This document shows, piece after piece, positions 1 to 64,000 of a DNA stretch of 64,000 nucleotides. A program made the position numbers and the translations under genes. The notes beneath the pieces were generated by a model. The model made no database searches and had not been told where the DNA came from. It saw only the letters and a list, made by a program, of their open reading frames with translations. The stretch comes from OM182 bacterium MED-G24 (GTDB lineage Bacteria; Pseudomonadota; Gammaproteobacteria; Pseudomonadales; Azotimanducaceae), in NCBI GenBank assembly GCA_002457275.1, contig NTKD01000001.1, positions 1 through 64,000 on the forward strand. The letters run 5' to 3'. Within the stretch, counting starts at the first letter, position 1; each line of letters starts with the position of its first letter.

Positions 1-85
1 CCAGCTGTTTATTGCGCTCGCACTGGTGGATGCGGTGCCGATTATTGCAGTGGGTATCTCGCTTTACATGATCTTTGCTCTGTAA
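1..85 (+). CDS. atpE: ATP synthase subunit c, C-terminal end (partial)
   Basis: The reading frame runs in from the left edge of the window and ends at TAA 83-85. The last 27 residues form the second transmembrane helix of the c subunit. It contains LVDAVP, whose Asp corresponds to the essential ion-binding carboxylate (Asp61 in E. coli). The c subunits form the membrane rotor ring that carries protons and drives the F1 head. An Asp here fits a proton-type rotor, but the helix-1 residues that would settle ion specificity lie outside the window. atpF follows after 38 bp in the usual atp operon order. Confidence 0.95.
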   Translation, partial: QLFIALALVDAVPIIAVGISLYMIFAL

Positions 86-123
86 CGAACCGGTCACCGA
101 AGTGATCGAAAGCGAGGTTCATC

Positions 124-594
124 GTGAATATTAATCTAACCATGCTCGGGCAGTTGATCTCGTTCGTGCTGTTTGTTTTGTTTTGCATGAAGTTTGTCTG
201 GCCACCTTTGACGCAGATGATGCGCGACCGGCAGAAAACGATCGCGGACGGGCTTGAACGCTCCGCAGCAGCCGAAAAGCAGCTCGAAGAAGCGAATAGT
301 GCCGCAGAGGAAGAACTGGCTGCAGCGAAAGGTGAGGCAGCGGAGCTTCTGGCGCAGGCCAGAACCCGCGCGAATCAGATCGTCGAAGAAGCGAAGTTGC
401 AAGCGGTCGAAGAAGCGGATCGTATCAAGCAGGGCGCTCAGGCTGAGATTGACCAGGAGGTCAATCGTGCCAAAGAGGACTTGCGAGGCCGGGTGGGTGC
501 TCTTGCCGTAGAGGGTGCTGAGAAGATTCTGGAGTCCAGTGTCGATCAAGGTGCGCATCAGGCCATGCTCGACAAGCTGGCGGCCCAGCTCTAA
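124..594 (+). CDS. atpF: ATP synthase subunit b
   Basis: This 156-residue protein matches the family in length and layout. One N-terminal membrane helix (about residues 5-27, with [15 protein letters not shown]) is followed by a long charged Ala/Glu/Lys-rich coiled coil. Subunit b is the peripheral stalk that holds the F1 head still by binding the delta subunit. The start is GTG at 124, preceded by a GCGAGG ribosome-binding sequence, and it places the N-terminus exactly where the family begins. It lies between atpE and atpH in the atp operon. Confidence 0.97.
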
Positions 595-613
595 GAACCC
601 TTCCAGGAACCCC

Positions 614-1156
614 ATGGCAGAAGCAGAACTTACAACGATTGCTCGTCCTTATGCCAGGGCTGCTTTTCGAGCGGCGCTGGATGCGACTGACGGGTTGTCG
701 CAGTGGGGACGGATGCTTGCGCTGTTGCGTGCGGCTGTGAATGAAGACAGCGTTCGTGAAGCGCTCGCGGATCCGCTGCTCACGACGACCGACGAGTCCG
801 CGTTGCTGTTATCCCTACTCGGTGAGGAATTGGATACTCAGGGTCAGAACTTCGTCAAGATCCTGGCGGAATACGACCGGCTGGTCCTGTTGCCCACCAT
901 TGCGGATCTGTTTGACGCCATGAAGGCGAATCATGAGAAAACCATGGAAGTGGCCATTGAAAGTGCCTACGACGTCGATGATTCGGCGCGGGAAAAGCTC
1001 GCTGCGGCACTACACGCCAGATTGCAAAGGGATGTGGTGCTGACAACGACCGTGGATAGTGAGCTGATCGGTGGCGTGATCATCCGGGCGGGCGACACAG
1101 TCATCGACAACTCGGTACGCGGCAAACTCGAACGTTTGGCCAATGTGCTCACTTGA
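614..1156 (+). CDS. atpH: ATP synthase subunit delta
   Basis: This is the 180-residue OSCP/delta subunit, which joins the top of the alpha3-beta3 head to the b stalk. The N-terminus (TTIARPYARAAF) is typical of the family, and so is the C-terminal GGVIIRAGDTVIDNSVRGKL segment. The frame stays open upstream into atpF, but the ATG at 614 gives the family N-terminus and follows a CAGGA ribosome-binding sequence, so it was chosen. The gap to atpF is 19 bp. Confidence 0.96.
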   Translation: MAEAELTTIARPYARAAFRAALDATDGLSQWGRMLALLRAAVNEDSVREALADPLLTTTDESALLLSLLGEELDTQGQNFVKILAEYDRLVLLPTIADLFDAMKANHEKTMEVAIESAYDVDDSAREKLAAALHARLQRDVVLTTTVDSELIGGVIIRAGDTVIDNSVRGKLERLANVLT

Positions 1157-1234
1157 TGTGAGTGCAGGCCCAAGACATACAAATATAGTTAGTGTCAGGC
1201 CGGACCTGACCCATTTCTCTTCGAGGAATCGATA

Positions 1235-2779
1235 ATGGAACAACTCAACCCTTCCGAAATCAGTGAGATTATCAAGCAGCGTATTGAAACGCTTGATGTC
1301 TCCTCTGAGGCGCGCAATGAAGGCACGATCGTCAGCGTATCGGACGGTATTGTGCGTATTCACGGTCTGGCGGACGTCCAGAACGGTGAGATGATTGAGT
1401 TCCCAGGCAATTTGTTTGGCTTTGCGCTGAACCTGGAACGGGACTCGGTTGGTGCGGTAGTACTGGGTGACTACAAGAGCCTGCGCGAAGGGCAGACCGC
1501 TCGTTGTACCAGTCGAATTCTGGAGGTTCCGACGGGTCCAGAGCTGCTGGGTCGTGTTGTGGACTCTCTGGGGAATCCGATCGATGGCAAAGGTCCGCTC
1601 AACAACACCAGTACTTCTCCGGTGGAAAAGGTCGCACCGGGCGTGATTGCGAGACAACACGTTGATCAGCCGGTCCAGACCGGTCTCAAGTGTATCGATT
1701 CGATGATTCCGGTTGGTCGGGGTCAGCGTGAGCTTATTATTGGTGACCGTCAGACCGGCAAGACGGCCATCGCATTGGATACCATCATCAACAACCAGGG
1801 TAGTGGGATTAAGTGTATCTACGTTGCGATTGGTCAGAAACTATCGTCAATCGCCAACGTTGTAGAGACACTTGAACAACACGGCGCCATGGAGAACACG
1901 ATTGTGGTTGCGGCAAGCGCGGCAGATCCTGCACCGATGCAATACATTGCACCATATTCCGGGTGTGCGATGGGTGAGTACTTCCGTGACAATGGCGAGG
2001 ACGCTCTTATCATCTATGACGACCTTACCAAGCAGGCGTGGGCGTATCGTCAGGTGTCTCTGTTGCTTCGACGACCACCAGGCCGCGAAGCGTATCCAGG
2101 GGATGTCTTCTACCTTCACTCCCGTCTGCTGGAGCGTGCGGCGCGAGTCAACGCAGAATATGTTGAGCAGCAGACAGAGGGCCGTGTCAAAGGAAAGACC
2201 GGATCATTGACTGCGTTACCGATTATTGAAACGCAGGCGGGTGACGTATCTGCGTTTGTTCCAACGAATGTTATTTCTATTACGGATGGACAGATCTTCC
2301 TTGAGACCGACAAGTTCAATTCCGGTGAACGTCCTGCCATGAACCCGGGCATCTCAGTCTCCCGGGTAGGTGGGGATGCTCAGACCAAGTTCATGTCGAA
2401 AATCTCAGGCGGTATCAAACTGGCGCTGGCACAGTATGCGGAGCTGGCGGCTTTCTCGCAGTTTGCATCGGATCTTGACGACGCGACTCGTCGGCAGCTG
2501 GAGCATGGCGAGCGCGTTAACGAGCTCATGAAGCAGAAACAGTATTCACCCATGACGATTGCTGAGATGGGAACGGTCTTGTTTGCGGCGAGTGAAGGAT
2601 TCCTCGAAGACGTCGATGTTAGCAAAGTGCTTGATTTTGAGGCTGCTCTCATCAGCTACATGAACTCGGAACACGCAGATTTCATGAACGAGATTAACGA
2701 GTCCGGTGTTTATTCCGATGATGTTGTCGAGCGACTTCAGAAGGCGGTCGAGTCTTTCAAGGCCACGCAAACCTGGTAG
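1235..2779 (+). CDS. atpA: ATP synthase subunit alpha
   Basis: A 514-residue, full-length alpha subunit of the F1 head (E. coli has 513). The Walker A motif GDRQTGKT lies at residues 170-177. The conserved SVSRVGG segment near residue 375 carries the Arg that reaches into the neighbouring catalytic site. Alpha subunits bind nucleotide at non-catalytic sites and alternate with beta in the hexamer. The ATG at 1235 follows a CGAGGA ribosome-binding sequence. A 78-bp gap separates it from atpH. Confidence 0.98.
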
Positions 2780-2811
2780 CTGGTCGCTACAGGATTAGGG
2801 ACAAATAACGT

Positions 2812-3672
2812 ATGCCCAACACAAAAGCACTACGCACCCAGATTGGCAGCATCTCGAATACGCAGAAGATCACCAGCGCGATGGAAAAAGTTGCCGCCAG
2901 TCGCATGCGCGGTGCACAGAACATGATGGCGCGCGGTCGCCCCTATTCCGACCATATTCGACAGGTCATTGGCCACGTCGCCAATGCATCGCCGGAGTAC
3001 CGGCATGCATTTATGCAGGAACGTGAGGTCAAACGTGTCGGGTACATTGTGGTGACCACGGATCGTGGTATGTGTGGCGGTCTCAATAACAACCTGCTGC
3101 GGGCCACGGTCCGGCACATTGCGGAACTATCTGAACAGGGTATTGAAGCCGACCTCTGTGTGATTGGAAACAAGGCGACCCAGTTCTTCAGGAGCTTTGG
3201 TGGCAATGTGGTGGCGGCGAGCAGTCACACCAGCGAAACGCCTGTGATGGCGGACCTGATCGGGAGCATCAAGGTTATGTTGGATGCCTTTGAAGAGGGC
3301 GCCGTCGACAAGATCTACCTGGCTAACAACGTCTTTGTGAGCACCATGAATCAGGATCCGACGGTCCGACAACTGGTCCCCCTGGACCCGATGGAGGATG
3401 TCGAGTTGTCGCATCACTGGGACTATATCTACGAACCAGACGCTCGGCAGCTGGTGGAAGGCCTAGTGACCCGGTTTATCGAGGCGCAGGTCTATCAGGC
3501 AGTGGTTGAAAATGTAGCGTGTGAACATGCGGCACGCATGATTGCAATGAAGAGCGCGACTGACAATGCGGGCGACATGATCGAGGAATTGTCACTGGTG
3601 ATGAACAAGCTTCGTCAGGCAGGTATTACGCAAGAGCTGGCGGAGATCGTCAGCGGTGCCGCGGCGGTGTAG
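2812..3672 (+). CDS. atpG: ATP synthase subunit gamma
   Basis: A 286-residue central-shaft subunit whose two terminal helices form the rotating coiled coil in the alpha3-beta3 ring. The N-terminus has the typical [21 protein letters not shown] central [14 protein letters not shown] segment and a C-terminal [19 protein letters not shown] complete the family pattern. It lies between atpA (32-bp gap) and atpD (98-bp gap), in the standard order. Confidence 0.97.
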
Positions 3673-3761
3673 GGACTTTCGGCCTTCGGGCGATAGGGCC
3701 TTCTTATTGATAGTTGGATTTGTAGTTAGATCAAGCATTGAGCATTAGAGCTTACGAGTAG

Positions 3762-5147
<1,386 letters not shown>

Positions 5148-5214
5148 ACTGCTCTGATGGGCATCAGTTAAGAACCATTGGGGATCGACGGACTTACCGG
5201 GAATCGAGGCAGTC

Positions 5215-5640
5215 ATGGCATCAACGGTACAATGCAGCATTGTTAGCGCGGAAGAGGAGATCTTCTCGGGCGCTGTTGAAATGGTGGTGGCCTCGGGGAC
5301 TATTGGCGAACTGGGTATCATGCCAGGCCATACGCCACTATTGTCTGGCGTGAAACCTGGGCCGGTTCGACTGATTCTGGAAGGCGGGCAAGAAGAGGTC
5401 TTCTTTGCGTCCGGTGGATATATCGAGGTTCAGGCGAACCACATTACCATTCTGGCGGATACTGCACTGCGGGCTGCTGATATTGATGAGGCGGCAGCGT
5501 CCCAGGCGCAGCAGGAAGCAGAGCAGAAGCTCTCGGATGCACAGGCCGAAATCGATTTCGCAAGGGTCAATGCAGATATTGTGGAACAGGCCGCCATGCT
5601 GAACACGTTGCGCAAGCATCGCCAGCTGACCGGCAACTAG
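5215..5640 (+). CDS. atpC: ATP synthase subunit epsilon
   Basis: A 141-residue protein with the N-terminal beta-sandwich (STVQCSIVSAEEEIFSG, then GELGIMPGHTPLLS) and a C-terminal helical hairpin rich in Ala, Glu and Gln. Epsilon sits on the gamma foot and inhibits ATP hydrolysis when its C-terminal helices extend. It is the last gene of the atp operon, 67 bp after atpD. The 139 bp before glmU show no convincing terminator. Confidence 0.96.
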   Translation: MASTVQCSIVSAEEEIFSGAVEMVVASGTIGELGIMPGHTPLLSGVKPGPVRLILEGGQEEVFFASGGYIEVQANHITILADTALRAADIDEAAASQAQQEAEQKLSDAQAEIDFARVNADIVEQAAMLNTLRKHRQLTGN

Positions 5641-5779
5641 CCGCTGGCTAACTGCGGCCATGTGACGGCTTTCCTGCCGATGGCTCCGAGGAATGTCGAG
5701 TCTGGGACGGATCAATCGATTCTTGTGCGGGTAGTGTAAACTCTCGGCTTCTTACCCTCGCGTGACAGGTCGCGGAGCA

Positions 5780-7138
5780 ATGAAACCACTCGAAGTCTGT
5801 ATCCTCGCGGCAGGACTTGGCACCCGGATGAAATCTCAGCGACCCAAAGCGCTGCAGACGCTCGCCGGTAGGACTCTGCTGGCACATCAATTAGCGACCA
5901 TTTCTCGACTGGAGCCGTCTCGTATCCACGTTGTTATCGGCCAGGGTGCTGACCAGATACGTGACGCCTTTTTAGATGACAACCGTGTCCATTGGATACT
6001 CCAGGAGGAGAGGCTCGGTACCGGTCATGCGATGATGCAGGCAATGCTGCACGTCTCGGACAACGCCGACGTACTCATCGTGTTGGGGGATGTACCGCTG
6101 ATCTCCCTGGACACCATGCGTCGACTTACAGAAAGCGGTGCGGATCTGTCGGTGCTTTCTGTCTTACTGGACGATCCGACGGGATATGGGCGGATCGTGC
6201 GTGATGATGCTGGTCAGGTAAGACGTATCGTCGAGCAACGAGATGCCGATGACATAGAAAGAGCCATCCATGAGATCAATACAGGTGTGATGTCCGTATC
6301 TGCCGGGTTGCTCAATGAGTGGCTTCCGCGACTTGATCGCAACAACGAGCAGAATGAGTATCTGCTGACCGATCTCGTTGCGTTGGCCAATGATGAACAC
6401 AGGACGGTGGAAGGCGTGCTCGCTGAGAACCCGCTTGAAGTCACGGGTATCAACTCTCGTCAGCAACTGGCGACGCTTGAGCGCGATCTGCAGAAGAAGA
6501 TCGCTGATGACCTCATGGCGCAGGGTGTTCAACTGGCTGACCCGATGCGCCTTGATGTACGCGGCGAACTGCTCGTCGGTCGTGACGTGTTTATCGACGT
6601 CGGCTGTGTTTTTGAAGGTCGGTGCGAGCTTGCCGATGGGGTGACGGTCGGGCCATACAGCGTAATCCGGGACAGTACGATTGGGCCGGATAGTGTCATC
6701 AAGTCTCACGCCGTGTTGGATGGTGCGACTGTTGCGTCAGAATGCAGCGTTGGCCCCTTTGCACGACTTCGACCAGAAGCCAGAATCGAGGAAGGCGCGG
6801 CGATCGGTAATTTCGTAGAGATCAAAAAATCCGTGGTCGGACGTGGAAGCAAAGCGAGTCACCTAGCTTACCTGGGAGATAGCACGATTGGTGAGGACGT
6901 GAACATTGGTGCTGGAACCATTACGTGTAACTACGATGGCGTGAACAAGCATCAGACCAATATCGGTGACGGTGTCTTTGTAGGGTCGAATACATCCCTT
7001 GTCGCACCAGTTTCGGTTGCGGATGGCGCAAGTATTGGTGCAGGTTCTGTGATCACGACAGACGTCCCGAGCCGATCCCTCGCAATCGGGCGCGGTCGCC
7101 AGCGCAATATCGAAGGCTGGGCAGCCCGTAATAAGTAA
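5780..7138 (+). CDS. glmU: Bifunctional UDP-GlcNAc pyrophosphorylase / GlcN-1-P acetyltransferase
   Basis: This enzyme acetylates glucosamine-1-phosphate and then couples it to UTP, giving UDP-GlcNAc for peptidoglycan and LPS. The N-terminal nucleotidyltransferase domain has LAAGLGTRMKS at residues 9-19. The C-terminal half is a left-handed beta-helix made of hexapeptide repeats, with the conserved NIGAGTITCNYDGVNKHQT. A GTG at 5762 is in frame, but the ATG at 5780 gives the family N-terminus and follows a CGGAG sequence, leaving 452 residues. glmS follows after 20 bp, so the two steps of the pathway are probably co-transcribed. Confidence 0.97.
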   Translation: MKPLEVCILAAGLGTRMKSQRPKALQTLAGRTLLAHQLATISRLEPSRIHVVIGQGADQIRDAFLDDNRVHWILQEERLGTGHAMMQAMLHVSDNADVLIVLGDVPLISLDTMRRLTESGADLSVLSVLLDDPTGYGRIVRDDAGQVRRIVEQRDADDIERAIHEINTGVMSVSAGLLNEWLPRLDRNNEQNEYLLTDLVALANDEHRTVEGVLAENPLEVTGINSRQQLATLERDLQKKIADDLMAQGVQLADPMRLDVRGELLVGRDVFIDVGCVFEGRCELADGVTVGPYSVIRDSTIGPDSVIKSHAVLDGATVASECSVGPFARLRPEARIEEGAAIGNFVEIKKSVVGRGSKASHLAYLGDSTIGEDVNIGAGTITCNYDGVNKHQTNIGDGVFVGSNTSLVAPVSVADGASIGAGSVITTDVPSRSLAIGRGRQRNIEGWAARNK

Positions 7139-7158
7139 CAGCAGAAGGGTCAAATTCC

Positions 7159-8994
7159 ATGTGCGGTATTGTAGGTGTCGTATCGACACGACCCGTCGGC
7201 TATATCATGCTCGAAGGTCTTCAGCGCCTGGAGTATCGAGGCTATGACTCTGCGGGACTGGCGGTCGTCAACGCTGCTGGTGACCTTGAGCGAATACGCA
7301 GGGTTGGCAAGGTTTCAGAGCTGAGGGATGCCTATACGGCCAATCCGCTGGCCGGCCAGATGGGTATTGCGCACACGCGATGGGCGACACATGGCAAGCC
7401 CAGCATGGTAGAAAACGCACACCCACATTTTTCCAGCAGTCGGGTTGGGGTCGTTCACAACGGCATTATTGAAAACTACGATGCCCTTCGAACTGAACTC
7501 CGAGCCGAAGGGTATGTTTTCGAATCCCAGACGGATACAGAGGTCCTCGCGCATTTGATCGATAGAGAGGTGGCTCGCTCAGGTGACCTTGTGACGGGTG
7601 TCCGGTCAACCGTGACTTTGTTGAGTGGGGCTTACGCGATGGCGGTGATCCATAGTGAATATCCGGATCGGATCATCGCGCTGCGATCCGGCAGCCCGCT
7701 GGTGGTCGGTGTAGGCATAGGCGAAAATTTTGTGGCGTCCGATGTTCATGCGTTGAGATCTTTCACCGACAAGTTTGTATACCCCGATGAAAACGAACTG
7801 GTAGAGATTCGCCTGGATGGCGTCAGCGTTGAGGGAAGGCCCATGGCAGAGCTTGCCGAACGTGTCGTCACACTGCGCGGTCAGCCGGGAGATTCAGACC
7901 GTGGTAATTTTCGCCACTACATGCAGAAGGAAATTTTCGAGCAACCCGATTCCATCAGAGCGACTCTCCAGGGCCGTATGACCAATCGACATGTCCTGCA
8001 GCATGCCTTTGGTGCGGAAGCAGAGTCAGTTTTTAACCACGTTCGCGCTATTCAGATCATCGCGTGTGGCACCAGCTTCTACGCTGGCATGGTGGCTCGC
8101 TACTGGTTTGAACGACATACCGGTATCCCTTGTCAGGTCGAGATTGCCAGCGAGTTTCGGTATCGCACTGTGGCGCCCCTGGAAGGGACCTTGCTGGTCA
8201 CGATTTCGCAATCGGGCGAGACGGCAGATACTCTGGAAGCATTACGTAATGCAAAAGATGATGGTCGTTACCTCGCGAGTCTCACGCTCTGCAATGTACC
8301 TGGCAGCACGTTGGTTCGTGAATCAGACTTATCGTTGATGATTGAAGCAGGTCCTGAGATCGGCGTCGCGTCTACCAAAGCATTTACGACACAGTTGGCT
8401 GATCTGCTGTTGCTGGTCGTTGCGATTGGCAAGGTCAATGGGCTGGCGGAGTCCGATGAGACGCAGATTGTTGAATCGCTTGAACAGCTGCCACGATTCA
8501 TCGAACAGGTCCTCACGCTCGATGAGGAGATCAGTCGGATTTCTGAACGGTTTCTACACAAACATCACGCGTTGTTCCTGGGCAGGGGCGAACACTACCC
8601 AGTTGCGTTGGAAGGTGCCCTGAAACTGAAGGAAATTTCGTATGTCCATGCGGAAGGTTATGCGGCGGGAGAGCTGAAACATGGTCCATTGGCGTTGGTT
8701 GATGAGGAGATGCCTGTCGTCGCAGTTGCCCCCAACGACGAACTACTGGAGAAGGTGAAGTCGAACCTCCAGGAAGTCAGTGCGCGAGGCGGTCAGCTCT
8801 ATATCCTGTCTCACATGGAGGATCTGGAGGTCACCGAAGGTGTGACCCACATACAGATGCCTGACTGTCCACAGATTATTTCACCTATTGTCTACACGGT
8901 CCCGCTGCAGCTACTCGCATATCATGTTGCTGTGCTCAAAGGGACGGACGTGGATCAACCGAGGAATCTGGCGAAGTCCGTGACGGTGGAGTAA
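7159..8994 (+). CDS. glmS: Glutamine-fructose-6-phosphate aminotransferase (isomerizing)
   Basis: GlmS makes glucosamine-6-phosphate from fructose-6-phosphate and glutamine, the first step of amino-sugar synthesis. The 611-residue protein starts MCGIVGVV, so Cys2 is the glutaminase nucleophile. Two SIS sugar-isomerase domains follow, with CGTSFYAG and SQSGETADT in the first. It ends in the highly conserved NLAKSVTVE tail. That 3' end is a classic target for site-specific insertion (attTn7), and here it is followed directly by an AT-rich insert and a near-copy of its own last codons. Confidence 0.98.
   Translation: MCGIVGVVSTRPVGYIMLEGLQRLEYRGYDSAGLAVVNAAGDLERIRRVGKVSELRDAYTANPLAGQMGIAHTRWATHGKPSMVENAHPHFSSSRVGVVHNGIIENYDALRTELRAEGYVFESQTDTEVLAHLIDREVARSGDLVTGVRSTVTLLSGAYAMAVIHSEYPDRIIALRSGSPLVVGVGIGENFVASDVHALRSFTDKFVYPDENELVEIRLDGVSVEGRPMAELAERVVTLRGQPGDSDRGNFRHYMQKEIFEQPDSIRATLQGRMTNRHVLQHAFGAEAESVFNHVRAIQIIACGTSFYAGMVARYWFERHTGIPCQVEIASEFRYRTVAPLEGTLLVTISQSGETADTLEALRNAKDDGRYLASLTLCNVPGSTLVRESDLSLMIEAGPEIGVASTKAFTTQLADLLLLVVAIGKVNGLAESDETQIVESLEQLPRFIEQVLTLDEEISRISERFLHKHHALFLGRGEHYPVALEGALKLKEISYVHAEGYAAGELKHGPLALVDEEMPVVAVAPNDELLEKVKSNLQEVSARGGQLYILSHMEDLEVTEGVTHIQMPDCPQIISPIVYTVPLQLLAYHVAVLKGTDVDQPRNLAKSVTVE
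8980..8993 (+). repeat. Left copy of a direct repeat (end of glmS)
   Basis: GTGACGGTGGAGTA, which encodes V-T-V-E and the start of the stop codon of glmS. It matches 13 of 14 bases at 9448-9461. The single difference is a synonymous third position (ACG versus ACT). The right copy reads VTVE-stop in its own frame. The pair looks like the two ends of a site-specific insertion at the glmS 3' end. Confidence 0.6.
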
Positions 8995-9010
8995 TTTCGA
9001 ACAGTGATTT
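8995..9010 (+). repeat. Left arm of a 16-bp perfect inverted repeat
   Basis: TTTCGAACAGTGATTT begins immediately after the glmS stop codon. Its exact reverse complement lies at 9425-9440, just beyond the small AT-rich gene. The arms are about 415 bp apart, too far for a simple transcription terminator, and they bracket the gene precisely. They may be recombination or transposition ends. Confidence 0.8.
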
Positions 9011-9025
9011 AAAAGACGAAAAAGG

Positions 9026-9409
9026 ATGAGTGAAATTCTATCTCTTCAAATATTAATTATACTTCTCATTATTTTCAGTCCTCTGATACTAGGTACTATT
9101 TTTCTGGGATGGCAAAAGAAAATAAAAGTAAAACATAATGAGTCAGGCATTCTGAAAAACTGCTTCGTTGGATATTCTTGGACCTATTTCTTTTTTGGAT
9201 TTTTTGTCCCTATCTTCAGAGGTGAAATATCAATTGGTGTCTTCCACTTAATTTTTTCTATAGTCACTTTCGGAATCTTTCAATTGATCATGCCTTTTTT
9301 ATACAACAAGCAATACTCAACTAGACTCTTAAACAACTCTTGGTCATTGCATGACTCCGAAGATAACAATGCACTAGCAAGACAAAAGATTGGAATTACA
9401 ACCGACTGA
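9026..9409 (+). CDS. Small AT-rich membrane protein of a horizontally acquired insert
   Basis: A 127-residue protein with a hydrophobic N-terminal helix (about residues 5-29) and two further hydrophobic stretches (about 49-66 and 69-91), then a hydrophilic tail. The segment GYSWTYFFFGFFVPIFRG resembles small membrane proteins of the HrgC/DUF2628-like kind carried on islands and phages. That is family recall, not a search result. Its codons are strikingly A/T-rich (about one-third GC by eye), unlike every neighbour. It sits alone between the two arms of an inverted repeat just after glmS. An AAAAAGG sequence abuts the ATG, so initiation may be poor. Its function is unknown. Confidence 0.7.
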   Translation: MSEILSLQILIILLIIFSPLILGTIFLGWQKKIKVKHNESGILKNCFVGYSWTYFFFGFFVPIFRGEISIGVFHLIFSIVTFGIFQLIMPFLYNKQYSTRLLNNSWSLHDSEDNNALARQKIGITTD

Positions 9410-9424
9410 AATTAACAAAAAATC

Positions 9425-9440
9425 AAATCACTGTTCGAAA
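9425..9440 (-). repeat. Right arm of the 16-bp perfect inverted repeat
   Basis: AAATCACTGTTCGAAA is the exact reverse complement of 8995-9010. It lies 15 bp after the stop codon of the AT-rich gene. Beyond it, after seven bases, comes the second copy of the glmS end. Confidence 0.8.
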
Positions 9441-9447
9441 ACACTTA

Positions 9448-9461
9448 GTGACTGTGGAGTA
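9448..9461 (+). repeat. Right copy of the glmS 3' end
   Basis: GTGACTGTGGAGTA followed by G reads V-T-V-E-stop, the same peptide end as glmS but with a different Thr codon and TAG instead of TAA. The codon before it gives Leu rather than Ser. This is what remains when an element carrying its own copy of the target end integrates, or when the old glmS end is displaced by an insert. Confidence 0.6.
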
Positions 9462-9462
9462 G

Positions 9463-9826
9463 TCATTCGTCGAGTTTTCGCATGTGCCACAGCGGGTGAC
9501 CGTCTTGAGAGTTTGTCATCGCCATGACCTATAGCTCGCCGGTATCCGGGTACTCAACTGCGTCCGGTGATGCCAGGTTACTGATAAACAGCTAGCGCAC
9601 CGGTGTATCGCTTGGGTTGCTTAGTTTGTGAGCACCTTCCGGTCCGCGGACGAAATGGATCTCCTCGCCCTCAATGAAACGGCGCACCTTCTGCACCGGG
9701 GGGTAACTCCATCAGGCTCGCGCCGATCAGCTTACCCCGTGGTAGGGGAGGCGATCGAGTGCCACCCTGCCAGTGTTCATCACCCATTGATTCCCACTGA
9801 TCAGTCCAGATGTTGTTGTTTGGCAT
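9463..9826 (-). pseudogene. Degenerate cupin-domain gene
   Basis: On the minus strand a good ribosome-binding site (GGAGGT, 9831-9836) leads to ATG 9826 and an N-terminus of single-domain cupins, with GASLMELPPGAEGAPFH. The frame then stops at once. In another frame the later cupin motifs follow: EEIHFVRGPEGAHKLSNPSD, an in-frame stop, PDAVEYPDTGE, another stop, then HPLWHMRKLDE. The central strand that normally carries metal-binding residues seems deleted. So this is a decayed gene with a deletion, frameshift and stops. Its last codon abuts the glmS-end repeat at 9461. The 138 bp from here to uvrD show nothing else. Confidence 0.75.
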
Positions 9827-9964
9827 GATGTACCTCCGACAGATCTCGCAACGGCAATCATTTCCATTGGATTTCGTCAGCACCACCTCTTTCTGATACG
9901 CCTGCCATGCGAATCACGCTATTATCGGATGCTCTGCCGAACGAAAAAATTACATCGGATCGCG

Positions 9965-12163
9965 ATGGACGTCACTCATATTCTCGATGGTTTGAACGAT
10001 GCACAGCGCGACGCTGTGACAGCGCCATCAGGCAGTATGCTGGTGCTGGCAGGTGCGGGTAGTGGCAAGACACGTGTGCTGACACATCGAATTGCCTGGC
10101 AGATTCAGACCCAGAACATGTCACCCTACAGTGTGCTAGCGGTGACCTTCACCAACAAGGCAGCGGCCGAGATGCGCTCACGAATTGAGCGACTGCTCGC
10201 CATGCCGGTGCGTGGGATGTGGGTGGGGACATTCCATGGCATTGCCCATCGATTGCTCAGGACACACTTTGCTGAAGCGGGCCTGCCTCAGAACTTCCAG
10301 ATTCTTGACGCCGACGATCAGTTGCGACTCGTGAAGCGCGTGATCTCCAGCCTAGACCTGGATGAAAAGAAGTGGCCTGCGCGCCAGGCGGTGTGGTTCA
10401 TCAATGGGCAGAAGGATGAAGGACGACGCCCCCAGCATATTCCAGATGAAGAGGATCTTTACGTACGCACGCATGTCGCGATCTATGAAGCCTACGAACT
10501 CGCGCTTGAACGAGGAGGGATGATTGATTTTGCCGAGATGTTGCTGAGGTCCCATGAGCTTTGGCGTGAGCATCCGGCGTTGCTTCGCCACTATCAGGAT
10601 CGATTTCACAGTCTGCTTGTGGATGAGTTTCAGGATACCAATACGATTCAATATGCGTGGGTCCGGCAACTGGCAGGAGACAACAACAACCTTGTTGTGG
10701 TTGGCGACGACGATCAATCCATCTATGGGTGGCGAGGTGCTCGAATAGAGAATATTCAGCGCTTTTCAACCGATTTTCCAGAATCGCAGACGATACGCCT
10801 TGAGCAGAACTATCGGTCGACCGGTAGCATCCTCAAGGCCGCCAACGGTGTCATTTCACAGAATGCTGGCAGACTGGGCAAGGAGCTTTGGACTGACGCG
10901 GGAGACGGCGAGCCGATCTATGACTATGCAGCGTTCAACGAGATTGATGAGGCGCGTTATGTAGTTTCACGCGTGCGCGATTGGGTGAGTCAGGGCAACA
11001 ACCATCGAGAGTGTGCGGTGTTGTATCGGTCCAATGCCCAATCAAGAGTGCTGGAAGAAGCGATGCTACGTGCGCAGATGCCTTATCGAATCTATGGCGG
11101 TCAGCGGTTTTTTGAGCGAGCGGAAGTACGTTCTGCCGTGGCTTACATGAGACTGATCAGCCACCGCGACTCCGATGCCGCGTTTGAGCGGGTCGTGAAC
11201 ACACCCTCCAGGGGGATTGGGGACCGGACTGTGGCCCAGCTCAGGGAGCTTGCGAGGGAAGAGAATACATCGCTCTGGCGGGCAGCCGAGAAAATGGCCT
11301 GTAATACGGGACTCCCAGGACGCACGCGGAACGCGATCGCCCGCTTCATTGAACTGATCAATGATATGGATACTGCGACGATGAATGCGGCGTTACCGGA
11401 GATGACCGAGATGGTCATTGAGAGAAGTGGCCTGATTGAATATTACGAGCGTGAGCGAGGTGAGCGTGGACAGGCGCGTATTGAAAACCTGCGAGAATTG
11501 ATCAGTGCGGCAGATACTTTCGACCCGGAGGACGAAGTGACTTTCGACGCAACGCTACCCGACGAGGAGTCGCCGGATACGCTGCTCGATGAATTTCTGA
11601 CCCACGCAGCACTTGAAGCGGGCGATCGCCAGGGTGATCCCAACGCGGACTGTGTCCAGATGATGACCCTGCACAGTGCGAAGGGACTGGAGTTCCCGCT
11701 CGTTTTTCTGACCGGTCTGGAGGAAGGGCTGTTTCCCAGCATGATGTCGATGGAAGAGCCGGGACGTCTTGAAGAGGAGCGGCGCCTTTGTTACGTCGGC
11801 ATCACTCGAGCGATGCGCCAGTTGTACCTGACCCACGCCGAATCAAGGCGAATCAATGGTCAGGAATCCTACAATCGACCGTCGCGGTTTGTGCAGGAAA
11901 TCCCGCAGGATCTATTGACCCCCGTAAGGTTGTCGAGGACCGCACCAGCCCCGATCAGTCGTCCGTCGCGCAGTGCCTCACCCATTGCGACGCACAATGA
12001 AAGTGGGTTCACACTGGGACAACGTGTACGGCATGACAAGTTTGGTGAGGGTGTCGTTCTGAACTACGAAGGGCAGGGCTCGCAGGCGCGGGTACAGGTC
12101 AATTTTAACGATAGTGGCAGCAAATGGCTGATGCTGAGCTATGCGAAACTGGATGTGGTGTAA
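9965..12163 (+). CDS. uvrD: DNA helicase II
   Basis: A superfamily 1 3'-5' helicase that removes UvrC and incised oligonucleotides in excision repair and unwinds nicked DNA in mismatch repair. The 732-residue protein has Walker A GAGSGKT at residues 30-36, the DEFQDTN Walker B box (about 220), QNYRSTGSIL, and the late YVGITRAMRQLYLTHA helicase motif. A C-terminal Tudor-like segment (GQRVRHDKFGEGVVLNYEG) is typical of UvrD. The open frame extends upstream to 9929, but ATG 9965 gives the family N-terminus (MDV...LLDGLN type). Confidence 0.96.
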   Translation: MDVTHILDGLNDAQRDAVTAPSGSMLVLAGAGSGKTRVLTHRIAWQIQTQNMSPYSVLAVTFTNKAAAEMRSRIERLLAMPVRGMWVGTFHGIAHRLLRTHFAEAGLPQNFQILDADDQLRLVKRVISSLDLDEKKWPARQAVWFINGQKDEGRRPQHIPDEEDLYVRTHVAIYEAYELALERGGMIDFAEMLLRSHELWREHPALLRHYQDRFHSLLVDEFQDTNTIQYAWVRQLAGDNNNLVVVGDDDQSIYGWRGARIENIQRFSTDFPESQTIRLEQNYRSTGSILKAANGVISQNAGRLGKELWTDAGDGEPIYDYAAFNEIDEARYVVSRVRDWVSQGNNHRECAVLYRSNAQSRVLEEAMLRAQMPYRIYGGQRFFERAEVRSAVAYMRLISHRDSDAAFERVVNTPSRGIGDRTVAQLRELAREENTSLWRAAEKMACNTGLPGRTRNAIARFIELINDMDTATMNAALPEMTEMVIERSGLIEYYERERGERGQARIENLRELISAADTFDPEDEVTFDATLPDEESPDTLLDEFLTHAALEAGDRQGDPNADCVQMMTLHSAKGLEFPLVFLTGLEEGLFPSMMSMEEPGRLEEERRLCYVGITRAMRQLYLTHAESRRINGQESYNRPSRFVQEIPQDLLTPVRLSRTAPAPISRPSRSASPIATHNESGFTLGQRVRHDKFGEGVVLNYEGQGSQARVQVNFNDSGSKWLMLSYAKLDVV

Positions 12164-12173
12164 CCCCCGAACG

Positions 12174-13307
12174 ATGATCAACAGGAAGCGTAAGCAGGTG
12201 GAACAGCAATTGGGAAAGGTAATGGGTTGGGTACTCATTCTGGCGATACTGTCAGGATGTGGGCGCGAAGGTAGCAGTGATGGCGCCGCAGCAGTTAAGG
12301 CTGAATCTGCAGAGGTGTTCAAGTTCAGGATGGTCACAACCTGGCCAAAGAACTTTCCTGGCATGGGAGTGGCGGCAGAAAATCTGGCCAACGCCGTTGA
12401 TGAGATGTCTGATGGTCGGTTGACCATTACCGTTTACGGCAGTGGTGAGGTGGTACCGGCGCTCGGGGTTTTCGAAGCGGTTTCGCTGGGTAATGTCGAA
12501 ATGGGCCATGGTGCCGCCTACTACTGGAAAGGCAAGGTACCCGCGGCGCAGTTCTTTACCACTGTCCCGTTCGGGATGACAGCGCAGGAAATGAACGCCT
12601 GGCTACACCACGGTGGTGGGATGGCGTTGTGGGAAGAGCTGTATGCACCCTACAACCTGGTGCCCATTGCAGGTGGGAATACCGGGGTTCAGATGGCTGG
12701 CTGGTTCAACAAGGAGATTAACTCCATTGAGGATATTCAGGGTTTGAAAATGCGTATCCCGGGCCTGGGTGGCGAAGTGTTCAATCGGGTCGGGGGTAGC
12801 GCGCAGACGTTACCGGGGTCCGAGATTTATACTAGCCTTCAGACTGGCGCAGTGGATGCGACTGAGTGGGTAGGCCCCTACAACGACCTTGCGTTCGGCC
12901 TGCACCAGGTGGCGGAATATTACTATTATCCCGGATGGCACGAGCCAGGACCGACACTGGAGACAATCATCAACAAGGACGCGTGGGACTCTTTGCCACC
13001 GGACCTGCAGGCGATTCTTCGAACAGCCAGCCGAATGATCAACGAGGATTCACTGTCCGAATACACGGCTCGCAATAACGATGCCCTGAGTGAATTGGTC
13101 GAGCAACATGGTGTGAAGATACGTCGACTTCCCGACGATGTTATAGAGGCGCTAAGGCATGCTTCCAGGGAAGTTGTGAGTGCGTTACCCGGTGAGGATG
13201 AGCTGGCGCAGCGTATTTACCAATCCTACAGTGATTTCCACGACGATGTGATGAGATATCACGAGCTTTCAGAACGCGCATATATCAATCTGCGTCCAAC
13301 GAATTAG
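12174..13307 (+). CDS. dctP: TRAP transporter substrate-binding lipoprotein, 2-keto-acid type
   Basis: The extracytoplasmic solute receptor of a TRAP transporter, 377 residues. It begins with a lipoprotein signal (lipobox LSGC, Cys29), so it is probably tethered to the membrane. FKFRMVTTWPKNFPG and ATEWVGPYNDLAFGL resemble the TakP-like receptors that bind alpha-keto acids or lactate together with a cation. The exact ligand is inferred. ATG 12174 starts just after the uvrD stop; ATG 12222 is an alternative that would shorten the signal n-region. Its membrane partners lie downstream on the opposite strand, converging with 12 bp between the stop codons. Confidence 0.9.
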   Translation: MINRKRKQVEQQLGKVMGWVLILAILSGCGREGSSDGAAAVKAESAEVFKFRMVTTWPKNFPGMGVAAENLANAVDEMSDGRLTITVYGSGEVVPALGVFEAVSLGNVEMGHGAAYYWKGKVPAAQFFTTVPFGMTAQEMNAWLHHGGGMALWEELYAPYNLVPIAGGNTGVQMAGWFNKEINSIEDIQGLKMRIPGLGGEVFNRVGGSAQTLPGSEIYTSLQTGAVDATEWVGPYNDLAFGLHQVAEYYYYPGWHEPGPTLETIINKDAWDSLPPDLQAILRTASRMINEDSLSEYTARNNDALSELVEQHGVKIRRLPDDVIEALRHASREVVSALPGEDELAQRIYQSYSDFHDDVMRYHELSERAYINLRPTN

Positions 13308-13319
13308 TATGCTATCGAA

Positions 13320-14699
13320 TCAGCCGAAAAGCCGATTTGGCAGCCAGGTCGCGATGGCTGGTTCGAGTGCGAGGAGCAAGAGCAGGAATAGCTGAAGCGC
13401 GATGAAAGGCAGGACCCCTCTGTAGATGTCCCCCGTGCTGATGGACGGGGGCGCAACACCGCGCAGGTAGAACAATGCAAAACCAAACGGCGGTGTCAGA
13501 AATGACGTCTGGAGGTTGACCGCAATCATTATGCCAAGCCAGATGGGATCGGTCCCCATCGCGAGCAGGACAGGCCCGACAATGGGCACGACGACGAACG
13601 TGATCTCGATGAAGTCGAGGATGAAACCCAGCAGAAAGATGACGATCATCACCACTAGCATGGCGCCAAATGTGCCGCCGGGAAGATCATTGAACAATTC
13701 GTGAACCAGGTCATCGCCACCGTAGCCTCTAAAGACGAGTGAGAAGATTGAAGCGCCGATCAGGATGAAAAACACCATGGCGGTCGTCTTGCTGGTCTGC
13801 TGGCAGACGGTCAGTAGCTTTTGCCACGACAATGATCGCTGCAGTATCGCGAGGAGCAATGCACCGCTTGCACCAACCCCGGCCGCCTCGGTGGGTGTCG
13901 CCACGCCAGTCAAGATCGATCCCAGGACCGCCACTATCAAAATCAGGGGTGGTGCGATTTCACGGGATAGCTGGGTTATCGAGATGTGCTGATCGACCTT
14001 GGCTGGCGGCGCTTTGTGGGGCTGGAGTCGTGCGACGAGCATGATCCACATCAGGTAGAGCAGCACAAGGATAAGACCTGGAATTACCGCGCCGGCAAAA
14101 AGGTCACCGACAGATACCGTACGCGGATTGAAGATGCCCTGGTTGATCTGCGCTTGCTGATAGGCATTGGACAACACGTCGCCCAGAAGAACGAGCGCTA
14201 TCGAAGGTGGGATGATCTGACCCAGCGTCCCGGTTGCGCAGATACTGCCTGTAGCAAGGCCAGGATCGTAGTTGCTCTTCAACATGGCGGGGAGTGACAT
14301 CAGACCCATGGTGACGACTGTCGCGCCAACGATCCCGGTACTTGCGGCCATCAGCATCCCCACCAGGACGACAGCGATACCAAGCCCACCAGGTGCGGCA
14401 GCAAATAATTTACCCATGGAATCGAGTAGCCTTTCAGCAATTCGGGATTGCTCCAGTACGATGCCCATAAACACAAACAGCGGGACGGCGACCAGGGTTT
14501 GATTGCTGATGATGCCGAAGAGGCGGTTTGGCGTAGCCATGAGCAAACTCGCGTCGAAAACCCCAAATGTGAGCCCGATAGCTGCTGCCATCAGCCCGGT
14601 GCCGGCAAGGGTCAGAGCGACGGGGTAACCCAGGAGCAGCACCAGGAAGACTGCTGCGAATAAAATCAGTGGCGCATACTCAACCATGAGCATGGCCAT
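13320..14699 (-). CDS. dctM: TRAP transporter large permease
   Basis: A hydrophobic protein of about 459 residues with many membrane helices, the ion-coupled transport subunit of a TRAP system. GLGIAVVLVGMLMAASTGIV and ICATGTLGQIIPPSIALVLL are typical DctM segments. An ATG at 14729 is in frame, but 14699 (or 14693, 14687) better fits the family N-terminus and overlaps the end of dctQ by only 20 bp. That overlap implies translational coupling with dctQ. The DctP receptor that would feed it converges from the plus strand. Confidence 0.92.
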   Translation of the reverse strand: MAMLMVEYAPLILFAAVFLVLLLGYPVALTLAGTGLMAAAIGLTFGVFDASLLMATPNRLFGIISNQTLVAVPLFVFMGIVLEQSRIAERLLDSMGKLFAAAPGGLGIAVVLVGMLMAASTGIVGATVVTMGLMSLPAMLKSNYDPGLATGSICATGTLGQIIPPSIALVLLGDVLSNAYQQAQINQGIFNPRTVSVGDLFAGAVIPGLILVLLYLMWIMLVARLQPHKAPPAKVDQHISITQLSREIAPPLILIVAVLGSILTGVATPTEAAGVGASGALLLAILQRSLSWQKLLTVCQQTSKTTAMVFFILIGASIFSLVFRGYGGDDLVHELFNDLPGGTFGAMLVVMIVIFLLGFILDFIEITFVVVPIVGPVLLAMGTDPIWLGIMIAVNLQTSFLTPPFGFALFYLRGVAPPSISTGDIYRGVLPFIALQLFLLLLLALEPAIATWLPNRLFG

Positions 14700-15222
14700 C
14701 AGGGTCTGGTGCTCGGATGATTCTGGCAATACCTTGCAGGAGAACGAGGATGGCCATCAACGGAATGAGGGCTTTCTGCAGGTAGACAAAAGGCAGGCCG
14801 CCCGGCTCGGCAGAGGATTCACGAATGCGAAAGGACAGTGACACATAGTCGATGCTTGACCACAGCAGGAAACCAGCAACGGGGAGAAGCAGGGTCAGCG
14901 TCCCCCCAATGTCTAACCATCGGCGTACACGGTGGCTGAACTGGCTATAGAAGATATCCACACGAACATGGGTATCCGAGGCAAGCCCATAGGCAATGCC
15001 AGCCATGATCAGAACACTGTGCAGATAGATGACCGTCTCCTGGATAGGTATAACGTTGGCGCTGAACAGGTAGCGAAGGACGACCACACCCAATGTCAGA
15101 ACGACCATGATGACCGATGCCAGGGATGAAATGTTGCCGATGAAGACAATAGCCCTGTCCAGGGTCTGAGCGACGTTCTTCAGAACGGTTTTGGGAGTGC
15201 GCGGCAGCTTCATGATGGTCAC
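14680..15222 (-). CDS. dctQ: TRAP transporter small permease
   Basis: A 180-residue protein with four predicted membrane helices, the usual DctQ layout. The conserved segment after helix 2 reads DTHVRVDIFYSQFSHRVRRW. DctQ holds the large DctM subunit and docks the receptor. It lies 22 bp downstream of ubiA on the same strand, so dctQM are probably read through from ubiA. Confidence 0.9.
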   Translation of the reverse strand: MTIMKLPRTPKTVLKNVAQTLDRAIVFIGNISSLASVIMVVLTLGVVVLRYLFSANVIPIQETVIYLHSVLIMAGIAYGLASDTHVRVDIFYSQFSHRVRRWLDIGGTLTLLLPVAGFLLWSSIDYVSLSFRIRESSAEPGGLPFVYLQKALIPLMAILVLLQGIARIIRAPDPDGHAHG

Positions 15223-15244
15223 GTCTCGACGCAGGTGAACGGCA

Positions 15245-16141
15245 TCATGTGCTGCGCCACCAAAGGTCTGCCATCACGGAGACAAGCATAACGAGACCAG
15301 CCCAATGGTTGTTCAGGAATGCGCGGAAGCACGCATCTCGATCGCGATCCCTGATCAGATATTGCTGGTATGCGAAGAACGCGACATAACTCACAAGACC
15401 GATGTGGAACAGCCATGATGCCTCAATGTGGAACGCGACTACCAACATTATGAACAGGAACAAGCCCTGAAGAACGCCGATCATCAAACGATCCAGCTCG
15501 CCAAAGAGAATGGCGCTCGATTTCAGGCCGAGTTTCAGATCATCATCTCGATCCACCATCGCATATTCGGTGTCGTAGGCGACAATCCAGATGGCGTTGG
15601 CGATCATGAGGAGCCAGGCGAGGCGATCAATCTGTCCTGATACAGCGGTGAAAGCCATGGGGATACCAAATGAAAAGGCCATTCCAAGAAATGCCTGCGG
15701 TAGGTAGGTGAGACGTTTCATATAGGGATAGGCCGCTGCGGTCAGTACGGCGAGCGCCGCCAGTGCGACGGTCAGCAGGTTGGTGCTGAGTACCAGAATC
15801 AGTGCGGGAAACAGCAGTACTGCGAGCATGATCCAGGCATCCATCATATCGAGTTGTCCGCTTGTCAGCGGACGCGCATGAGTGCGTTCGACGGCACGAT
15901 CGAATTCCCGGTCCGCCATGTCATTCATGACACAACCGGCCGCACGGGCTAGGACGGTGCCTGTGGCAAAAACCAGGAGCAGGTGCCATCCAGGCCAACC
16001 GTCTGCGGCGAGCCAAAGCGCCTGAAGCGTCGGCCAGAGCAGTAGGTAGATACCGATGGGTTTGTCGAGCCTGGCCAGAGCGATGTACACCGGCAGGCGG
16101 GGGAACCGGCCGTACAGATTCATGAGCGTACTTTCAGGCAT
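15245..16141 (-). CDS. ubiA: 4-hydroxybenzoate octaprenyltransferase
   Basis: A membrane prenyltransferase that attaches the polyprenyl tail to 4-hydroxybenzoate in ubiquinone synthesis. The 298-residue protein has both Asp-rich motifs that bind Mg-prenyl diphosphate: NDMADREFD near residue 93 and DTEYAMVDRDDD near residue 190. About eight membrane helices are visible, and DKPIGIYLLLWPTLQALW is the typical N-terminus. ATG 16141 was kept; ATG 16123 is possible. It is divergent from the rubredoxin gene. No ubiC is adjacent, unlike in many relatives. Confidence 0.95.
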   Translation of the reverse strand: MPESTLMNLYGRFPRLPVYIALARLDKPIGIYLLLWPTLQALWLAADGWPGWHLLLVFATGTVLARAAGCVMNDMADREFDRAVERTHARPLTSGQLDMMDAWIMLAVLLFPALILVLSTNLLTVALAALAVLTAAAYPYMKRLTYLPQAFLGMAFSFGIPMAFTAVSGQIDRLAWLLMIANAIWIVAYDTEYAMVDRDDDLKLGLKSSAILFGELDRLMIGVLQGLFLFIMLVVAFHIEASWLFHIGLVSYVAFFAYQQYLIRDRDRDACFRAFLNNHWAGLVMLVSVMADLWWRST

Positions 16142-16311
16142 GTGTTGTTATAACCATGACACCAAAGGCCCGTATCAGCGGTGCCTTTGGAAATCGGTTA
16201 GTATACGTCGCCGCCGAGATCGTAACAGCAGTCGAGTCGACCTGATGACTACTTGATGACCAGCGCGGCTGATCTGGAAGGAGGCTGACAGAAGAGGACG
16301 GAGTGGCCGGG

Positions 16312-16479
16312 ATGAAGAAATACCAGTGTATCGTCTGTGGATTCATCTATGATGAGGCCGAAGGCCTGGCGTCTGAAGGCATCGATGCTGGAACGCGATG
16401 GGACGATATACCAGACGACTGGATGTGTCCGGAATGTGGTGTAGGCAAGGCCGACTTCGACATGATAGAGATTGATTGA
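16312..16479 (+). CDS. Rubredoxin
   Basis: A 55-residue protein with two CxxC knuckles, CIVCG at residues 6-10 and CPECG at about 39-43, that hold one iron. [16 protein letters not shown] is diagnostic. Rubredoxin is a small cytoplasmic one-electron carrier. In Pseudomonas similar proteins pass electrons to alkane hydroxylases or help in oxidative stress. No partner hydroxylase or reductase is visible here. The gene lies between divergent ubiA and the symporter gene, whose start is 44 bp downstream. Confidence 0.95.
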
Positions 16480-16523
16480 GTGATCGCGATTAGCAATGGC
16501 AGACGGATGATGTGAGGGGAAGC

Positions 16524-17840
16524 ATGGAAACTGGGAATCTTACGCGCAACATCCTGATCGGTATGGTCGCTGGCATTGTAATCGGCTCGCTCGTGCATGT
16601 GGCGCCGCTCTCGGCCGAGAACGTCATTTCGATTTACCTAATCGACGGCCTGTTCGACGTGGTCGGGGACGTGTTTGTCATCAGTCTCAAACTGCTTGTT
16701 GTCCCCCTTGTATTTGTGTCGCTAGCGTGTGGTGCGAGTAGCCTCGGCGCCAGTGCCAGTATGGGACGTATTGCCGGTAAGACGATTGCACTCTATCTGG
16801 TGACGACCGCGCTTGCGATTTCGCTGGCGCTGAGCGTAGCGGTGATGGTGGGCCCCGGAGAGGGTATTGACCTTGGAGAGCAGACAGAGTTTGTAGCCAA
16901 GGAGCGCCCGTCTCTCAAAGAGACCATCGTTAACATCTTCCCGTCAAATCCGATCGCAGCCATGGCCGAGGCCAATATGCTGCAGGTGATCGTGTTCGCG
17001 ATTCTTGTCGGCGTTGCGCTCACCCGGTGCGGCCCTGCAGGGGAGCGCGCCAGAGACATGCTGAATGACTGGAATGAAGTCATCATGCAGATGGTGATCA
17101 TGCTGATGAAGGTCGCACCGTATGGCGTCTTTTGCCTGCTTGTGGCGTTGTTTGCCAACATGGGATTTGGCGCGATTCTCGATCTGGCCAAATACTTCTT
17201 TACGGTTGCGGGCGTGTTGGTGCTGCACTTCCTGATCACCTATGGTTTTCTGATCCGATTCCTTGCCGGACTCAACCCGGTTCGTTTCTATCAGCGTATG
17301 GGTCCCGTCATGGCTTACGCGTTCAGTACATCTTCATCCAACGCGACCATGCCGGTGACGCTGGATACGGTTAAGCGACGGGTCGGCGTGCAGAATGAGG
17401 TTGCATCATTTACGGTACCGCTCGGAGCGACCATCAACATGGACGGCACGGCCATCATGCAAGGTGTGGCGACGGTTTTTATAGCGCAGGCCTTCAATAT
17501 CGATATTAGTATCACCGGATACCTGATGGTGGTACTGGCGGCGACACTGGCATCCATCGGCACCGCAGGTGTTCCGGGTGTAGGTCTGATTACGTTGGCG
17601 CTTATTCTGGATCAGGTCGGCCTCCCGGTTGAGGGTATTGCGCTCATTATCGGCGTTGATCGACTGCTTGACATGATGCGAACCGCAGTCAACGTCACAG
17701 GGGACGGAACGGTCGCCACGATCGTCGCGCGCTCAGAAGGCAAGTTTGATCGAACGATTTTCGATGGCGAAGTCTCCGAACTGGATGTGCCCGAAAACGA
17801 AGTTCAGGCAGAAACTGAGACCAGCACCCACGAGCGCTGA
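16524..17840 (+). CDS. Dicarboxylate/amino acid:cation symporter (GltP/DctA family)
   Basis: A 438-residue transporter of the DAACS family. It shows the family signatures: the serine-rich re-entrant loop FSTSSSNATMPVTLD, NMDGTAIMQG, and DMMRTAVNVTGD with the Asp and Arg that bind the acidic substrate in GltPh. It probably imports glutamate/aspartate or C4-dicarboxylates with Na+ or H+. The exact substrate cannot be read from the sequence. A GTG at 16512 is in frame, but ATG 16524 follows GAGGGGAA and is preferred. It converges on recG with 4 bp between stops. Confidence 0.93.
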   Translation: METGNLTRNILIGMVAGIVIGSLVHVAPLSAENVISIYLIDGLFDVVGDVFVISLKLLVVPLVFVSLACGASSLGASASMGRIAGKTIALYLVTTALAISLALSVAVMVGPGEGIDLGEQTEFVAKERPSLKETIVNIFPSNPIAAMAEANMLQVIVFAILVGVALTRCGPAGERARDMLNDWNEVIMQMVIMLMKVAPYGVFCLLVALFANMGFGAILDLAKYFFTVAGVLVLHFLITYGFLIRFLAGLNPVRFYQRMGPVMAYAFSTSSSNATMPVTLDTVKRRVGVQNEVASFTVPLGATINMDGTAIMQGVATVFIAQAFNIDISITGYLMVVLAATLASIGTAGVPGVGLITLALILDQVGLPVEGIALIIGVDRLLDMMRTAVNVTGDGTVATIVARSEGKFDRTIFDGEVSELDVPENEVQAETETSTHER

Positions 17841-17844
17841 CGCG

Positions 17845-19890
17845 CTAAACCTGGGCAAGATTCTCGGGATCCCGCATCCATCGAGCCATCAGTATGAGAC
17901 ACTCTGAATCCGTCAGAGTCGCTGCCCGGTTTCGAATTTCTGTCAGCAGGTCCTGGTCGCGAATGAGATCGGCGACGCGGAATTGGACGTCCCCGGACTG
18001 CCTTTCGCCGAGGATGTCCCCTGGTCCGCGTATAAGAAGATCCTGCTCCGCAATCAGAAATCCGTCGGTCGATCGTCGCATGACATCCAACCGTGCCTTG
18101 GCGGTCGGGCCCAACGGTGGCTGATACAGTAGCACGCAAAAGCCTGCGTCGTGACCACGCCCAACACGGCCTCGTAGCTGGTGGAGTTGAGCGAGGCCAA
18201 GCCGCTCGGCATTGTCGATAATCATCAGATTGGCGTTGGGGACGTTGACGCCGACTTCAATCACGGTGGTAGCGACCAGAACATCAAACGAGTGCTCCCT
18301 GAATCGTTGCATGATGTCCGATTTTTCCTGCGCTTTCAGGCGTCCATGAACCAGGGCGACGCGGTGGTCGGGCAACGCCTCGGTCAGCATTCGAGCAGTC
18401 TCCTCCGCAGCCTGAAGTTCCGCGTCATCACTGTCTTCGATCAATGTGCAGACCCAATAGACCTGTTGGCCTTCTGCGCACGCCTGATTGACGCGAGCAA
18501 CGATGTCGCCGCGACGTTTATCGGGGATGACCGACGTTGACACTGGAATTCGTCCGGGAGGTAATTCTTCAATGATGGAGACGTCCATATCGGAGTACAA
18601 CGTCATCGTCAGCGTGCGTGGAATTGGCGTTGCAGTCATGATGAGTTGATGGGGCATGCCGGCCCTGCTCCGCCCTTTTTCCCGCAGTGAGAGACGTTGC
18701 TGGACACCGAACCGGTGCTGTTCATCCACCACGATCAGACCGAGCTGATGAAACATGACGTCGTCGGCAAACAGGGCATGGGTGCCAATGATCACCGGTG
18801 CGTCACCTGAAGCGATCCTGCTAAGCGTTTGTGCGCGTGCACGTCCACTCACCTTGCCGGTGAGCCATGCGATTTCGATACCAAGTGGCAGCAGCCATTC
18901 GGAGAAGGATAGCAAGTGTTGTTCAGCAAGGATTTCTGTAGGCGCCATGATCGCGACCTGATAGCCACTTTCGATGACATCAACCGCGGTGCGTGCGGCT
19001 ACGATGGTTTTTCCCGACCCGACATCTCCCTGCAACAGGCGAAACATCGGTAATGGTTGGACCATGTCTGCGGCGATTTCCTTCAGTACACGGTCTTGTG
19101 CGGTTGTCAGGGTGAAGTCCATATTCCGATCGAATCGGGTAGCGAGCTCGCTGCCCATTCCTTTCATCACCGGAGCCCCCTCACTACCGATGTGTCGTCG
19201 TAGCAAACGCATGCTGGCCTGATGGGCGAGCAGTTCCTCGAACGCGAGTCTTTTTTGTGCCGGGTGCGTACCCTGCAGAAGTGACGCGATATCGTCGTTG
19301 GGCTGGGGTTTGTGAACGATGCGCAGCGCCTCAGCCAACGTTGCCCCGGGAAGCTGTGTGATTTCTTGAATAACCGAGGGCTCGTCGATGGTCGTAAGTA
19401 GCGGTGTGATCAATGAGCGAAGTCGCGCCTGGGTGACACCCTCGGTTGCAGGATAGACGGGTGTCAGGGTCTCCTCCACGCCTGCGGCAGGATTGACCTG
19501 GTACTCGGGATGGTAGATCTCGGGACCGCTGGCACCGCGCCGGATCTCGCCAAACGCCCTTACGCGGCGTGCTCTCTTCAGATTCTTTTGTTGTGTGCCT
19601 GAAAAGTAATAGAAACGTAGGCCCACTCGACCCGTCCCATCCGAGACGTAGGCAAGCAGACTACGTCTACGGCCGTAAGCGACATCGCAAGCGTCTAGGA
19701 CCCCTTCCACAAGCACCGTGTCACCAATCCGGCACGAGCCTATCGCTGTGATGTGGGTCCTGTCCTCGTAACGCATGGGCAGGTGGAAAAGAAGGTCTTC
19801 TGGAGACCCGATACCCAAGCGATTCAGTTTGCCGGCGAGTGCAGGCCCGACGCCTTTGAGGTCCGTGAGTTTGTCGGGTAGCGTCTTCAA
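17845..19890 (-). CDS. recG: ATP-dependent DNA helicase RecG
   Basis: A 681-residue superfamily 2 helicase that remodels stalled replication forks and Holliday junctions (E. coli has 693). The N-terminal wedge domain begins with LTDLKGVGPALAGKLNRLGI. The helicase core has Walker A GDVGSGKT, a DEQH box and MTATPIPRTL. The C-terminal motif VIEVGVNVPNA and the TRG region follow. It is the last gene of the gmk-rpoZ-spoT-ridA-recG group, 7 bp after ridA. Confidence 0.97.
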   Translation of the reverse strand: MKTLPDKLTDLKGVGPALAGKLNRLGIGSPEDLLFHLPMRYEDRTHITAIGSCRIGDTVLVEGVLDACDVAYGRRRSLLAYVSDGTGRVGLRFYYFSGTQQKNLKRARRVRAFGEIRRGASGPEIYHPEYQVNPAAGVEETLTPVYPATEGVTQARLRSLITPLLTTIDEPSVIQEITQLPGATLAEALRIVHKPQPNDDIASLLQGTHPAQKRLAFEELLAHQASMRLLRRHIGSEGAPVMKGMGSELATRFDRNMDFTLTTAQDRVLKEIAADMVQPLPMFRLLQGDVGSGKTIVAARTAVDVIESGYQVAIMAPTEILAEQHLLSFSEWLLPLGIEIAWLTGKVSGRARAQTLSRIASGDAPVIIGTHALFADDVMFHQLGLIVVDEQHRFGVQQRLSLREKGRSRAGMPHQLIMTATPIPRTLTMTLYSDMDVSIIEELPPGRIPVSTSVIPDKRRGDIVARVNQACAEGQQVYWVCTLIEDSDDAELQAAEETARMLTEALPDHRVALVHGRLKAQEKSDIMQRFREHSFDVLVATTVIEVGVNVPNANLMIIDNAERLGLAQLHQLRGRVGRGHDAGFCVLLYQPPLGPTAKARLDVMRRSTDGFLIAEQDLLIRGPGDILGERQSGDVQFRVADLIRDQDLLTEIRNRAATLTDSECLILMARWMRDPENLAQV

Positions 19891-19897
19891 TCAGGGA

Positions 19898-20290
19898 TCA
19901 TTGATCCTGATTCACGAGGACAATGGCGTCTGCCTCAATGAGCACGTCTCGAGGCAGTCGACTGACTTCGACGACCGCACGGGCCGGATACGGTTCCTGC
20001 AGCCGTTCTGCCATGATCTCGTTGATGATGGCGAAGTGTTCAAGATCGGTGAGATAGAGGGTGAGCTTCAGCGCATTGTTTAATGAGGCACCTGCAGCGT
20101 TCGCGACTGCTTTCAGATTGTCAAAGACCTGGCCGGCCTGCTCGACGATGTCATTGCTGATGACTTCACCCGTCTCGGGTCTCAGTGGAATCTGTCCACT
20201 GATGTAAAGCGTGTGGCCATCACTGATGGCCTGGGAATAGGTACCGATTGCAGCGGGGACCGTATCGGTCTGTATCGGAGTTCTTTTCAT
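19898..20290 (-). CDS. ridA: RidA-family 2-iminobutanoate/2-iminopropanoate deaminase
   Basis: A 130-residue YjgF/RidA protein. These trimers hydrolyse reactive enamine/imine products of PLP enzymes such as threonine dehydratase, protecting other PLP enzymes. GTYSQAI at the N-terminus, YISGQIPL and PARAVVEVSRLPRD with the catalytic Arg are all present. It sits between spoT and recG, as in Pseudomonas; in E. coli trmH occupies this place. ilvA, a source of its substrate, is also in this window. Confidence 0.95.
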   Translation of the reverse strand: MKRTPIQTDTVPAAIGTYSQAISDGHTLYISGQIPLRPETGEVISNDIVEQAGQVFDNLKAVANAAGASLNNALKLTLYLTDLEHFAIINEIMAERLQEPYPARAVVEVSRLPRDVLIEADAIVLVNQDQ

Positions 20291-20302
20291 AGGGAATATG
20301 CT

Positions 20303-22432
20303 TCAGATACCCGTTCGGTAACGACTGATGCGTCCAACACCTTTGACGGTTCGAAGGCGCCTTAGGACATGGGCGAGGTGAACGCGATCACGAACGGCGA
20401 GTACAATATTAACAACGCTCAGCCTGGCATCTTTATCGACGGTATTGATACGCTCCACACTGGCATCGGCGTTGGTAATCACCGTGGCGAGAGACGCCAC
20501 GATGCTGCGATGGTGCTCTACCTCCACTCTGAGTTCCACTGAGAATTCCTGGTTCACTTCCGGGTCCCATCGCACGGCAACCAGTTCTTCAGGTCGATCG
20601 CGCAGGTCACGGATGTTGTGACAGGTTTCGTTGTGGATGACGATGCCACGGCCCGCACTGATATGGCCGACAATGGGGTCACCTGGAATCGGTTTACAGC
20701 AGCCGCCATATTGTACGACCAGGCCTTCTGTGCCAAGAATGGTCAGAGGTTGACCCGACGACGTGATCGTGTCGTCGTCACTGGCGGTCTGGAGTTTGCT
20801 CGCAATGATGTGGGCCATCTGATTACCCAGGCCAATGTCCTCCAACAGGGCATCAAGTGTATCGGCGTTGTGCTCGCTTATGACTCGATCAACACGTTCC
20901 CCGGAGACATCTGCCAGCGACATGTCGAAGCTCTTCAGTGCTCGGTCGAGCAGGCGTTCACCCAGCGCGATGGACTCGCTCGCTTGTTGATGCTTGAGGG
21001 CGTGGCGAATACTGGAACGTGCCTTCCCGGTCACCACGAAACTGAGCCAGTCCGGATTGGGTTGAGCGCCTGGCGCGGTGATAATCTCTACGGTTTGGCC
21101 TGAATCGAGCGTCGCGCTGAGTGGTGCCAGATGACGGTCGATCCGGCACGCGACGCAGGTATTGCCGATGTCCGTGTGAACCGCATAGGCGAAGTCAATC
21201 GGTGTGGCGCCCTGAGCCAATTCGTAGATCTCTCCTTTTGGGGAAAAGAGATAAACCTCGTCAGGGAACAGATCGATTTTGACGTTCTCGATGAACTCCA
21301 GCGAATCTCCGGCACTCTGCTGCATCTCCAGCAGATCACTCATCCACTCGCGTGCCCGTTGATGGCTGCCTGAGATGTTCTCGTCGGTTGACTTGTACAA
21401 CCAGTGCGCAGCAATACCATTGTCTGCCATCTTGTCCATCTCAACCGTACGAATCTGAATTTCGATCGGTATCCCATGCATGCCAAACAGCGTCGTGTGT
21501 AAGGACTGATAGCCATTGGCTTTAGGGATCGCAATGTAGTCCTTGAACCGACCTGCGAGCGGCTTGTATAGATTGTGTACGGCGCCCAATACGCGGTAGC
21601 ACGTGTCGGCGTTGTCTACGACGATGCGAAATCCGAAGACATCGGTGATCTCCGCAAACGACTTGTGTTGGGTGCGCATCTTGTCATAGATGCTGTAGAA
21701 GTGTTTCTCTCGTCCGAGGACATTGGCCACGATGTCCTCCGTGGTAAGTGCCTGTTCGATAGAGGTCTGGATCTGGGAAATCACTTCCTTTCGGTTTCCC
21801 CGGGACTTCCTGACCGCTTTTTCGATCATGTTTGAACGAAGTGGATGCAAAATTCTGAAGCCCAGTTCTTCGAACTCCACCCGCATCTGGTACATGCCCA
21901 GCCGGTTCGCGATAGGTGCGTAGATTTCCATTGTTTCGCGCGCGATCCGTTTGCGTTTCTCCATGTCGAGATGGCTGAGCGTTCGCATGTTGTGCAGACG
22001 ATCGGCGAGTTTCACCATGATGACACGGATATCACGCGACATGGCTAGCGTCATCTTCTGGAAGTTCTCAGCCTGGGCTTCAGCCTGAGTGTAGAACGAT
22101 CGGTTCAGTTTACTGACACCATCCACCAGATTGGCCACCGTGTCGTCAAACTCGGAGCTGATCATCTGCTTGGGAATCCCGGTGTCCTCAATGACATCAT
22201 GCAACAGTGCCGCGATCAGGCACTGATGATCCATGTGCATTTCCGCAAGAATGTGAGCTACCGCCAACGGGTGACTGATGTAAGGCTCGCCGGATTTCCT
22301 GGCCTGGCCGTCATGCGCTTCGTGCGCGAATTGATATGCTTTGCTGACTAGGGCGACCTGGTCGTTATCCAGGTATTGACCGAGCCTCTCGGTGAGTGAA
22401 GTGAACTGGTTATTGGCGGCTGCCGTATTCAT
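20303..22432 (-). CDS. spoT: Bifunctional (p)ppGpp synthase/hydrolase
   Basis: A 709-residue RSH enzyme that sets the level of the alarmone (p)ppGpp. The HD hydrolase domain carries HDVIED at residues 78-83. The synthetase domain (about 240-350) has FGFRIVV and ANGYQSLHT, and a TGS domain (about 390-450) and a C-terminal ACT domain (about 635-709) follow. An intact HDxxED motif means hydrolase activity is expected. The next gene, ridA, follows after 12 bp, and rpoZ lies 84 bp upstream. Confidence 0.97.
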   Translation of the reverse strand: MNTAAANNQFTSLTERLGQYLDNDQVALVSKAYQFAHEAHDGQARKSGEPYISHPLAVAHILAEMHMDHQCLIAALLHDVIEDTGIPKQMISSEFDDTVANLVDGVSKLNRSFYTQAEAQAENFQKMTLAMSRDIRVIMVKLADRLHNMRTLSHLDMEKRKRIARETMEIYAPIANRLGMYQMRVEFEELGFRILHPLRSNMIEKAVRKSRGNRKEVISQIQTSIEQALTTEDIVANVLGREKHFYSIYDKMRTQHKSFAEITDVFGFRIVVDNADTCYRVLGAVHNLYKPLAGRFKDYIAIPKANGYQSLHTTLFGMHGIPIEIQIRTVEMDKMADNGIAAHWLYKSTDENISGSHQRAREWMSDLLEMQQSAGDSLEFIENVKIDLFPDEVYLFSPKGEIYELAQGATPIDFAYAVHTDIGNTCVACRIDRHLAPLSATLDSGQTVEIITAPGAQPNPDWLSFVVTGKARSSIRHALKHQQASESIALGERLLDRALKSFDMSLADVSGERVDRVISEHNADTLDALLEDIGLGNQMAHIIASKLQTASDDDTITSSGQPLTILGTEGLVVQYGGCCKPIPGDPIVGHISAGRGIVIHNETCHNIRDLRDRPEELVAVRWDPEVNQEFSVELRVEVEHHRSIVASLATVITNADASVERINTVDKDARLSVVNIVLAVRDRVHLAHVLRRLRTVKGVGRISRYRTGI

Positions 22433-22516
22433 GGCCGGCAGAGGGTTACTCGGCTCTCAATAAGCCAGAGGTAACACCATCGTATCCCGTATTGTTGACA
22501 GGCGCTGTGACAGAAG

Positions 22517-22798
22517 TTAGAAGGAGGGGTCGATTGGGCGGTCAAATTCATCCTGTGGAAGATCTCCAAGGGTGATCTCAGGTACTTCTTCGTGTTTCGG
22601 CTCGTCCAGAATGCTTGCATCAACGTGGCCTTCGGCGATCTCGCGCAGGGCAACCACAGTTGGCTTATCATTTTCCACCGGTACCATTGGGTCTTTGCCG
22701 TAGTTGGCAAGCCTGCGGGCGCGTTCGCTCGCGACCATGACCAACTCGAATCGGTTGTCCACATTCTCAAGACAATCTTCAACGGTAACTCGAGCCAT
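22517..22798 (-). CDS. rpoZ: RNA polymerase subunit omega
   Basis: A 93-residue omega subunit. It assists assembly of the beta' subunit and forms part of a ppGpp-binding site on RNA polymerase, which fits its position beside spoT. The N-terminus [20 protein letters not shown] and the [12 protein letters not shown] box are diagnostic. The open frame continues far upstream, but ATG 22798 follows an AGAGG sequence and gives the family N-terminus exactly. A 140-bp gap separates it from gmk. Confidence 0.96.
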
Positions 22799-22938
22799 CA
22801 GAACCTCTTTTTTTGCGCGTCTTGTTTGCGTGATGTCCACGCGATCATGCTTCGCCCAGTGAGCCGCGCAGTTTAGCCTATTTCCTACCGCGTGCAAGCG
22901 TAGCCAAGCTGTATTCTGGCACAGGACCAGACCCGAGG

Positions 22939-23565
22939 TCATCCCATCGGATCCAGCAGCTGATCGAGCAGTGGCGTCAGCTGAGCAATCTGGGCTTCCC
23001 GCTTAAGGCGAGGGTCCCTGTCGATCACAATCGCCGCCAAAGTATCAAGGGCGACGTCAAAGTCGTCATTGACGACCACATAATTAAAGTCGCTGCAGTG
23101 GGACATCTCTTCAACGGCTGCCGCAGACCGCTTTTCTATACTCTCCTGGCTGTCCTGGCCTCGGCCAGTGAGGCGTCGTAACAAAACCTCCCTTGACGGC
23201 GGCAGGATGAAAACGCTGATGGCATCGGGGCGCAGCGTGCAGACTTGGGCCGCACCTTGCCAGTCGATCTCAAGGACAATGTGATGGCCGGTGCCCAGTA
23301 TTCGTTCCACTTCCGCACGGCTCGTACCGTACCGATTCCCGAATACGACCGCTGACTCGAGGAATTCACCAGCGTCGTTCATGGCCGAGAATGCAGTGGG
23401 ACTCACGAAGTGATAGTTCACACCATCAACTTCATGGGCGCGCGGTGTCCGTGTAGTATGTGAGATGGTCACCCCTACCTCGGGGTGACGTTCGATCAAT
23501 GCTCTGACGAGACTGGTTTTACCCGCACCTGAAGGCGCGGCAACGACAAACAGATCACCGGGCAT
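22939..23565 (-). CDS. gmk: Guanylate kinase
   Basis: A 208-residue enzyme that phosphorylates GMP to GDP. The P-loop is APSGAGKT near residues 10-17. The GMP-binding segments [17 protein letters not shown] and [16 protein letters not shown] are present, as is [11 protein letters not shown]. It lies at the head of the gmk-rpoZ-spoT-ridA-recG group, with yicC 42 bp upstream on the same strand. Confidence 0.97.
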
Positions 23566-23607
23566 ATCGGTTGGCTCGACGACGTGGTGGATTACGATCT
23601 GAATAGT

Positions 23608-24456
23608 TCATTCGATATTCTGAATCTGTTCCCGCATCTGCTCTATCAGCACCTTCATCTGAACAGAGTGGTTGGATGTATCAACGCTGGCAGACTTTGA
23701 GGCGATGGTATTGACTTCACGGTTCAGCTCCTGCATGAGGAAGTCCAGCCTGCGGCCGGCGGGTTCGTCACTCGAAAGGGCAGCGCTGACTTCGTCAATG
23801 TGTGCATTGAGGCGATCCAGTTCCTCCTGAATATCACTCTTCTGAAGCAGAAAAACCATCTCCTGTTCGAGCCGACCGGGGTCCGCCTCAGTGGTGAGTT
23901 CAGCGAGGCGGTTCCTGAGCCTCGTTGACTGGTGTTCTCTGATTGCATCGGCTGTCTCAGCGATCTGGTTGACTTCGTCCTTCAGGTTCTGAAGCTGTCC
24001 TGCAATGGCCTGCTGCATTTCATGACCCTCACGACGTCGCATCTCAGTCAGGTCGGACAGGGCGTCGTCAAAAAGCGCACTGGCCAGTTTAAACAGACGG
24101 GCTTCGTCAAAGGACGCCTGGTCGAGCACGCCTGGCCAGCGAATCAGATCCAGGGCTGTGGGTGTGGCGGCCCCGGGGACGATCCGATGAACGGCATCCA
24201 TCAAAGTCCCAAGTTGTGCGAGGTTGCCTTCATTGAGATTCGTCGCCTGGTTATCTTCGCTGTCATAACGCAACAGACAGTCGATTTTGCCGCGATGAAG
24301 GCGTCGGCGCAGCCTTTGACGCAGCAAAGACTCGAGCGCTCTAAACGTGTCGGGAATCTTGAATGACGGTTCAAGATAACGTTGGTTCACAGATCGGATC
24401 TCCCATGTCATCCCATCTGCCTGGCATCGGGTGAATCCTGTCATACTCTGCGTCAT
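23608..24456 (-). CDS. yicC: YicC-family endoribonuclease
   Basis: A 282-residue YicC protein. The N-terminal MTQSMTGF and VNQRYLEPSFKIP are diagnostic, and so is the C-terminal RRLDFLMQELNREVNTIASK. Members of the family are endoribonucleases that act on small RNAs. The gene is divergent from rph, as in E. coli and Pseudomonas, and gmk follows on the same strand. Confidence 0.94.
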   Translation of the reverse strand: MTQSMTGFTRCQADGMTWEIRSVNQRYLEPSFKIPDTFRALESLLRQRLRRRLHRGKIDCLLRYDSEDNQATNLNEGNLAQLGTLMDAVHRIVPGAATPTALDLIRWPGVLDQASFDEARLFKLASALFDDALSDLTEMRRREGHEMQQAIAGQLQNLKDEVNQIAETADAIREHQSTRLRNRLAELTTEADPGRLEQEMVFLLQKSDIQEELDRLNAHIDEVSAALSSDEPAGRRLDFLMQELNREVNTIASKSASVDTSNHSVQMKVLIEQMREQIQNIE

Positions 24457-24484
24457 CGGTGCATCCCGCTGGCTAGGGCTGCAG

Positions 24485-24490
24485 TATAAT
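24485..24490 (+). promoter_or_regulatory. Probable -10 box for rph
   Basis: A perfect TATAAT lies 26 bp upstream of the chosen rph start, in the short gap between divergent yicC and rph. No clear -35 box is visible at the right spacing. An ATG at 24489 overlaps the box and would sit before the expected transcription start, so it is unlikely to be the rph start codon. Confidence 0.5.
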
Positions 24491-24515
24491 GGAGTTTTCC
24501 AACCAGCAGGTGAAC

Positions 24516-25223
24516 ATGAAACGAGCAGCAGAACGGCCCAGCGACCAGATGCGCCCTGTGACGATTGAACGTGGCGTCAACAAACACGCTGAAGGATCTG
24601 TGTTGATCTCTTTCGGCGATACCCGGGTGCTGTGTACGGCGAGTCTCGAGTCTGGGGTGCCCTCGTTCCTCAGAGGCCGGGGTCGCGGCTGGATTACGTC
24701 TGAGTATGGTATGTTGCCACGGTCAACACATGAAAGAATGGATCGGGAAGCAGCCCGTGGCAAACAGGGGGGTCGAACCGTTGAGATTCAACGATTGATC
24801 GGCCGATCACTCCGGGGGTGTGTCGACATGAAGTCGATTGGCGAACGCACGATCAAGCTGGATTGCGACGTCTTGCAGGCGGATGGGGGAACCCGCACCG
24901 CGTCGATCACGGGCGGATGTATCGCGCTCTACGAGGCGCTCGCTGGCGCTAAACTTGAGAGTGCCTGGCAACGGTTTGTCGCCGCGGTTTCCGTGGGTAT
25001 CGTGGGCGACGATGCCGTTCTGGACCTGGAATACGCTCAGGATTCCAATGCAGAGACGGACATGAATGTCGTGATTTCCGAGTCTGGAGAATTTATCGAG
25101 GTCCAGGGAACGGCAGAAGGCCTGCCTTTTACGCGTCCTCAGCTGAACGAACTCCTCGATCTGGCAGAGAAAGGGTGTCGGGAACTGGTGACACAACAGA
25201 AACAAGCGCTGGGGCTCAGCTAG
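24516..25223 (+). CDS. rph: Ribonuclease PH
   Basis: A 235-residue phosphate-dependent 3' exonuclease that trims tRNA precursors. Conserved blocks include [53 protein letters not shown] and ETDMNVV. ATG 24516 is chosen because it gives the family N-terminus and because the upstream in-frame ATG at 24489 lies inside a TATAAT box. pyrE follows 28 bp after the stop, the same pair as in E. coli. Confidence 0.96.
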
Positions 25224-25251
25224 CGCCGCGGCTCATCTAAAGGAGCGATCG

Positions 25252-25899
25252 ATCAAACTCTACCAGGAACAATTTCTAGATTTTTCGATCCAACAGGGCG
25301 TACTCTCCTTTGGCGAGTTCCAGCTGAAGTCAGGTCGAACCAGCCCCTATTTCTTCAACGCGGGTCTGATCTCCGGGGGCGCGGCGCTGGCAAGGCTTGG
25401 CGAATTCTACCGGGCGGCGATTGTGGACTCGGGAATGGTGTTCGATATGTTGTTCGGTCCCGCTTACAAGGGGATACCGCTGGTCACTTCGACCGTGATT
25501 GCATTCTCCCAGACCGATCGTGATATCAAAATGGCATACAATCGCAAGGAAGCGAAAGATCATGGTGAGGGAGGGCTACTGGTTGGTGCGCCCGTTGAAG
25601 GAAAAGTCCTGTTGATTGACGACGTGATTACCGCAGGTACCGCGATTCGGGACGTACTCACTTTGCTTCGTCAGCAGACCGAGTGTGAGGTCGTGGGTGC
25701 GGTTGTTGCCATTGATCGTCAGGAGCGCGGAACCGGTGACCGGTCTGCGATCGACGAACTGCAGGATGAGTATGGTGTTCACGTCACCAGCATCGTAAAG
25801 TTGGACGACGTCATTGAGTTTCTCAAAGTGCGTCAGGATGTGGACGCCAGCTGGGAAGCTGTTTACCGGTATCGGGAGACCTATGGTGTCGCGGTCTGA
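25252..25899 (+). CDS. pyrE: Orotate phosphoribosyltransferase, apparent ATC start
   Basis: This enzyme joins orotate to PRPP, giving OMP in pyrimidine synthesis. The 215-residue reading has FGEFQLKSGRTSPYFFNAG, GPAYKGIP, NRKEAKDHGEGG and the PRPP loop VLLIDDVITAGTA, all as in PyrE. There is no ATG, GTG or TTG in frame between the upstream stop (25189) and 25423, which would be deep inside the conserved protein. The codon at the family start position is ATC at 25252, with AAGGAG at 25240-25245 ideally spaced before it. Either ATC is used for initiation or the start codon has been mutated. Confidence 0.9.
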   Translation: MKLYQEQFLDFSIQQGVLSFGEFQLKSGRTSPYFFNAGLISGGAALARLGEFYRAAIVDSGMVFDMLFGPAYKGIPLVTSTVIAFSQTDRDIKMAYNRKEAKDHGEGGLLVGAPVEGKVLLIDDVITAGTAIRDVLTLLRQQTECEVVGAVVAIDRQERGTGDRSAIDELQDEYGVHVTSIVKLDDVIEFLKVRQDVDASWEAVYRYRETYGVAV

Positions 25900-26532
25900 T
25901 ATCAAAACACGGGCATTGGGTTTGCTGACGGCAGTGTGTCTGCTGTCACCGGCGCATCTGTCTGCTGATCTCTAAAAATACCTCAATGAAGATGGCGTGA
26001 TCGTGCTGGATTCGCACGTTCCGGCACGTTATGTCAAAAATGGTTACACGGTGCTGAGCCTTGACGGAAGGGTCCTGGAGGTGGTGCCAAGGGCGCTGAC
26101 CCCGGAAGAGATTCGTGAGCGTGACCGGAAACTCATGGTTCAGCGCGCTCGCGATAATGCTGCCCGTCGCCAGGCGGAGGCAGATGAGCGATTATTGTCA
26201 AAGTACTCCACTCTGGCGGATGTGATCAGGGCGCGGGATACCAAGGTTTCCAGCATTCAGAGCTTCATCGAGACGAGCGAAGGCAACCTTGCATGCCTTG
26301 AAGATCAACGTCGTAGCATACAGGGACCGCTGGTGAACGTAGAAACAGCCGGGGGAACCATTGATTCGGCAAGCCTTGAGCGCCTCTTCACGGTTGAAAA
26401 TCGGATCAGTCAGATTCTGGAGGAGATCGAGGAGAAAAAGTCAGAGATGTCCGAGCGTCGTTTGACAAGGAACTGCAATGGGTTCGCGAACTCTACGGCG
26501 AGACCGTATCGACGGCATCAATCAACGATTGA
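25883..26532 (+). pseudogene. Decayed secreted DUF4124-like protein gene
   Basis: Starting inside the end of pyrE, the frame encodes a signal-peptide-like leader (LLTAVCLLSPAHLSA), then meets TAA at 25973-25975 where relatives have an aromatic residue. It then continues KYLNEDGVIVLDSHVP and VLEVVPRALTPEEI, a DUF4124-like N-terminal domain. A charged coiled coil follows. Near 26460 the frame shifts, and the remaining FDKELQWVRELYGETV runs to TGA 26530-26532. One stop plus one frameshift make it a pseudogene. The family label is from memory. Confidence 0.7.
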
Positions 26533-26566
26533 TTCCACTCCGATTCTTGAGAACCGGCGTTCCGGA

Positions 26567-27196
26567 TTAACGCCTTTCCGGTGCGTTTCCGGCATTGTTA
26601 CTGGTTGCCTTGGTGTCGCTGACGACGAAAAGCGCGTGTATCAGGTGCTGCCATTGCTCGGGCCAATCGGTTGTGGGCGATCGTTTGAAGTCACTGCGCA
26701 CGAACTGAATCATCTTACCTTCAGCAGTTGAAAGGCAAAGATTGGCGCATAGGGCAACCGGCATGCTCAGCGTAAGATCCTGCTTAAGGGAACTTTCGCG
26801 GAGGATTTGACGCAACTGGGTTTCCAGCCGTTCAAACAGCTGCTGAATACGAATTCGCAAACGATCCGACTCGCCGACCAGGGGATCGCCTGTCATTAGG
26901 CGGGTAATACCGGGATTCCGTTCTGCAAAACTCAGCAGCAGTTGCAATGTGTACTCAACGCGGCTGACGGTGTCATCAGTATCGGCCATGATCCGATTGA
27001 TACGAGAGAACAGCGAGTCTTCGATAAATTCAATGAGGGCGTCAAACATCCGTGCTTTCGAAGCGAAGTGACGATACAGGGCGGCTTCCGATACACCCAC
27101 CTGCCTCGCGAGCGCCGCGGTCGTAATCCGGTTCCCTGGCGCCTCCTCAAGCATCGTAACGAGTGCAGCGAGTATTTCGTCCTTGCGCTTACCCAT
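26567..27196 (-). CDS. slmA: Nucleoid occlusion factor SlmA
   Basis: A 209-residue TetR-type DNA-binding protein. The helix-turn-helix is TTAALARQVGVSEAALYRHF (about residues 25-44). SlmA binds sites spread over the chromosome and blocks FtsZ polymerisation near DNA. The assignment rests on the SlmA-like N-terminus and on synteny with dut and coaBC upstream and pyrE nearby. It follows argB by 3 bp and ends the operon. The last 20 residues are longer and less typical than in E. coli. Confidence 0.9.
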   Translation of the reverse strand: MGKRKDEILAALVTMLEEAPGNRITTAALARQVGVSEAALYRHFASKARMFDALIEFIEDSLFSRINRIMADTDDTVSRVEYTLQLLLSFAERNPGITRLMTGDPLVGESDRLRIRIQQLFERLETQLRQILRESSLKQDLTLSMPVALCANLCLSTAEGKMIQFVRSDFKRSPTTDWPEQWQHLIHALFVVSDTKATSNNAGNAPERR

Positions 27197-27199
27197 AGG

Positions 27200-29578
<2,379 letters not shown>

Positions 29579-29582
<4 letters not shown>

Positions 29583-30217
29583 GTCTTCGATACCGCGATC
29601 GTTTGTAGTATGCGAGTGTGTCCCTGCTGGCCGTCGTCAAGTGTGTCGGCAAGTGCAATTGGGTCGAGGTAGATAAAGAGCGAGCCCCGAATGGTTAGAT
29701 CCGAAAGCGCGCGAATCGGTGCAGTAAGACTGAGCAACCACCTACCCTGCGCGTTTACCGCTTCTGCGCGGACAGGTTGTCCGATCTCAACCCGGTCGAT
29801 CATATCGACCGAGGTATAGCCGAAAGGAGGATTGGCAGATTGATCCACTTTGGCTTCCCTGAGTTTGAACAGCCTGACTCTGATGGCGTCCGGTATCATT
29901 TTGCGGAGCCGGGCTTCTTCGAGCGTACGCTCTGCCTCGTCATCGGTCGCGATCAACTGGGTGAGCCTGATGCTGGTGGCAGCAGCCGTCAGTTGTTCTT
30001 CCCTGCCGTTGATTCGCGCCTCTACGGAACTGGTTGCCGAATCGATCATCTGCTGTTCGTGTCGGTCTTGCGCCGGTGTGCTGAGGATAAAAATGGCCAG
30101 CAGCACTGCGATGATCAATCCCGCGGCGGGTGCGATCAGCGCAGGTCCTGAGATCTGGAGCAGGTTCTGCCCTATACTGGACTCTGGGTTCGCTGAAGCG
30201 CGGTTTTCGCTACTCAC
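29579..30217 (-). CDS. Detached N-terminal membrane/periplasmic domain of AlgC
   Basis: A 212-residue protein with one membrane helix (about residues 27-49) and then a presumably periplasmic domain with a helical, Ala/Glu-rich start. In Pseudomonas-type long AlgC proteins such a region is fused in front of the mutase. Here it ends after TRILQTIAVSKT with a TGA that overlaps the algC ATG, and the two are in different frames. The domain looks shorter than in long AlgC. So it may be a gene split by an internal deletion with frameshift, still translated by coupling. The homology is from memory. It follows dut by 9 bp. Confidence 0.7.
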
Positions 30218-30226
30218 ATGAAACCC

Positions 30227-30682
30227 CTAGGATCTGCCGGAAGAGCCAAAGCCGCCGGTTCCGCGTTCGCTTGCCTCAAACGATTCGACGATGTTGAATT
30301 GTGCCTGCACGACGGGAACGATGACCAATTGTGCAATTCTGTCACCGGGTGCGATGGTGAAAGGTTCATGACCGCGGTTCCAGGTCGAAACCATCAATTC
30401 TCCCTGGTAGTCCGAATCAATGAGTCCAACGAGGTTACCCAGCACGATGCCATGTTTGTGACCCAGGCCTGACCGGGGAAGGATCATGGCTGCCAGAGAC
30501 GGATCTTCTATATAGATGGCAATACCGGTGGGAATCAGTTTGGTGGTACCGGGTGTCAGTACGATCTGTTCTGTCAGGCATGCGCGGAGATCAAGACCTG
30601 CTGATCCATCCGTGGCATAAGTCGGGAACTCAATGTCCTGTCCGATCTGATCATCGACAATACGGACCTGAACATCAGTCAT
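30227..30682 (-). CDS. dut: dUTP diphosphatase
   Basis: A 151-residue trimeric dUTPase that hydrolyses dUTP to dUMP, keeping uracil out of DNA and feeding thymidylate synthesis. The five motifs are visible: [39 protein letters not shown] and the C-terminal [11 protein letters not shown] arm. It overlaps coaBC by 8 bp, as in E. coli where dfp and dut are adjacent. Confidence 0.97.
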
Positions 30683-31892
30683 GAGCGTGCGACTCTGGTA
30701 ACGCTTCAGCGATAGTTCCTACGATTTTTGTGGCGATATTGCGTTTCGACGCGATCGGCAGTGTTTGTTCCTGGTTGCCCCAGATCATGGTGGTCTCGTT
30801 TTCGTCGCTATTGAAGCCGATTTCTTGATTGGAGACGTTATTGGCGATGACCATATCCAGATTCTTTTTTGCGAGCTTGGCACGTGCGTAGTCGATCACA
30901 TGACTGGTTTCGGCTGCAAAACCGACCGTAAATGGACCGTCGCCCAGGGCAGCCACGGAGGCAATGATGTCCGGATTCTCTTCGAGTGTGATGGTCACTC
31001 GTGACCCGGATTTATCTTTTTTAATCTTCTGGCGACTGACCTCCGTTGGCCTGAAGTCAGCAACCGCAGCCACGCCGATGAAGATGTCCGCACCTGTGGC
31101 CTCCTGCATAGAGGCCTCGTACATTTCCTGTGCGCTCGTCACGGGGATCACGTTTGCACGGTTTGGCGGTGCGAGATTGGTGGGGCCTGAAATCAGGATG
31201 ACCTCTGCGCCGGCTTCGATCGCCGCTTCCGCAAGTGCGTAACCCTGCTTACCTGAAGAGTGATTGCTGATGTAGCGCACAGGGTCTATAGCTTCGCGGG
31301 TGGGACCTGCTGTGATGACAACTTTGCATCCGCGTAGTTTTCCGTTGGGAAATGTTGCGATCGTCAAATCGACGATGCCCGCAACATCCAGCAAGCGACC
31401 TTCGCCAATCTCGCCGCAGGCCTGCAGGCCTTCGTCGGGTCCGAAAATGGCGGTGCCTTGAGTCATCAGGGACCGGACATTCTCCTGGGTGGCCGCATTA
31501 GCCCACATTCCCTGATTCATCGCAGGAGCCACGGCGATCTGACACTGGGCTGCGAGGCAGATCGTCGACAATAGATCGCTGCCATGTCCTTGGGACAGGC
31601 GGGCGATAAAGTTGGCGCTGGCGGGCGCGATCAGGATGAGATCTGCCCATCGTGCAAGCTCAATATGGCCCATCACGGATTCTGTTTCGGTGTCTAGAAG
31701 GTCCAGGTGTACCGGGTGTCCCGACAGTCCCTGCAGGGTCAAGGGCGTGATGAACTCTGTAGCCGCCGCCGTCATGACGACATGTACGTCAGCCCCCTGA
31801 TCCTGAAGTCTTCGGATCAGTTCTGCACTCTTGTAGGCAGCGATGCCACCGGTCACACCGAGCAGTATTCTCTTTCCCGCAAGAAGGTTCAT
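30675..31892 (-). CDS. coaBC: Bifunctional phosphopantothenoylcysteine decarboxylase/synthetase
   Basis: A 405-residue flavoprotein for two steps of coenzyme A synthesis. The N-terminal CoaC half has [33 protein letters not shown] and APAMNQGMW. The C-terminal CoaB half has [20 protein letters not shown] and AVADFRP. It heads the operon coaBC-dut-algC-argB-slmA on the minus strand. Confidence 0.97.
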
Positions 31893-32319
31893 CGGGTCGA
31901 CGCTTTGGTCTGGTTGATGGCAACGGGACTACTGTTGATGGCCTGTCGCCCTCGAGGTTGAAGAACCCGTTGATGAGCGTTCGGGCGGGGGTCTGGGCCA
32001 TCGTTTGGGCGAAGGTATAGGCGCGGGTGCTGGCGTACGTGTCCCATAGCGATTCGAAGACAGGGTGGATAGGTGTGGGAGGCTGTTTCGCCTGCTCACT
32101 GGTGGTCATAATTGGCGCCAAGATTAGCACACATACTGCCTACGGGGTGTATTTCATGGCGAGGAAAGTAAGTAAATGGTCACTGACCCATCAGCGCTGC
32201 ATCGACGTGGCGGCTTCCCGGAAAACAGCTTGTTGGATCATGAACCGTCTGACACGGCAACGGTCGAATCGATGTCCGGCCACTACATGATGGCGGCTGA
32301 TGCGGAAAACATGGCACCT
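31893..32319. other. Gap between coaBC and the radC remnant
   Basis: About 430 bp without a gene I can recognise. A minus-strand open frame (ATG 32130, or 32109) overlaps coaBC out of frame; its product resembles nothing I know and it is probably chance. The first third of radC would be expected toward 32200-32320, but I cannot read it in any frame, so it is either deleted or scrambled. Confidence 0.4.
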
Positions 32320-32810
32320 GGGCTGCTGACCCACTGTGGTGGCATCCGTGGACTCCTAACCATCTCACCTTCGCAGGTTCCGCGCCATGTGGTCATGGCG
32401 GCAACCGTCGTGCAGACAGTGGTCTAGGTGGTGCTGCGGGCACAGTGTGCTTCGTTTCACCAGGGGGTCACGTTGACAAGTCCTTGGGGCATCAGGAACG
32501 CGAATTATTCGCCTGTATTCTCATGGACAACCAACACCGGGTGATCGATTATCGGGAACTCCTCCATGGCACCATCGATGGTGCCTAGGTCCATATTCGG
32601 GAGATTGTTCGTCACGCTCTACGACGGAATGCGGCGGCGTTGATGCTGGTGCGCAATCACCCTTCAGGGGCGACGGCGCCGAGTGGTTTCGATGTCAGGC
32701 CGAGCAGACGGGCCAGGGACGCCTTGGCCTAGGTGGAGGTTCGGGCCGTCGACCATCTGTTGGTCGCGGGCGATTCGGTTGTTTCACTGGCACAACTGGG
32801 TCACCTTTAA
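32320..32810 (+). pseudogene. radC: Decayed radC gene
   Basis: Fragments of the RadC/JAB-domain family are readable in order: [16 protein letters not shown], then [31 protein letters not shown] at 32586-32588, [28 protein letters not shown] at 32730-32732, and the end VDHLLVAGDSVVSLAQLG at TAA 32808-32810. Both internal TAGs are in the same frame as the natural stop. The metal motif HNHPSG has become RNHPSG. The N-terminal third is missing. Its place before rpmB-rpmG is the conserved gammaproteobacterial position of radC. Confidence 0.85.
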
Positions 32811-32865
32811 GGTGTTGATACGGACTCCCATAGAGGGTCAAAACAGGGCCCAAAGTCGGTAGTCA

Positions 32866-32894
32866 TTGAATGCACGCGACCCTTCTGCTATAAA
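32866..32894 (+). promoter_or_regulatory. Sigma-70 promoter of rpmB-rpmG
   Basis: TTGAAT (32866-32871) and TATAAA (32889-32894) are separated by 17 bp, the optimum for the housekeeping sigma factor. Transcription would start near 32901, leaving a leader of about 36 nt before rpmB. It lies just beyond the dead radC gene. Confidence 0.75.
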
Positions 32895-32936
32895 GTCGCG
32901 CTCAAATTTCAAGCCCCCATATTGAGGTGAGGCGAC

Positions 32937-33173
32937 ATGTCCAAGGTTTGTCAGGTTACCGGTAAGCGTCCGATCAGCGGTAACAATGTATCGCACGCGC
33001 ACAACAAGACCCGTCGTCGTTTCTTGCCGAATTTGCATACCCACCGATTCTGGCTGCCCGGCGAGAATCGATACGTCAAGCTACGTGTATCTTCCAAGGG
33101 GATGCGTATCATCGACAAGAAGGGGATAGAATCGGTCGTGTCAGAGATCCGGGGTCGTGGCGAGCGCGTTTAG
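32937..33173 (+). CDS. rpmB: Ribosomal protein bL28
   Basis: A 78-residue large-subunit protein, full length. [20 protein letters not shown] and [17 protein letters not shown] are diagnostic of bL28. A GAGG ribosome-binding sequence precedes the ATG. It forms a two-gene operon with rpmG. Confidence 0.98.
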
Positions 33174-33241
33174 AACGTGCCGAACCATATTGACGCCCGT
33201 TTTGTCGAGCGTGGCACGAGACACTTTTTAGGAGCATCGCG

Positions 33242-33397
33242 ATGAGAGAGAAAATCAAACTGGTATCTTCTGCGGGCACCGGTCACTACTACACCACCAG
33301 CAAGAACAAGCGAACCATGCCTGACAAGATGGAGATCAAGAAATTTGATCCTGTTGTTCGCAAACACGTTGTCTACAGCGAATCAAAAATCAAATAG
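33242..33397 (+). CDS. rpmG: Ribosomal protein bL33
   Basis: A 51-residue protein with the bL33 signature [18 protein letters not shown] and [11 protein letters not shown]. It lacks the CxxC pairs that bind zinc in some paralogues, so this is the zinc-independent form. AGGAGC precedes the ATG by seven bases. It is 68 bp after rpmB and co-transcribed with it. Confidence 0.98.
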
Positions 33398-33446
33398 CCT
33401 TGGCTGCTGAGCCCGCTTTTGGTTTGGTGTATCCGTCCTTGGGTGT

Positions 33447-33471
33447 GTTGTTCAACAAGCGGCTGAACAAC
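33447..33471. terminator. Possible stem-loop after rpmG
   Basis: GTTGTTCA (33447-33454) and TGAACAAC (33464-33471) form a perfect 8-bp stem with a 9-base loop, lying between the convergent rpmBG and hyuA genes. There is no run of T after it on either strand, so intrinsic termination is uncertain. Confidence 0.35.
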
Positions 33472-33532
33472 TGAAAAGCTGCGGCCAGGGCGGCCAGAGA
33501 GAGCCTCGATCTCGCACGGTCAACCTCTGGCG

Positions 33533-35572
33533 TCAGGTGCGCAGGTGCAGGTTTCCAAAGTCATCACAGTTTAGCGACCAACCCGGTCGCACCAGTACCG
33601 TCGTATGCCTGTCAGCAATGAGAATAGGTCCGATTTGCCCGTCAAACTGCGCAGTCTCTTCCCCTGAGAACACCGGAATACGGTGACGCTCTCCATCAAG
33701 AAAGACCGATGTATATATGCTGGTCCTGTCCGCTTCTCCCGAGGTCTTTGATCCGAGCTGCGATGATGGTTGAGATGCATCAATGGGAGATTGACGCGCT
33801 CGCGCATTGACGCGTAGATGACACAACTCAACCGTCCGTTCGAGTCTGTGACCGAATCGTTGCTCGTGCAGGATTTGGAAATGCTCCGCGCTGACATCAA
33901 GATTGCCGTGATAGGGGACCTCAAGAGTATGGGTCTGGCCGGCATAACGGAGATCCAGTCCGCGGCGAAACAGGAGAGCATCGTCGGTCTCCCGTTGGAG
34001 TTCACTGGTGGCGGCGTTCTCCAGTTCTCTGAACCAGGTGTTGATCTCAGCGTCGGTCACATCGCGTAGCAGTGACTCTCGCGTTCGAATCATTTCCCGT
34101 CCAGGCGCGGTAGCAAGCATGCCGACCGCTGACAGAACACCGGCATCCCGTGGAACGATGATCTGCGAAATCGCCAGCGCTTCCGCCAGTTCGCAGACGT
34201 GGAGGCCCCCCGCGCCACCGAAACTGGTCAGTACAAAGTCTTGTGGATCAAAGCCTCGCTCGATCGAGATGACCTTCAATGCTGCCACCATGTGTTCGTT
34301 GGCGATGTCGAGGACTCCCTGAGCGACCTCGGGTGCAGGGATAGCGAGGTGTTCAGCGAGATGCTCGATGGCCTTACGGTTTGCGGTCATATCCAGGGGC
34401 AACCGGCCGCCAAAAAACCGGTCAGCAGGAAGTCGACCGAGGAAGGCGTGCGCATCAGTGACCGTTGCTTCAAGGCCGCCTCGCCCGTAACACGCGGGTC
34501 CGGGTTCGGCACCCGCTGAGCGGGGCCCGACCCGCAACAACCCGCCGGAATCTACAATTGCCACTGATCCACCCCCCGCACCGATGGTATGTATATCTGT
34601 CATTGGAACGTGGATTGGCAGATCCGAGATCTGTCCCCGCGCAATGAGAGCGGGCGTGCCATTCAACAGCGACACGTCGGTGGATGTGCCGCCCATGTCG
34701 AATGTGAGCATTCGTTCATGACCCGTCTGCCGAGACAGCATCGTGGCGGCCGCAATACCGCCTGCCGGACCCGAGAGGAGTAGATTCACGGCGCGTGCCG
34801 CTGCCTGTGTTGCGGAGATCGTAAGTCCCGAGGATTGCATGATCGCGATGGTTGATGGCTCGACGGCGTTCACTATGCTCTGCATATAAGATGCGATCGA
34901 CGGTCCGATCCAGGCATTGATCCAGGTTGCGATGCCACGTTCATATTCGCCTGTTGCTGGGAGTACAAAGGAAGAACGGGAGACGAAATACTGATCGCTA
35001 AGCGCAGATTCAATACGTTCTTCTTCGCTCGAATCGAGGTAGGAAAAAACGAGGTTGATGGCGACAGATTCGATGTCCAGCTGTGCCAGTCGTTGTTTCA
35101 ATCTTTGGAGGTCGTCGTCCGAGAGCCGCGTCAGCCACTGCCCGTTCGCCGAAAGCCGGCAGTTGACCTCGATCGTGGGGTGTTCAGCAAAAGGTCGATG
35201 TGGTGGTGCCGGGGTCAGGTCATACAACCGACGACGGGTTTGGCGTCCAATCAGGAGCAAGTCTGCCAGGCCCTCGTTGGTAATGTAGGCCGTCCTTACG
35301 CCTTTGTCTTCCAGAACGGCGTTGGTGGCGACCGTGGTGCCGTGGATGATGGTGAGGTGACCGCGACTAGCTGCTTCAACGAGCCCCATGTCCTCGATGC
35401 CCTGCCAGATGGCGCGGTCCGGGGCGTCCGGGGTGGAGGGGACTTTATGGCTGATCAGTTTGCCCTCGCGGAGCAGAACGAAATCCGTGAAAGTGCCTCC
35501 AGTATCGATGCCCAGGTAGAGCCGGGGCGCCGGGACGCTGGTGACGGGACCGTTGTCTGGCATGCTTGTCAT
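33533..35572 (-). CDS. Hydantoinase/oxoprolinase A-subunit family protein
   Basis: A protein of about 679 residues of the HyuA / N-methylhydantoinase A family, ATP-dependent ring-opening enzymes of the ASKHA fold. YLGIDTGGTFTDFVLL near the N-terminus and LTFDMGGTSTDVSLLNG are the phosphate-binding loops, and LLSGPAGGIAAA is conserved. The partner B subunit (hyuB) is not adjacent, so the substrate is unknown; 5-oxoproline or a hydantoin is plausible. The frame is open to 35764, but ATG 35572 (or 35563) gives the family N-terminus and does not collide with mutM, which is divergent. Confidence 0.88.
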   Translation of the reverse strand: MTSMPDNGPVTSVPAPRLYLGIDTGGTFTDFVLLREGKLISHKVPSTPDAPDRAIWQGIEDMGLVEAASRGHLTIIHGTTVATNAVLEDKGVRTAYITNEGLADLLLIGRQTRRRLYDLTPAPPHRPFAEHPTIEVNCRLSANGQWLTRLSDDDLQRLKQRLAQLDIESVAINLVFSYLDSSEEERIESALSDQYFVSRSSFVLPATGEYERGIATWINAWIGPSIASYMQSIVNAVEPSTIAIMQSSGLTISATQAAARAVNLLLSGPAGGIAAATMLSRQTGHERMLTFDMGGTSTDVSLLNGTPALIARGQISDLPIHVPMTDIHTIGAGGGSVAIVDSGGLLRVGPRSAGAEPGPACYGRGGLEATVTDAHAFLGRLPADRFFGGRLPLDMTANRKAIEHLAEHLAIPAPEVAQGVLDIANEHMVAALKVISIERGFDPQDFVLTSFGGAGGLHVCELAEALAISQIIVPRDAGVLSAVGMLATAPGREMIRTRESLLRDVTDAEINTWFRELENAATSELQRETDDALLFRRGLDLRYAGQTHTLEVPYHGNLDVSAEHFQILHEQRFGHRLERTVELCHLRVNARARQSPIDASQPSSQLGSKTSGEADRTSIYTSVFLDGERHRIPVFSGEETAQFDGQIGPILIADRHTTVLVRPGWSLNCDDFGNLHLRT

Positions 35573-35713
35573 TTTGTGAATGGGTTGCCCAGTGTGGCAT
35601 GTCATCCCGACCCCGGGAAGTGACTGGTATGATCTGATGAGCGAGGGGCGCCGGTGATCGCTCCCCCCCGGGTCGTTTTCGGAGAATTGGATGATTGATA
35701 CGAGTGCTTGACC

Positions 35714-36526
35714 GTGCCTGAACTGCCAGAGGTCGAAACTACACGGTCTGGGATTGAGCCTCACGTGGTTGGTCGCCAGGTGACGTCAGTTGTGGTTCGC
35801 GACAGACGTCTCCGTTGGCCGATTGATCCTGGGTTACCACAGTATTTGACGGGACAACGAATCCTGTCAGTGGCTCGACGCGCGAAATACCTGCTCCTCG
35901 TCACCCCTGGTGGTCGGTTCATGATTCATCTGGGTATGTCGGGATCGTTGAGAATGACCAAATCTGGTGTTGAACCGGGCACCCATGACCATGTGGATAT
36001 CGTGTTTGATCGGGATCGTTGCCTGCGGTACCGGGATCCTCGGCGATTTGGTTCGATGTTCTGGTTAGTCGGTGATGACAGCCATCCCCTTCTTGATCAT
36101 CTTGGACCCGAACCCTTATCGGACACGTTCTCGGGTGATTATCTCTATCAAACGTCCAGGGGTCGCCGCGGACCGGTCAAAGCATTCGTTATGAATGCTG
36201 ATGTTGTTGTTGGCGTGGGCAACATCTACGCGAACGAAAGCCTGCATAAGGCGGGTATTCATCCAGGACGAGCGGCGGGCGCGATCTCAGCCGAACGCTA
36301 CAACCGGTTGGCCGGGTGTATCAAGGAGACACTTCAGGCAGCTATCGAGGCGGGCGGTACGACGCTTAGAGACTTTGTGCGAGAGGACGGCGCACCGGGT
36401 TATTTCAGCCAGGCACTGCTCGTCTACGGCCGTGCGGGCCTGCCATGTCAGGGCTGTAGTAGAACACTCAAGGAAATCCGACAGACCGGTCGGACGACGG
36501 TTTATTGCACCAGCTGTCAGCGCTAG
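35714..36526 (+). CDS. mutM: Formamidopyrimidine-DNA glycosylase
   Basis: A 270-residue base-excision enzyme that removes 8-oxoguanine and nicks the strand. After Met removal the N-terminal Pro is the catalytic nucleophile, so the start must read M-PELPEVE. That is met only by GTG 35714, not the in-frame TTG at 35708. KAFVMNADVVVGVGNIYANE and a C-terminal zinc finger (C-x2-C...C-x2-C, ending CTSCQR) are present. Its TAG stop shares CTAG 36523-36526 with the coaD stop on the other strand. Confidence 0.96.
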   Translation: MPELPEVETTRSGIEPHVVGRQVTSVVVRDRRLRWPIDPGLPQYLTGQRILSVARRAKYLLLVTPGGRFMIHLGMSGSLRMTKSGVEPGTHDHVDIVFDRDRCLRYRDPRRFGSMFWLVGDDSHPLLDHLGPEPLSDTFSGDYLYQTSRGRRGPVKAFVMNADVVVGVGNIYANESLHKAGIHPGRAAGAISAERYNRLAGCIKETLQAAIEAGGTTLRDFVREDGAPGYFSQALLVYGRAGLPCQGCSRTLKEIRQTGRTTVYCTSCQR

Positions 36527-36999
36527 GTGATGACACCGTCTTGCAGGGCTTTCGCAACCTCTGGGCAGACAAACTTCTCAACGTTGCCGCCGTAGCCTGC
36601 TATCTGTCGGACCAGCGATGATGAGATGTAGGAGAACTCCTCGCTGGTCGCGAGGAAAATGGTCTCAAGCTCTGGGACCAGCGCTCGATTCATGTTCAGC
36701 ATCTGGAACTCGTATTCGAAGTCCGTTACGGTCCGGATGCCTTTCAGGATGGCGGTGGCGCCGATCTTCTGGGCGTAGTCCACGGTCAGCACATTGAACC
36801 GTGCCACCTCAACGCCGTTGATATGGCTGAGAGCTTGTTCAGCGAGTTCGACGCGAGTTCCGAGTTCGCTGGGGTTTTTGTGTGGGCTGGTTGCGATACC
36901 AACAACCACGCGATCGAACATCTTGATGGCACGTTCGACAAGATCGACGTGTCCATTGTGGATGGGGTTGAAGGTGCCGGGATACAGTGCGGTTCTCAT
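36523..36999 (-). CDS. coaD: Phosphopantetheine adenylyltransferase
   Basis: A 158-residue enzyme of coenzyme A synthesis that transfers AMP to 4'-phosphopantetheine. The nucleotidyltransferase motif is YPGTFNPIHNGH at residues 6-17, and the late ISSSLVR is present. It is 33 bp after rsmD on the same strand. Its stop overlaps that of mutM by four bases. Confidence 0.97.
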   Translation of the reverse strand: MRTALYPGTFNPIHNGHVDLVERAIKMFDRVVVGIATSPHKNPSELGTRVELAEQALSHINGVEVARFNVLTVDYAQKIGATAILKGIRTVTDFEYEFQMLNMNRALVPELETIFLATSEEFSYISSSLVRQIAGYGGNVEKFVCPEVAKALQDGVIT

Positions 37000-37032
37000 A
37001 AATCATCGAGGCGGCCGTTCAGTCGCCGCTAA

Positions 37033-37686
37033 TCATACACAAACCCCGTTGGTGGGGCATCCGGATGATTGGCTCAGCAGGCCATAGTGTACATCTCCTG
37101 CTCGTTTATACCGATCGATCTGCCATTTTGAAGGCAGCGTAAGGGCATCCAGTGCGCGGGGGCTTTCCACGTAGACCATCGCAGAGTCTGCCAGAAGCCC
37201 GTGCGCAGACAGGTCCTCGAGTGTTGAGAGCATCAGGTTGTTGTCAGCGGTGTGGCCGTCACAGAGCGAAAAGGGGGGGTCAAGGAAGACAAGATCGAAC
37301 TGTTCCTTTGAGCCTGAGACGAAGTGATCCGCATGGCTTGCGTGTAGTGTCACGGTGTCTAGACCGCCAAGATGCGACAAGGTCGATCGAATGTGGTGGA
37401 CGACTTCGGGGTTGCGGTCGACCAAAGTGACACTGGCGGCACCCCTAGATAGTGCTTCAATCGATAAAATGCCACTCCCGGCGAACAGATCCAAGCAGCG
37501 ACTACCCGGGGTTCTGGTCCCTAACCAATTGAACAGGGTCTCCCGGATTCGGTCCGGGGTTGGGCGAACTTCGATTGAATCGATGAAATCAATTTTTCGT
37601 GAACGCCATCGACCTGCGATAATGCGCAGGCTGTTTTGAGGACGGCGCCTCCCTTTTGGACGACGGGCCAAGAGAACCTCAGACAA
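37033..37686 (-). CDS. rsmD: 16S rRNA (guanine966-N2)-methyltransferase
   Basis: A 217-residue SAM-dependent methyltransferase. LRIIAGRWRSRKI, VRPTPDRIRETLFNWL, LDLFAGSGILSIEALSRGA (SAM loop) and the catalytic DPPF are all as in RsmD. It is divergent from ftsY with 31 bp between the start codons, the usual arrangement in this group. Confidence 0.96.
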   Translation of the reverse strand: MSEVLLARRPKGRRRPQNSLRIIAGRWRSRKIDFIDSIEVRPTPDRIRETLFNWLGTRTPGSRCLDLFAGSGILSIEALSRGAASVTLVDRNPEVVHHIRSTLSHLGGLDTVTLHASHADHFVSGSKEQFDLVFLDPPFSLCDGHTADNNLMLSTLEDLSAHGLLADSAMVYVESPRALDALTLPSKWQIDRYKRAGDVHYGLLSQSSGCPTNGVCV

Positions 37687-37717
37687 GTTGTTAGATCACA
37701 CCCAGAACTGATCCATT

Positions 37718-38665
37718 ATGAATGACGAGAGTGAAAACGAGAAACGACCCGGTTTCTTCGGTCGGCTGAAGGCGGGGTTGGCGAGAACACGGTCGCGCCT
37801 GACCGATTCCATTGAAGACCTGGTCCTGGGAGAGAAAGCGGTTGATGACGCTTTGCTGGAGGACATTGAGGCAGCATTGCTCAGTGCTGACGTGGGCGTT
37901 GCTGCAACATCGGAGATTTTAGAGAACATGACAAGACGCGTTGCTCGCGCCGAGCTTGCCGACAGTGAGGCCGTGTATCAGGGGTTGCGCGAGGAACTCC
38001 TCGCCATCATAGCGCCGTGCGAGGTATCGATGGACGTCACTGCGGCGTCGCCGTTTGTCATCCTGATGGTAGGGGTCAACGGCGCAGGTAAAACCACCAC
38101 GGTCGGTAAGCTGGCGCAGCACTACAAGAGGGAAGGTCTGGGTGTCTTGCTTGCCGCTGGTGATACCTACCGTGCGGCCGCGGTCGAGCAATTGGAGGTT
38201 TGGGGTGAGCGAAACGGGGTACCCGTCGTCGCACAGCATATGGGAGCAGACAGTGCGTCGGTGGTGTTTGATGCGCTGTCAGCCGCTCAGGCCAGAAACA
38301 TGGATCTCCTGATTGCAGACACTGCCGGCCGATTGCAGAGTAAAAAGAACCTGATGGAAGAGCTCTCGAAGGTTCAGCGCGTTTTGAAGAAACTGGATGA
38401 GAATGCACCACACGAAGTATTGTTGGTTGTGGATGCAAGTACGGGCCAGAACGCGATCAGCCAGGCACAGGAGTTTCTGGCAGCGGTTGACGTGAGCGGT
38501 ATCGTCATTACCAAGCTGGACGGAACAGCGAAAGGCGGTGTTATTTTCGCGATTGCCAAGCAGCTTGCGATTCCCATTCGTTATATCGGCGTCGGGGAAT
38601 CGGCGGAGGATCTCCGACCCTTCAATGCCGAAGACTTTGTTGAAGCGCTTTTCCCGGCCCCCTGA
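37718..38665 (+). CDS. ftsY: Signal recognition particle receptor FtsY
   Basis: A 315-residue SRP GTPase that receives ribosome-SRP complexes at the membrane. The acidic N-terminal A domain is very short (about 10 residues against about 200 in E. coli), while the NG core is complete: P-loop GVNGAGKT at 119-126, DTYRAAA, DTAGRLQ and TKLDGTAKGG. Membrane contact would rely on the N-domain helices. ftsE follows after 16 bp. Confidence 0.97.
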   Translation: MNDESENEKRPGFFGRLKAGLARTRSRLTDSIEDLVLGEKAVDDALLEDIEAALLSADVGVAATSEILENMTRRVARAELADSEAVYQGLREELLAIIAPCEVSMDVTAASPFVILMVGVNGAGKTTTVGKLAQHYKREGLGVLLAAGDTYRAAAVEQLEVWGERNGVPVVAQHMGADSASVVFDALSAAQARNMDLLIADTAGRLQSKKNLMEELSKVQRVLKKLDENAPHEVLLVVDASTGQNAISQAQEFLAAVDVSGIVITKLDGTAKGGVIFAIAKQLAIPIRYIGVGESAEDLRPFNAEDFVEALFPAP

Positions 38666-38681
38666 TGCGGTTTTCACTGAG

Positions 38682-39335
38682 ATGATTCGATTTGATGCGG
38701 TGAGTAAACGGTATCCGGGAGGGCAGGACGCGCTATCCGGGGTCACGTTTGAGATCGCCGAACGACAAATGGTCATACTCACAGGGCACTCAGGAGCCGG
38801 AAAGAGCACGCTGCTCAAGTTGATTATGCTGATGGAGCAACCAAGCCACGGGCAGGTATTCGTGGGTGGGCAGAACCTTGCACGTTTGGGGCGGCGCCAG
38901 ATTCCAGGCTTGCGTCGGCAGGTGGGAGTGGTGTTCCAGAATCACCAGCTACTTTTTGATCGCACGGTCTATGACAACGTGGCATTGCCTCTGATTATTG
39001 CGGGTCTGGGCCCCAAGGAAACTGGCCGAAGGGTGCGCGCCGCGCTTTCCAAGGTGGGGCTTTCAGGTAAAGAGAACCAGTTGCCCATCGCATTATCGGG
39101 TGGAGAGCAGCAACGGGTGGGGATTGCCCGTGCGGTAGTGAACAAACCACCCGTGCTTCTGGCGGATGAACCGACTGGCAACCTCGATCCGGATCTCTCG
39201 CGTGAGATCATGGCATTGTTCAGCGAGTTCAATCAGGTGGGTGTGACTGTCCTGATCGCGACCCACGATCTAGGGCTGATCGGTGAAATGGGTCATCCGG
39301 AAATGCGACTCTCGGGCGGGCGGCTCGTGTCATGA
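38682..39335 (+). CDS. ftsE: Cell division ATP-binding protein FtsE
   Basis: A 217-residue ABC ATPase of the FtsEX complex, which activates septal peptidoglycan hydrolases. Walker [10 protein letters not shown] at residues 35-43, signature [14 protein letters not shown] and Walker [12 protein letters not shown] are present. The frame is open into ftsY, but ATG 38682 gives the family N-terminus ([14 protein letters not shown]). It overlaps ftsX by 4 bp (ATGA). Confidence 0.97.
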
Positions 39336-40282
39336 GTGAGCGGTTTCCTGGCGTTGGCGCGACACGGCAACAGGCCCGACCCGGTTTGCGATCCTGGTTG
39401 GACCACCATAGGAGCGTCGCACGTCAAACCCTCGTTGATCTGACCGAACAGCGACTTGCCAATGCCCTCAGTTGTCTCGTCATCGGTATCTCCATGGCGT
39501 TGCCTACATTGTTTTATCTTATGCTGATGAATGTGGCGCAGATCGGTGATAGCTGGGACGGCCAGCCACGGGTCAGTCTGTACGTTCTTCAAGACGCGGA
39601 GCCCGAGAGCGTTCTGAATGAGGTTGAGCAGATCGTAGGGACGACGAGGGTACATCTGATTTCCGCAGAGGATGCCCTGGTGCAGTTTGCTGCATCGTCA
39701 GGATTTAGTGATGTCCTGGCCGCTCTGGATGACAATCCACTCCCGGCTGTCGTGGAGGTTCGACCCGCCGGGACGGCCACGGAAGTTAGTGCGTTGATTG
39801 GGCAGCTCTCCATGCTTGCGGGTGTTGATGATGTCACCGTTGATATCGCCTGGATCGAACGGCTGAATGCACTGGTGCGCTTTGGCGAGTACCTGGTGAT
39901 GGTCGTCGGCATGTTGTTGGCATTTGGTGTGACACTTTCTATAGGCAACACCATTCGGCTTGCGATTGAAAATCGCCGGGCAGAGATCCTGGTTGTCAAG
40001 CTCGTGGGTGGTACGGACGCGTTTGTGCGTCGGCCGTTTCTCTATCTCGGCCTCTGGTACGGTCTGGGTGGCGCGCTCATGTGTTGTTTCATGTTGTGGG
40101 GTTCGATGTGGCTGTTGCAGGCGCCGATCTATCAACTGATTGCCTCCTATGAGTCGAGCTACAGCCTGAGAGGGCTGACGCTTTTGGATATTCTGACGCT
40201 CATGATCGTTGGCATTGTATTGGGTGTCATGGGAGCGGCGCTCGCAGTCGGACGCCACCTGAGAGAGATTGAACCCCGCTGA
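39332..40282 (+). CDS. ftsX: Cell division membrane protein FtsX
   Basis: A 316-residue protein with a cytoplasmic N-terminal stretch, four membrane helices and a large periplasmic loop between helices 1 and 2. That loop carries the site for the hydrolase activator in relatives. [21 protein letters not shown] is typical of FtsX. Start and stop codons overlap with ftsE, indicating coupled translation. Confidence 0.95.
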
Positions 40283-40320
40283 CAGGGACCTCTGGCTGGC
40301 GAACTCGCCAGGTGGCCGCG

Positions 40321-40349
40321 TTGAGTACCGCATTATGCAGGTGTACAAT
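40321..40349 (+). promoter_or_regulatory. Sigma-70 promoter of rpoH
   Basis: TTGAGT (40321-40326) and TACAAT (40344-40349) stand 17 bp apart. Transcription would begin near 40356, 25 nt before the rpoH ATG. This rules out the in-frame upstream GTG (40312) as the main start. Confidence 0.7.
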
Positions 40350-40380
40350 CGCGAGCCCTTCAAAACACCCGTGCCAAACG

Positions 40381-41265
40381 ATGGCGACCGCAACGCAGTC
40401 TCTGCAGTCATTCCTGAACAACACCCCCGGTGCTGATCTGGATGCTTACATCACGGCAGTGAACAGTGTGCCGATGCTGTCTGTAGATCGTGAGCAATCC
40501 CTGGCCAACCGATTGTTCTATGAGGGTGATCTGGAAGCCGCTAGGGAGATGGTCCTGGCTCACCTACGTTTTGTTGTCTATGTGGCACGTTCTTATAGGG
40601 GCTATGGACTGGCGGAAGCGGACCTGATCCAAGAGGGCAACGTCGGCCTGATGAAGGCCGTGAAGCGATTCAATCCTGAATACGGCGTGCGACTGGTTTC
40701 GTTTGCTGTCCATTGGATCAAGGCGGAAATCCATGAGTTTATTCTGCGTAACTGGCGGATTGTTAAGGTTGCAACCACAAAGGCACAGCGGAAACTCTTC
40801 TTCAATCTGCGCAGTGCGCACAAACGACTGGGCTGGATGAACTCGGGAGAGGTCGACGCAATGGCCGAGGAGCTTGGGGTCACGGCGAAAGATGTCAGGG
40901 TGATGGAAGGGCGGTTGGCGCAGGCAGACGAGCCCTATGATGCTGCGGAGCTAGAGGAAGGCTATGTGCCTGGTACCCGGGTCAGCCCTGCTCGAATGCT
41001 CGCAGATGTAGACGGCGACCCAGCGCTTGCTGTCATAGCCGCACGTATGGAGCGTGCCCAGAGTGACTCCCTGATGAATGCGTTCAGCGAACTGGATGAT
41101 CGATCGCAGGATATTGTTCGATCACGTTGGCTGGTGGAGGACAAGGTCACCCTTCAGGTGCTGGCGGATCGATACGGTGTTTCTGCTGAACGGGTTCGAC
41201 AACTCGAAAAAAACGCGCTCGGAAAGCTGAAGAACATTCTTCTTCCTGACGATCGTGTCGACTAG
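40381..41265 (+). CDS. rpoH: RNA polymerase sigma factor sigma-32
   Basis: A 294-residue heat-shock sigma factor. Region 2 contains SHLRFVV-like [36 protein letters not shown] and [20 protein letters not shown]. The RpoH box reads QRKLFFNLR, and region 4 ends [19 protein letters not shown]. It follows ftsYEX, as in other gammaproteobacteria, with its own promoter. The following gene begins inside its last codons. Confidence 0.98.
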
Positions 41266-41638
41266 CCATGTGCTCGGTGCCCTTGCCAGCCTGGCAGGCG
41301 GATTGTCGGTCCTGTTGGGTGCTTTCGGTGCGCACGCCCTCAAAAACAAGATCGAACCAGCACTGCTGACTGCGTATAACACGGCGGTGGCTTACCAGAT
41401 GGTGCACGCGGTCGCGGTGCTCGTGATCGTGTTGCTGGCAAGAACTAGCGAGTCTCCCGGGCTTTACCATGGTGCGGCCGTGTCCATGCTATCCGGCATC
41501 CTGCTGTTTAGCGGTAGCCTCTACGCATTGACTTTGCTGGGTTGGCGCTGGTTTGGTCCGATCACACCGCTTGGTGGATTGTTGTTGATGATGGGTTGGG
41601 TGTTACTGCTGGTTGCGATGATCCGATCCAATGCATGA
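41255..41638 (+). CDS. DUF423 family membrane protein
   Basis: A 127-residue protein with four hydrophobic helices and the family motif LGAFGAHAL near the N-terminus, then [10 protein letters not shown] and [13 protein letters not shown]. Function is unknown; E. coli YgdD is a homologue. It starts with GTG 41255 inside the end of rpoH (11-bp overlap) and its end overlaps trmB by 8 bp, so the three are probably translated together. Confidence 0.9.
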
Positions 41639-42362
41639 GGATCTACCGGGTCCACCCCGAGGAACCCGTGATGGGGACCGGGAATTACATCCTTCGAGCC
41701 GCCGAGGCATTCGATCCTATGTCTTACGCCAGGGAAGAATGACCCCTGGCCAGCGTCGGGCGATAGATGAATTGCTCGAACAATACGGGATAGGCGGAGC
41801 CCAGAAGCTCGACTTCGCCACCCTGTTTCCCGTGAACCAACCCGTGACGCTCGAAATTGGCTTTGGCATGGGCGACTCACTGCTGGACATGGCGATCGCG
41901 TTTCCGGCGCGAAATTTTGTCGGTGTTGAGGTGCATGCACCCGGTGTCGGTCATCTGCTGTCACGTATCGAGAAGGCAGATATCTCCAATCTGAAAGTCA
42001 TACATGGTGATGTTACGGGCATTATCGATCGTTGCCCTGAGGGTGTCTTTTCGCAGATCCAGATCTTTTTTCCCGATCCCTGGCACAAGAAAAAACATCA
42101 CAAGCGACGGTTGATCAATCCGGGTTTTCTCAGGCGCCTCCTGCCACTGATGCGAGAGGGCGGATTGCTTCACGTCGCAACTGATTGGGAGCCCTACGCT
42201 GAGTCCATCGTCGAGTCGTTCTCTGGGTTCCCGGCGTTGTCACGTTGTGAGGCTCCCTGGCGACCCAAGACAAAGTACGAAGGGCGAGGTTTGCGGCTTG
42301 GTCATCGGGTCTCGGATCTCTGCTATCGCAAGACGATGAAAGCACTGGCGATGTCGACTTAG
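41631..42362 (+). CDS. trmB: tRNA (guanine46-N7)-methyltransferase
   Basis: A 243-residue SAM-dependent enzyme. RGIRSYVLRQGRMTPGQ, LEIGFGMGDSLLDMA (SAM site), FFPDPWHKKKHHKRR and ATDWEPYAE are diagnostic. ATG 41631 overlaps the end of the DUF423 gene. The TAG stop overlaps the hemW stop (TTAG 42359-42362). In Pseudomonas thiS and thiG precede trmB, as I recall; they are absent here. Confidence 0.96.
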   Translation: MHEDLPGPPRGTRDGDRELHPSSRRGIRSYVLRQGRMTPGQRRAIDELLEQYGIGGAQKLDFATLFPVNQPVTLEIGFGMGDSLLDMAIAFPARNFVGVEVHAPGVGHLLSRIEKADISNLKVIHGDVTGIIDRCPEGVFSQIQIFFPDPWHKKKHHKRRLINPGFLRRLLPLMREGGLLHVATDWEPYAESIVESFSGFPALSRCEAPWRPKTKYEGRGLRLGHRVSDLCYRKTMKALAMST

Positions 42363-43492
42363 TCAATCAGAGCGAGCAGATTGTTGTGAAATCGCATTCC
42401 CTGTTCTGTCGGGACAATACGATCCTGATATCGAGTTATGAGGGAGAGTTGCTCTGCCCGAGCAAGAAAGTGGTCAAGCTGGGAGGATGGCAGTCCGGTG
42501 CGTGCCTCGAACTGGCTCGCTTCAAAACCGGCATGGAGTCGCAGACAACAGATCAGGAATTCAAGCATGCGTTCTGATTTGACGACTGGTTTCATCTTCC
42601 GGTGCGGTGAACGCAGGTAGTCACCCGGTTGTCGCGTCCGTGTTGTTCGGACCACCTGATCTGTACCTGTGAGTTTTCCATGGGCGCCTGCGCCAATGCC
42701 AATGTAGTCCCCGAACTGCCAGTAATTTGAATTGTGATGGCATTGCTGGTCCGGCAACGCCCAGGCGGAGATTTCGTAGGCGGAGAAGCCCGCATTGCTT
42801 AAGACGCGTGCGCCTTCGTTATTGATGGCGTCTATCGTGTCATCGTCCGGAAGTGAAGGTGGCTGATTGTGGAACACGGTATTGGGTTCGATGGTCAGCT
42901 GATACCAGGATAGGTGGTCGGCAGGGAGCGCGAGTGCATCGTCCAGATCCTGCAGGGCCTGTTCAACCGTTTGGTCAGGAAGTCCGTGCATCAGGTCCAG
43001 GTTGATGCGTGTAAAACCAGCCTGTTTCGCGGCAAGCGCAACCCTCACGGTGTCAGCAGGTCCGTGGATCCTCCCCAGGTGGCGTAGTTGACGCGCGTTG
43101 AAGGATTGTGCCCCGATTGACACGCGATTGATCCCGGCTTTGAGGTACGCAGACAGTTGTGAGGCCTGCTCCAGGCTACCTGGATTGATTTCCATGGTGA
43201 CCTCTGCATCAGACGCAACATCGACCCGCTGTGCTACTCCCGTCAACAGCCGTGCCATCGCGTCAGCGGAGAACAGACTCGGTGTTCCGCCGCCCAGAAA
43301 TATCGTCTGTATGGGCCTGTTGTTCACCCAGGATGAGTCCGCTGCAAGATCGACCAGCAATTGTTCGGTATACCGGGTTTCATCCAGGGATCCTGACGAC
43401 TCGTGGGAGTTGAAATCACAATAGGGACACTTACGGATGCACCACGGAAAGTGGATGTACAACGAAACAGGTATGGAAGAAGGATCGAGCAT
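42359..43492 (-). CDS. hemW: HemW-type radical SAM heme chaperone
   Basis: A 377-residue radical SAM protein. The iron-sulphur motif CIRKCPYC has Cys18, Cys22 and Cys25, and GGGTPSLF follows. HemW binds heme and is related to, but distinct from, coproporphyrinogen dehydrogenase HemN. The short N-terminus (SLYIHFPWC) and neighbours rdgB and trmB favour HemW. rdgB lies 26 bp upstream on the same strand. Confidence 0.94.
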   Translation of the reverse strand: MLDPSSIPVSLYIHFPWCIRKCPYCDFNSHESSGSLDETRYTEQLLVDLAADSSWVNNRPIQTIFLGGGTPSLFSADAMARLLTGVAQRVDVASDAEVTMEINPGSLEQASQLSAYLKAGINRVSIGAQSFNARQLRHLGRIHGPADTVRVALAAKQAGFTRINLDLMHGLPDQTVEQALQDLDDALALPADHLSWYQLTIEPNTVFHNQPPSLPDDDTIDAINNEGARVLSNAGFSAYEISAWALPDQQCHHNSNYWQFGDYIGIGAGAHGKLTGTDQVVRTTRTRQPGDYLRSPHRKMKPVVKSERMLEFLICCLRLHAGFEASQFEARTGLPSSQLDHFLARAEQLSLITRYQDRIVPTEQGMRFHNNLLALID

Positions 43493-43518
43493 GTGACGCC
43501 GGGGCAGACCTTAATCCG

Positions 43519-44112
43519 TCAAGCGTCGGTCGAGAGCAGGTCGTGTAGTTGCCTTGCGGCAAGACCGCGATGACTCTGCATTCCTTTCTCGTCCTGGCTC
43601 AATTGCGCAGCCGTCGATGGGTGACCGCTGACTGTTCCTCTCACTATGAAGAGGGGATCATAGCCGAAACCCTGGTTCCCTGATGGCGTGTGGGCGATCT
43701 CACCATGCCAGCAACCGGTTGCGATCACAGGCGTCGGATCATCGGCGTGGTTGAGAAGTACAAGGTAGCAGTAGAAAAATGCATCGCGTCGCGTCGAGTC
43801 CGCCAGCGCGGCCAGGAGTTTGCGGTTGTTATCAGAATCAGAGGCTCCGACCCCAGCGTACCGGGCAGAGTAGATTCCCGGTGCGCCACCCAGGGCCGGA
43901 ACGACGAGCCCCGAGTCATCTGCGAGGGCGGGCAGCCCCGATTGTAAGGCTGCATGACGAGCCTTGATCAGCGCATTTTCAATGAACGTCGTACCTGTCT
44001 CGGGCACTGGTTCGATGCCAAACTCATCCTGACCGACCAGAGACAGGCTCGGTAGCAGTGCCTGAAGTTCGCTGACCTTGTGCGTATTTCCAGAGGCTAA
44101 AACAACTTGCAT
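43519..44112 (-). CDS. rdgB: XTP/dITP diphosphatase
   Basis: A 197-residue house-cleaning pyrophosphatase that removes deaminated purine nucleotides. LASGNTHKVSELQ, ADDSGLVVPALGGAPGIYSA and GFGYDPLFIV are diagnostic. A GTG at 44124 is in frame, but ATG 44112 follows GTGAGGA at good spacing and gives exactly the E. coli length. hemW follows. Confidence 0.97.
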   Translation of the reverse strand: MQVVLASGNTHKVSELQALLPSLSLVGQDEFGIEPVPETGTTFIENALIKARHAALQSGLPALADDSGLVVPALGGAPGIYSARYAGVGASDSDNNRKLLAALADSTRRDAFFYCYLVLLNHADDPTPVIATGCWHGEIAHTPSGNQGFGYDPLFIVRGTVSGHPSTAAQLSQDEKGMQSHRGLAARQLHDLLSTDA

Positions 44113-44139
44113 GGGATTCCTCACACAATCAGTGTGCTG

Positions 44140-44655
44140 TCAGTGAGAAGTCAATGGGGCGATCGTTTCTTCGCCTGTGAAATATCGATAGTCGAAGGTG
44201 ACTTCAATGGGCGCCGATGTGTCGTCCTTTTGGTAGTCATGCTGCTTGCCCTGAGGTTCTACGATAAGTCGGTAGTGATGGGTGTCCTGCTGGTCGGCCG
44301 TGTAAGTCGCGAGGTAGTAGAGGGCATCGTTTTCTCGGACTTCTCTGAATTGCAGGTCTACCTGTTGCGCGAGCAGATTGTTGACCTCCCCGCGGACCAA
44401 CGCGGAGACTGCTTTGCCACTTTCCACCTCATGAACCGAAACGGAGACTGTCAGGTAGCGTGGACCGCGCGGCAGGCCGTGAGCTCGTGCCACGAGTGGT
44501 GGAACCAACCTGCTGTCAATACTTGAAAAATAGACTATGTGATCAGGTGTTTCCTTCTGGCCCGCGATGACTGACAAAGGCAGCGTACAGACAAACCCCA
44601 GGACAACCAGCATCGTTCGCAGAGGGTCCCGCAGGAAATTCGAATGTGCCGCCAT
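44140..44655 (-). CDS. DUF4426 periplasmic protein
   Basis: A protein of about 171 residues with a hydrophobic signal peptide (MLVVLGFVCTLPLSVIAG) and a beta-rich secreted domain with HEVESGKAV and TFDYRYFTGEET. It matches the DUF4426 protein found between rdgB and yggT in Pseudomonas; function unknown. The frame is open far upstream into yggT; ATG 44655 or 44613 are sensible starts. In Pseudomonas metX and metW lie next to it, as I recall, but not here. Confidence 0.8.
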   Translation of the reverse strand: MAAHSNFLRDPLRTMLVVLGFVCTLPLSVIAGQKETPDHIVYFSSIDSRLVPPLVARAHGLPRGPRYLTVSVSVHEVESGKAVSALVRGEVNNLLAQQVDLQFREVRENDALYYLATYTADQQDTHHYRLIVEPQGKQHDYQKDDTSAPIEVTFDYRYFTGEETIAPLTSH

Positions 44656-44681
44656 CGTGCAGGACGACCCGTAAGCCGGCT

Positions 44682-45272
44682 TCACAAGCCCATGACAAAA
44701 CCCGGTGGAATCCCCAGGGTCTGCATCAAGCCAATGATGACAATTCTCTCTGTCACGGTGATGGCCAGGAATACCAGAATTATCGAGAGATCGAGTCCAC
44801 CCATCGGTGGAAGCAGCTTTCGCGCCGGCGTACACAGAGGCTCAGTCAGTTGCTGTACGAGGTTCAGAGCGGGATGACCTGAATGGGGGGCGATCCAGCT
44901 GGAAATCACCATGATCAAGAGCGCCCAGAAATAGATATCCAGAATCTGCCCGAATAGCGCGAGGGCGACCCAGGCCAGGAAAAAAGGTTGGAAGGCGCTG
45001 TAGCCAATGAGCATCGATATCAACATGAGCGATGCCAGCGTGATCAGGAAAGCCAATACGAGGGTCGCTAGGTTCACCCCCCGGATGGTGGGGAACAGCA
45101 TGGCCAGTGGCTTGAGTGCAGGTTCCGTGATCTGAACAATCCCCTGGCAAATTGGGTTGTAGAAGTCGACACGCGCGATCTGCATCAGAAACCGAACCAT
45201 CACCAGCAAACCGTAAAGGCCGAAAATCACCTTCACAATGTAGACCCCGGAATCCGCGAAACTGTCTGCCAT
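44682..45272 (-). CDS. yggT: YggT family membrane protein
   Basis: A 196-residue integral membrane protein made of two YggT repeats, each with a pair of helices: the first around GLYGLLVMVRFLMQIARVDF, the second around LLIMVISSWIAPHSGHPALN. Function is not established; homologues are linked to osmotic shock tolerance and membrane assembly. It follows proC in the yggS-proC-yggT order. Confidence 0.93.
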   Translation of the reverse strand: MADSFADSGVYIVKVIFGLYGLLVMVRFLMQIARVDFYNPICQGIVQITEPALKPLAMLFPTIRGVNLATLVLAFLITLASLMLISMLIGYSAFQPFFLAWVALALFGQILDIYFWALLIMVISSWIAPHSGHPALNLVQQLTEPLCTPARKLLPPMGGLDLSIILVFLAITVTERIVIIGLMQTLGIPPGFVMGL

Positions 45273-45361
45273 ATGGACCTTGCTTACCTTGAAGTCTGTG
45301 GAGGGATTGGTCTGGACATTGCATTATAGCCGATCATGAATGGATCTCGCCCCATGCGTCA

Positions 45362-46162
45362 CTACACGCTGTTACCCAATTCGATAGCGCGTTCATAGGC
45401 GGCCCGGACAGCTGCGTCAAGGCTCTCAGATAATCCCTGGGCGGAAAGAACGTTTAATGCCGCTTCGGTGGTACCCCCTGGGGAGGTGACGTTTGCGCGT
45501 AGCTGAGCCGGAGAATCTGGGCTTTTAACGGCCATGGCGGCGGCGCCCATGGCGGTGTTCAGGACCAGTGTTCGACTTGCTTCGGTGCTCATACCCAACT
45601 CGACACCGGCATCGATCATGGCTTCCATCAGATAGAAAAAATAGGCGGGTCCACTGCCGGACAACGCGGTGACCTTGTCCAGGTCATCGTCGGAGTCGAA
45701 CCAGGCGGTAGCTCCGACAGCACCGAGCAGGTCGCCTGCGAGTGCGCGTTGAACGGCCGAAGCGTCTGCAGAGTAGAGTCCAATCATGCCCTGACGGATC
45801 AGTGCTGGGGTATTGGGCATACATCGAATGACCGTGGCTGCCCCTGACCAGGCTGTTAGGTCAGAGGCACGGATTCCGGCGGCAACACTGATCAGCAATC
45901 GATCGGTCAGTACACTGGCGAGCCCGCTGACGACAGGTTTGGCCATGTTGGGCTTTACACACAGAATGACGACATCGGCGTCGGCGACGGCAGCCAGATT
46001 GTCCGCAGAACGTTTCACGCCGGTCGGGAGCATGTCCAGGATATCGGGATCGGGGTCAGCCGCGGTCATATTGCTGGCGGTTAATCCCTGATTGATCAGG
46101 CCACCCATAATTGCCTGTGCGATTCTGCCCGCGCCAATGAAAGCCAGTCTGGTCATATGCAC
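45362..46162 (-). CDS. proC: Pyrroline-5-carboxylate reductase
   Basis: A 266-residue enzyme for the last step of proline synthesis. The NAD(P) fold begins RLAFIGAGRIAQAIMGGL, and the C-terminal signature SGSGPAYFFYLMEAMIDAGVE and NVTSPGGTTEAAL are intact. It is 35 bp after yggS, the conserved pair. Confidence 0.97.
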   Translation of the reverse strand: MHMTRLAFIGAGRIAQAIMGGLINQGLTASNMTAADPDPDILDMLPTGVKRSADNLAAVADADVVILCVKPNMAKPVVSGLASVLTDRLLISVAAGIRASDLTAWSGAATVIRCMPNTPALIRQGMIGLYSADASAVQRALAGDLLGAVGATAWFDSDDDLDKVTALSGSGPAYFFYLMEAMIDAGVELGMSTEASRTLVLNTAMGAAAMAVKSPDSPAQLRANVTSPGGTTEAALNVLSAQGLSESLDAAVRAAYERAIELGNSV

Positions 46163-46197
46163 TCCGTGTTTGATTTAGGTCGTTCTTTGTTTGTGCG

Positions 46198-46875
46198 CTA
46201 AGTGCGAGCACCAAATATGGCGGTGCCAATCCGGACCCACGTGGCTCCCTCGGCGATGGCTGCCTCGAGGTCTTCTGACATGCCCATGGACAGGTGGGTC
46301 AGATCGGGGTAGTCAGACCGCAGGGAATCGCGTAGTTCACGTAAACGTGCAAAAGGTGCTCGAATGTCGGTGATTTGATCGGCCTGCGCTCTGGCGGGGA
46401 TTGTCATCAGCCCGCATATGCGTAGTCGTTCCAGGTCACGGGTTCCAGCCAGGAACCCGGAGACATCGTCCACCGATAGTCCGGACTTGGCGGGATCGTT
46501 GTCGATGTTGACCTGGAGCAGCGTGTTCAGGACAGGCAGGTGATCGGGTCGTTGAGTATCGAGTCTTTTTGCCACTTTCACGCTGGAAAGCGTATGAACC
46601 CACGAGAAGTTCTCGGCGATCAGGCGCGTCTTGTTCGATTGAATCGCGCCAATGAAGTGCCACGTGGCCGCCAATCGTTCGACCTTGCTGAGGGCGTCCT
46701 GCAGGTAGTTTTCACCAAAATCTACCTGCCCTGCCACCATCGCGGCTTCGACGTCCTCATGTGTTCTGGTTTTGCTGACTGCCAGCAGGCGGACATCGGA
46801 GGGGGCCCGCCCGACGGCCTGACAGGCGGAGCGTATTCTTGAATCAACGGCGTCAATATTGTCGGTGATACTCAT
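46198..46875 (-). CDS. yggS: YggS family PLP homeostasis protein
   Basis: A 225-residue PLP-binding protein of the alanine racemase N-terminal fold. The PLP lysine is in LLAVSKT, and [20 protein letters not shown] and [16 protein letters not shown] are typical. It has no known catalysis and buffers pyridoxal phosphate and keto-acid pools. It is divergent from the dead pilT gene across an AT-rich 90-bp gap. Confidence 0.95.
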
Positions 46876-46965
46876 CGAGGCGCATTCACTGTGGATACAA
46901 GTGCAGAATTCATAATCTTGATAATACTATTAGCGAGGACACGCATTTAACACTCAGGATGACAT

Positions 46966-48001
46966 ATAGATATCACGGAATTGCTAGCATTTAGTGAGAA
47001 GCAGGGTGCTTCTGATCTGCATTTGTAGGCTGGCCTGCCGCCAATGATCCGTTGGACGGAGATATCTGGCCAATCAACCTGCCTGCGCTGGATCATAAGG
47101 AAGTTCACGCCCTGATCTCTGAGATCATGAACCACAAGCAGCGCAAAGACTACGAGGAGTTCTTTGAGTGTGACTTTTTTTGAGGGGCCGGGTGTTGCTC
47201 GATTCCGGGTGAACGCGTTTGACCAGAACCGTTGAGCCGGAGGTGTCTTTCGAACCATCCCCTCAAAAGTGCTGACGATGGAAGAGCCGGGGATGGGGGA
47301 GGTCTTCCGCAAGATTGCAGAAACACCCCGCGGACTGATCACCGTGACAGGGCCAACCGGATCAGGGAAGAGCACCATGCTTGCGGCGATGATGGACTAA
47401 ATCAACAATAATCGTTGTCAACTCATCCTGACGATCGAAGATCCTATCGATTTTGTGCACGAGAGCAAGAAATGCCTTGTGAACCAACGAGAAGTCCACA
47501 GGGATACGCTGGGTTTCAACGAAGCACTGCGGAGTGCGTTGCGAGAGGACCCGGATATCATCCTGGTTGGCGAAATGCGGGACCTCGAGACCATCCGGCT
47601 GGCTTTGGAAGCGGCTGAAGTTGGCTATATGGTCTTCGCCACGTTGCATACATCGTCAGCGGCCAAAACCATCGACCGGGTTATCGACGTGTTCCTGGCA
47701 TCCGAGACAGCCATGGTGCGCTCCATGCTGTCCTAATCATTGCAGGCGGTCATTTCACAAACGCTGCTCCAGAAGATTGGTGGTGGACGGGTTGCGGCTC
47801 ACGAAATCATGCTTTGCACACCGGCTATTCGAAACCTCATTCGTGAGGACAAGGTTGCGCAGATGTATTCAGCGATCCAGACTGGAGAAATCCATGGAGA
47901 TGTCGACACTGGATCAGACCCTCGTTAGTCTGCTCGATATAAGCCTGATCACCAAAGAGCAGGCGAGGGAGAAAGCCAAGAGTCCTGAGGACTTTGTCTG
48001 A
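46966..48001 (+). pseudogene. pilT: Decayed pilT (twitching motility ATPase)
   Basis: PilT is readable along its whole length but is broken many times. The start is ATA (46966) where ATG is expected, giving DITELLAFSEKQGASDLHL. TAG follows at 47026, a one-base loss near 47053, a slip in the T-run at 47175-47181, TGA at 47233, TAA at 47398 just after Walker A GPTGSGKST, TAA at 47734, and a last frameshift near 47895 before REKAKSPEDFV. Walker A and DPDIILVGEMRDLETI survive. PilT powers pilus retraction, so this gene cannot make a working motor. Its place beside yggS matches Pseudomonas. Confidence 0.95.
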
Positions 48002-48056
48002 GCTGCATCGCTTTTTATCAGGCGATGAACTGCCATAGACCCGACGCAGAAACCGC

Positions 48057-48997
48057 ATGATCGATTTTGACAAACTTCTGAAGGTGGTGGTGGACCAGAG
48101 CGCGTCAGATCTCTTCACCACCGCCGGCCTGCCGCCATCCATCAAGGTCAGCGGTCGAATGATACCGATGTCCAAGACGCCATTGACGCCGGAACAGGCT
48201 AGGGAGATGGTGTATAGCACGATGACCGAGGCGCAGGTCCAAGAGTACGAAGCTGAACGAGGGTGCTTTGCCATTCACTCCCCTGTTGCAGGTCGATTCT
48301 AGGTCAACGCAATTTTGCGGGCATGGTGCTCCGCCGCATCGAGACGCATATTCCGACCGCCGATGAACTGCAGCTAACAGATATCGTCAAGAATCTTGCT
48401 ATGACGAAACGGGGCTTGATCATTTTCGTGGGTGCGACAGGAACCGGTAAGTCCACGTCACTGGCCTCGATGGTCGGACATCGTAACGAGAATAGTCGCA
48501 GTCATATCATTACAATTGAAGATCCCATTGAATTCATTCATGAACATCGCGGTTATATGGTCACGCAACGGGAAGTGGGCGTTGACACACCAAGTTTCGA
48601 AGTTGCGCTCAAGAATACGCTCCGGCAGGCCCCTGACGTCATCATGGTGGGTGAGATTCGGAGTGCTGAAACGATGGAATATGCTGTCGCGTTTGCGGAG
48701 ACCGGACGCCTTTGCTTGGCGATACTGCACGCGAACAATGCCAACCAGGCGTTAGATCGGATTATCAACTTCTTCCCGTCGGAACGACACAACCAGGTAT
48801 GGATGGACTTGAGCTTGAACCTGCGCGGTATGGTGGCGCAGCAGTTGATTCCAACATTGGATGGCGAAGGCCCTCGTGCGGCTATCGAAATCCTGATTAA
48901 CACCCCGCTGGTCTCTGACCTGATCAGGAAGGTTGAAGCCCACAGTTTGAAAGAACTGATGTCCAAGTCGACCGAGGATGAGTTACGACGACGTTAG
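48057..48997 (+). pseudogene. pilU: Broken pilU (PilT-like retraction ATPase)
   Basis: The first part (from ATG 48057) reads SASDLFTTAGLPPSIKVSGR to AGRF, then TAG at 48300-48302. About a dozen bases appear lost here, and the frame shifts to QRNFAGMVLRRIETHIPTAD. The ATPase core then continues open to 48995 with GATGTGKST, APDVIMVGEIRSAETMEYAV and HANNANQALDRIINFFP. The C-terminus is cut short, ending ELMSKSTEDELRRR where relatives have about 30-40 more residues. The core could be made from an internal start, but the N-terminal PAS-like domain would be missing. The stop overlaps that of ruvX (TTAG). Confidence 0.9.
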
Positions 48998-49404
48998 GTG
49001 GGGTTTTGAGCCTGGTGTGACGCAAGCCAGGTCTCTGTGATGAGCACGGCCGCGACGTCATCAACACGAACCTCGTCGCTGAGTGAACGGGCTTCCGCTG
49101 ACGTGAGCCGTTCATCGACCATCTCACTGGGAATATGCCAGCGTGCCTCAATCCGGCGCGCGAATTTGCGGGCCAGCCTTGCCATCTGACTATCCGATCC
49201 ATCCATGTTGATCGGTTCACCGACGATGAGATGGCTGGGTTGCCACTGCTTGATGAACTCATCGAGATCCTGCCAGGCAGGGATACCGTCGCGGGCCCCG
49301 ACGATAGCGAGCGGAGATGCGGTCCGGGTGATCGATTGCCCGACGGCGACACCGATCCGGGACATGCCAAAATCAAAGCCCAATACCGTCAACGTGGGCC
49401 TCAT
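48994..49404 (-). CDS. ruvX: Putative pre-16S rRNA nuclease / RuvX
   Basis: A 136-residue YqgF/RuvX RNase H-fold protein. LGFDFGMSRIGVAVGQ and LIVGEPINMDGS carry the catalytic acidic positions, and VDERLTSAEA follows. It takes part in maturation of the 16S rRNA 5' end. The frame is open upstream to 49530, but ATG 49404 gives the family length and starts 2 bp after the yqgE stop. Confidence 0.95.
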   Translation of the reverse strand: MRPTLTVLGFDFGMSRIGVAVGQSITRTASPLAIVGARDGIPAWQDLDEFIKQWQPSHLIVGEPINMDGSDSQMARLARKFARRIEARWHIPSEMVDERLTSAEARSLSDEVRVDDVAAVLITETWLASHQAQNPT

Positions 49405-49406
49405 GG

Positions 49407-49943
49407 TCAATTCATGCCCGTGGGTTGTATCAGGTTGAGGTCGATACCCAGGACATCCGCAGCCCCCTGACGTTTTTGATCGTTCGGAAGATCGAACATG
49501 ACGTGGGTCTTCGCGGGAACTACCATCCATGCATCGCGGGCGATTTCCTGGTCAAGTTGTTCCGGTGCCCATCCTGACGACCCAATAAAGGCGTGGCATC
49601 GGAGAGGAGCCTCCCCGCTTCGTAGCGCTTCAAGAAAACCGGCCGTACTGGAGAGAAAAATGCCGTCACACAGCCCCATGGATTCCGTCTGAGGGGGGTC
49701 GTTGTCATGCAGAAACAGCACCATGTTTCGGTTCACCGGTCCGCCGACCATGAGCGGTGGCGAAGTCGGTCCCTCGGGAAGATCGTCGACAATTTCGGAC
49801 AGCTTTGCTGGTGCTGGCTTGTTGATGATCACGCCAAACGCACCTTCGTCATTGTGTTCAATGAGATAAACCAGCGAATGGTCGAAGAAGTCATCGGTCA
49901 GCTGCGGAGAGGCGATCAGGAAGTGGTTTCTGAGGGACTCCAA
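49407..49943 (-). CDS. yqgE: YqgE/AlgH family protein
   Basis: A protein of about 178 residues of the UPF0301 family. NHFLIASPQLTDDFFDHSLV and GAFGVIINKP are diagnostic. AlgH influences alginate production in Pseudomonas, but its molecular action is unclear. Two starts are possible: ATG 49985, which lies 40 bp inside tonB and would add MAVPQEQLAAKLLI, and TTG 49943, two bases after the tonB stop. The TTG matches the family N-terminus better and was chosen, with moderate certainty. Confidence 0.9.
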   Translation of the reverse strand: MESLRNHFLIASPQLTDDFFDHSLVYLIEHNDEGAFGVIINKPAPAKLSEIVDDLPEGPTSPPLMVGGPVNRNMVLFLHDNDPPQTESMGLCDGIFLSSTAGFLEALRSGEAPLRCHAFIGSSGWAPEQLDQEIARDAWMVVPAKTHVMFDLPNDQKRQGAADVLGIDLNLIQPTGMN

Positions 49944-49945
49944 AA

Positions 49946-50803
49946 TCAGAAGCTTCGCAGCGAGCTGTTCTTGCGGAACGGCCATGTGCGGATGATTTCG
50001 AGTTCATCCGGGAAGGGTCCAAACGGCGACGCCAGTTGCGCGATTCGGATCGCAGCGTCATCGAGTACCCGCACACCCGAGGATTCAAGCAGATGCGCGT
50101 GTTTCAACGTACCGTCGGGGAGAATCATCACCGGCAGCCGCGGGCTGCCGAACAGTTGCTGACGTTTAGCTTCCGCTGGATAACGCAGATCGCCTACTTT
50201 TTCGATTTTACGGCGCCACGAGTTCAGGTAGAACGCGTCAACCGACGATGTGGTGGACAGGCTTGTTAGTCGCTTGATCAGTAGTTTTTTTGCATACACC
50301 TGTCGTTGCTGCGCGAGACGGGCCTCAAGGCTGGCAATTTCCAGGCTTTGTTGAAGCGGTGTCTTCTGTCCGGATTCAGTGGATTCCCGATTTGGCTCCG
50401 GTGTATCAGGGTTGGCAGCCGTCTTCTCTTCTGACAGGGACGTGGTGAGGGTGCTGTTTTCATGCACAGGCTGCGATGGAGCGCTGACTTCCGAGATCAA
50501 GGTCGTCTCGCTGATCTCTGTATCGTGGAACCCGGCTTGGGTAGGGGATGTGATCATCTCTGCGGACGCCAGGGTGCCGCTGCCGATTTGATTGAACTGG
50601 GCAAGAAAGTCCGCCTTTTCGAGTTTGTCGTCCGCACGATGCTGGGCCAGGGTCACCTCCATCGTGTGCGTTGACGGTTGGCGATCCTCAAATGAAAAGG
50701 TGATGCCGAGTATGATTGCGGCATGCAGAGCCAGCGCCAGGAAGGCGGTAAATGACAACCTGTCCCCAAGGGTGACCTCGGGTGCGACGGGGCGCGGTGA
50801 CAT
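49946..50803 (-). CDS. TonB-family protein (TonB3-like)
   Basis: A protein of about 285 residues with one N-terminal membrane helix (LSFTAFLALALHAAIILGI), a long polar linker and a C-terminal TonB domain (YPAEAKRQQLFGSPRLPVMI, VLDDAAIRIAQLASPFGPFP). Its place between gshB and yqgE is that of tonB3 in P. aeruginosa, where it is needed for twitching. After FPDE the sequence goes straight to LEIIRTW, some six residues shorter than I expect, and the last residues run into yqgE sequence. An ATG at 50827 is the alternative start. Confidence 0.85.
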   Translation of the reverse strand: MSPRPVAPEVTLGDRLSFTAFLALALHAAIILGITFSFEDRQPSTHTMEVTLAQHRADDKLEKADFLAQFNQIGSGTLASAEMITSPTQAGFHDTEISETTLISEVSAPSQPVHENSTLTTSLSEEKTAANPDTPEPNRESTESGQKTPLQQSLEIASLEARLAQQRQVYAKKLLIKRLTSLSTTSSVDAFYLNSWRRKIEKVGDLRYPAEAKRQQLFGSPRLPVMILPDGTLKHAHLLESSGVRVLDDAAIRIAQLASPFGPFPDELEIIRTWPFRKNSSLRSF

Positions 50804-50847
50804 TACGGCTGCCAACTGAAGCACCATTGCCGAGGTGTCGGTCTCAT

Positions 50848-51813
50848 CTAAAGAAGCGTCTCAGTGATGAAATCGAGATAGCGGTCTGCGATATCCAGAT
50901 CCCGCTGCGCATCCAGCTCGCGAATGCACGTCGGGCAGGTTACGTTGATTTCCGTCAGGTAGTCGCCGATGACGTCAATGCCGACAAAATAGAGGCCGTA
51001 TTCTTTTAATGTTGGAGCGATCTGCTCACAGATCCATTGATCACGGTCGTTAAGCGCGCGGGACACGCCGGTTCCACCTGCCGCGAGGTTTCCACGACTC
51101 TCGCCTGCAAGGGGGATACGGGCGAGACCAAAGGGTATGGGTTCCCCGTTGATCAGCAGGATGCGGGTGTCTCCGTCAACAATCTCGGGAATGTATCGCT
51201 GTGCCATGATCTGGCGCCTGCCACCATCAGTCAGGGTCTCTATGATCACAGAGAGGTTGCTGTCGCGTGGTGCGGCTCGGAAGATCGACATGCCTCCCAT
51301 GCCATCCAGCGGTTTATAGATGACGTCCTGGTGTTCAGCGTGGAACGCCCGCAAGAGTGCGGGATTCCGGCTGACCAGGTGTGGAGGGCAACATTGGGGG
51401 AACCTGAGAGCGAACAGTTTTTCGTTCGCATCCCGTATGCTGCCTGGCCGGTTCAGAACGGGCGTCCCGGAGCGCTCTGCCATCTCAAGCAGGTATGTCG
51501 CGTAGATATATTCCATATTGAATGGGGGATCTTTGCGCATAAGCAGGACGCTGAAGTCGGACGGCGAACGGGTCTCCTCCGGGCCCAGCTGATACCAGTC
51601 TGAAGCAGATGACCAGTCGGTGATGGTGGTATCGATCCGGATATCATGGCCACGAATTTGCAGTTGTCCGTCGCTGACATGAAGGCCGTCAAGAGTGATA
51701 ACGAACACACTCCAATCGCGGCGCGCTGCCGCCAGCATCATCGCCAGCGTGCTGTCCTTCTTCGGGTTAATGGTCTCCACCGGGTCCATAACGACACCGA
51801 GTCTGACAGTCAC
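50848..51813 (-). CDS. gshB: Glutathione synthetase
   Basis: A 321-residue ATP-grasp enzyme that adds glycine to gamma-glutamylcysteine. RLGVVMDPVETINPKKDSTL at the N-terminus, KPLDGMGGMSIF, GDTRILLINGEPI and DVIGDYLTEINVT carry the ATP- and Mg-binding residues. No ATG gives the family start; GTG 51813, preceded by GGAGACGGA, does. It is divergent from the remains of the Chp cluster, as gshB is from pilG in Pseudomonas. Confidence 0.95.
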   Translation of the reverse strand: MTVRLGVVMDPVETINPKKDSTLAMMLAAARRDWSVFVITLDGLHVSDGQLQIRGHDIRIDTTITDWSSASDWYQLGPEETRSPSDFSVLLMRKDPPFNMEYIYATYLLEMAERSGTPVLNRPGSIRDANEKLFALRFPQCCPPHLVSRNPALLRAFHAEHQDVIYKPLDGMGGMSIFRAAPRDSNLSVIIETLTDGGRRQIMAQRYIPEIVDGDTRILLINGEPIPFGLARIPLAGESRGNLAAGGTGVSRALNDRDQWICEQIAPTLKEYGLYFVGIDVIGDYLTEINVTCPTCIRELDAQRDLDIADRYLDFITETLL

Positions 51814-52023
51814 ATTCCGTCTCCGACGATTGCCAGGCGAGGATTCTACCTCGGCTTGATGTCGATGGCTGTCGTTTGTGGCCCGTCCTTGTGAAATGTG
51901 GACGGTTTTTACTGCAGGAAACGAGGTTGCGTCCGAAAACCGGTACTGAGGGTCGAAACAGCTATCATCGAAGGACAGGATCACTGACGCACGTCACTCG
52001 TCTGATTATCCAGTGCGAGGACT

Positions 52024-52440
52024 TTGGGAGCTTCTTCGAAATCTTGTTTTCTTCTTGAAGTTCGGCGCGTTGAAGGCTCACCTGACTACCTGCTGGGATT
52101 ATTGTCATGGCGCGGTGAACAGGTTCCCGTGGTGTCTTTTGAGATGCTCACCGTGGAACGGGGCAGCTTCTCGCTGGTCAGTGTGGCCTCTGTGAGTTTA
52201 ATCGTGGTGAAGATGGTCAGCGGGGGTGCGTTCCCTTTTTACGCGTTGGTTGCGCAGGCACTGCTGCGACTGGTTCGGGTATCTGACAGTGAACTGTTTG
52301 ATACCGGAGAGGCGACCGAAGCCGCCGAAGTCGTTCGCACAGGGTATACAGACCAGCTGGTCTAGATTCCCGACATCGACTACATTGAAGCGACGCTACA
52401 ACCTGTCGCAGGTTTGTTGCAGGAACAACCCCTCGGACTT
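52024..52440 (+). pseudogene. chpC: Remnant of chpC-like (CheW-type) chemosensory gene
   Basis: A CheW-like sequence resembling ChpC of the Pil-Chp system: SPDYLLGLLSWRGEQVPVVS, then GGAFPFYALVAQALLRLVRV. TAG at 52363-52365 interrupts it, after which IPDIDYIEATL continues in the same frame. No start codon with the family N-terminus is visible. It lies where the 3' end of the pilGHIJK-chpABC cluster would be, between gshB and rsmE. The rest of that cluster is gone; the 200 bp between gshB and this remnant show nothing recognisable. Confidence 0.75.
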
Positions 52441-52467
52441 GACTGTTTGTTCCTGTGGAACGTGGCC

Positions 52468-53196
52468 CTACAGTCTCGCTGCGTCCATATCCCCCCAGCG
52501 CGACTGCGTCAATGCAAGGAGGCTGAGCACGGCCGTCGGTGTACGCAGGACGCGTGGTCCCAGATTGACGATTGAGAATCCGCCATCTGTCAAAAGAGCC
52601 AACTCATCGGGATTGAACCCTCCTTCCGGTCCAATGGCGAGCGCGACCCTCGCTGGCGTCCGTGCTGGGAGTATTGGTGAACCATGACCGGGATGTGCGA
52701 TCAGCCTGTGTTCTGCCTCGACCTGCCATGTGTTGACCGGTGTGACGGGTGCAAGTCGGGGCAGGCGGTTCCTGCCACATTGTTCGGCAGCACTGATGAT
52801 GATCTGGTGCCAGTGGTCCACTCGTTTTTCTAAGGATCTTTGGTTGTTCTGGCTGTATGCACAGTGCAACGGTGTGATTATGGTTGCACCCAGTTCTGTC
52901 GCGTGACTCAGTGATTCATCCATGGCCGAGGACCGAACGATACCAATTCCTACGTGCGTCTCCAGTGGGGACTCTCGATCGTTTTCGAGAAACGCGGTGA
53001 GATCAAGATGAATGCTATTCCGGCTCACCGACACAATCGTGGCCACGAACTCGCCACCTAGTCCATTGAACACGTGACAAACCTGTCCCGGGCGCCCGCG
53101 GAGGACCGAACGCAGGTAGTGTGCCCGATAGCCTTCGAGATCGAGTCCCGAGCCGACTTTGAGGTCCTCGCGAACAAACAGCCTGTTGATTCGCAT
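52468..53196 (-). CDS. rsmE: 16S rRNA (uracil1498-N3)-methyltransferase
   Basis: A 242-residue SPOUT methyltransferase. The knot region reads ALAIGPEGGFNPDELAL and LGPRVLRTPTAVLSLLAL, and the N-terminal PUA-like part has GRPGQVCHVFNGLGGEF. It modifies U1498 of 16S rRNA. metF lies 9 bp upstream in the transcription direction. Confidence 0.96.
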   Translation of the reverse strand: MRINRLFVREDLKVGSGLDLEGYRAHYLRSVLRGRPGQVCHVFNGLGGEFVATIVSVSRNSIHLDLTAFLENDRESPLETHVGIGIVRSSAMDESLSHATELGATIITPLHCAYSQNNQRSLEKRVDHWHQIIISAAEQCGRNRLPRLAPVTPVNTWQVEAEHRLIAHPGHGSPILPARTPARVALAIGPEGGFNPDELALLTDGGFSIVNLGPRVLRTPTAVLSLLALTQSRWGDMDAARL

Positions 53197-53205
53197 AACG
53201 TTGGG

Positions 53206-54033
53206 TTACAGGGAGAGCTGTCGGAAAATTCGCAATGTTGGCAGCGACTGGTTCAGCGTATAGAAATGCAGTCCAGGCGCGCCGCCTTCCAGCAGGCGAT
53301 GGCAAAGACTTGTCACAAGATCTGTTGCGAAGGATTGCAGTGACGCCTTGTCGCCACGATACTCGATGAGTTGCTGTTTGATCCAGCGCGGAATGTCCGC
53401 GCCGCACTTGTCTGAAAACCGGATCAACGTATCGACGTTGGTAATCGGCATGATTCCGGGAACGATTGGGATATCCACTCCCAGTGCGGCGGCTGAGTCT
53501 ACGTAGTGAAAATACGCATCCGCGTTGTAGAAGTACTGAGTGATCGCACTGTCTGCGCCGGCGTCCACTTTTTGCTTGAAGTAATCAAGATCACTCTGAG
53601 GCGATTTTGAGTCGGGGTGGACCTCCGGGTAGGCGGCAACCTCGATATGAAAATGATCGCCCGACTCCTGCCTGATAAAGGTCACCAGTTCATCCGCATA
53701 GATGTGCGTGCCCGGGCCTGTTCCGCTCGGTACGTCTCCTCGTAACGCGACAATCCGATCTATGCCGGCCGCCTGATACTGTGCTAGCAGATCCCGGATG
53801 AATACCTCATCGTCTCCGCCGAATGAAAGGTGAGGTGCGGTATTCGTCCCGGTAGATGCCAGTGCCAGTGCAGTCTGGAGCGTACCGTCCCGTGTGGAGC
53901 CACCCGCGCCATAGGTGATGGAGAAGAATGCGGCATCGAGTTCTGACAGCTTGTCGCGGACAGTGAGGACCTTGTTGCGGGCCTGCTCATCTCGCGGCGC
54001 TGAAAACTCGAAACTGATGACCGGGGTGTTCAC
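53206..54033 (-). CDS. metF: Methylenetetrahydrofolate reductase
   Basis: A 275-residue FAD enzyme that makes 5-methyl-THF for methionine synthesis. SFEFSAPRDEQA near the N-terminus carries the conserved Glu. FFSITYGAGGSTRDGT and DSAITQYFYNADAYFHYVD are typical. It follows metK by 3 bp, linking methyl-group supply to SAM synthesis. In Pseudomonas ahcY lies close to metF; no ahcY is seen here. Confidence 0.95.
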   Translation of the reverse strand: MNTPVISFEFSAPRDEQARNKVLTVRDKLSELDAAFFSITYGAGGSTRDGTLQTALALASTGTNTAPHLSFGGDDEVFIRDLLAQYQAAGIDRIVALRGDVPSGTGPGTHIYADELVTFIRQESGDHFHIEVAAYPEVHPDSKSPQSDLDYFKQKVDAGADSAITQYFYNADAYFHYVDSAAALGVDIPIVPGIMPITNVDTLIRFSDKCGADIPRWIKQQLIEYRGDKASLQSFATDLVTSLCHRLLEGGAPGLHFYTLNQSLPTLRIFRQLSL

Positions 54034-54036
54034 AGG

Positions 54037-55188
<1,152 letters not shown>

Positions 55189-55396
55189 CTTTAGGCGGTT
55201 CCTGCTGGGTACAATGAAAGAATACCGGTAGACACGGTGAAGCGCATTCTATCGCAGTCAGAAGTGTGGCGAGTGACATATCATCAAGAAGGCATCAAAC
55301 CATATTCATGATCGTGTTATGTGCGTTCTGGTGTTGGCAGGTGCACAACCTTTAAGGGACAATACCCCCCCCGATTCTCCCGCCGAAGCAGAACAT

Positions 55397-57391
55397 ATGG
55401 TTTCAAGACGTCAGAAAGCCAACGCGATCCGAGCACTATCGATGGATGCCGTTGAGCAGGCAGCGTCCGGGCATCCGGGTGCGCCGATGGGGATGGCCGA
55501 CATCGCTGAAGTGCTTTGGTCTGATTTCCTGAGCCACAGTCCTGCCAATCCAGACTGGGCGAATAGAGACCGGTTTGTGCTCTCAAATGGTCATGGTTCA
55601 ATGCTGCTGTATTCGTTGCTCTATCTCAGCGGGTATGACCTTCCGCTTGAGCAGATTCAGGACTTCAGGCAGTTGGGATCTGAGACACCGGGTCACCCTG
55701 AAGTCGGCGATACTGCGGGGGTAGAGACAACGACGGGTCCGTTGGGTCAGGGGTTTGCGAATGCCGTAGGAATGGCATTGGCTGAGTCGCTGCTCGCCCA
55801 TGAATTCAACCGCAAACAGGACGGTCGTGACTATAACGTCGTTGACCATCGTACATGGGTGTTTGTGGGCGATGGCTGTCTGATGGAGGGCATCTCTCAT
55901 GAGGCCGCTTCACTGGCCGGCACCCTCGGCCTTCATAAGCTCACCTGTATCTATGATGACAACGGGATTTCGATTGATGGTGAAATCAAGGGTTGGTTCA
56001 CGGACGACACACCAAAACGATTCGAAGCGTATGGCTGGCACGTAATCCCCGCGATCGACGGCCATGATCCGGATGCGATTTCACGCGCGTTGGCGTCAGC
56101 AAAGGAGAATGATCGGCCCACTCTGATCTGTTGCCGTACCACCATTGGATTTGGCGCTCCCAACAAGGCGGGCACAGCGGGTAGTCATGGTTCGCCCCTC
56201 GGTGAGGACGAGATATCGGGAGCGCGGGCTCAACTGGACTGGCCACACCCACCTTTTGACGTACCCGTAGATATCAGGGAAGCGTGGAACACAACTGCAA
56301 AGGGGCGTGCGCTTGAGAATGCCTGGCAGCAATCGTTCGCGGAGTACGAACAGACTTTCCCGGCAGAAGCCGTTGAGTTGCAGCGTCGCCTGGCAGGTCA
56401 GAGACCGGAAGGATTCGAGGAAGCTCTCGACGCCCATATTGCCGAGGTCGTGTCCAAAGCTGAGGATATCGCGAGTCGCAACGCTTCCGGCAATACCATC
56501 GCTGCACTCGCGGAGATGTTGCCGGAACTGGTTGGTGGCTCGGCGGACCTGTCGGGATCTAACTGCACTCGCTGGCCCGAGGCGCAGTCGGTGGAACCGG
56601 GCAAAGGCGGTAACTACGTGCTGTATGGCGTACGGGAATTCGGGATGACGGCGATTGCCAACGGCCTGGCCCTGCACGGTGGCATTGTGCCATTTACCGG
56701 AACCTTTCTGACGTTTATGGAATATGCCCGCAATAGTGTCCGAATGGCGGCGCTGATGGGGATCCCGCAGGTGCTTGTTTATACCCACGACTCGATCGGT
56801 CTCGGCGAGGATGGCCCAACCCATCAACCCATCGAGCAGTTGAATAACCTTCGGTCGACACCCGGGTTAAACCTATGGCGTCCCTGTGACGCGGTGGAAA
56901 CAGCCATTGCCTGGCAGCAGGCCCTGAGTTTTGAGGGACCGACAGCCCTCGCGCTGTCTCGTCAGAAACTCCCCCATCAACAACGGGACGCCGATCAGCT
57001 GGATGCGGTGGCGCGGGGTGGATACATCCTGAGAGAGCCTGAAGGTGCGGTGGATACGATCTTGATTGGTGCCGGCTCTGAAGTCTCGATCGCATGCGAA
57101 GCGGCAACGTTGCTGGCCGCGGATGGTCATCAGGTACGTGTTATTTCGATGCCATCAACTGATGTTTTCCTGCTACAGGACCAGGCGTATCGGGACAGCG
57201 TGTTGCCACCAGGCGTGCGCAAACGCATTGCAATTGAGGCGGGTCATCCAGACAGCTGGTTTCGGTTCGTCGGGCTCGACGGTGCGGTCGTCGGTTTGGA
57301 GCGATTTGGCGCCTCCGGACCGATCAATGATGTCTATGAGTCGCTGGGCATTACCGCAAAGCGTATTACTGAGGTAGCCCGCGGTCTCTGA
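55397..57391 (+). CDS. tkt: Transketolase
   Basis: A 664-residue thiamine-diphosphate enzyme of the pentose phosphate pathway. His26 lies in ASGHPGAPMGMADI, the TPP/Mg motif is GDGCLMEGISHEAASLAG ending with DDNGISIDG, and a pyrimidine-domain VREFGMTAIANGLALHGG follows. The frame opens at 55319, but ATG 55397 gives the family N-terminus. pgk comes 28 bp later; the epd/gap gene that often stands between them is missing. Confidence 0.97.
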   Translation: MVSRRQKANAIRALSMDAVEQAASGHPGAPMGMADIAEVLWSDFLSHSPANPDWANRDRFVLSNGHGSMLLYSLLYLSGYDLPLEQIQDFRQLGSETPGHPEVGDTAGVETTTGPLGQGFANAVGMALAESLLAHEFNRKQDGRDYNVVDHRTWVFVGDGCLMEGISHEAASLAGTLGLHKLTCIYDDNGISIDGEIKGWFTDDTPKRFEAYGWHVIPAIDGHDPDAISRALASAKENDRPTLICCRTTIGFGAPNKAGTAGSHGSPLGEDEISGARAQLDWPHPPFDVPVDIREAWNTTAKGRALENAWQQSFAEYEQTFPAEAVELQRRLAGQRPEGFEEALDAHIAEVVSKAEDIASRNASGNTIAALAEMLPELVGGSADLSGSNCTRWPEAQSVEPGKGGNYVLYGVREFGMTAIANGLALHGGIVPFTGTFLTFMEYARNSVRMAALMGIPQVLVYTHDSIGLGEDGPTHQPIEQLNNLRSTPGLNLWRPCDAVETAIAWQQALSFEGPTALALSRQKLPHQQRDADQLDAVARGGYILREPEGAVDTILIGAGSEVSIACEAATLLAADGHQVRVISMPSTDVFLLQDQAYRDSVLPPGVRKRIAIEAGHPDSWFRFVGLDGAVVGLERFGASGPINDVYESLGITAKRITEVARGL

Positions 57392-57419
57392 CCGATCCTA
57401 AAGACGCAGGAGTTCCACC

Positions 57420-58583
57420 ATGACGGTTCGGGAGATGTCGCAGATTGATCTCGCAGACAAGCGGGTACTGATTCGCGAGGACCTTAATGTCCCGATCAAA
57501 CATGGCGTTGTGACCAGTGATGCGCGCCTGAGAGCGGCGCTGCCAAGTGTCAGGCAAGCGCTTGGACAAGGTGCCCGTGTGATGTTGATGAGTCACCTCG
57601 GTAGACCCAGTGAGGGCGTTCCCATCAGTGAACAGCCGGAGATGAGCCTCACGCCCGTGGCTCGCTGGTTCAGCGAGGCGCTTGGTCAGCCCGTTCCGCT
57701 GATCGATGACTATCTTGAGGGCTTCGACATGGGCGACCACAGGCTTGTGCTCTTTGAAAACGTTCGGGTCAATGTTGGTGAGAGCGTTGATGATGAAGGT
57801 CTCGCCAAAAAGATGGCGGACCTTTGCGATGTCTATGTTATGGATGCCTTTGGTACCGCGCATCGCGCTCAGGCATCAACGCATGGCGTTGGTCATGCGG
57901 CACCGATCGCCTGTGCCGGGCCGTTGCTTTCTTCCGAGTTGAAGGCGCTCGGTCGCGCCCTCTCGTCTCCGGCGTCACCCGTGGTGGCTATTGTCGGGGG
58001 CAGCAAGGTGTCTACCAAGTTGGATGTCCTTACGGCGCTGGCTGACAAGGTGGATTCCCTGATTTTAGGTGGTGGTATCGCAAATACCTTTCTGGCTGCG
58101 GCGGGACATCCGGTTGGCGCGTCGCTCTATGAGAAAAGTCTTGTGGAAACCGCGCAGGCACTGCTGAACAAAGTATCGGTGCCGATGCCTGTTGATGTGG
58201 TGGTAGGTACCTCACTGGAAGATACTGAAGGCACTATCAAGGCTGTTGCAGATGTTCTGGACAAAGACATGATTCTTGATGTCGGACCGAAAACGGCATC
58301 TCGGATGTCGGAATTGCTATCGTCCGCCAAAACAATTATCTGGAATGGACCTGTCGGTGTCTTTGAGAACGATGCCTTCGCCGAAAGTACCCGCGCGCTG
58401 ACCGAAGCCATCGCTGCTTCAACAGCCTTTTCACTGGCGGGCGGAGGGGATACGCTGGCAGCCATAGACAAGTATGGTGTGGCAGACCAGATTTCCTATA
58501 TATCAACCGGCGGAGGCGCCTTCCTGGAGTTTTTGGAAGGCAAGGTATTACCGGCTGTCGCCATGCTGGAACAGTGTAGCTGA
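57420..58583 (+). CDS. pgk: Phosphoglycerate kinase
   Basis: A 387-residue glycolytic kinase, the same length as in E. coli. [56 protein letters not shown] and the C-terminal [13 protein letters not shown] nucleotide loop are present. A CAGGAG ribosome-binding sequence precedes ATG 57420. fba follows after 65 bp. Confidence 0.98.
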
Positions 58584-58648
58584 CCGCCAATCGTCCATCG
58601 TTGGACGGGTCGAAAAGACATGAAAGATTCATCTCAGGAGAATGACTA

Positions 58649-59701
58649 ATGGCACTAGTGAGCATGCGCCAGCTGTTGGATCACGCGGCGGAAAATGACT
58701 ACGGCGTCCCGGCGTTCAACGTCAACAACCTGGAACAGATTCGCGCCATCATGGAAGGTGCCCAGCAAACCGACAGCCCGGTGATCGTTCAGGCGTCGGC
58801 TGGCGCACGGAAGTATGCCGGCCCCAATTTCCTGAGGCATCTCATTCTTGCTGCGATTGAGGAGTTCCCCGACATTCCGGTCGTCATGCACCAGGATCAC
58901 GGCGCGTCGCCGGCAGCCTGCCAGCGCTCAATTCAGTTGGGTTTTTCGTCAGTGATGATGGATGGTTCGCTACTCGAGGACCAGAATACGCCGGCTGAGT
59001 ATGACTATAACGTCGATGTGACCCGCGCAGTGGTTGATATGGCCCACGCCTGTGGCGTGACGGTCGAGGGCGAGCTGGGTTGTCTCGGATCTCTGGAGAC
59101 CGGCGAAGCCGGCGAAGAAGATGGCGTGGGTGCGGAAGGAACGCTCTCGATGGATCAGTTGCTGACGGATCCGGACCAGGCGGTCGACTTTATCGAGAGG
59201 ACTAATTGTGATGCACTGGCGATTGCCATCGGCACAAGCCACGGTGCTTACAAGTTCAGTAGGCCACCGACGGGGGATATCCTGGCGATTGATCGTATCA
59301 AGGAGATTCACGAACGACTTCCGAACACTCATCTGGTGATGCACGGTTCGTCCAGCGTGCCGCAGGACTGGCTGTCTGTCATCAATGACAACGGCGGCGA
59401 GATTCCTGAAACCTACGGCGTGCCTGTCGAAGAGATTCAGGAAGGCATCAGGCACGGCGTACGGAAGGTCAATATCGATACGGATCTGCGACTGGCGTCC
59501 ACGGGCGCTATCAGGCGCTTTATGTCCGAGAACAAAGCGGAGTTTGATCCGCGCAAATATCTGGGACAAGCTCAGGCGGCGATGATGGAGATTGTGGTCG
59601 CTCGCTACGAGTCCTTTGGTACTGCGGGGAATGCCTCCAAAATCAAGCCAATACCGCTTGATTCGATCTCTGGTCAATACGACAGCGGTGAGCTCCACTG
59701 A
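58649..59701 (+). CDS. fba: Fructose-bisphosphate aldolase, class II
   Basis: A 350-residue zinc-dependent aldolase. [25 protein letters not shown] with a zinc His, [13 protein letters not shown] and [16 protein letters not shown] are diagnostic of the Pseudomonas/CbbA-like subtype. CAGGAG precedes the ATG. Its TGA stop overlaps the start of the next gene by one base (TGATG). Confidence 0.97.
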
Positions 59702-61086
59702 TGATGGCGAATTCGCTGGCAAGTGATCTGGCAGCGATTGTTGGTGACGCGAACATCGCAACGAGCACTGGCGATCTTGAAGCCTACGGACGTGACTGGA
59801 CTCGCTTTTATCAGCCGGATCCGTCGATGGTCGTATTTCCGAAAACCGCTGAGCAGTTGGTTCAACTGGTGGCGATTGCCAACGAACGTCACCTGGCACT
59901 GGTACCATCTGGCGGTCGCACGGGACTCTCCGGTGGTGCTGTTGCACGGGAACGGGAGATTGTTGTCTCGTTCGACAGGATGAATCGGATCCACTCGTTT
60001 GATCCAGTGGATCATACGGTACTTGTGGAACCTGGAGTGGTGACCGCCAGCCTTCAGGCCTATGCAGAAGATCAGTCGCTGGCCTATCCGGTGGATTTCG
60101 CATCAGCGGGTTCCAGCCAGATCGGGGGTAACATCGCAACCAATGCCGGCGGTATCAAGGTACTCCGATATGGTCTGACGCGTGACCAGATCGCGGGGTT
60201 GAAGGTGGTAACGGGCAAAGGCGATGTGCTCAATCTCAACCAGGGGCTGATCAAAAACGCAACCGGTTACGATCTGCGGCACCTGTTTATTGGCTCCGAG
60301 GGAACCTTGGGGTTTATTGTTGAAGCGACAATTCGATTGTCGGCGCCGCCACCCGACCTCAATGTATTGCTTCTGGCGGTGCCCGGTATGGATAGCGTAA
60401 TGCGTGTCTTCGATGTGTTCCGGCGAAAAGCAAGCCTGACTGCGTTTGAATTCTTCTCTGACCAGGCGATGAACCATGTGCTGTCACATCAGAACATTGG
60501 AGCGCCATTCGGCGATCGGTCCGACTACTACGTGTTGCTGGAGCTGGAGGAGACAAGTCTGGAAGGCGCAATGACGGCGTTTGAGGCTTGTCTTGAAGAG
60601 GGTACAGTCATCGACGGCGTCGTGAGTCAAAGTGAACAGCAACGCGTTGATCTCTGGCGCTATCGAGAGGGTATTTCAGAATCGATTACACCTCACACGC
60701 CCTACAAAAATGACCTGGCTGTACGTATCTCGCGGGTTCCGGAATTTCTCGCGGCGGTGTCAGACACGGTCTCCGCTCGGTATCCGGATTTTGAGCTGAT
60801 CTGGTTTGGTCATATTGGCGACGGTAATCTGCATCTCAACATTCTGCGGCCGGCAGATTGGTCGATTGAGTCTTTCAAGGCTGAGTGTGACAGCGTCAGT
60901 GACGAAGTGATGGCAGTGGTGGCGCGGTTCGAAGGCAGTGTGTCCGCAGAACATGGCGTCGGATTACTCAAGCGAGATCAGTTGCACTTCAGTCGAAGTC
61001 CCGCAGAGATTGAAATGATGTTGGGCCTGAAGCAGGTTTTTGATCCCAACAATGTGATGAATCCCGGCAAGCTGCTGCCGCGTTAA
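59701..61086 (+). CDS. FAD-linked D-2-hydroxyacid dehydrogenase (D-2-hydroxyglutarate type)
   Basis: A 461-residue FAD oxidoreductase with an N-terminal FAD_binding_4 domain (about 38-175; PSGGRTGLSGGAV, GGNIATNAGGIKVLRYG) and a C-terminal FAD-oxidase_C domain. WFGHIGDGNLHLNI and AEHGVGLLKR hold the metal-binding His and Glu residues. Close relatives in Pseudomonas, near serA, rpiA and ilvA, oxidise D-2-hydroxyglutarate, a by-product of SerA. D-lactate or glycolate are alternatives. It overlaps fba by one base, so translation is coupled. Confidence 0.88.
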   Translation: MMANSLASDLAAIVGDANIATSTGDLEAYGRDWTRFYQPDPSMVVFPKTAEQLVQLVAIANERHLALVPSGGRTGLSGGAVAREREIVVSFDRMNRIHSFDPVDHTVLVEPGVVTASLQAYAEDQSLAYPVDFASAGSSQIGGNIATNAGGIKVLRYGLTRDQIAGLKVVTGKGDVLNLNQGLIKNATGYDLRHLFIGSEGTLGFIVEATIRLSAPPPDLNVLLLAVPGMDSVMRVFDVFRRKASLTAFEFFSDQAMNHVLSHQNIGAPFGDRSDYYVLLELEETSLEGAMTAFEACLEEGTVIDGVVSQSEQQRVDLWRYREGISESITPHTPYKNDLAVRISRVPEFLAAVSDTVSARYPDFELIWFGHIGDGNLHLNILRPADWSIESFKAECDSVSDEVMAVVARFEGSVSAEHGVGLLKRDQLHFSRSPAEIEMMLGLKQVFDPNNVMNPGKLLPR

Positions 61087-61157
61087 CATGCATCGCGTTG
61101 ACGGCGTGTCGTAGCTGTCGTTTCAGGACCGGCTCCTGGCGTCGTTGGCGCTGGGCT

Positions 61158-61826
61158 CTACTCGATCAGCGGTCCGTCGTTGGTACCCGTGATAACCACG
61201 TCCGCGTTCCGTCGAGCGAAGAGACCGTTAGTGACAACCCCCGCGATGTGATTGATTGCTTCTTCAAGTTCTGCAGGGTTGCTGATAGCTAGATCGAATA
61301 CGTCAAGGATGACATTGCCATTGTCCGTGACGAATCCTTCTCTCAGTACGGGCCTGCCACCCAATCCAACGAGTCTTCGCGCGACGGCGCTCCGAGCCAT
61401 GGGGATCACTTCGACGGGCAGCGGATAGCGGCCCAGTTCATGCACCCGTTTACTGTCATCAATGATGCAGATGAACTGCTTTGCCACAGACGCGACAATC
61501 TTCTCTCGGGTGAGGGCGCCACCACCACCCTTGATCATATGTTTGCCCCCATCGATTTCATCAGCACCGTCCACGTAAAACTCGATCTCATCGACGTGGT
61601 TCAGGTCATACACGGGGATACCGCGAGCCGAAAGGCGTTCTGCGGAGGCTTCGGAGCTTGCGACCGCCCCATCGAATAATTGTTGGGTTGTCGAGAGTGC
61701 GTCGATAAAGCAATTGGCGGTGCTGCCTGTGCCCACGCCCACAATGGAGCGATTGGTCAATTTAAGCTTGATGTAGGCGGCTGCAGCATCGCCGACCTGT
61801 TGCTTCTTTTTATCCTGATCTATCAC
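61158..61826 (-). CDS. rpiA: Ribose-5-phosphate isomerase A
   Basis: A protein of about 222 residues that interconverts ribose-5-P and ribulose-5-[41 protein letters not shown] and [17 protein letters not shown] contain the catalytic residues. The start is uncertain: GTG 61826 fits the family length best, while ATG 61865 would add 13 residues. It is divergent from ilvA, as in Pseudomonas. Confidence 0.94.
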
Positions 61827-61953
61827 GTCACCATGTCGCACGCGGTGTTTGGGTGTGGTTACCATAGCGGAAGCGATGCGCCCGTGCGACCATGCGAGAT
61901 GAAATAGATACGAATCCCAAAATAGACGGGGAGGTTCCCATGTGGGAGACGAC

Positions 61954-63477
61954 ATGATGCAACACGCCATCATCAAACGTATTCTAGACGCCAGCGTCTA
62001 CGACGTTGCAGTTGAAACACCGCTTGAAAAGGCCCCCTCTCTATCGGCGAGATTGGACAGCTCTATCCTTTTTAAGCGTGAAGATCTGCAGACGATATTC
62101 AGCTTCAAGATCCGCGGAGCCTACAACAAGATTCGGCTGTTGGCGCAAAAAGGCGTGCCTGGCGTGGTGACCGCCTCTGCCGGTAACCACGCACAAGGCG
62201 TGGCATTGTCTGCGCGCCAACTGGGCCTTCAGGCCTGTATTGTCATGGGGCGGGCGACACCTCAAATCAAGGTTAATGCGGCATCACGACTGGGGGCGGA
62301 GATCGTCCTTCACGGCGATACCTATGATGAGGCAGCTATCTATGCCGCGGACCTGGCACTGGAAAGGAACCTCGCTTACGTTCATCCCTTTGACGATCTG
62401 GATGTGATCGCGGGTCAGGGGACGATTGGTATGGAGATACTACGCCAGCATACGGGACCAATCTCGGCTATTTTCGTGCCAGTGGGTGGTGGTGGGCTGA
62501 TCGCCGGTGTTGGCTCTTATGTTCGGTATCTTCGACCGGAGGTGAAGATTATCGGTGTGGAAGCGGAGGGGTCAGCGAGCATGACCGAGGCTATCGCGGC
62601 CAAAAGGCGCGTCAGGTTGCCGCTTGAAACACTGGATCTGTTTGCGGATGGAACGGCCGTCAGACAGGTGGGTAAGGAGAGCTTCCGACTGGCGCGCCGC
62701 TGCATCGATGAGATGGTCACAGTCAACGTTGATGAGATCTGTGCGGCGGTGAAGGATGTCTTTGATGATACCCGGGTGTTGGCGGAACCGTCCGGAGCAT
62801 TGTCGGTGGCGGGTGTGAAACGCTATGTCGCTGAGCACGGCCCCATGGACGGATCCGCAGTCGCCATTGTCAGTGGCGCGAATGTGAATTTTGATCGTTT
62901 GCGACATATCAGCGAGCGCGCTGAGTCCGGTGAGTACCGTGAGATTCTGCTGGGGGTTGAGATTCCGGAGGAGCCCGGGAGTTTCCTGAAGTTTGCAAAC
63001 CAGATTGGTTCACGATCAATCACCGAGTTCAACTATCGGTTCGATGCGTCTTCAGCGGAGAATCCGGCACGCGTTCTGGTGGGTATTCAGACGTCGGATG
63101 ATGAAGACCGACGTGAATTGATCCGATCGCTCAGAAGTCACTACCCGGTGACCGATCTATCGGACAATGAGGTTGCGGTGCTGCATGTGCGCCATATGGT
63201 CGGTGGCCGATCGTCGGGTGTCAGCGGTGAACAGCTCTATCGATTCGAGTTTCCCGAGCGACCGGGCGCCCTGCTTGAGTTTCTCACGCGCCTGGGTGAT
63301 CGGTTTAACATCACCATGTTTCACTATCGTAACCACGGCGCAGCCGAAGGACGGGTGCTGGCAGGCATTGCGCTTCGACGGGGCGACAAGGGTGCGTTCC
63401 GGTCGCTGATGCAGGGTATTGGGTATCGACACTGGAATGAGAGCGATAATCCAGCGTACCGCATGTTCCTGGACTGA
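61954..63477 (+). CDS. ilvA: Threonine dehydratase, biosynthetic
   Basis: A 507-residue PLP enzyme that deaminates threonine to 2-oxobutanoate, the first step of isoleucine synthesis. The PLP lysine is Lys52 in [11 protein letters not shown], and the phosphate-binding loop is [13 protein letters not shown]. Two C-terminal ACT-like regulatory domains (about 325-500) mean isoleucine feedback is expected. ATG 61954 follows GTGGGAGA. Its imine product is the substrate of RidA, also encoded here. Confidence 0.97.
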
Positions 63478-63498
63478 ATCGCCCGACACTGTCACCGA

Positions 63499-64000
63499 CT
63501 ATTCGTCTGGCGGATCAGAAGCTCGTTCTGTAGAGCCATCCTGAGCGATGAAAGCTGCATACTCCTCTACATAGGCGAGTTGTGTTGTGTCCGCGAGGCG
63601 ATCCACGTAGAGCCTGCCGATCAGATGGTCAAGCTCGTGTTGAAAAACCGTGGCGGTAAACCCTTGTGCCACGAGGGATTTCGCCTGGTTGTATTCGTCA
63701 ATGTAATCAATGCGTACATGCTGTGGACGCTCCACATACCCCATGAGTCCTGGCACCGACAAACAACCTTCCCAGTATCCCGCGGTCTCCGCGTCCAGCA
63801 CCGTCACCACTGGATTGATGTAGACGGCGAAGGGCAGGGCTTCGTGGTCACCGTAACGTGAACCTGACGCGGGTACCTCGATGACTGCTATCTGAACCGA
63901 CTCATTGATCTGGGGCGCAGCGAGTCCAATACCTCCTGCATTAGCCATCGTATCCTTCATGTCGGCGATCAGTGTCGCGAACGCGGGTGCCCCGATTTTC
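63499..64000 (-). CDS. def: Peptide deformylase (N-terminus beyond the window)
   Basis: The frame runs out of the right edge. Visible are GGIGLAAPQINES, EGCLSVPGLMGYVERP and FQHELDHLIGRLYVDR, the three deformylase motifs. The Cys of the second motif and the two His of the third bind the metal, so the enzyme should be active. It removes the formyl group from new proteins. It converges on ilvA with 21 bp between stops. Confidence 0.95.
   Translation of the reverse strand, partial: KIGAPAFATLIADMKDTMANAGGIGLAAPQINESVQIAVIEVPASGSRYGDHEALPFAVYINPVVTVLDAETAGYWEGCLSVPGLMGYVERPQHVRIDYIDEYNQAKSLVAQGFTATVFQHELDHLIGRLYVDRLADTTQLAYVEEYAAFIAQDGSTERASDPPDE

Follow-up and report, generated by a model that had tools for sequence, protein, structure and literature searches.

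The window analysed here, 64,000 nucleotides from the genome of the uncultured OM182 bacterium MED-G24, carries on its forward strand the gene for RNase PH (rph, 24489–25223; TIGR01966, 343 bits) followed by pyrE, the gene for orotate phosphoribosyltransferase, an enzyme of pyrimidine synthesis (25252–25899, 215 amino acids). Translated from the ATC triplet at 25252–25254, the pyrE product scores 180 bits with TIGR00336, the model of the PyrE family, whose curated cut-off is 106.8, and its match to other PyrE proteins starts within the first codons after this triplet. The stop codon of rph (TAG, 25221–25223) lies 28 bases before the ATC. The pyrE frame is free of stops from the end of a TGA at 25189–25191, the last in-frame stop upstream, to its own stop codon at 25897–25899, extending open for 20 codons upstream of the ATC and overlapping the end of rph. 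There is no ATG, GTG or TTG in frame between that TGA and the ATC, and the first canonical in-frame start is the GTG at 25423–25425, codon 58, which lies within the conserved core and was rejected as the start of the gene. A Shine-Dalgarno sequence, AAGGAG (25240–25245), is separated from the ATC by the spacer CGATCG (25246–25251). A first-pass annotation had described pyrE as complete from ATC 25252, after a well-placed AAGGAG, with no in-frame ATG, GTG or TTG before 25423; the coordinates and the first statement proved correct, and the second was confirmed from the TGA onward. This is the single PyrE match found in the genome, and a search of its 86-contig draft for a second copy found none.

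AUC starts are very rare in bacteria, and usually give low, sometimes IF3-sensitive, expression. The AAGGAG of pyrE, a 6-base match at an aligned spacing of 5, stands at a working distance for a start outside NTG, here of the AUN type. Such a match is uncommon in the window: only three of its 2962 ATC triplets (both strands, that of pyrE included) have a Shine-Dalgarno match of at least 6 bases at an aligned spacing of 4–7. As a rough yardstick, since some of the open reading frames compared are not genes and the frame of pyrE is itself among them, we took the 66 stop-to-stop frames of at least 90 amino acids in the window and examined their first four ATG, GTG or TTG codons at spacings of 3–9. 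None reached a 6-base match and three reached 5, the match of pyrE thus exceeding that of every canonical start tested. Predicted RNA folding around the start region gave nothing clear, with z-scores of 1.79 and -1.29 for two folding windows here and -0.35 for the sister species.

The genus consists of two genomes only, that of the window and that of a sister species (G001), both of them drafts about 85% complete. The comparison with close relatives that the first-pass annotation had proposed as a check was run against this sister, whose PyrE is 78% identical to that of the window, and it revealed an ATC at the aligned codon (locus L002, bases 850–852, - strand), with AGGAG six bases before it. 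In the sister the last in-frame stop is at codon -18 and the first ATG, GTG or TTG after it is a GTG at codon 41, and in neither species does an in-frame canonical codon give a full-length product. The identity of the ATC codon says little by itself, because the two genes retain the same codon at 4 of their 11 shared isoleucine codons and, where residues are identical, at 85 of 167. Near the start, both species have kept AGGAG and ATCAAA, while the spacer matches at 2 of 6 positions and offsets -42 to -16 at 7 of 27. The codon directly before the ATC is CTG in the sister and TCG in the window species. A survey of starts over 20 kb of the sister contig (filter of 65% identity and 80 residues) passed 17 frames, of which two antisense shadows were set aside. 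Of the 15 left, pyrE alone lacked a canonical start among its first codons on the window side; a further frame (7135–8994), one of the remaining 14, could not be judged in the sister, where the sequence stretch ended.

To see how unusual this is, PyrE loci were compared more widely. A PyrE match is present in 200 of 206 genomes of the family, and start codons were read for 128 distinct loci, out of 140 drawn from overlapping sets of 30, 80 (the best 80 of a named-genome scan) and 30. Only four of the 128 have no ATG, GTG or TTG from codon -12 to +8, namely those of the window and the sister, L027, which has an ATG at -16, and L137, which has N letters at the start site. With the last two set aside, the window and its sister are the only distinct loci clearly devoid of a canonical start. 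All compared loci from other genera, save the unclear L027 and L137, have an ATG, GTG or TTG near the start site, and the ATC that the sister shares with the window is preceded by a CTG in the sister. Among the literature titles listed, a range that leaves most subscription journals outside its scope, there was no report of an ATC start for pyrE.

The best explanation of the locus, and one that we consider likely, is that ATC 25252 is the working start of pyrE, a genuine AUC start common to the genus that would be read by the CAU initiator tRNA and helped by the strong Shine-Dalgarno sequence and perhaps by coupling to rph. The sequences themselves show the codon, the lack of alternatives in both genomes, the strong Shine-Dalgarno sequence, purifying selection and a CAU initiator tRNA in both genomes; from these we infer initiation at the ATC, the tRNA that reads it, the coupling to rph and a reduced output. 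Both known species of the genus have the ATC, which therefore most probably replaced a normal start in the ancestor that they share. One route is suggested by the overlap between the two genes. Eight of the 128 loci, with the sister among them, have an rph stop and a pyrE start that share one base (TGATG, TAATG or, for the sister, TGATC), 43 of the 128 having no same-strand rph in the stretch examined. Relative to the sister, the window species has its rph stop 29 bases further upstream. The CTGATC of the sister may be set beside the CTGATG of L062 (the same sequence as L127), in which the ATG is the likely start, and a single ATG to ATC change would yield the state seen in the sister.

A different history is hinted at by genus g9, in which three of four loci (G087, G009 and G088) start with GTG followed by ATT, and the fourth (G086) reads GTG-ACC. 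The ATC of the sister could then be an isoleucine codon inherited as the second of the gene, and its CTG a weak start inherited from GTG. On this view the ancestor of the genus used an NTG (GTG or CTG) one codon upstream of the ATC as its start; the sister would still use its CTG, and the window species, having lost it (TCG), would fall back on the ATC or make little PyrE. Besides the resemblance of CTG-ATC to the GTG-ATT of the three g9 genomes, a 4-base GAGG located 5 bases (aligned) before the CTG of the sister speaks for such an earlier start. We nevertheless regard it as unlikely. AGGAG, the longer of the two matches in the sister, is well placed for the ATC (aligned spacing 5) and not for the CTG (aligned spacing 2), although the anti-Shine-Dalgarno duplex energies of CTG and ATC, -7.9 and -8.3, do not separate the two. 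Nor is g9 established as the nearest genus: the PyrE tree places the genus firmly beside neither g9 nor any other genus, and G086, with its GTG-ACC, departs from the pattern within g9 itself. Furthermore, L062 and L127 have a CTG before what is likely an ATG start, so that a preceding CTG is expected from the TGA overlap alone. Finally, in the window species the ATC is the sole start left. The doubt over the CTG matters less for this species, because its codon -1 is TCG and the ATC is the only plausible start.

Gene decay was the other explanation offered by the first-pass annotation, and decay is indeed present in the window. The frame immediately downstream of pyrE (25905–26728) is broken by an in-frame TAA at 25973–25975; a Pfam search with the part of this frame after the TAA gave no match, and its counterpart in the sister matches in two different frames up to the end of the contig. 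Remnants of a type IV pilus ATPase at 47383–48994 lie in different, broken frames (PF00437 at 48257–48994, the rest recognized by eye). It is unlikely, judging from its sequence, that pyrE belongs with these. Between the window and the sister, codons 2–57, all of them upstream of GTG 25423, show a pS of 0.718 and a pN of 0.095, compared with 0.614 and 0.132 for codons 58–215 (pS of the whole gene, 0.641). The low pN relative to pS in codons 2–57 indicates that the N-terminal part has been selected as protein since the two species split. A tree built from 41 PyrE sequences gives the branch leading to the window a length of 0.08 and that of the sister 0.27; the window pyrE, being on the shorter branch, therefore shows no relaxation. 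The reading of the ATC as a rare AUC start thus gained support, from the same codon in the sister, from strong purifying selection and from a window lineage that is not accelerated, and loss of the start codon by decay is disfavoured for pyrE.

That pyrE is a fresh pseudogene that has lost its start is accordingly very improbable, even with a TAA in the next frame and the pilus ATPase frames broken at about 47.4–49.0 kb. A full-length frame scoring well over the TIGR00336 cut-off, purifying selection that remains strong on a branch shorter than that of the sister, a Shine-Dalgarno match retained over 6 bases and an ATC common to both species all stand against it, as does the fact that this is the sole PyrE match in a genome that also carries a dihydroorotate dehydrogenase family protein (PF01180), present in both genomes of the genus. 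A PyrF match (PF00215) came up in the sister but not in the genome of the window, a point against a working pyrE start that says little at about 85% completeness. It is scarcely credible that PyrE instead lacks its own start codon and is produced by frameshifting from Rph or from an upstream start in another frame. In favour is the reach of the pyrE frame, open over those 20 upstream codons and into the end of rph, but upstream of the ATC the two species show no sequence conservation, a strong and correctly spaced Shine-Dalgarno sequence would go unexplained, and inspection by eye showed no obvious slippery run. An error of sequencing or assembly at 25252–25254, conceivable in a draft of 86 contigs, is so very unlikely as to be nearly negligible, because the separate sister genome, whose pyrE differs from that of the window at a pS of 0.641, also has the triplet ATC after AGGAG.

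Taking the ATC, then, as the working start, initiation could proceed by ordinary means. The 30S subunit would bind AAGGAG and set the AUC in the P site, where the usual formyl-methionine initiator tRNA (anticodon CAU) would read it with a mismatch at the third base and two of the three bases paired, the well-spaced AAGGAG compensating for the weak codon. Ribosomes finishing rph may assist, its stop being 28 bases upstream here and overlapping the start (TGATC) in the sister. If the cell requires little PyrE, it may put up with a weak start of this sort. It is possible, if doubtful, that selection keeps the AUC as a throttle in this genus, with PyrE output set by the strength of the start codon and dependent on translation of rph or on the level of IF3, as in sigR and infC.

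Changes in the initiation machinery that might accompany an ATC start were also looked for. A pattern search for the initiator tRNA, with the anticodon left open and one mismatch allowed, returned one match in each genome of the genus, with anticodon CAT, and ARAGORN called a tRNA-Met (cat) at both. An initiator tRNA with an altered anticodon was rejected within the scope of the assembled contigs of these incomplete drafts, in each of which the only match is CAT. The gene for IF3, infC, was not found in either draft, nor were its block neighbours rplT and pheS. All three follow thrS in G087; in both genomes of the genus thrS is present and is followed by other genes. The block thus no longer follows thrS, and most likely it is just missing from both drafts, because it is not credible that L20 and PheS have been lost. 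A loss of IF3 would have been a striking cause of the ATC start, but the absence of infC is shared with rplT and pheS and probably reflects an assembly gap, albeit one at the same block in both drafts. Among the genes beside thrS, one that looks WD40-like by eye lies opposite its 3' end in both genomes (L155, G000:C77:1-5500; L156, G001:C2:1-16000).

The practical consequence is that gene finders using only ATG, GTG and TTG would trim PyrE to 158 residues starting at GTG 25423, or call it a pseudogene. Two species with a common ATC start in a housekeeping gene, together with a strong Shine-Dalgarno sequence, offer a clean natural case for the study of how such starts originate and are kept. 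What is new here is that the ATC is also found in the only other genome of the genus, after AGGAG-N6. That the pyrE start would be a rare feature of a known kind, the non-canonical AUN starts, and so a rare example rather than a new principle, is well supported by the comparisons above.

One AUN start is the AUU of Escherichia coli infC, reportedly described by Sacerdot et al. in 1996. There the AUU is used in the feedback of IF3 on itself. The start proposed for pyrE is similar in being an AUN codon with a third-base mismatch, and differs in that the codon of infC is AUU and serves this feedback by IF3 itself; we know of no feedback role of that kind for PyrE.

Published work on such codons bears on a working AUC from both sides. 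In E. coli, AUC belongs to the seven start codons of greatest strength (PMC12350097, which cites Hecht et al. 2017), and stronger Shine-Dalgarno sites tend to make up for suboptimal starts of the GUG and UUG kind (PMC5622118). In another study AUU, AUA, CUG and AUC reached 0.1–0.3% of AUG in E. coli with one leader and 5–20% with the same leader in clostridia; with a second leader, six alternative starts gave 0.04–3% in E. coli and 40–100% in clostridia (PMC9680021). The poor performance of AUC in E. coli counts against a working ATC start. An AUC start introduced by mutation lowers expression in Bacillus subtilis (PMC10303841), and an ATG-to-ATC change is described in a Neisseria gene, its function unclear (PMC10210955). 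Higher levels of IF3 reportedly inhibit non-canonical starts (PMC2268962), and IF3 disfavours weak codon-anticodon pairs in vitro, as described in passages that do not include AUC with CAU (PMC10158994).

Three other systems come close to pyrE in different respects. The stop-start overlaps of the TGATG type, which work by termination-reinitiation (PMC6728339), resemble the arrangement in the sister, where rph ends and pyrE begins within TGATC; pyrE departs from them in that ATC replaces ATG and, in the window, the rph stop lies 28 bases upstream. For ribosomal protein L12ae of Staphylothermus marinus, likely an essential gene, an ATC start was, as here, inferred by alignment with relatives (PMC2678158); that case concerns an archaeon and one genome, and a sister comparison is absent from the passage describing it. 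In sigR of Streptomyces, which like pyrE has a start outside NTG and which belongs to a translationally coupled gene pair, a GTC start is repressed by IF3, both the start and its regulatory role having been shown experimentally (PMC5472188). Unlike sigR, pyrE has an ATC rather than a GTC, encodes a metabolic enzyme, and has a start that is proposed from its sequence, as any regulatory role of it would be.
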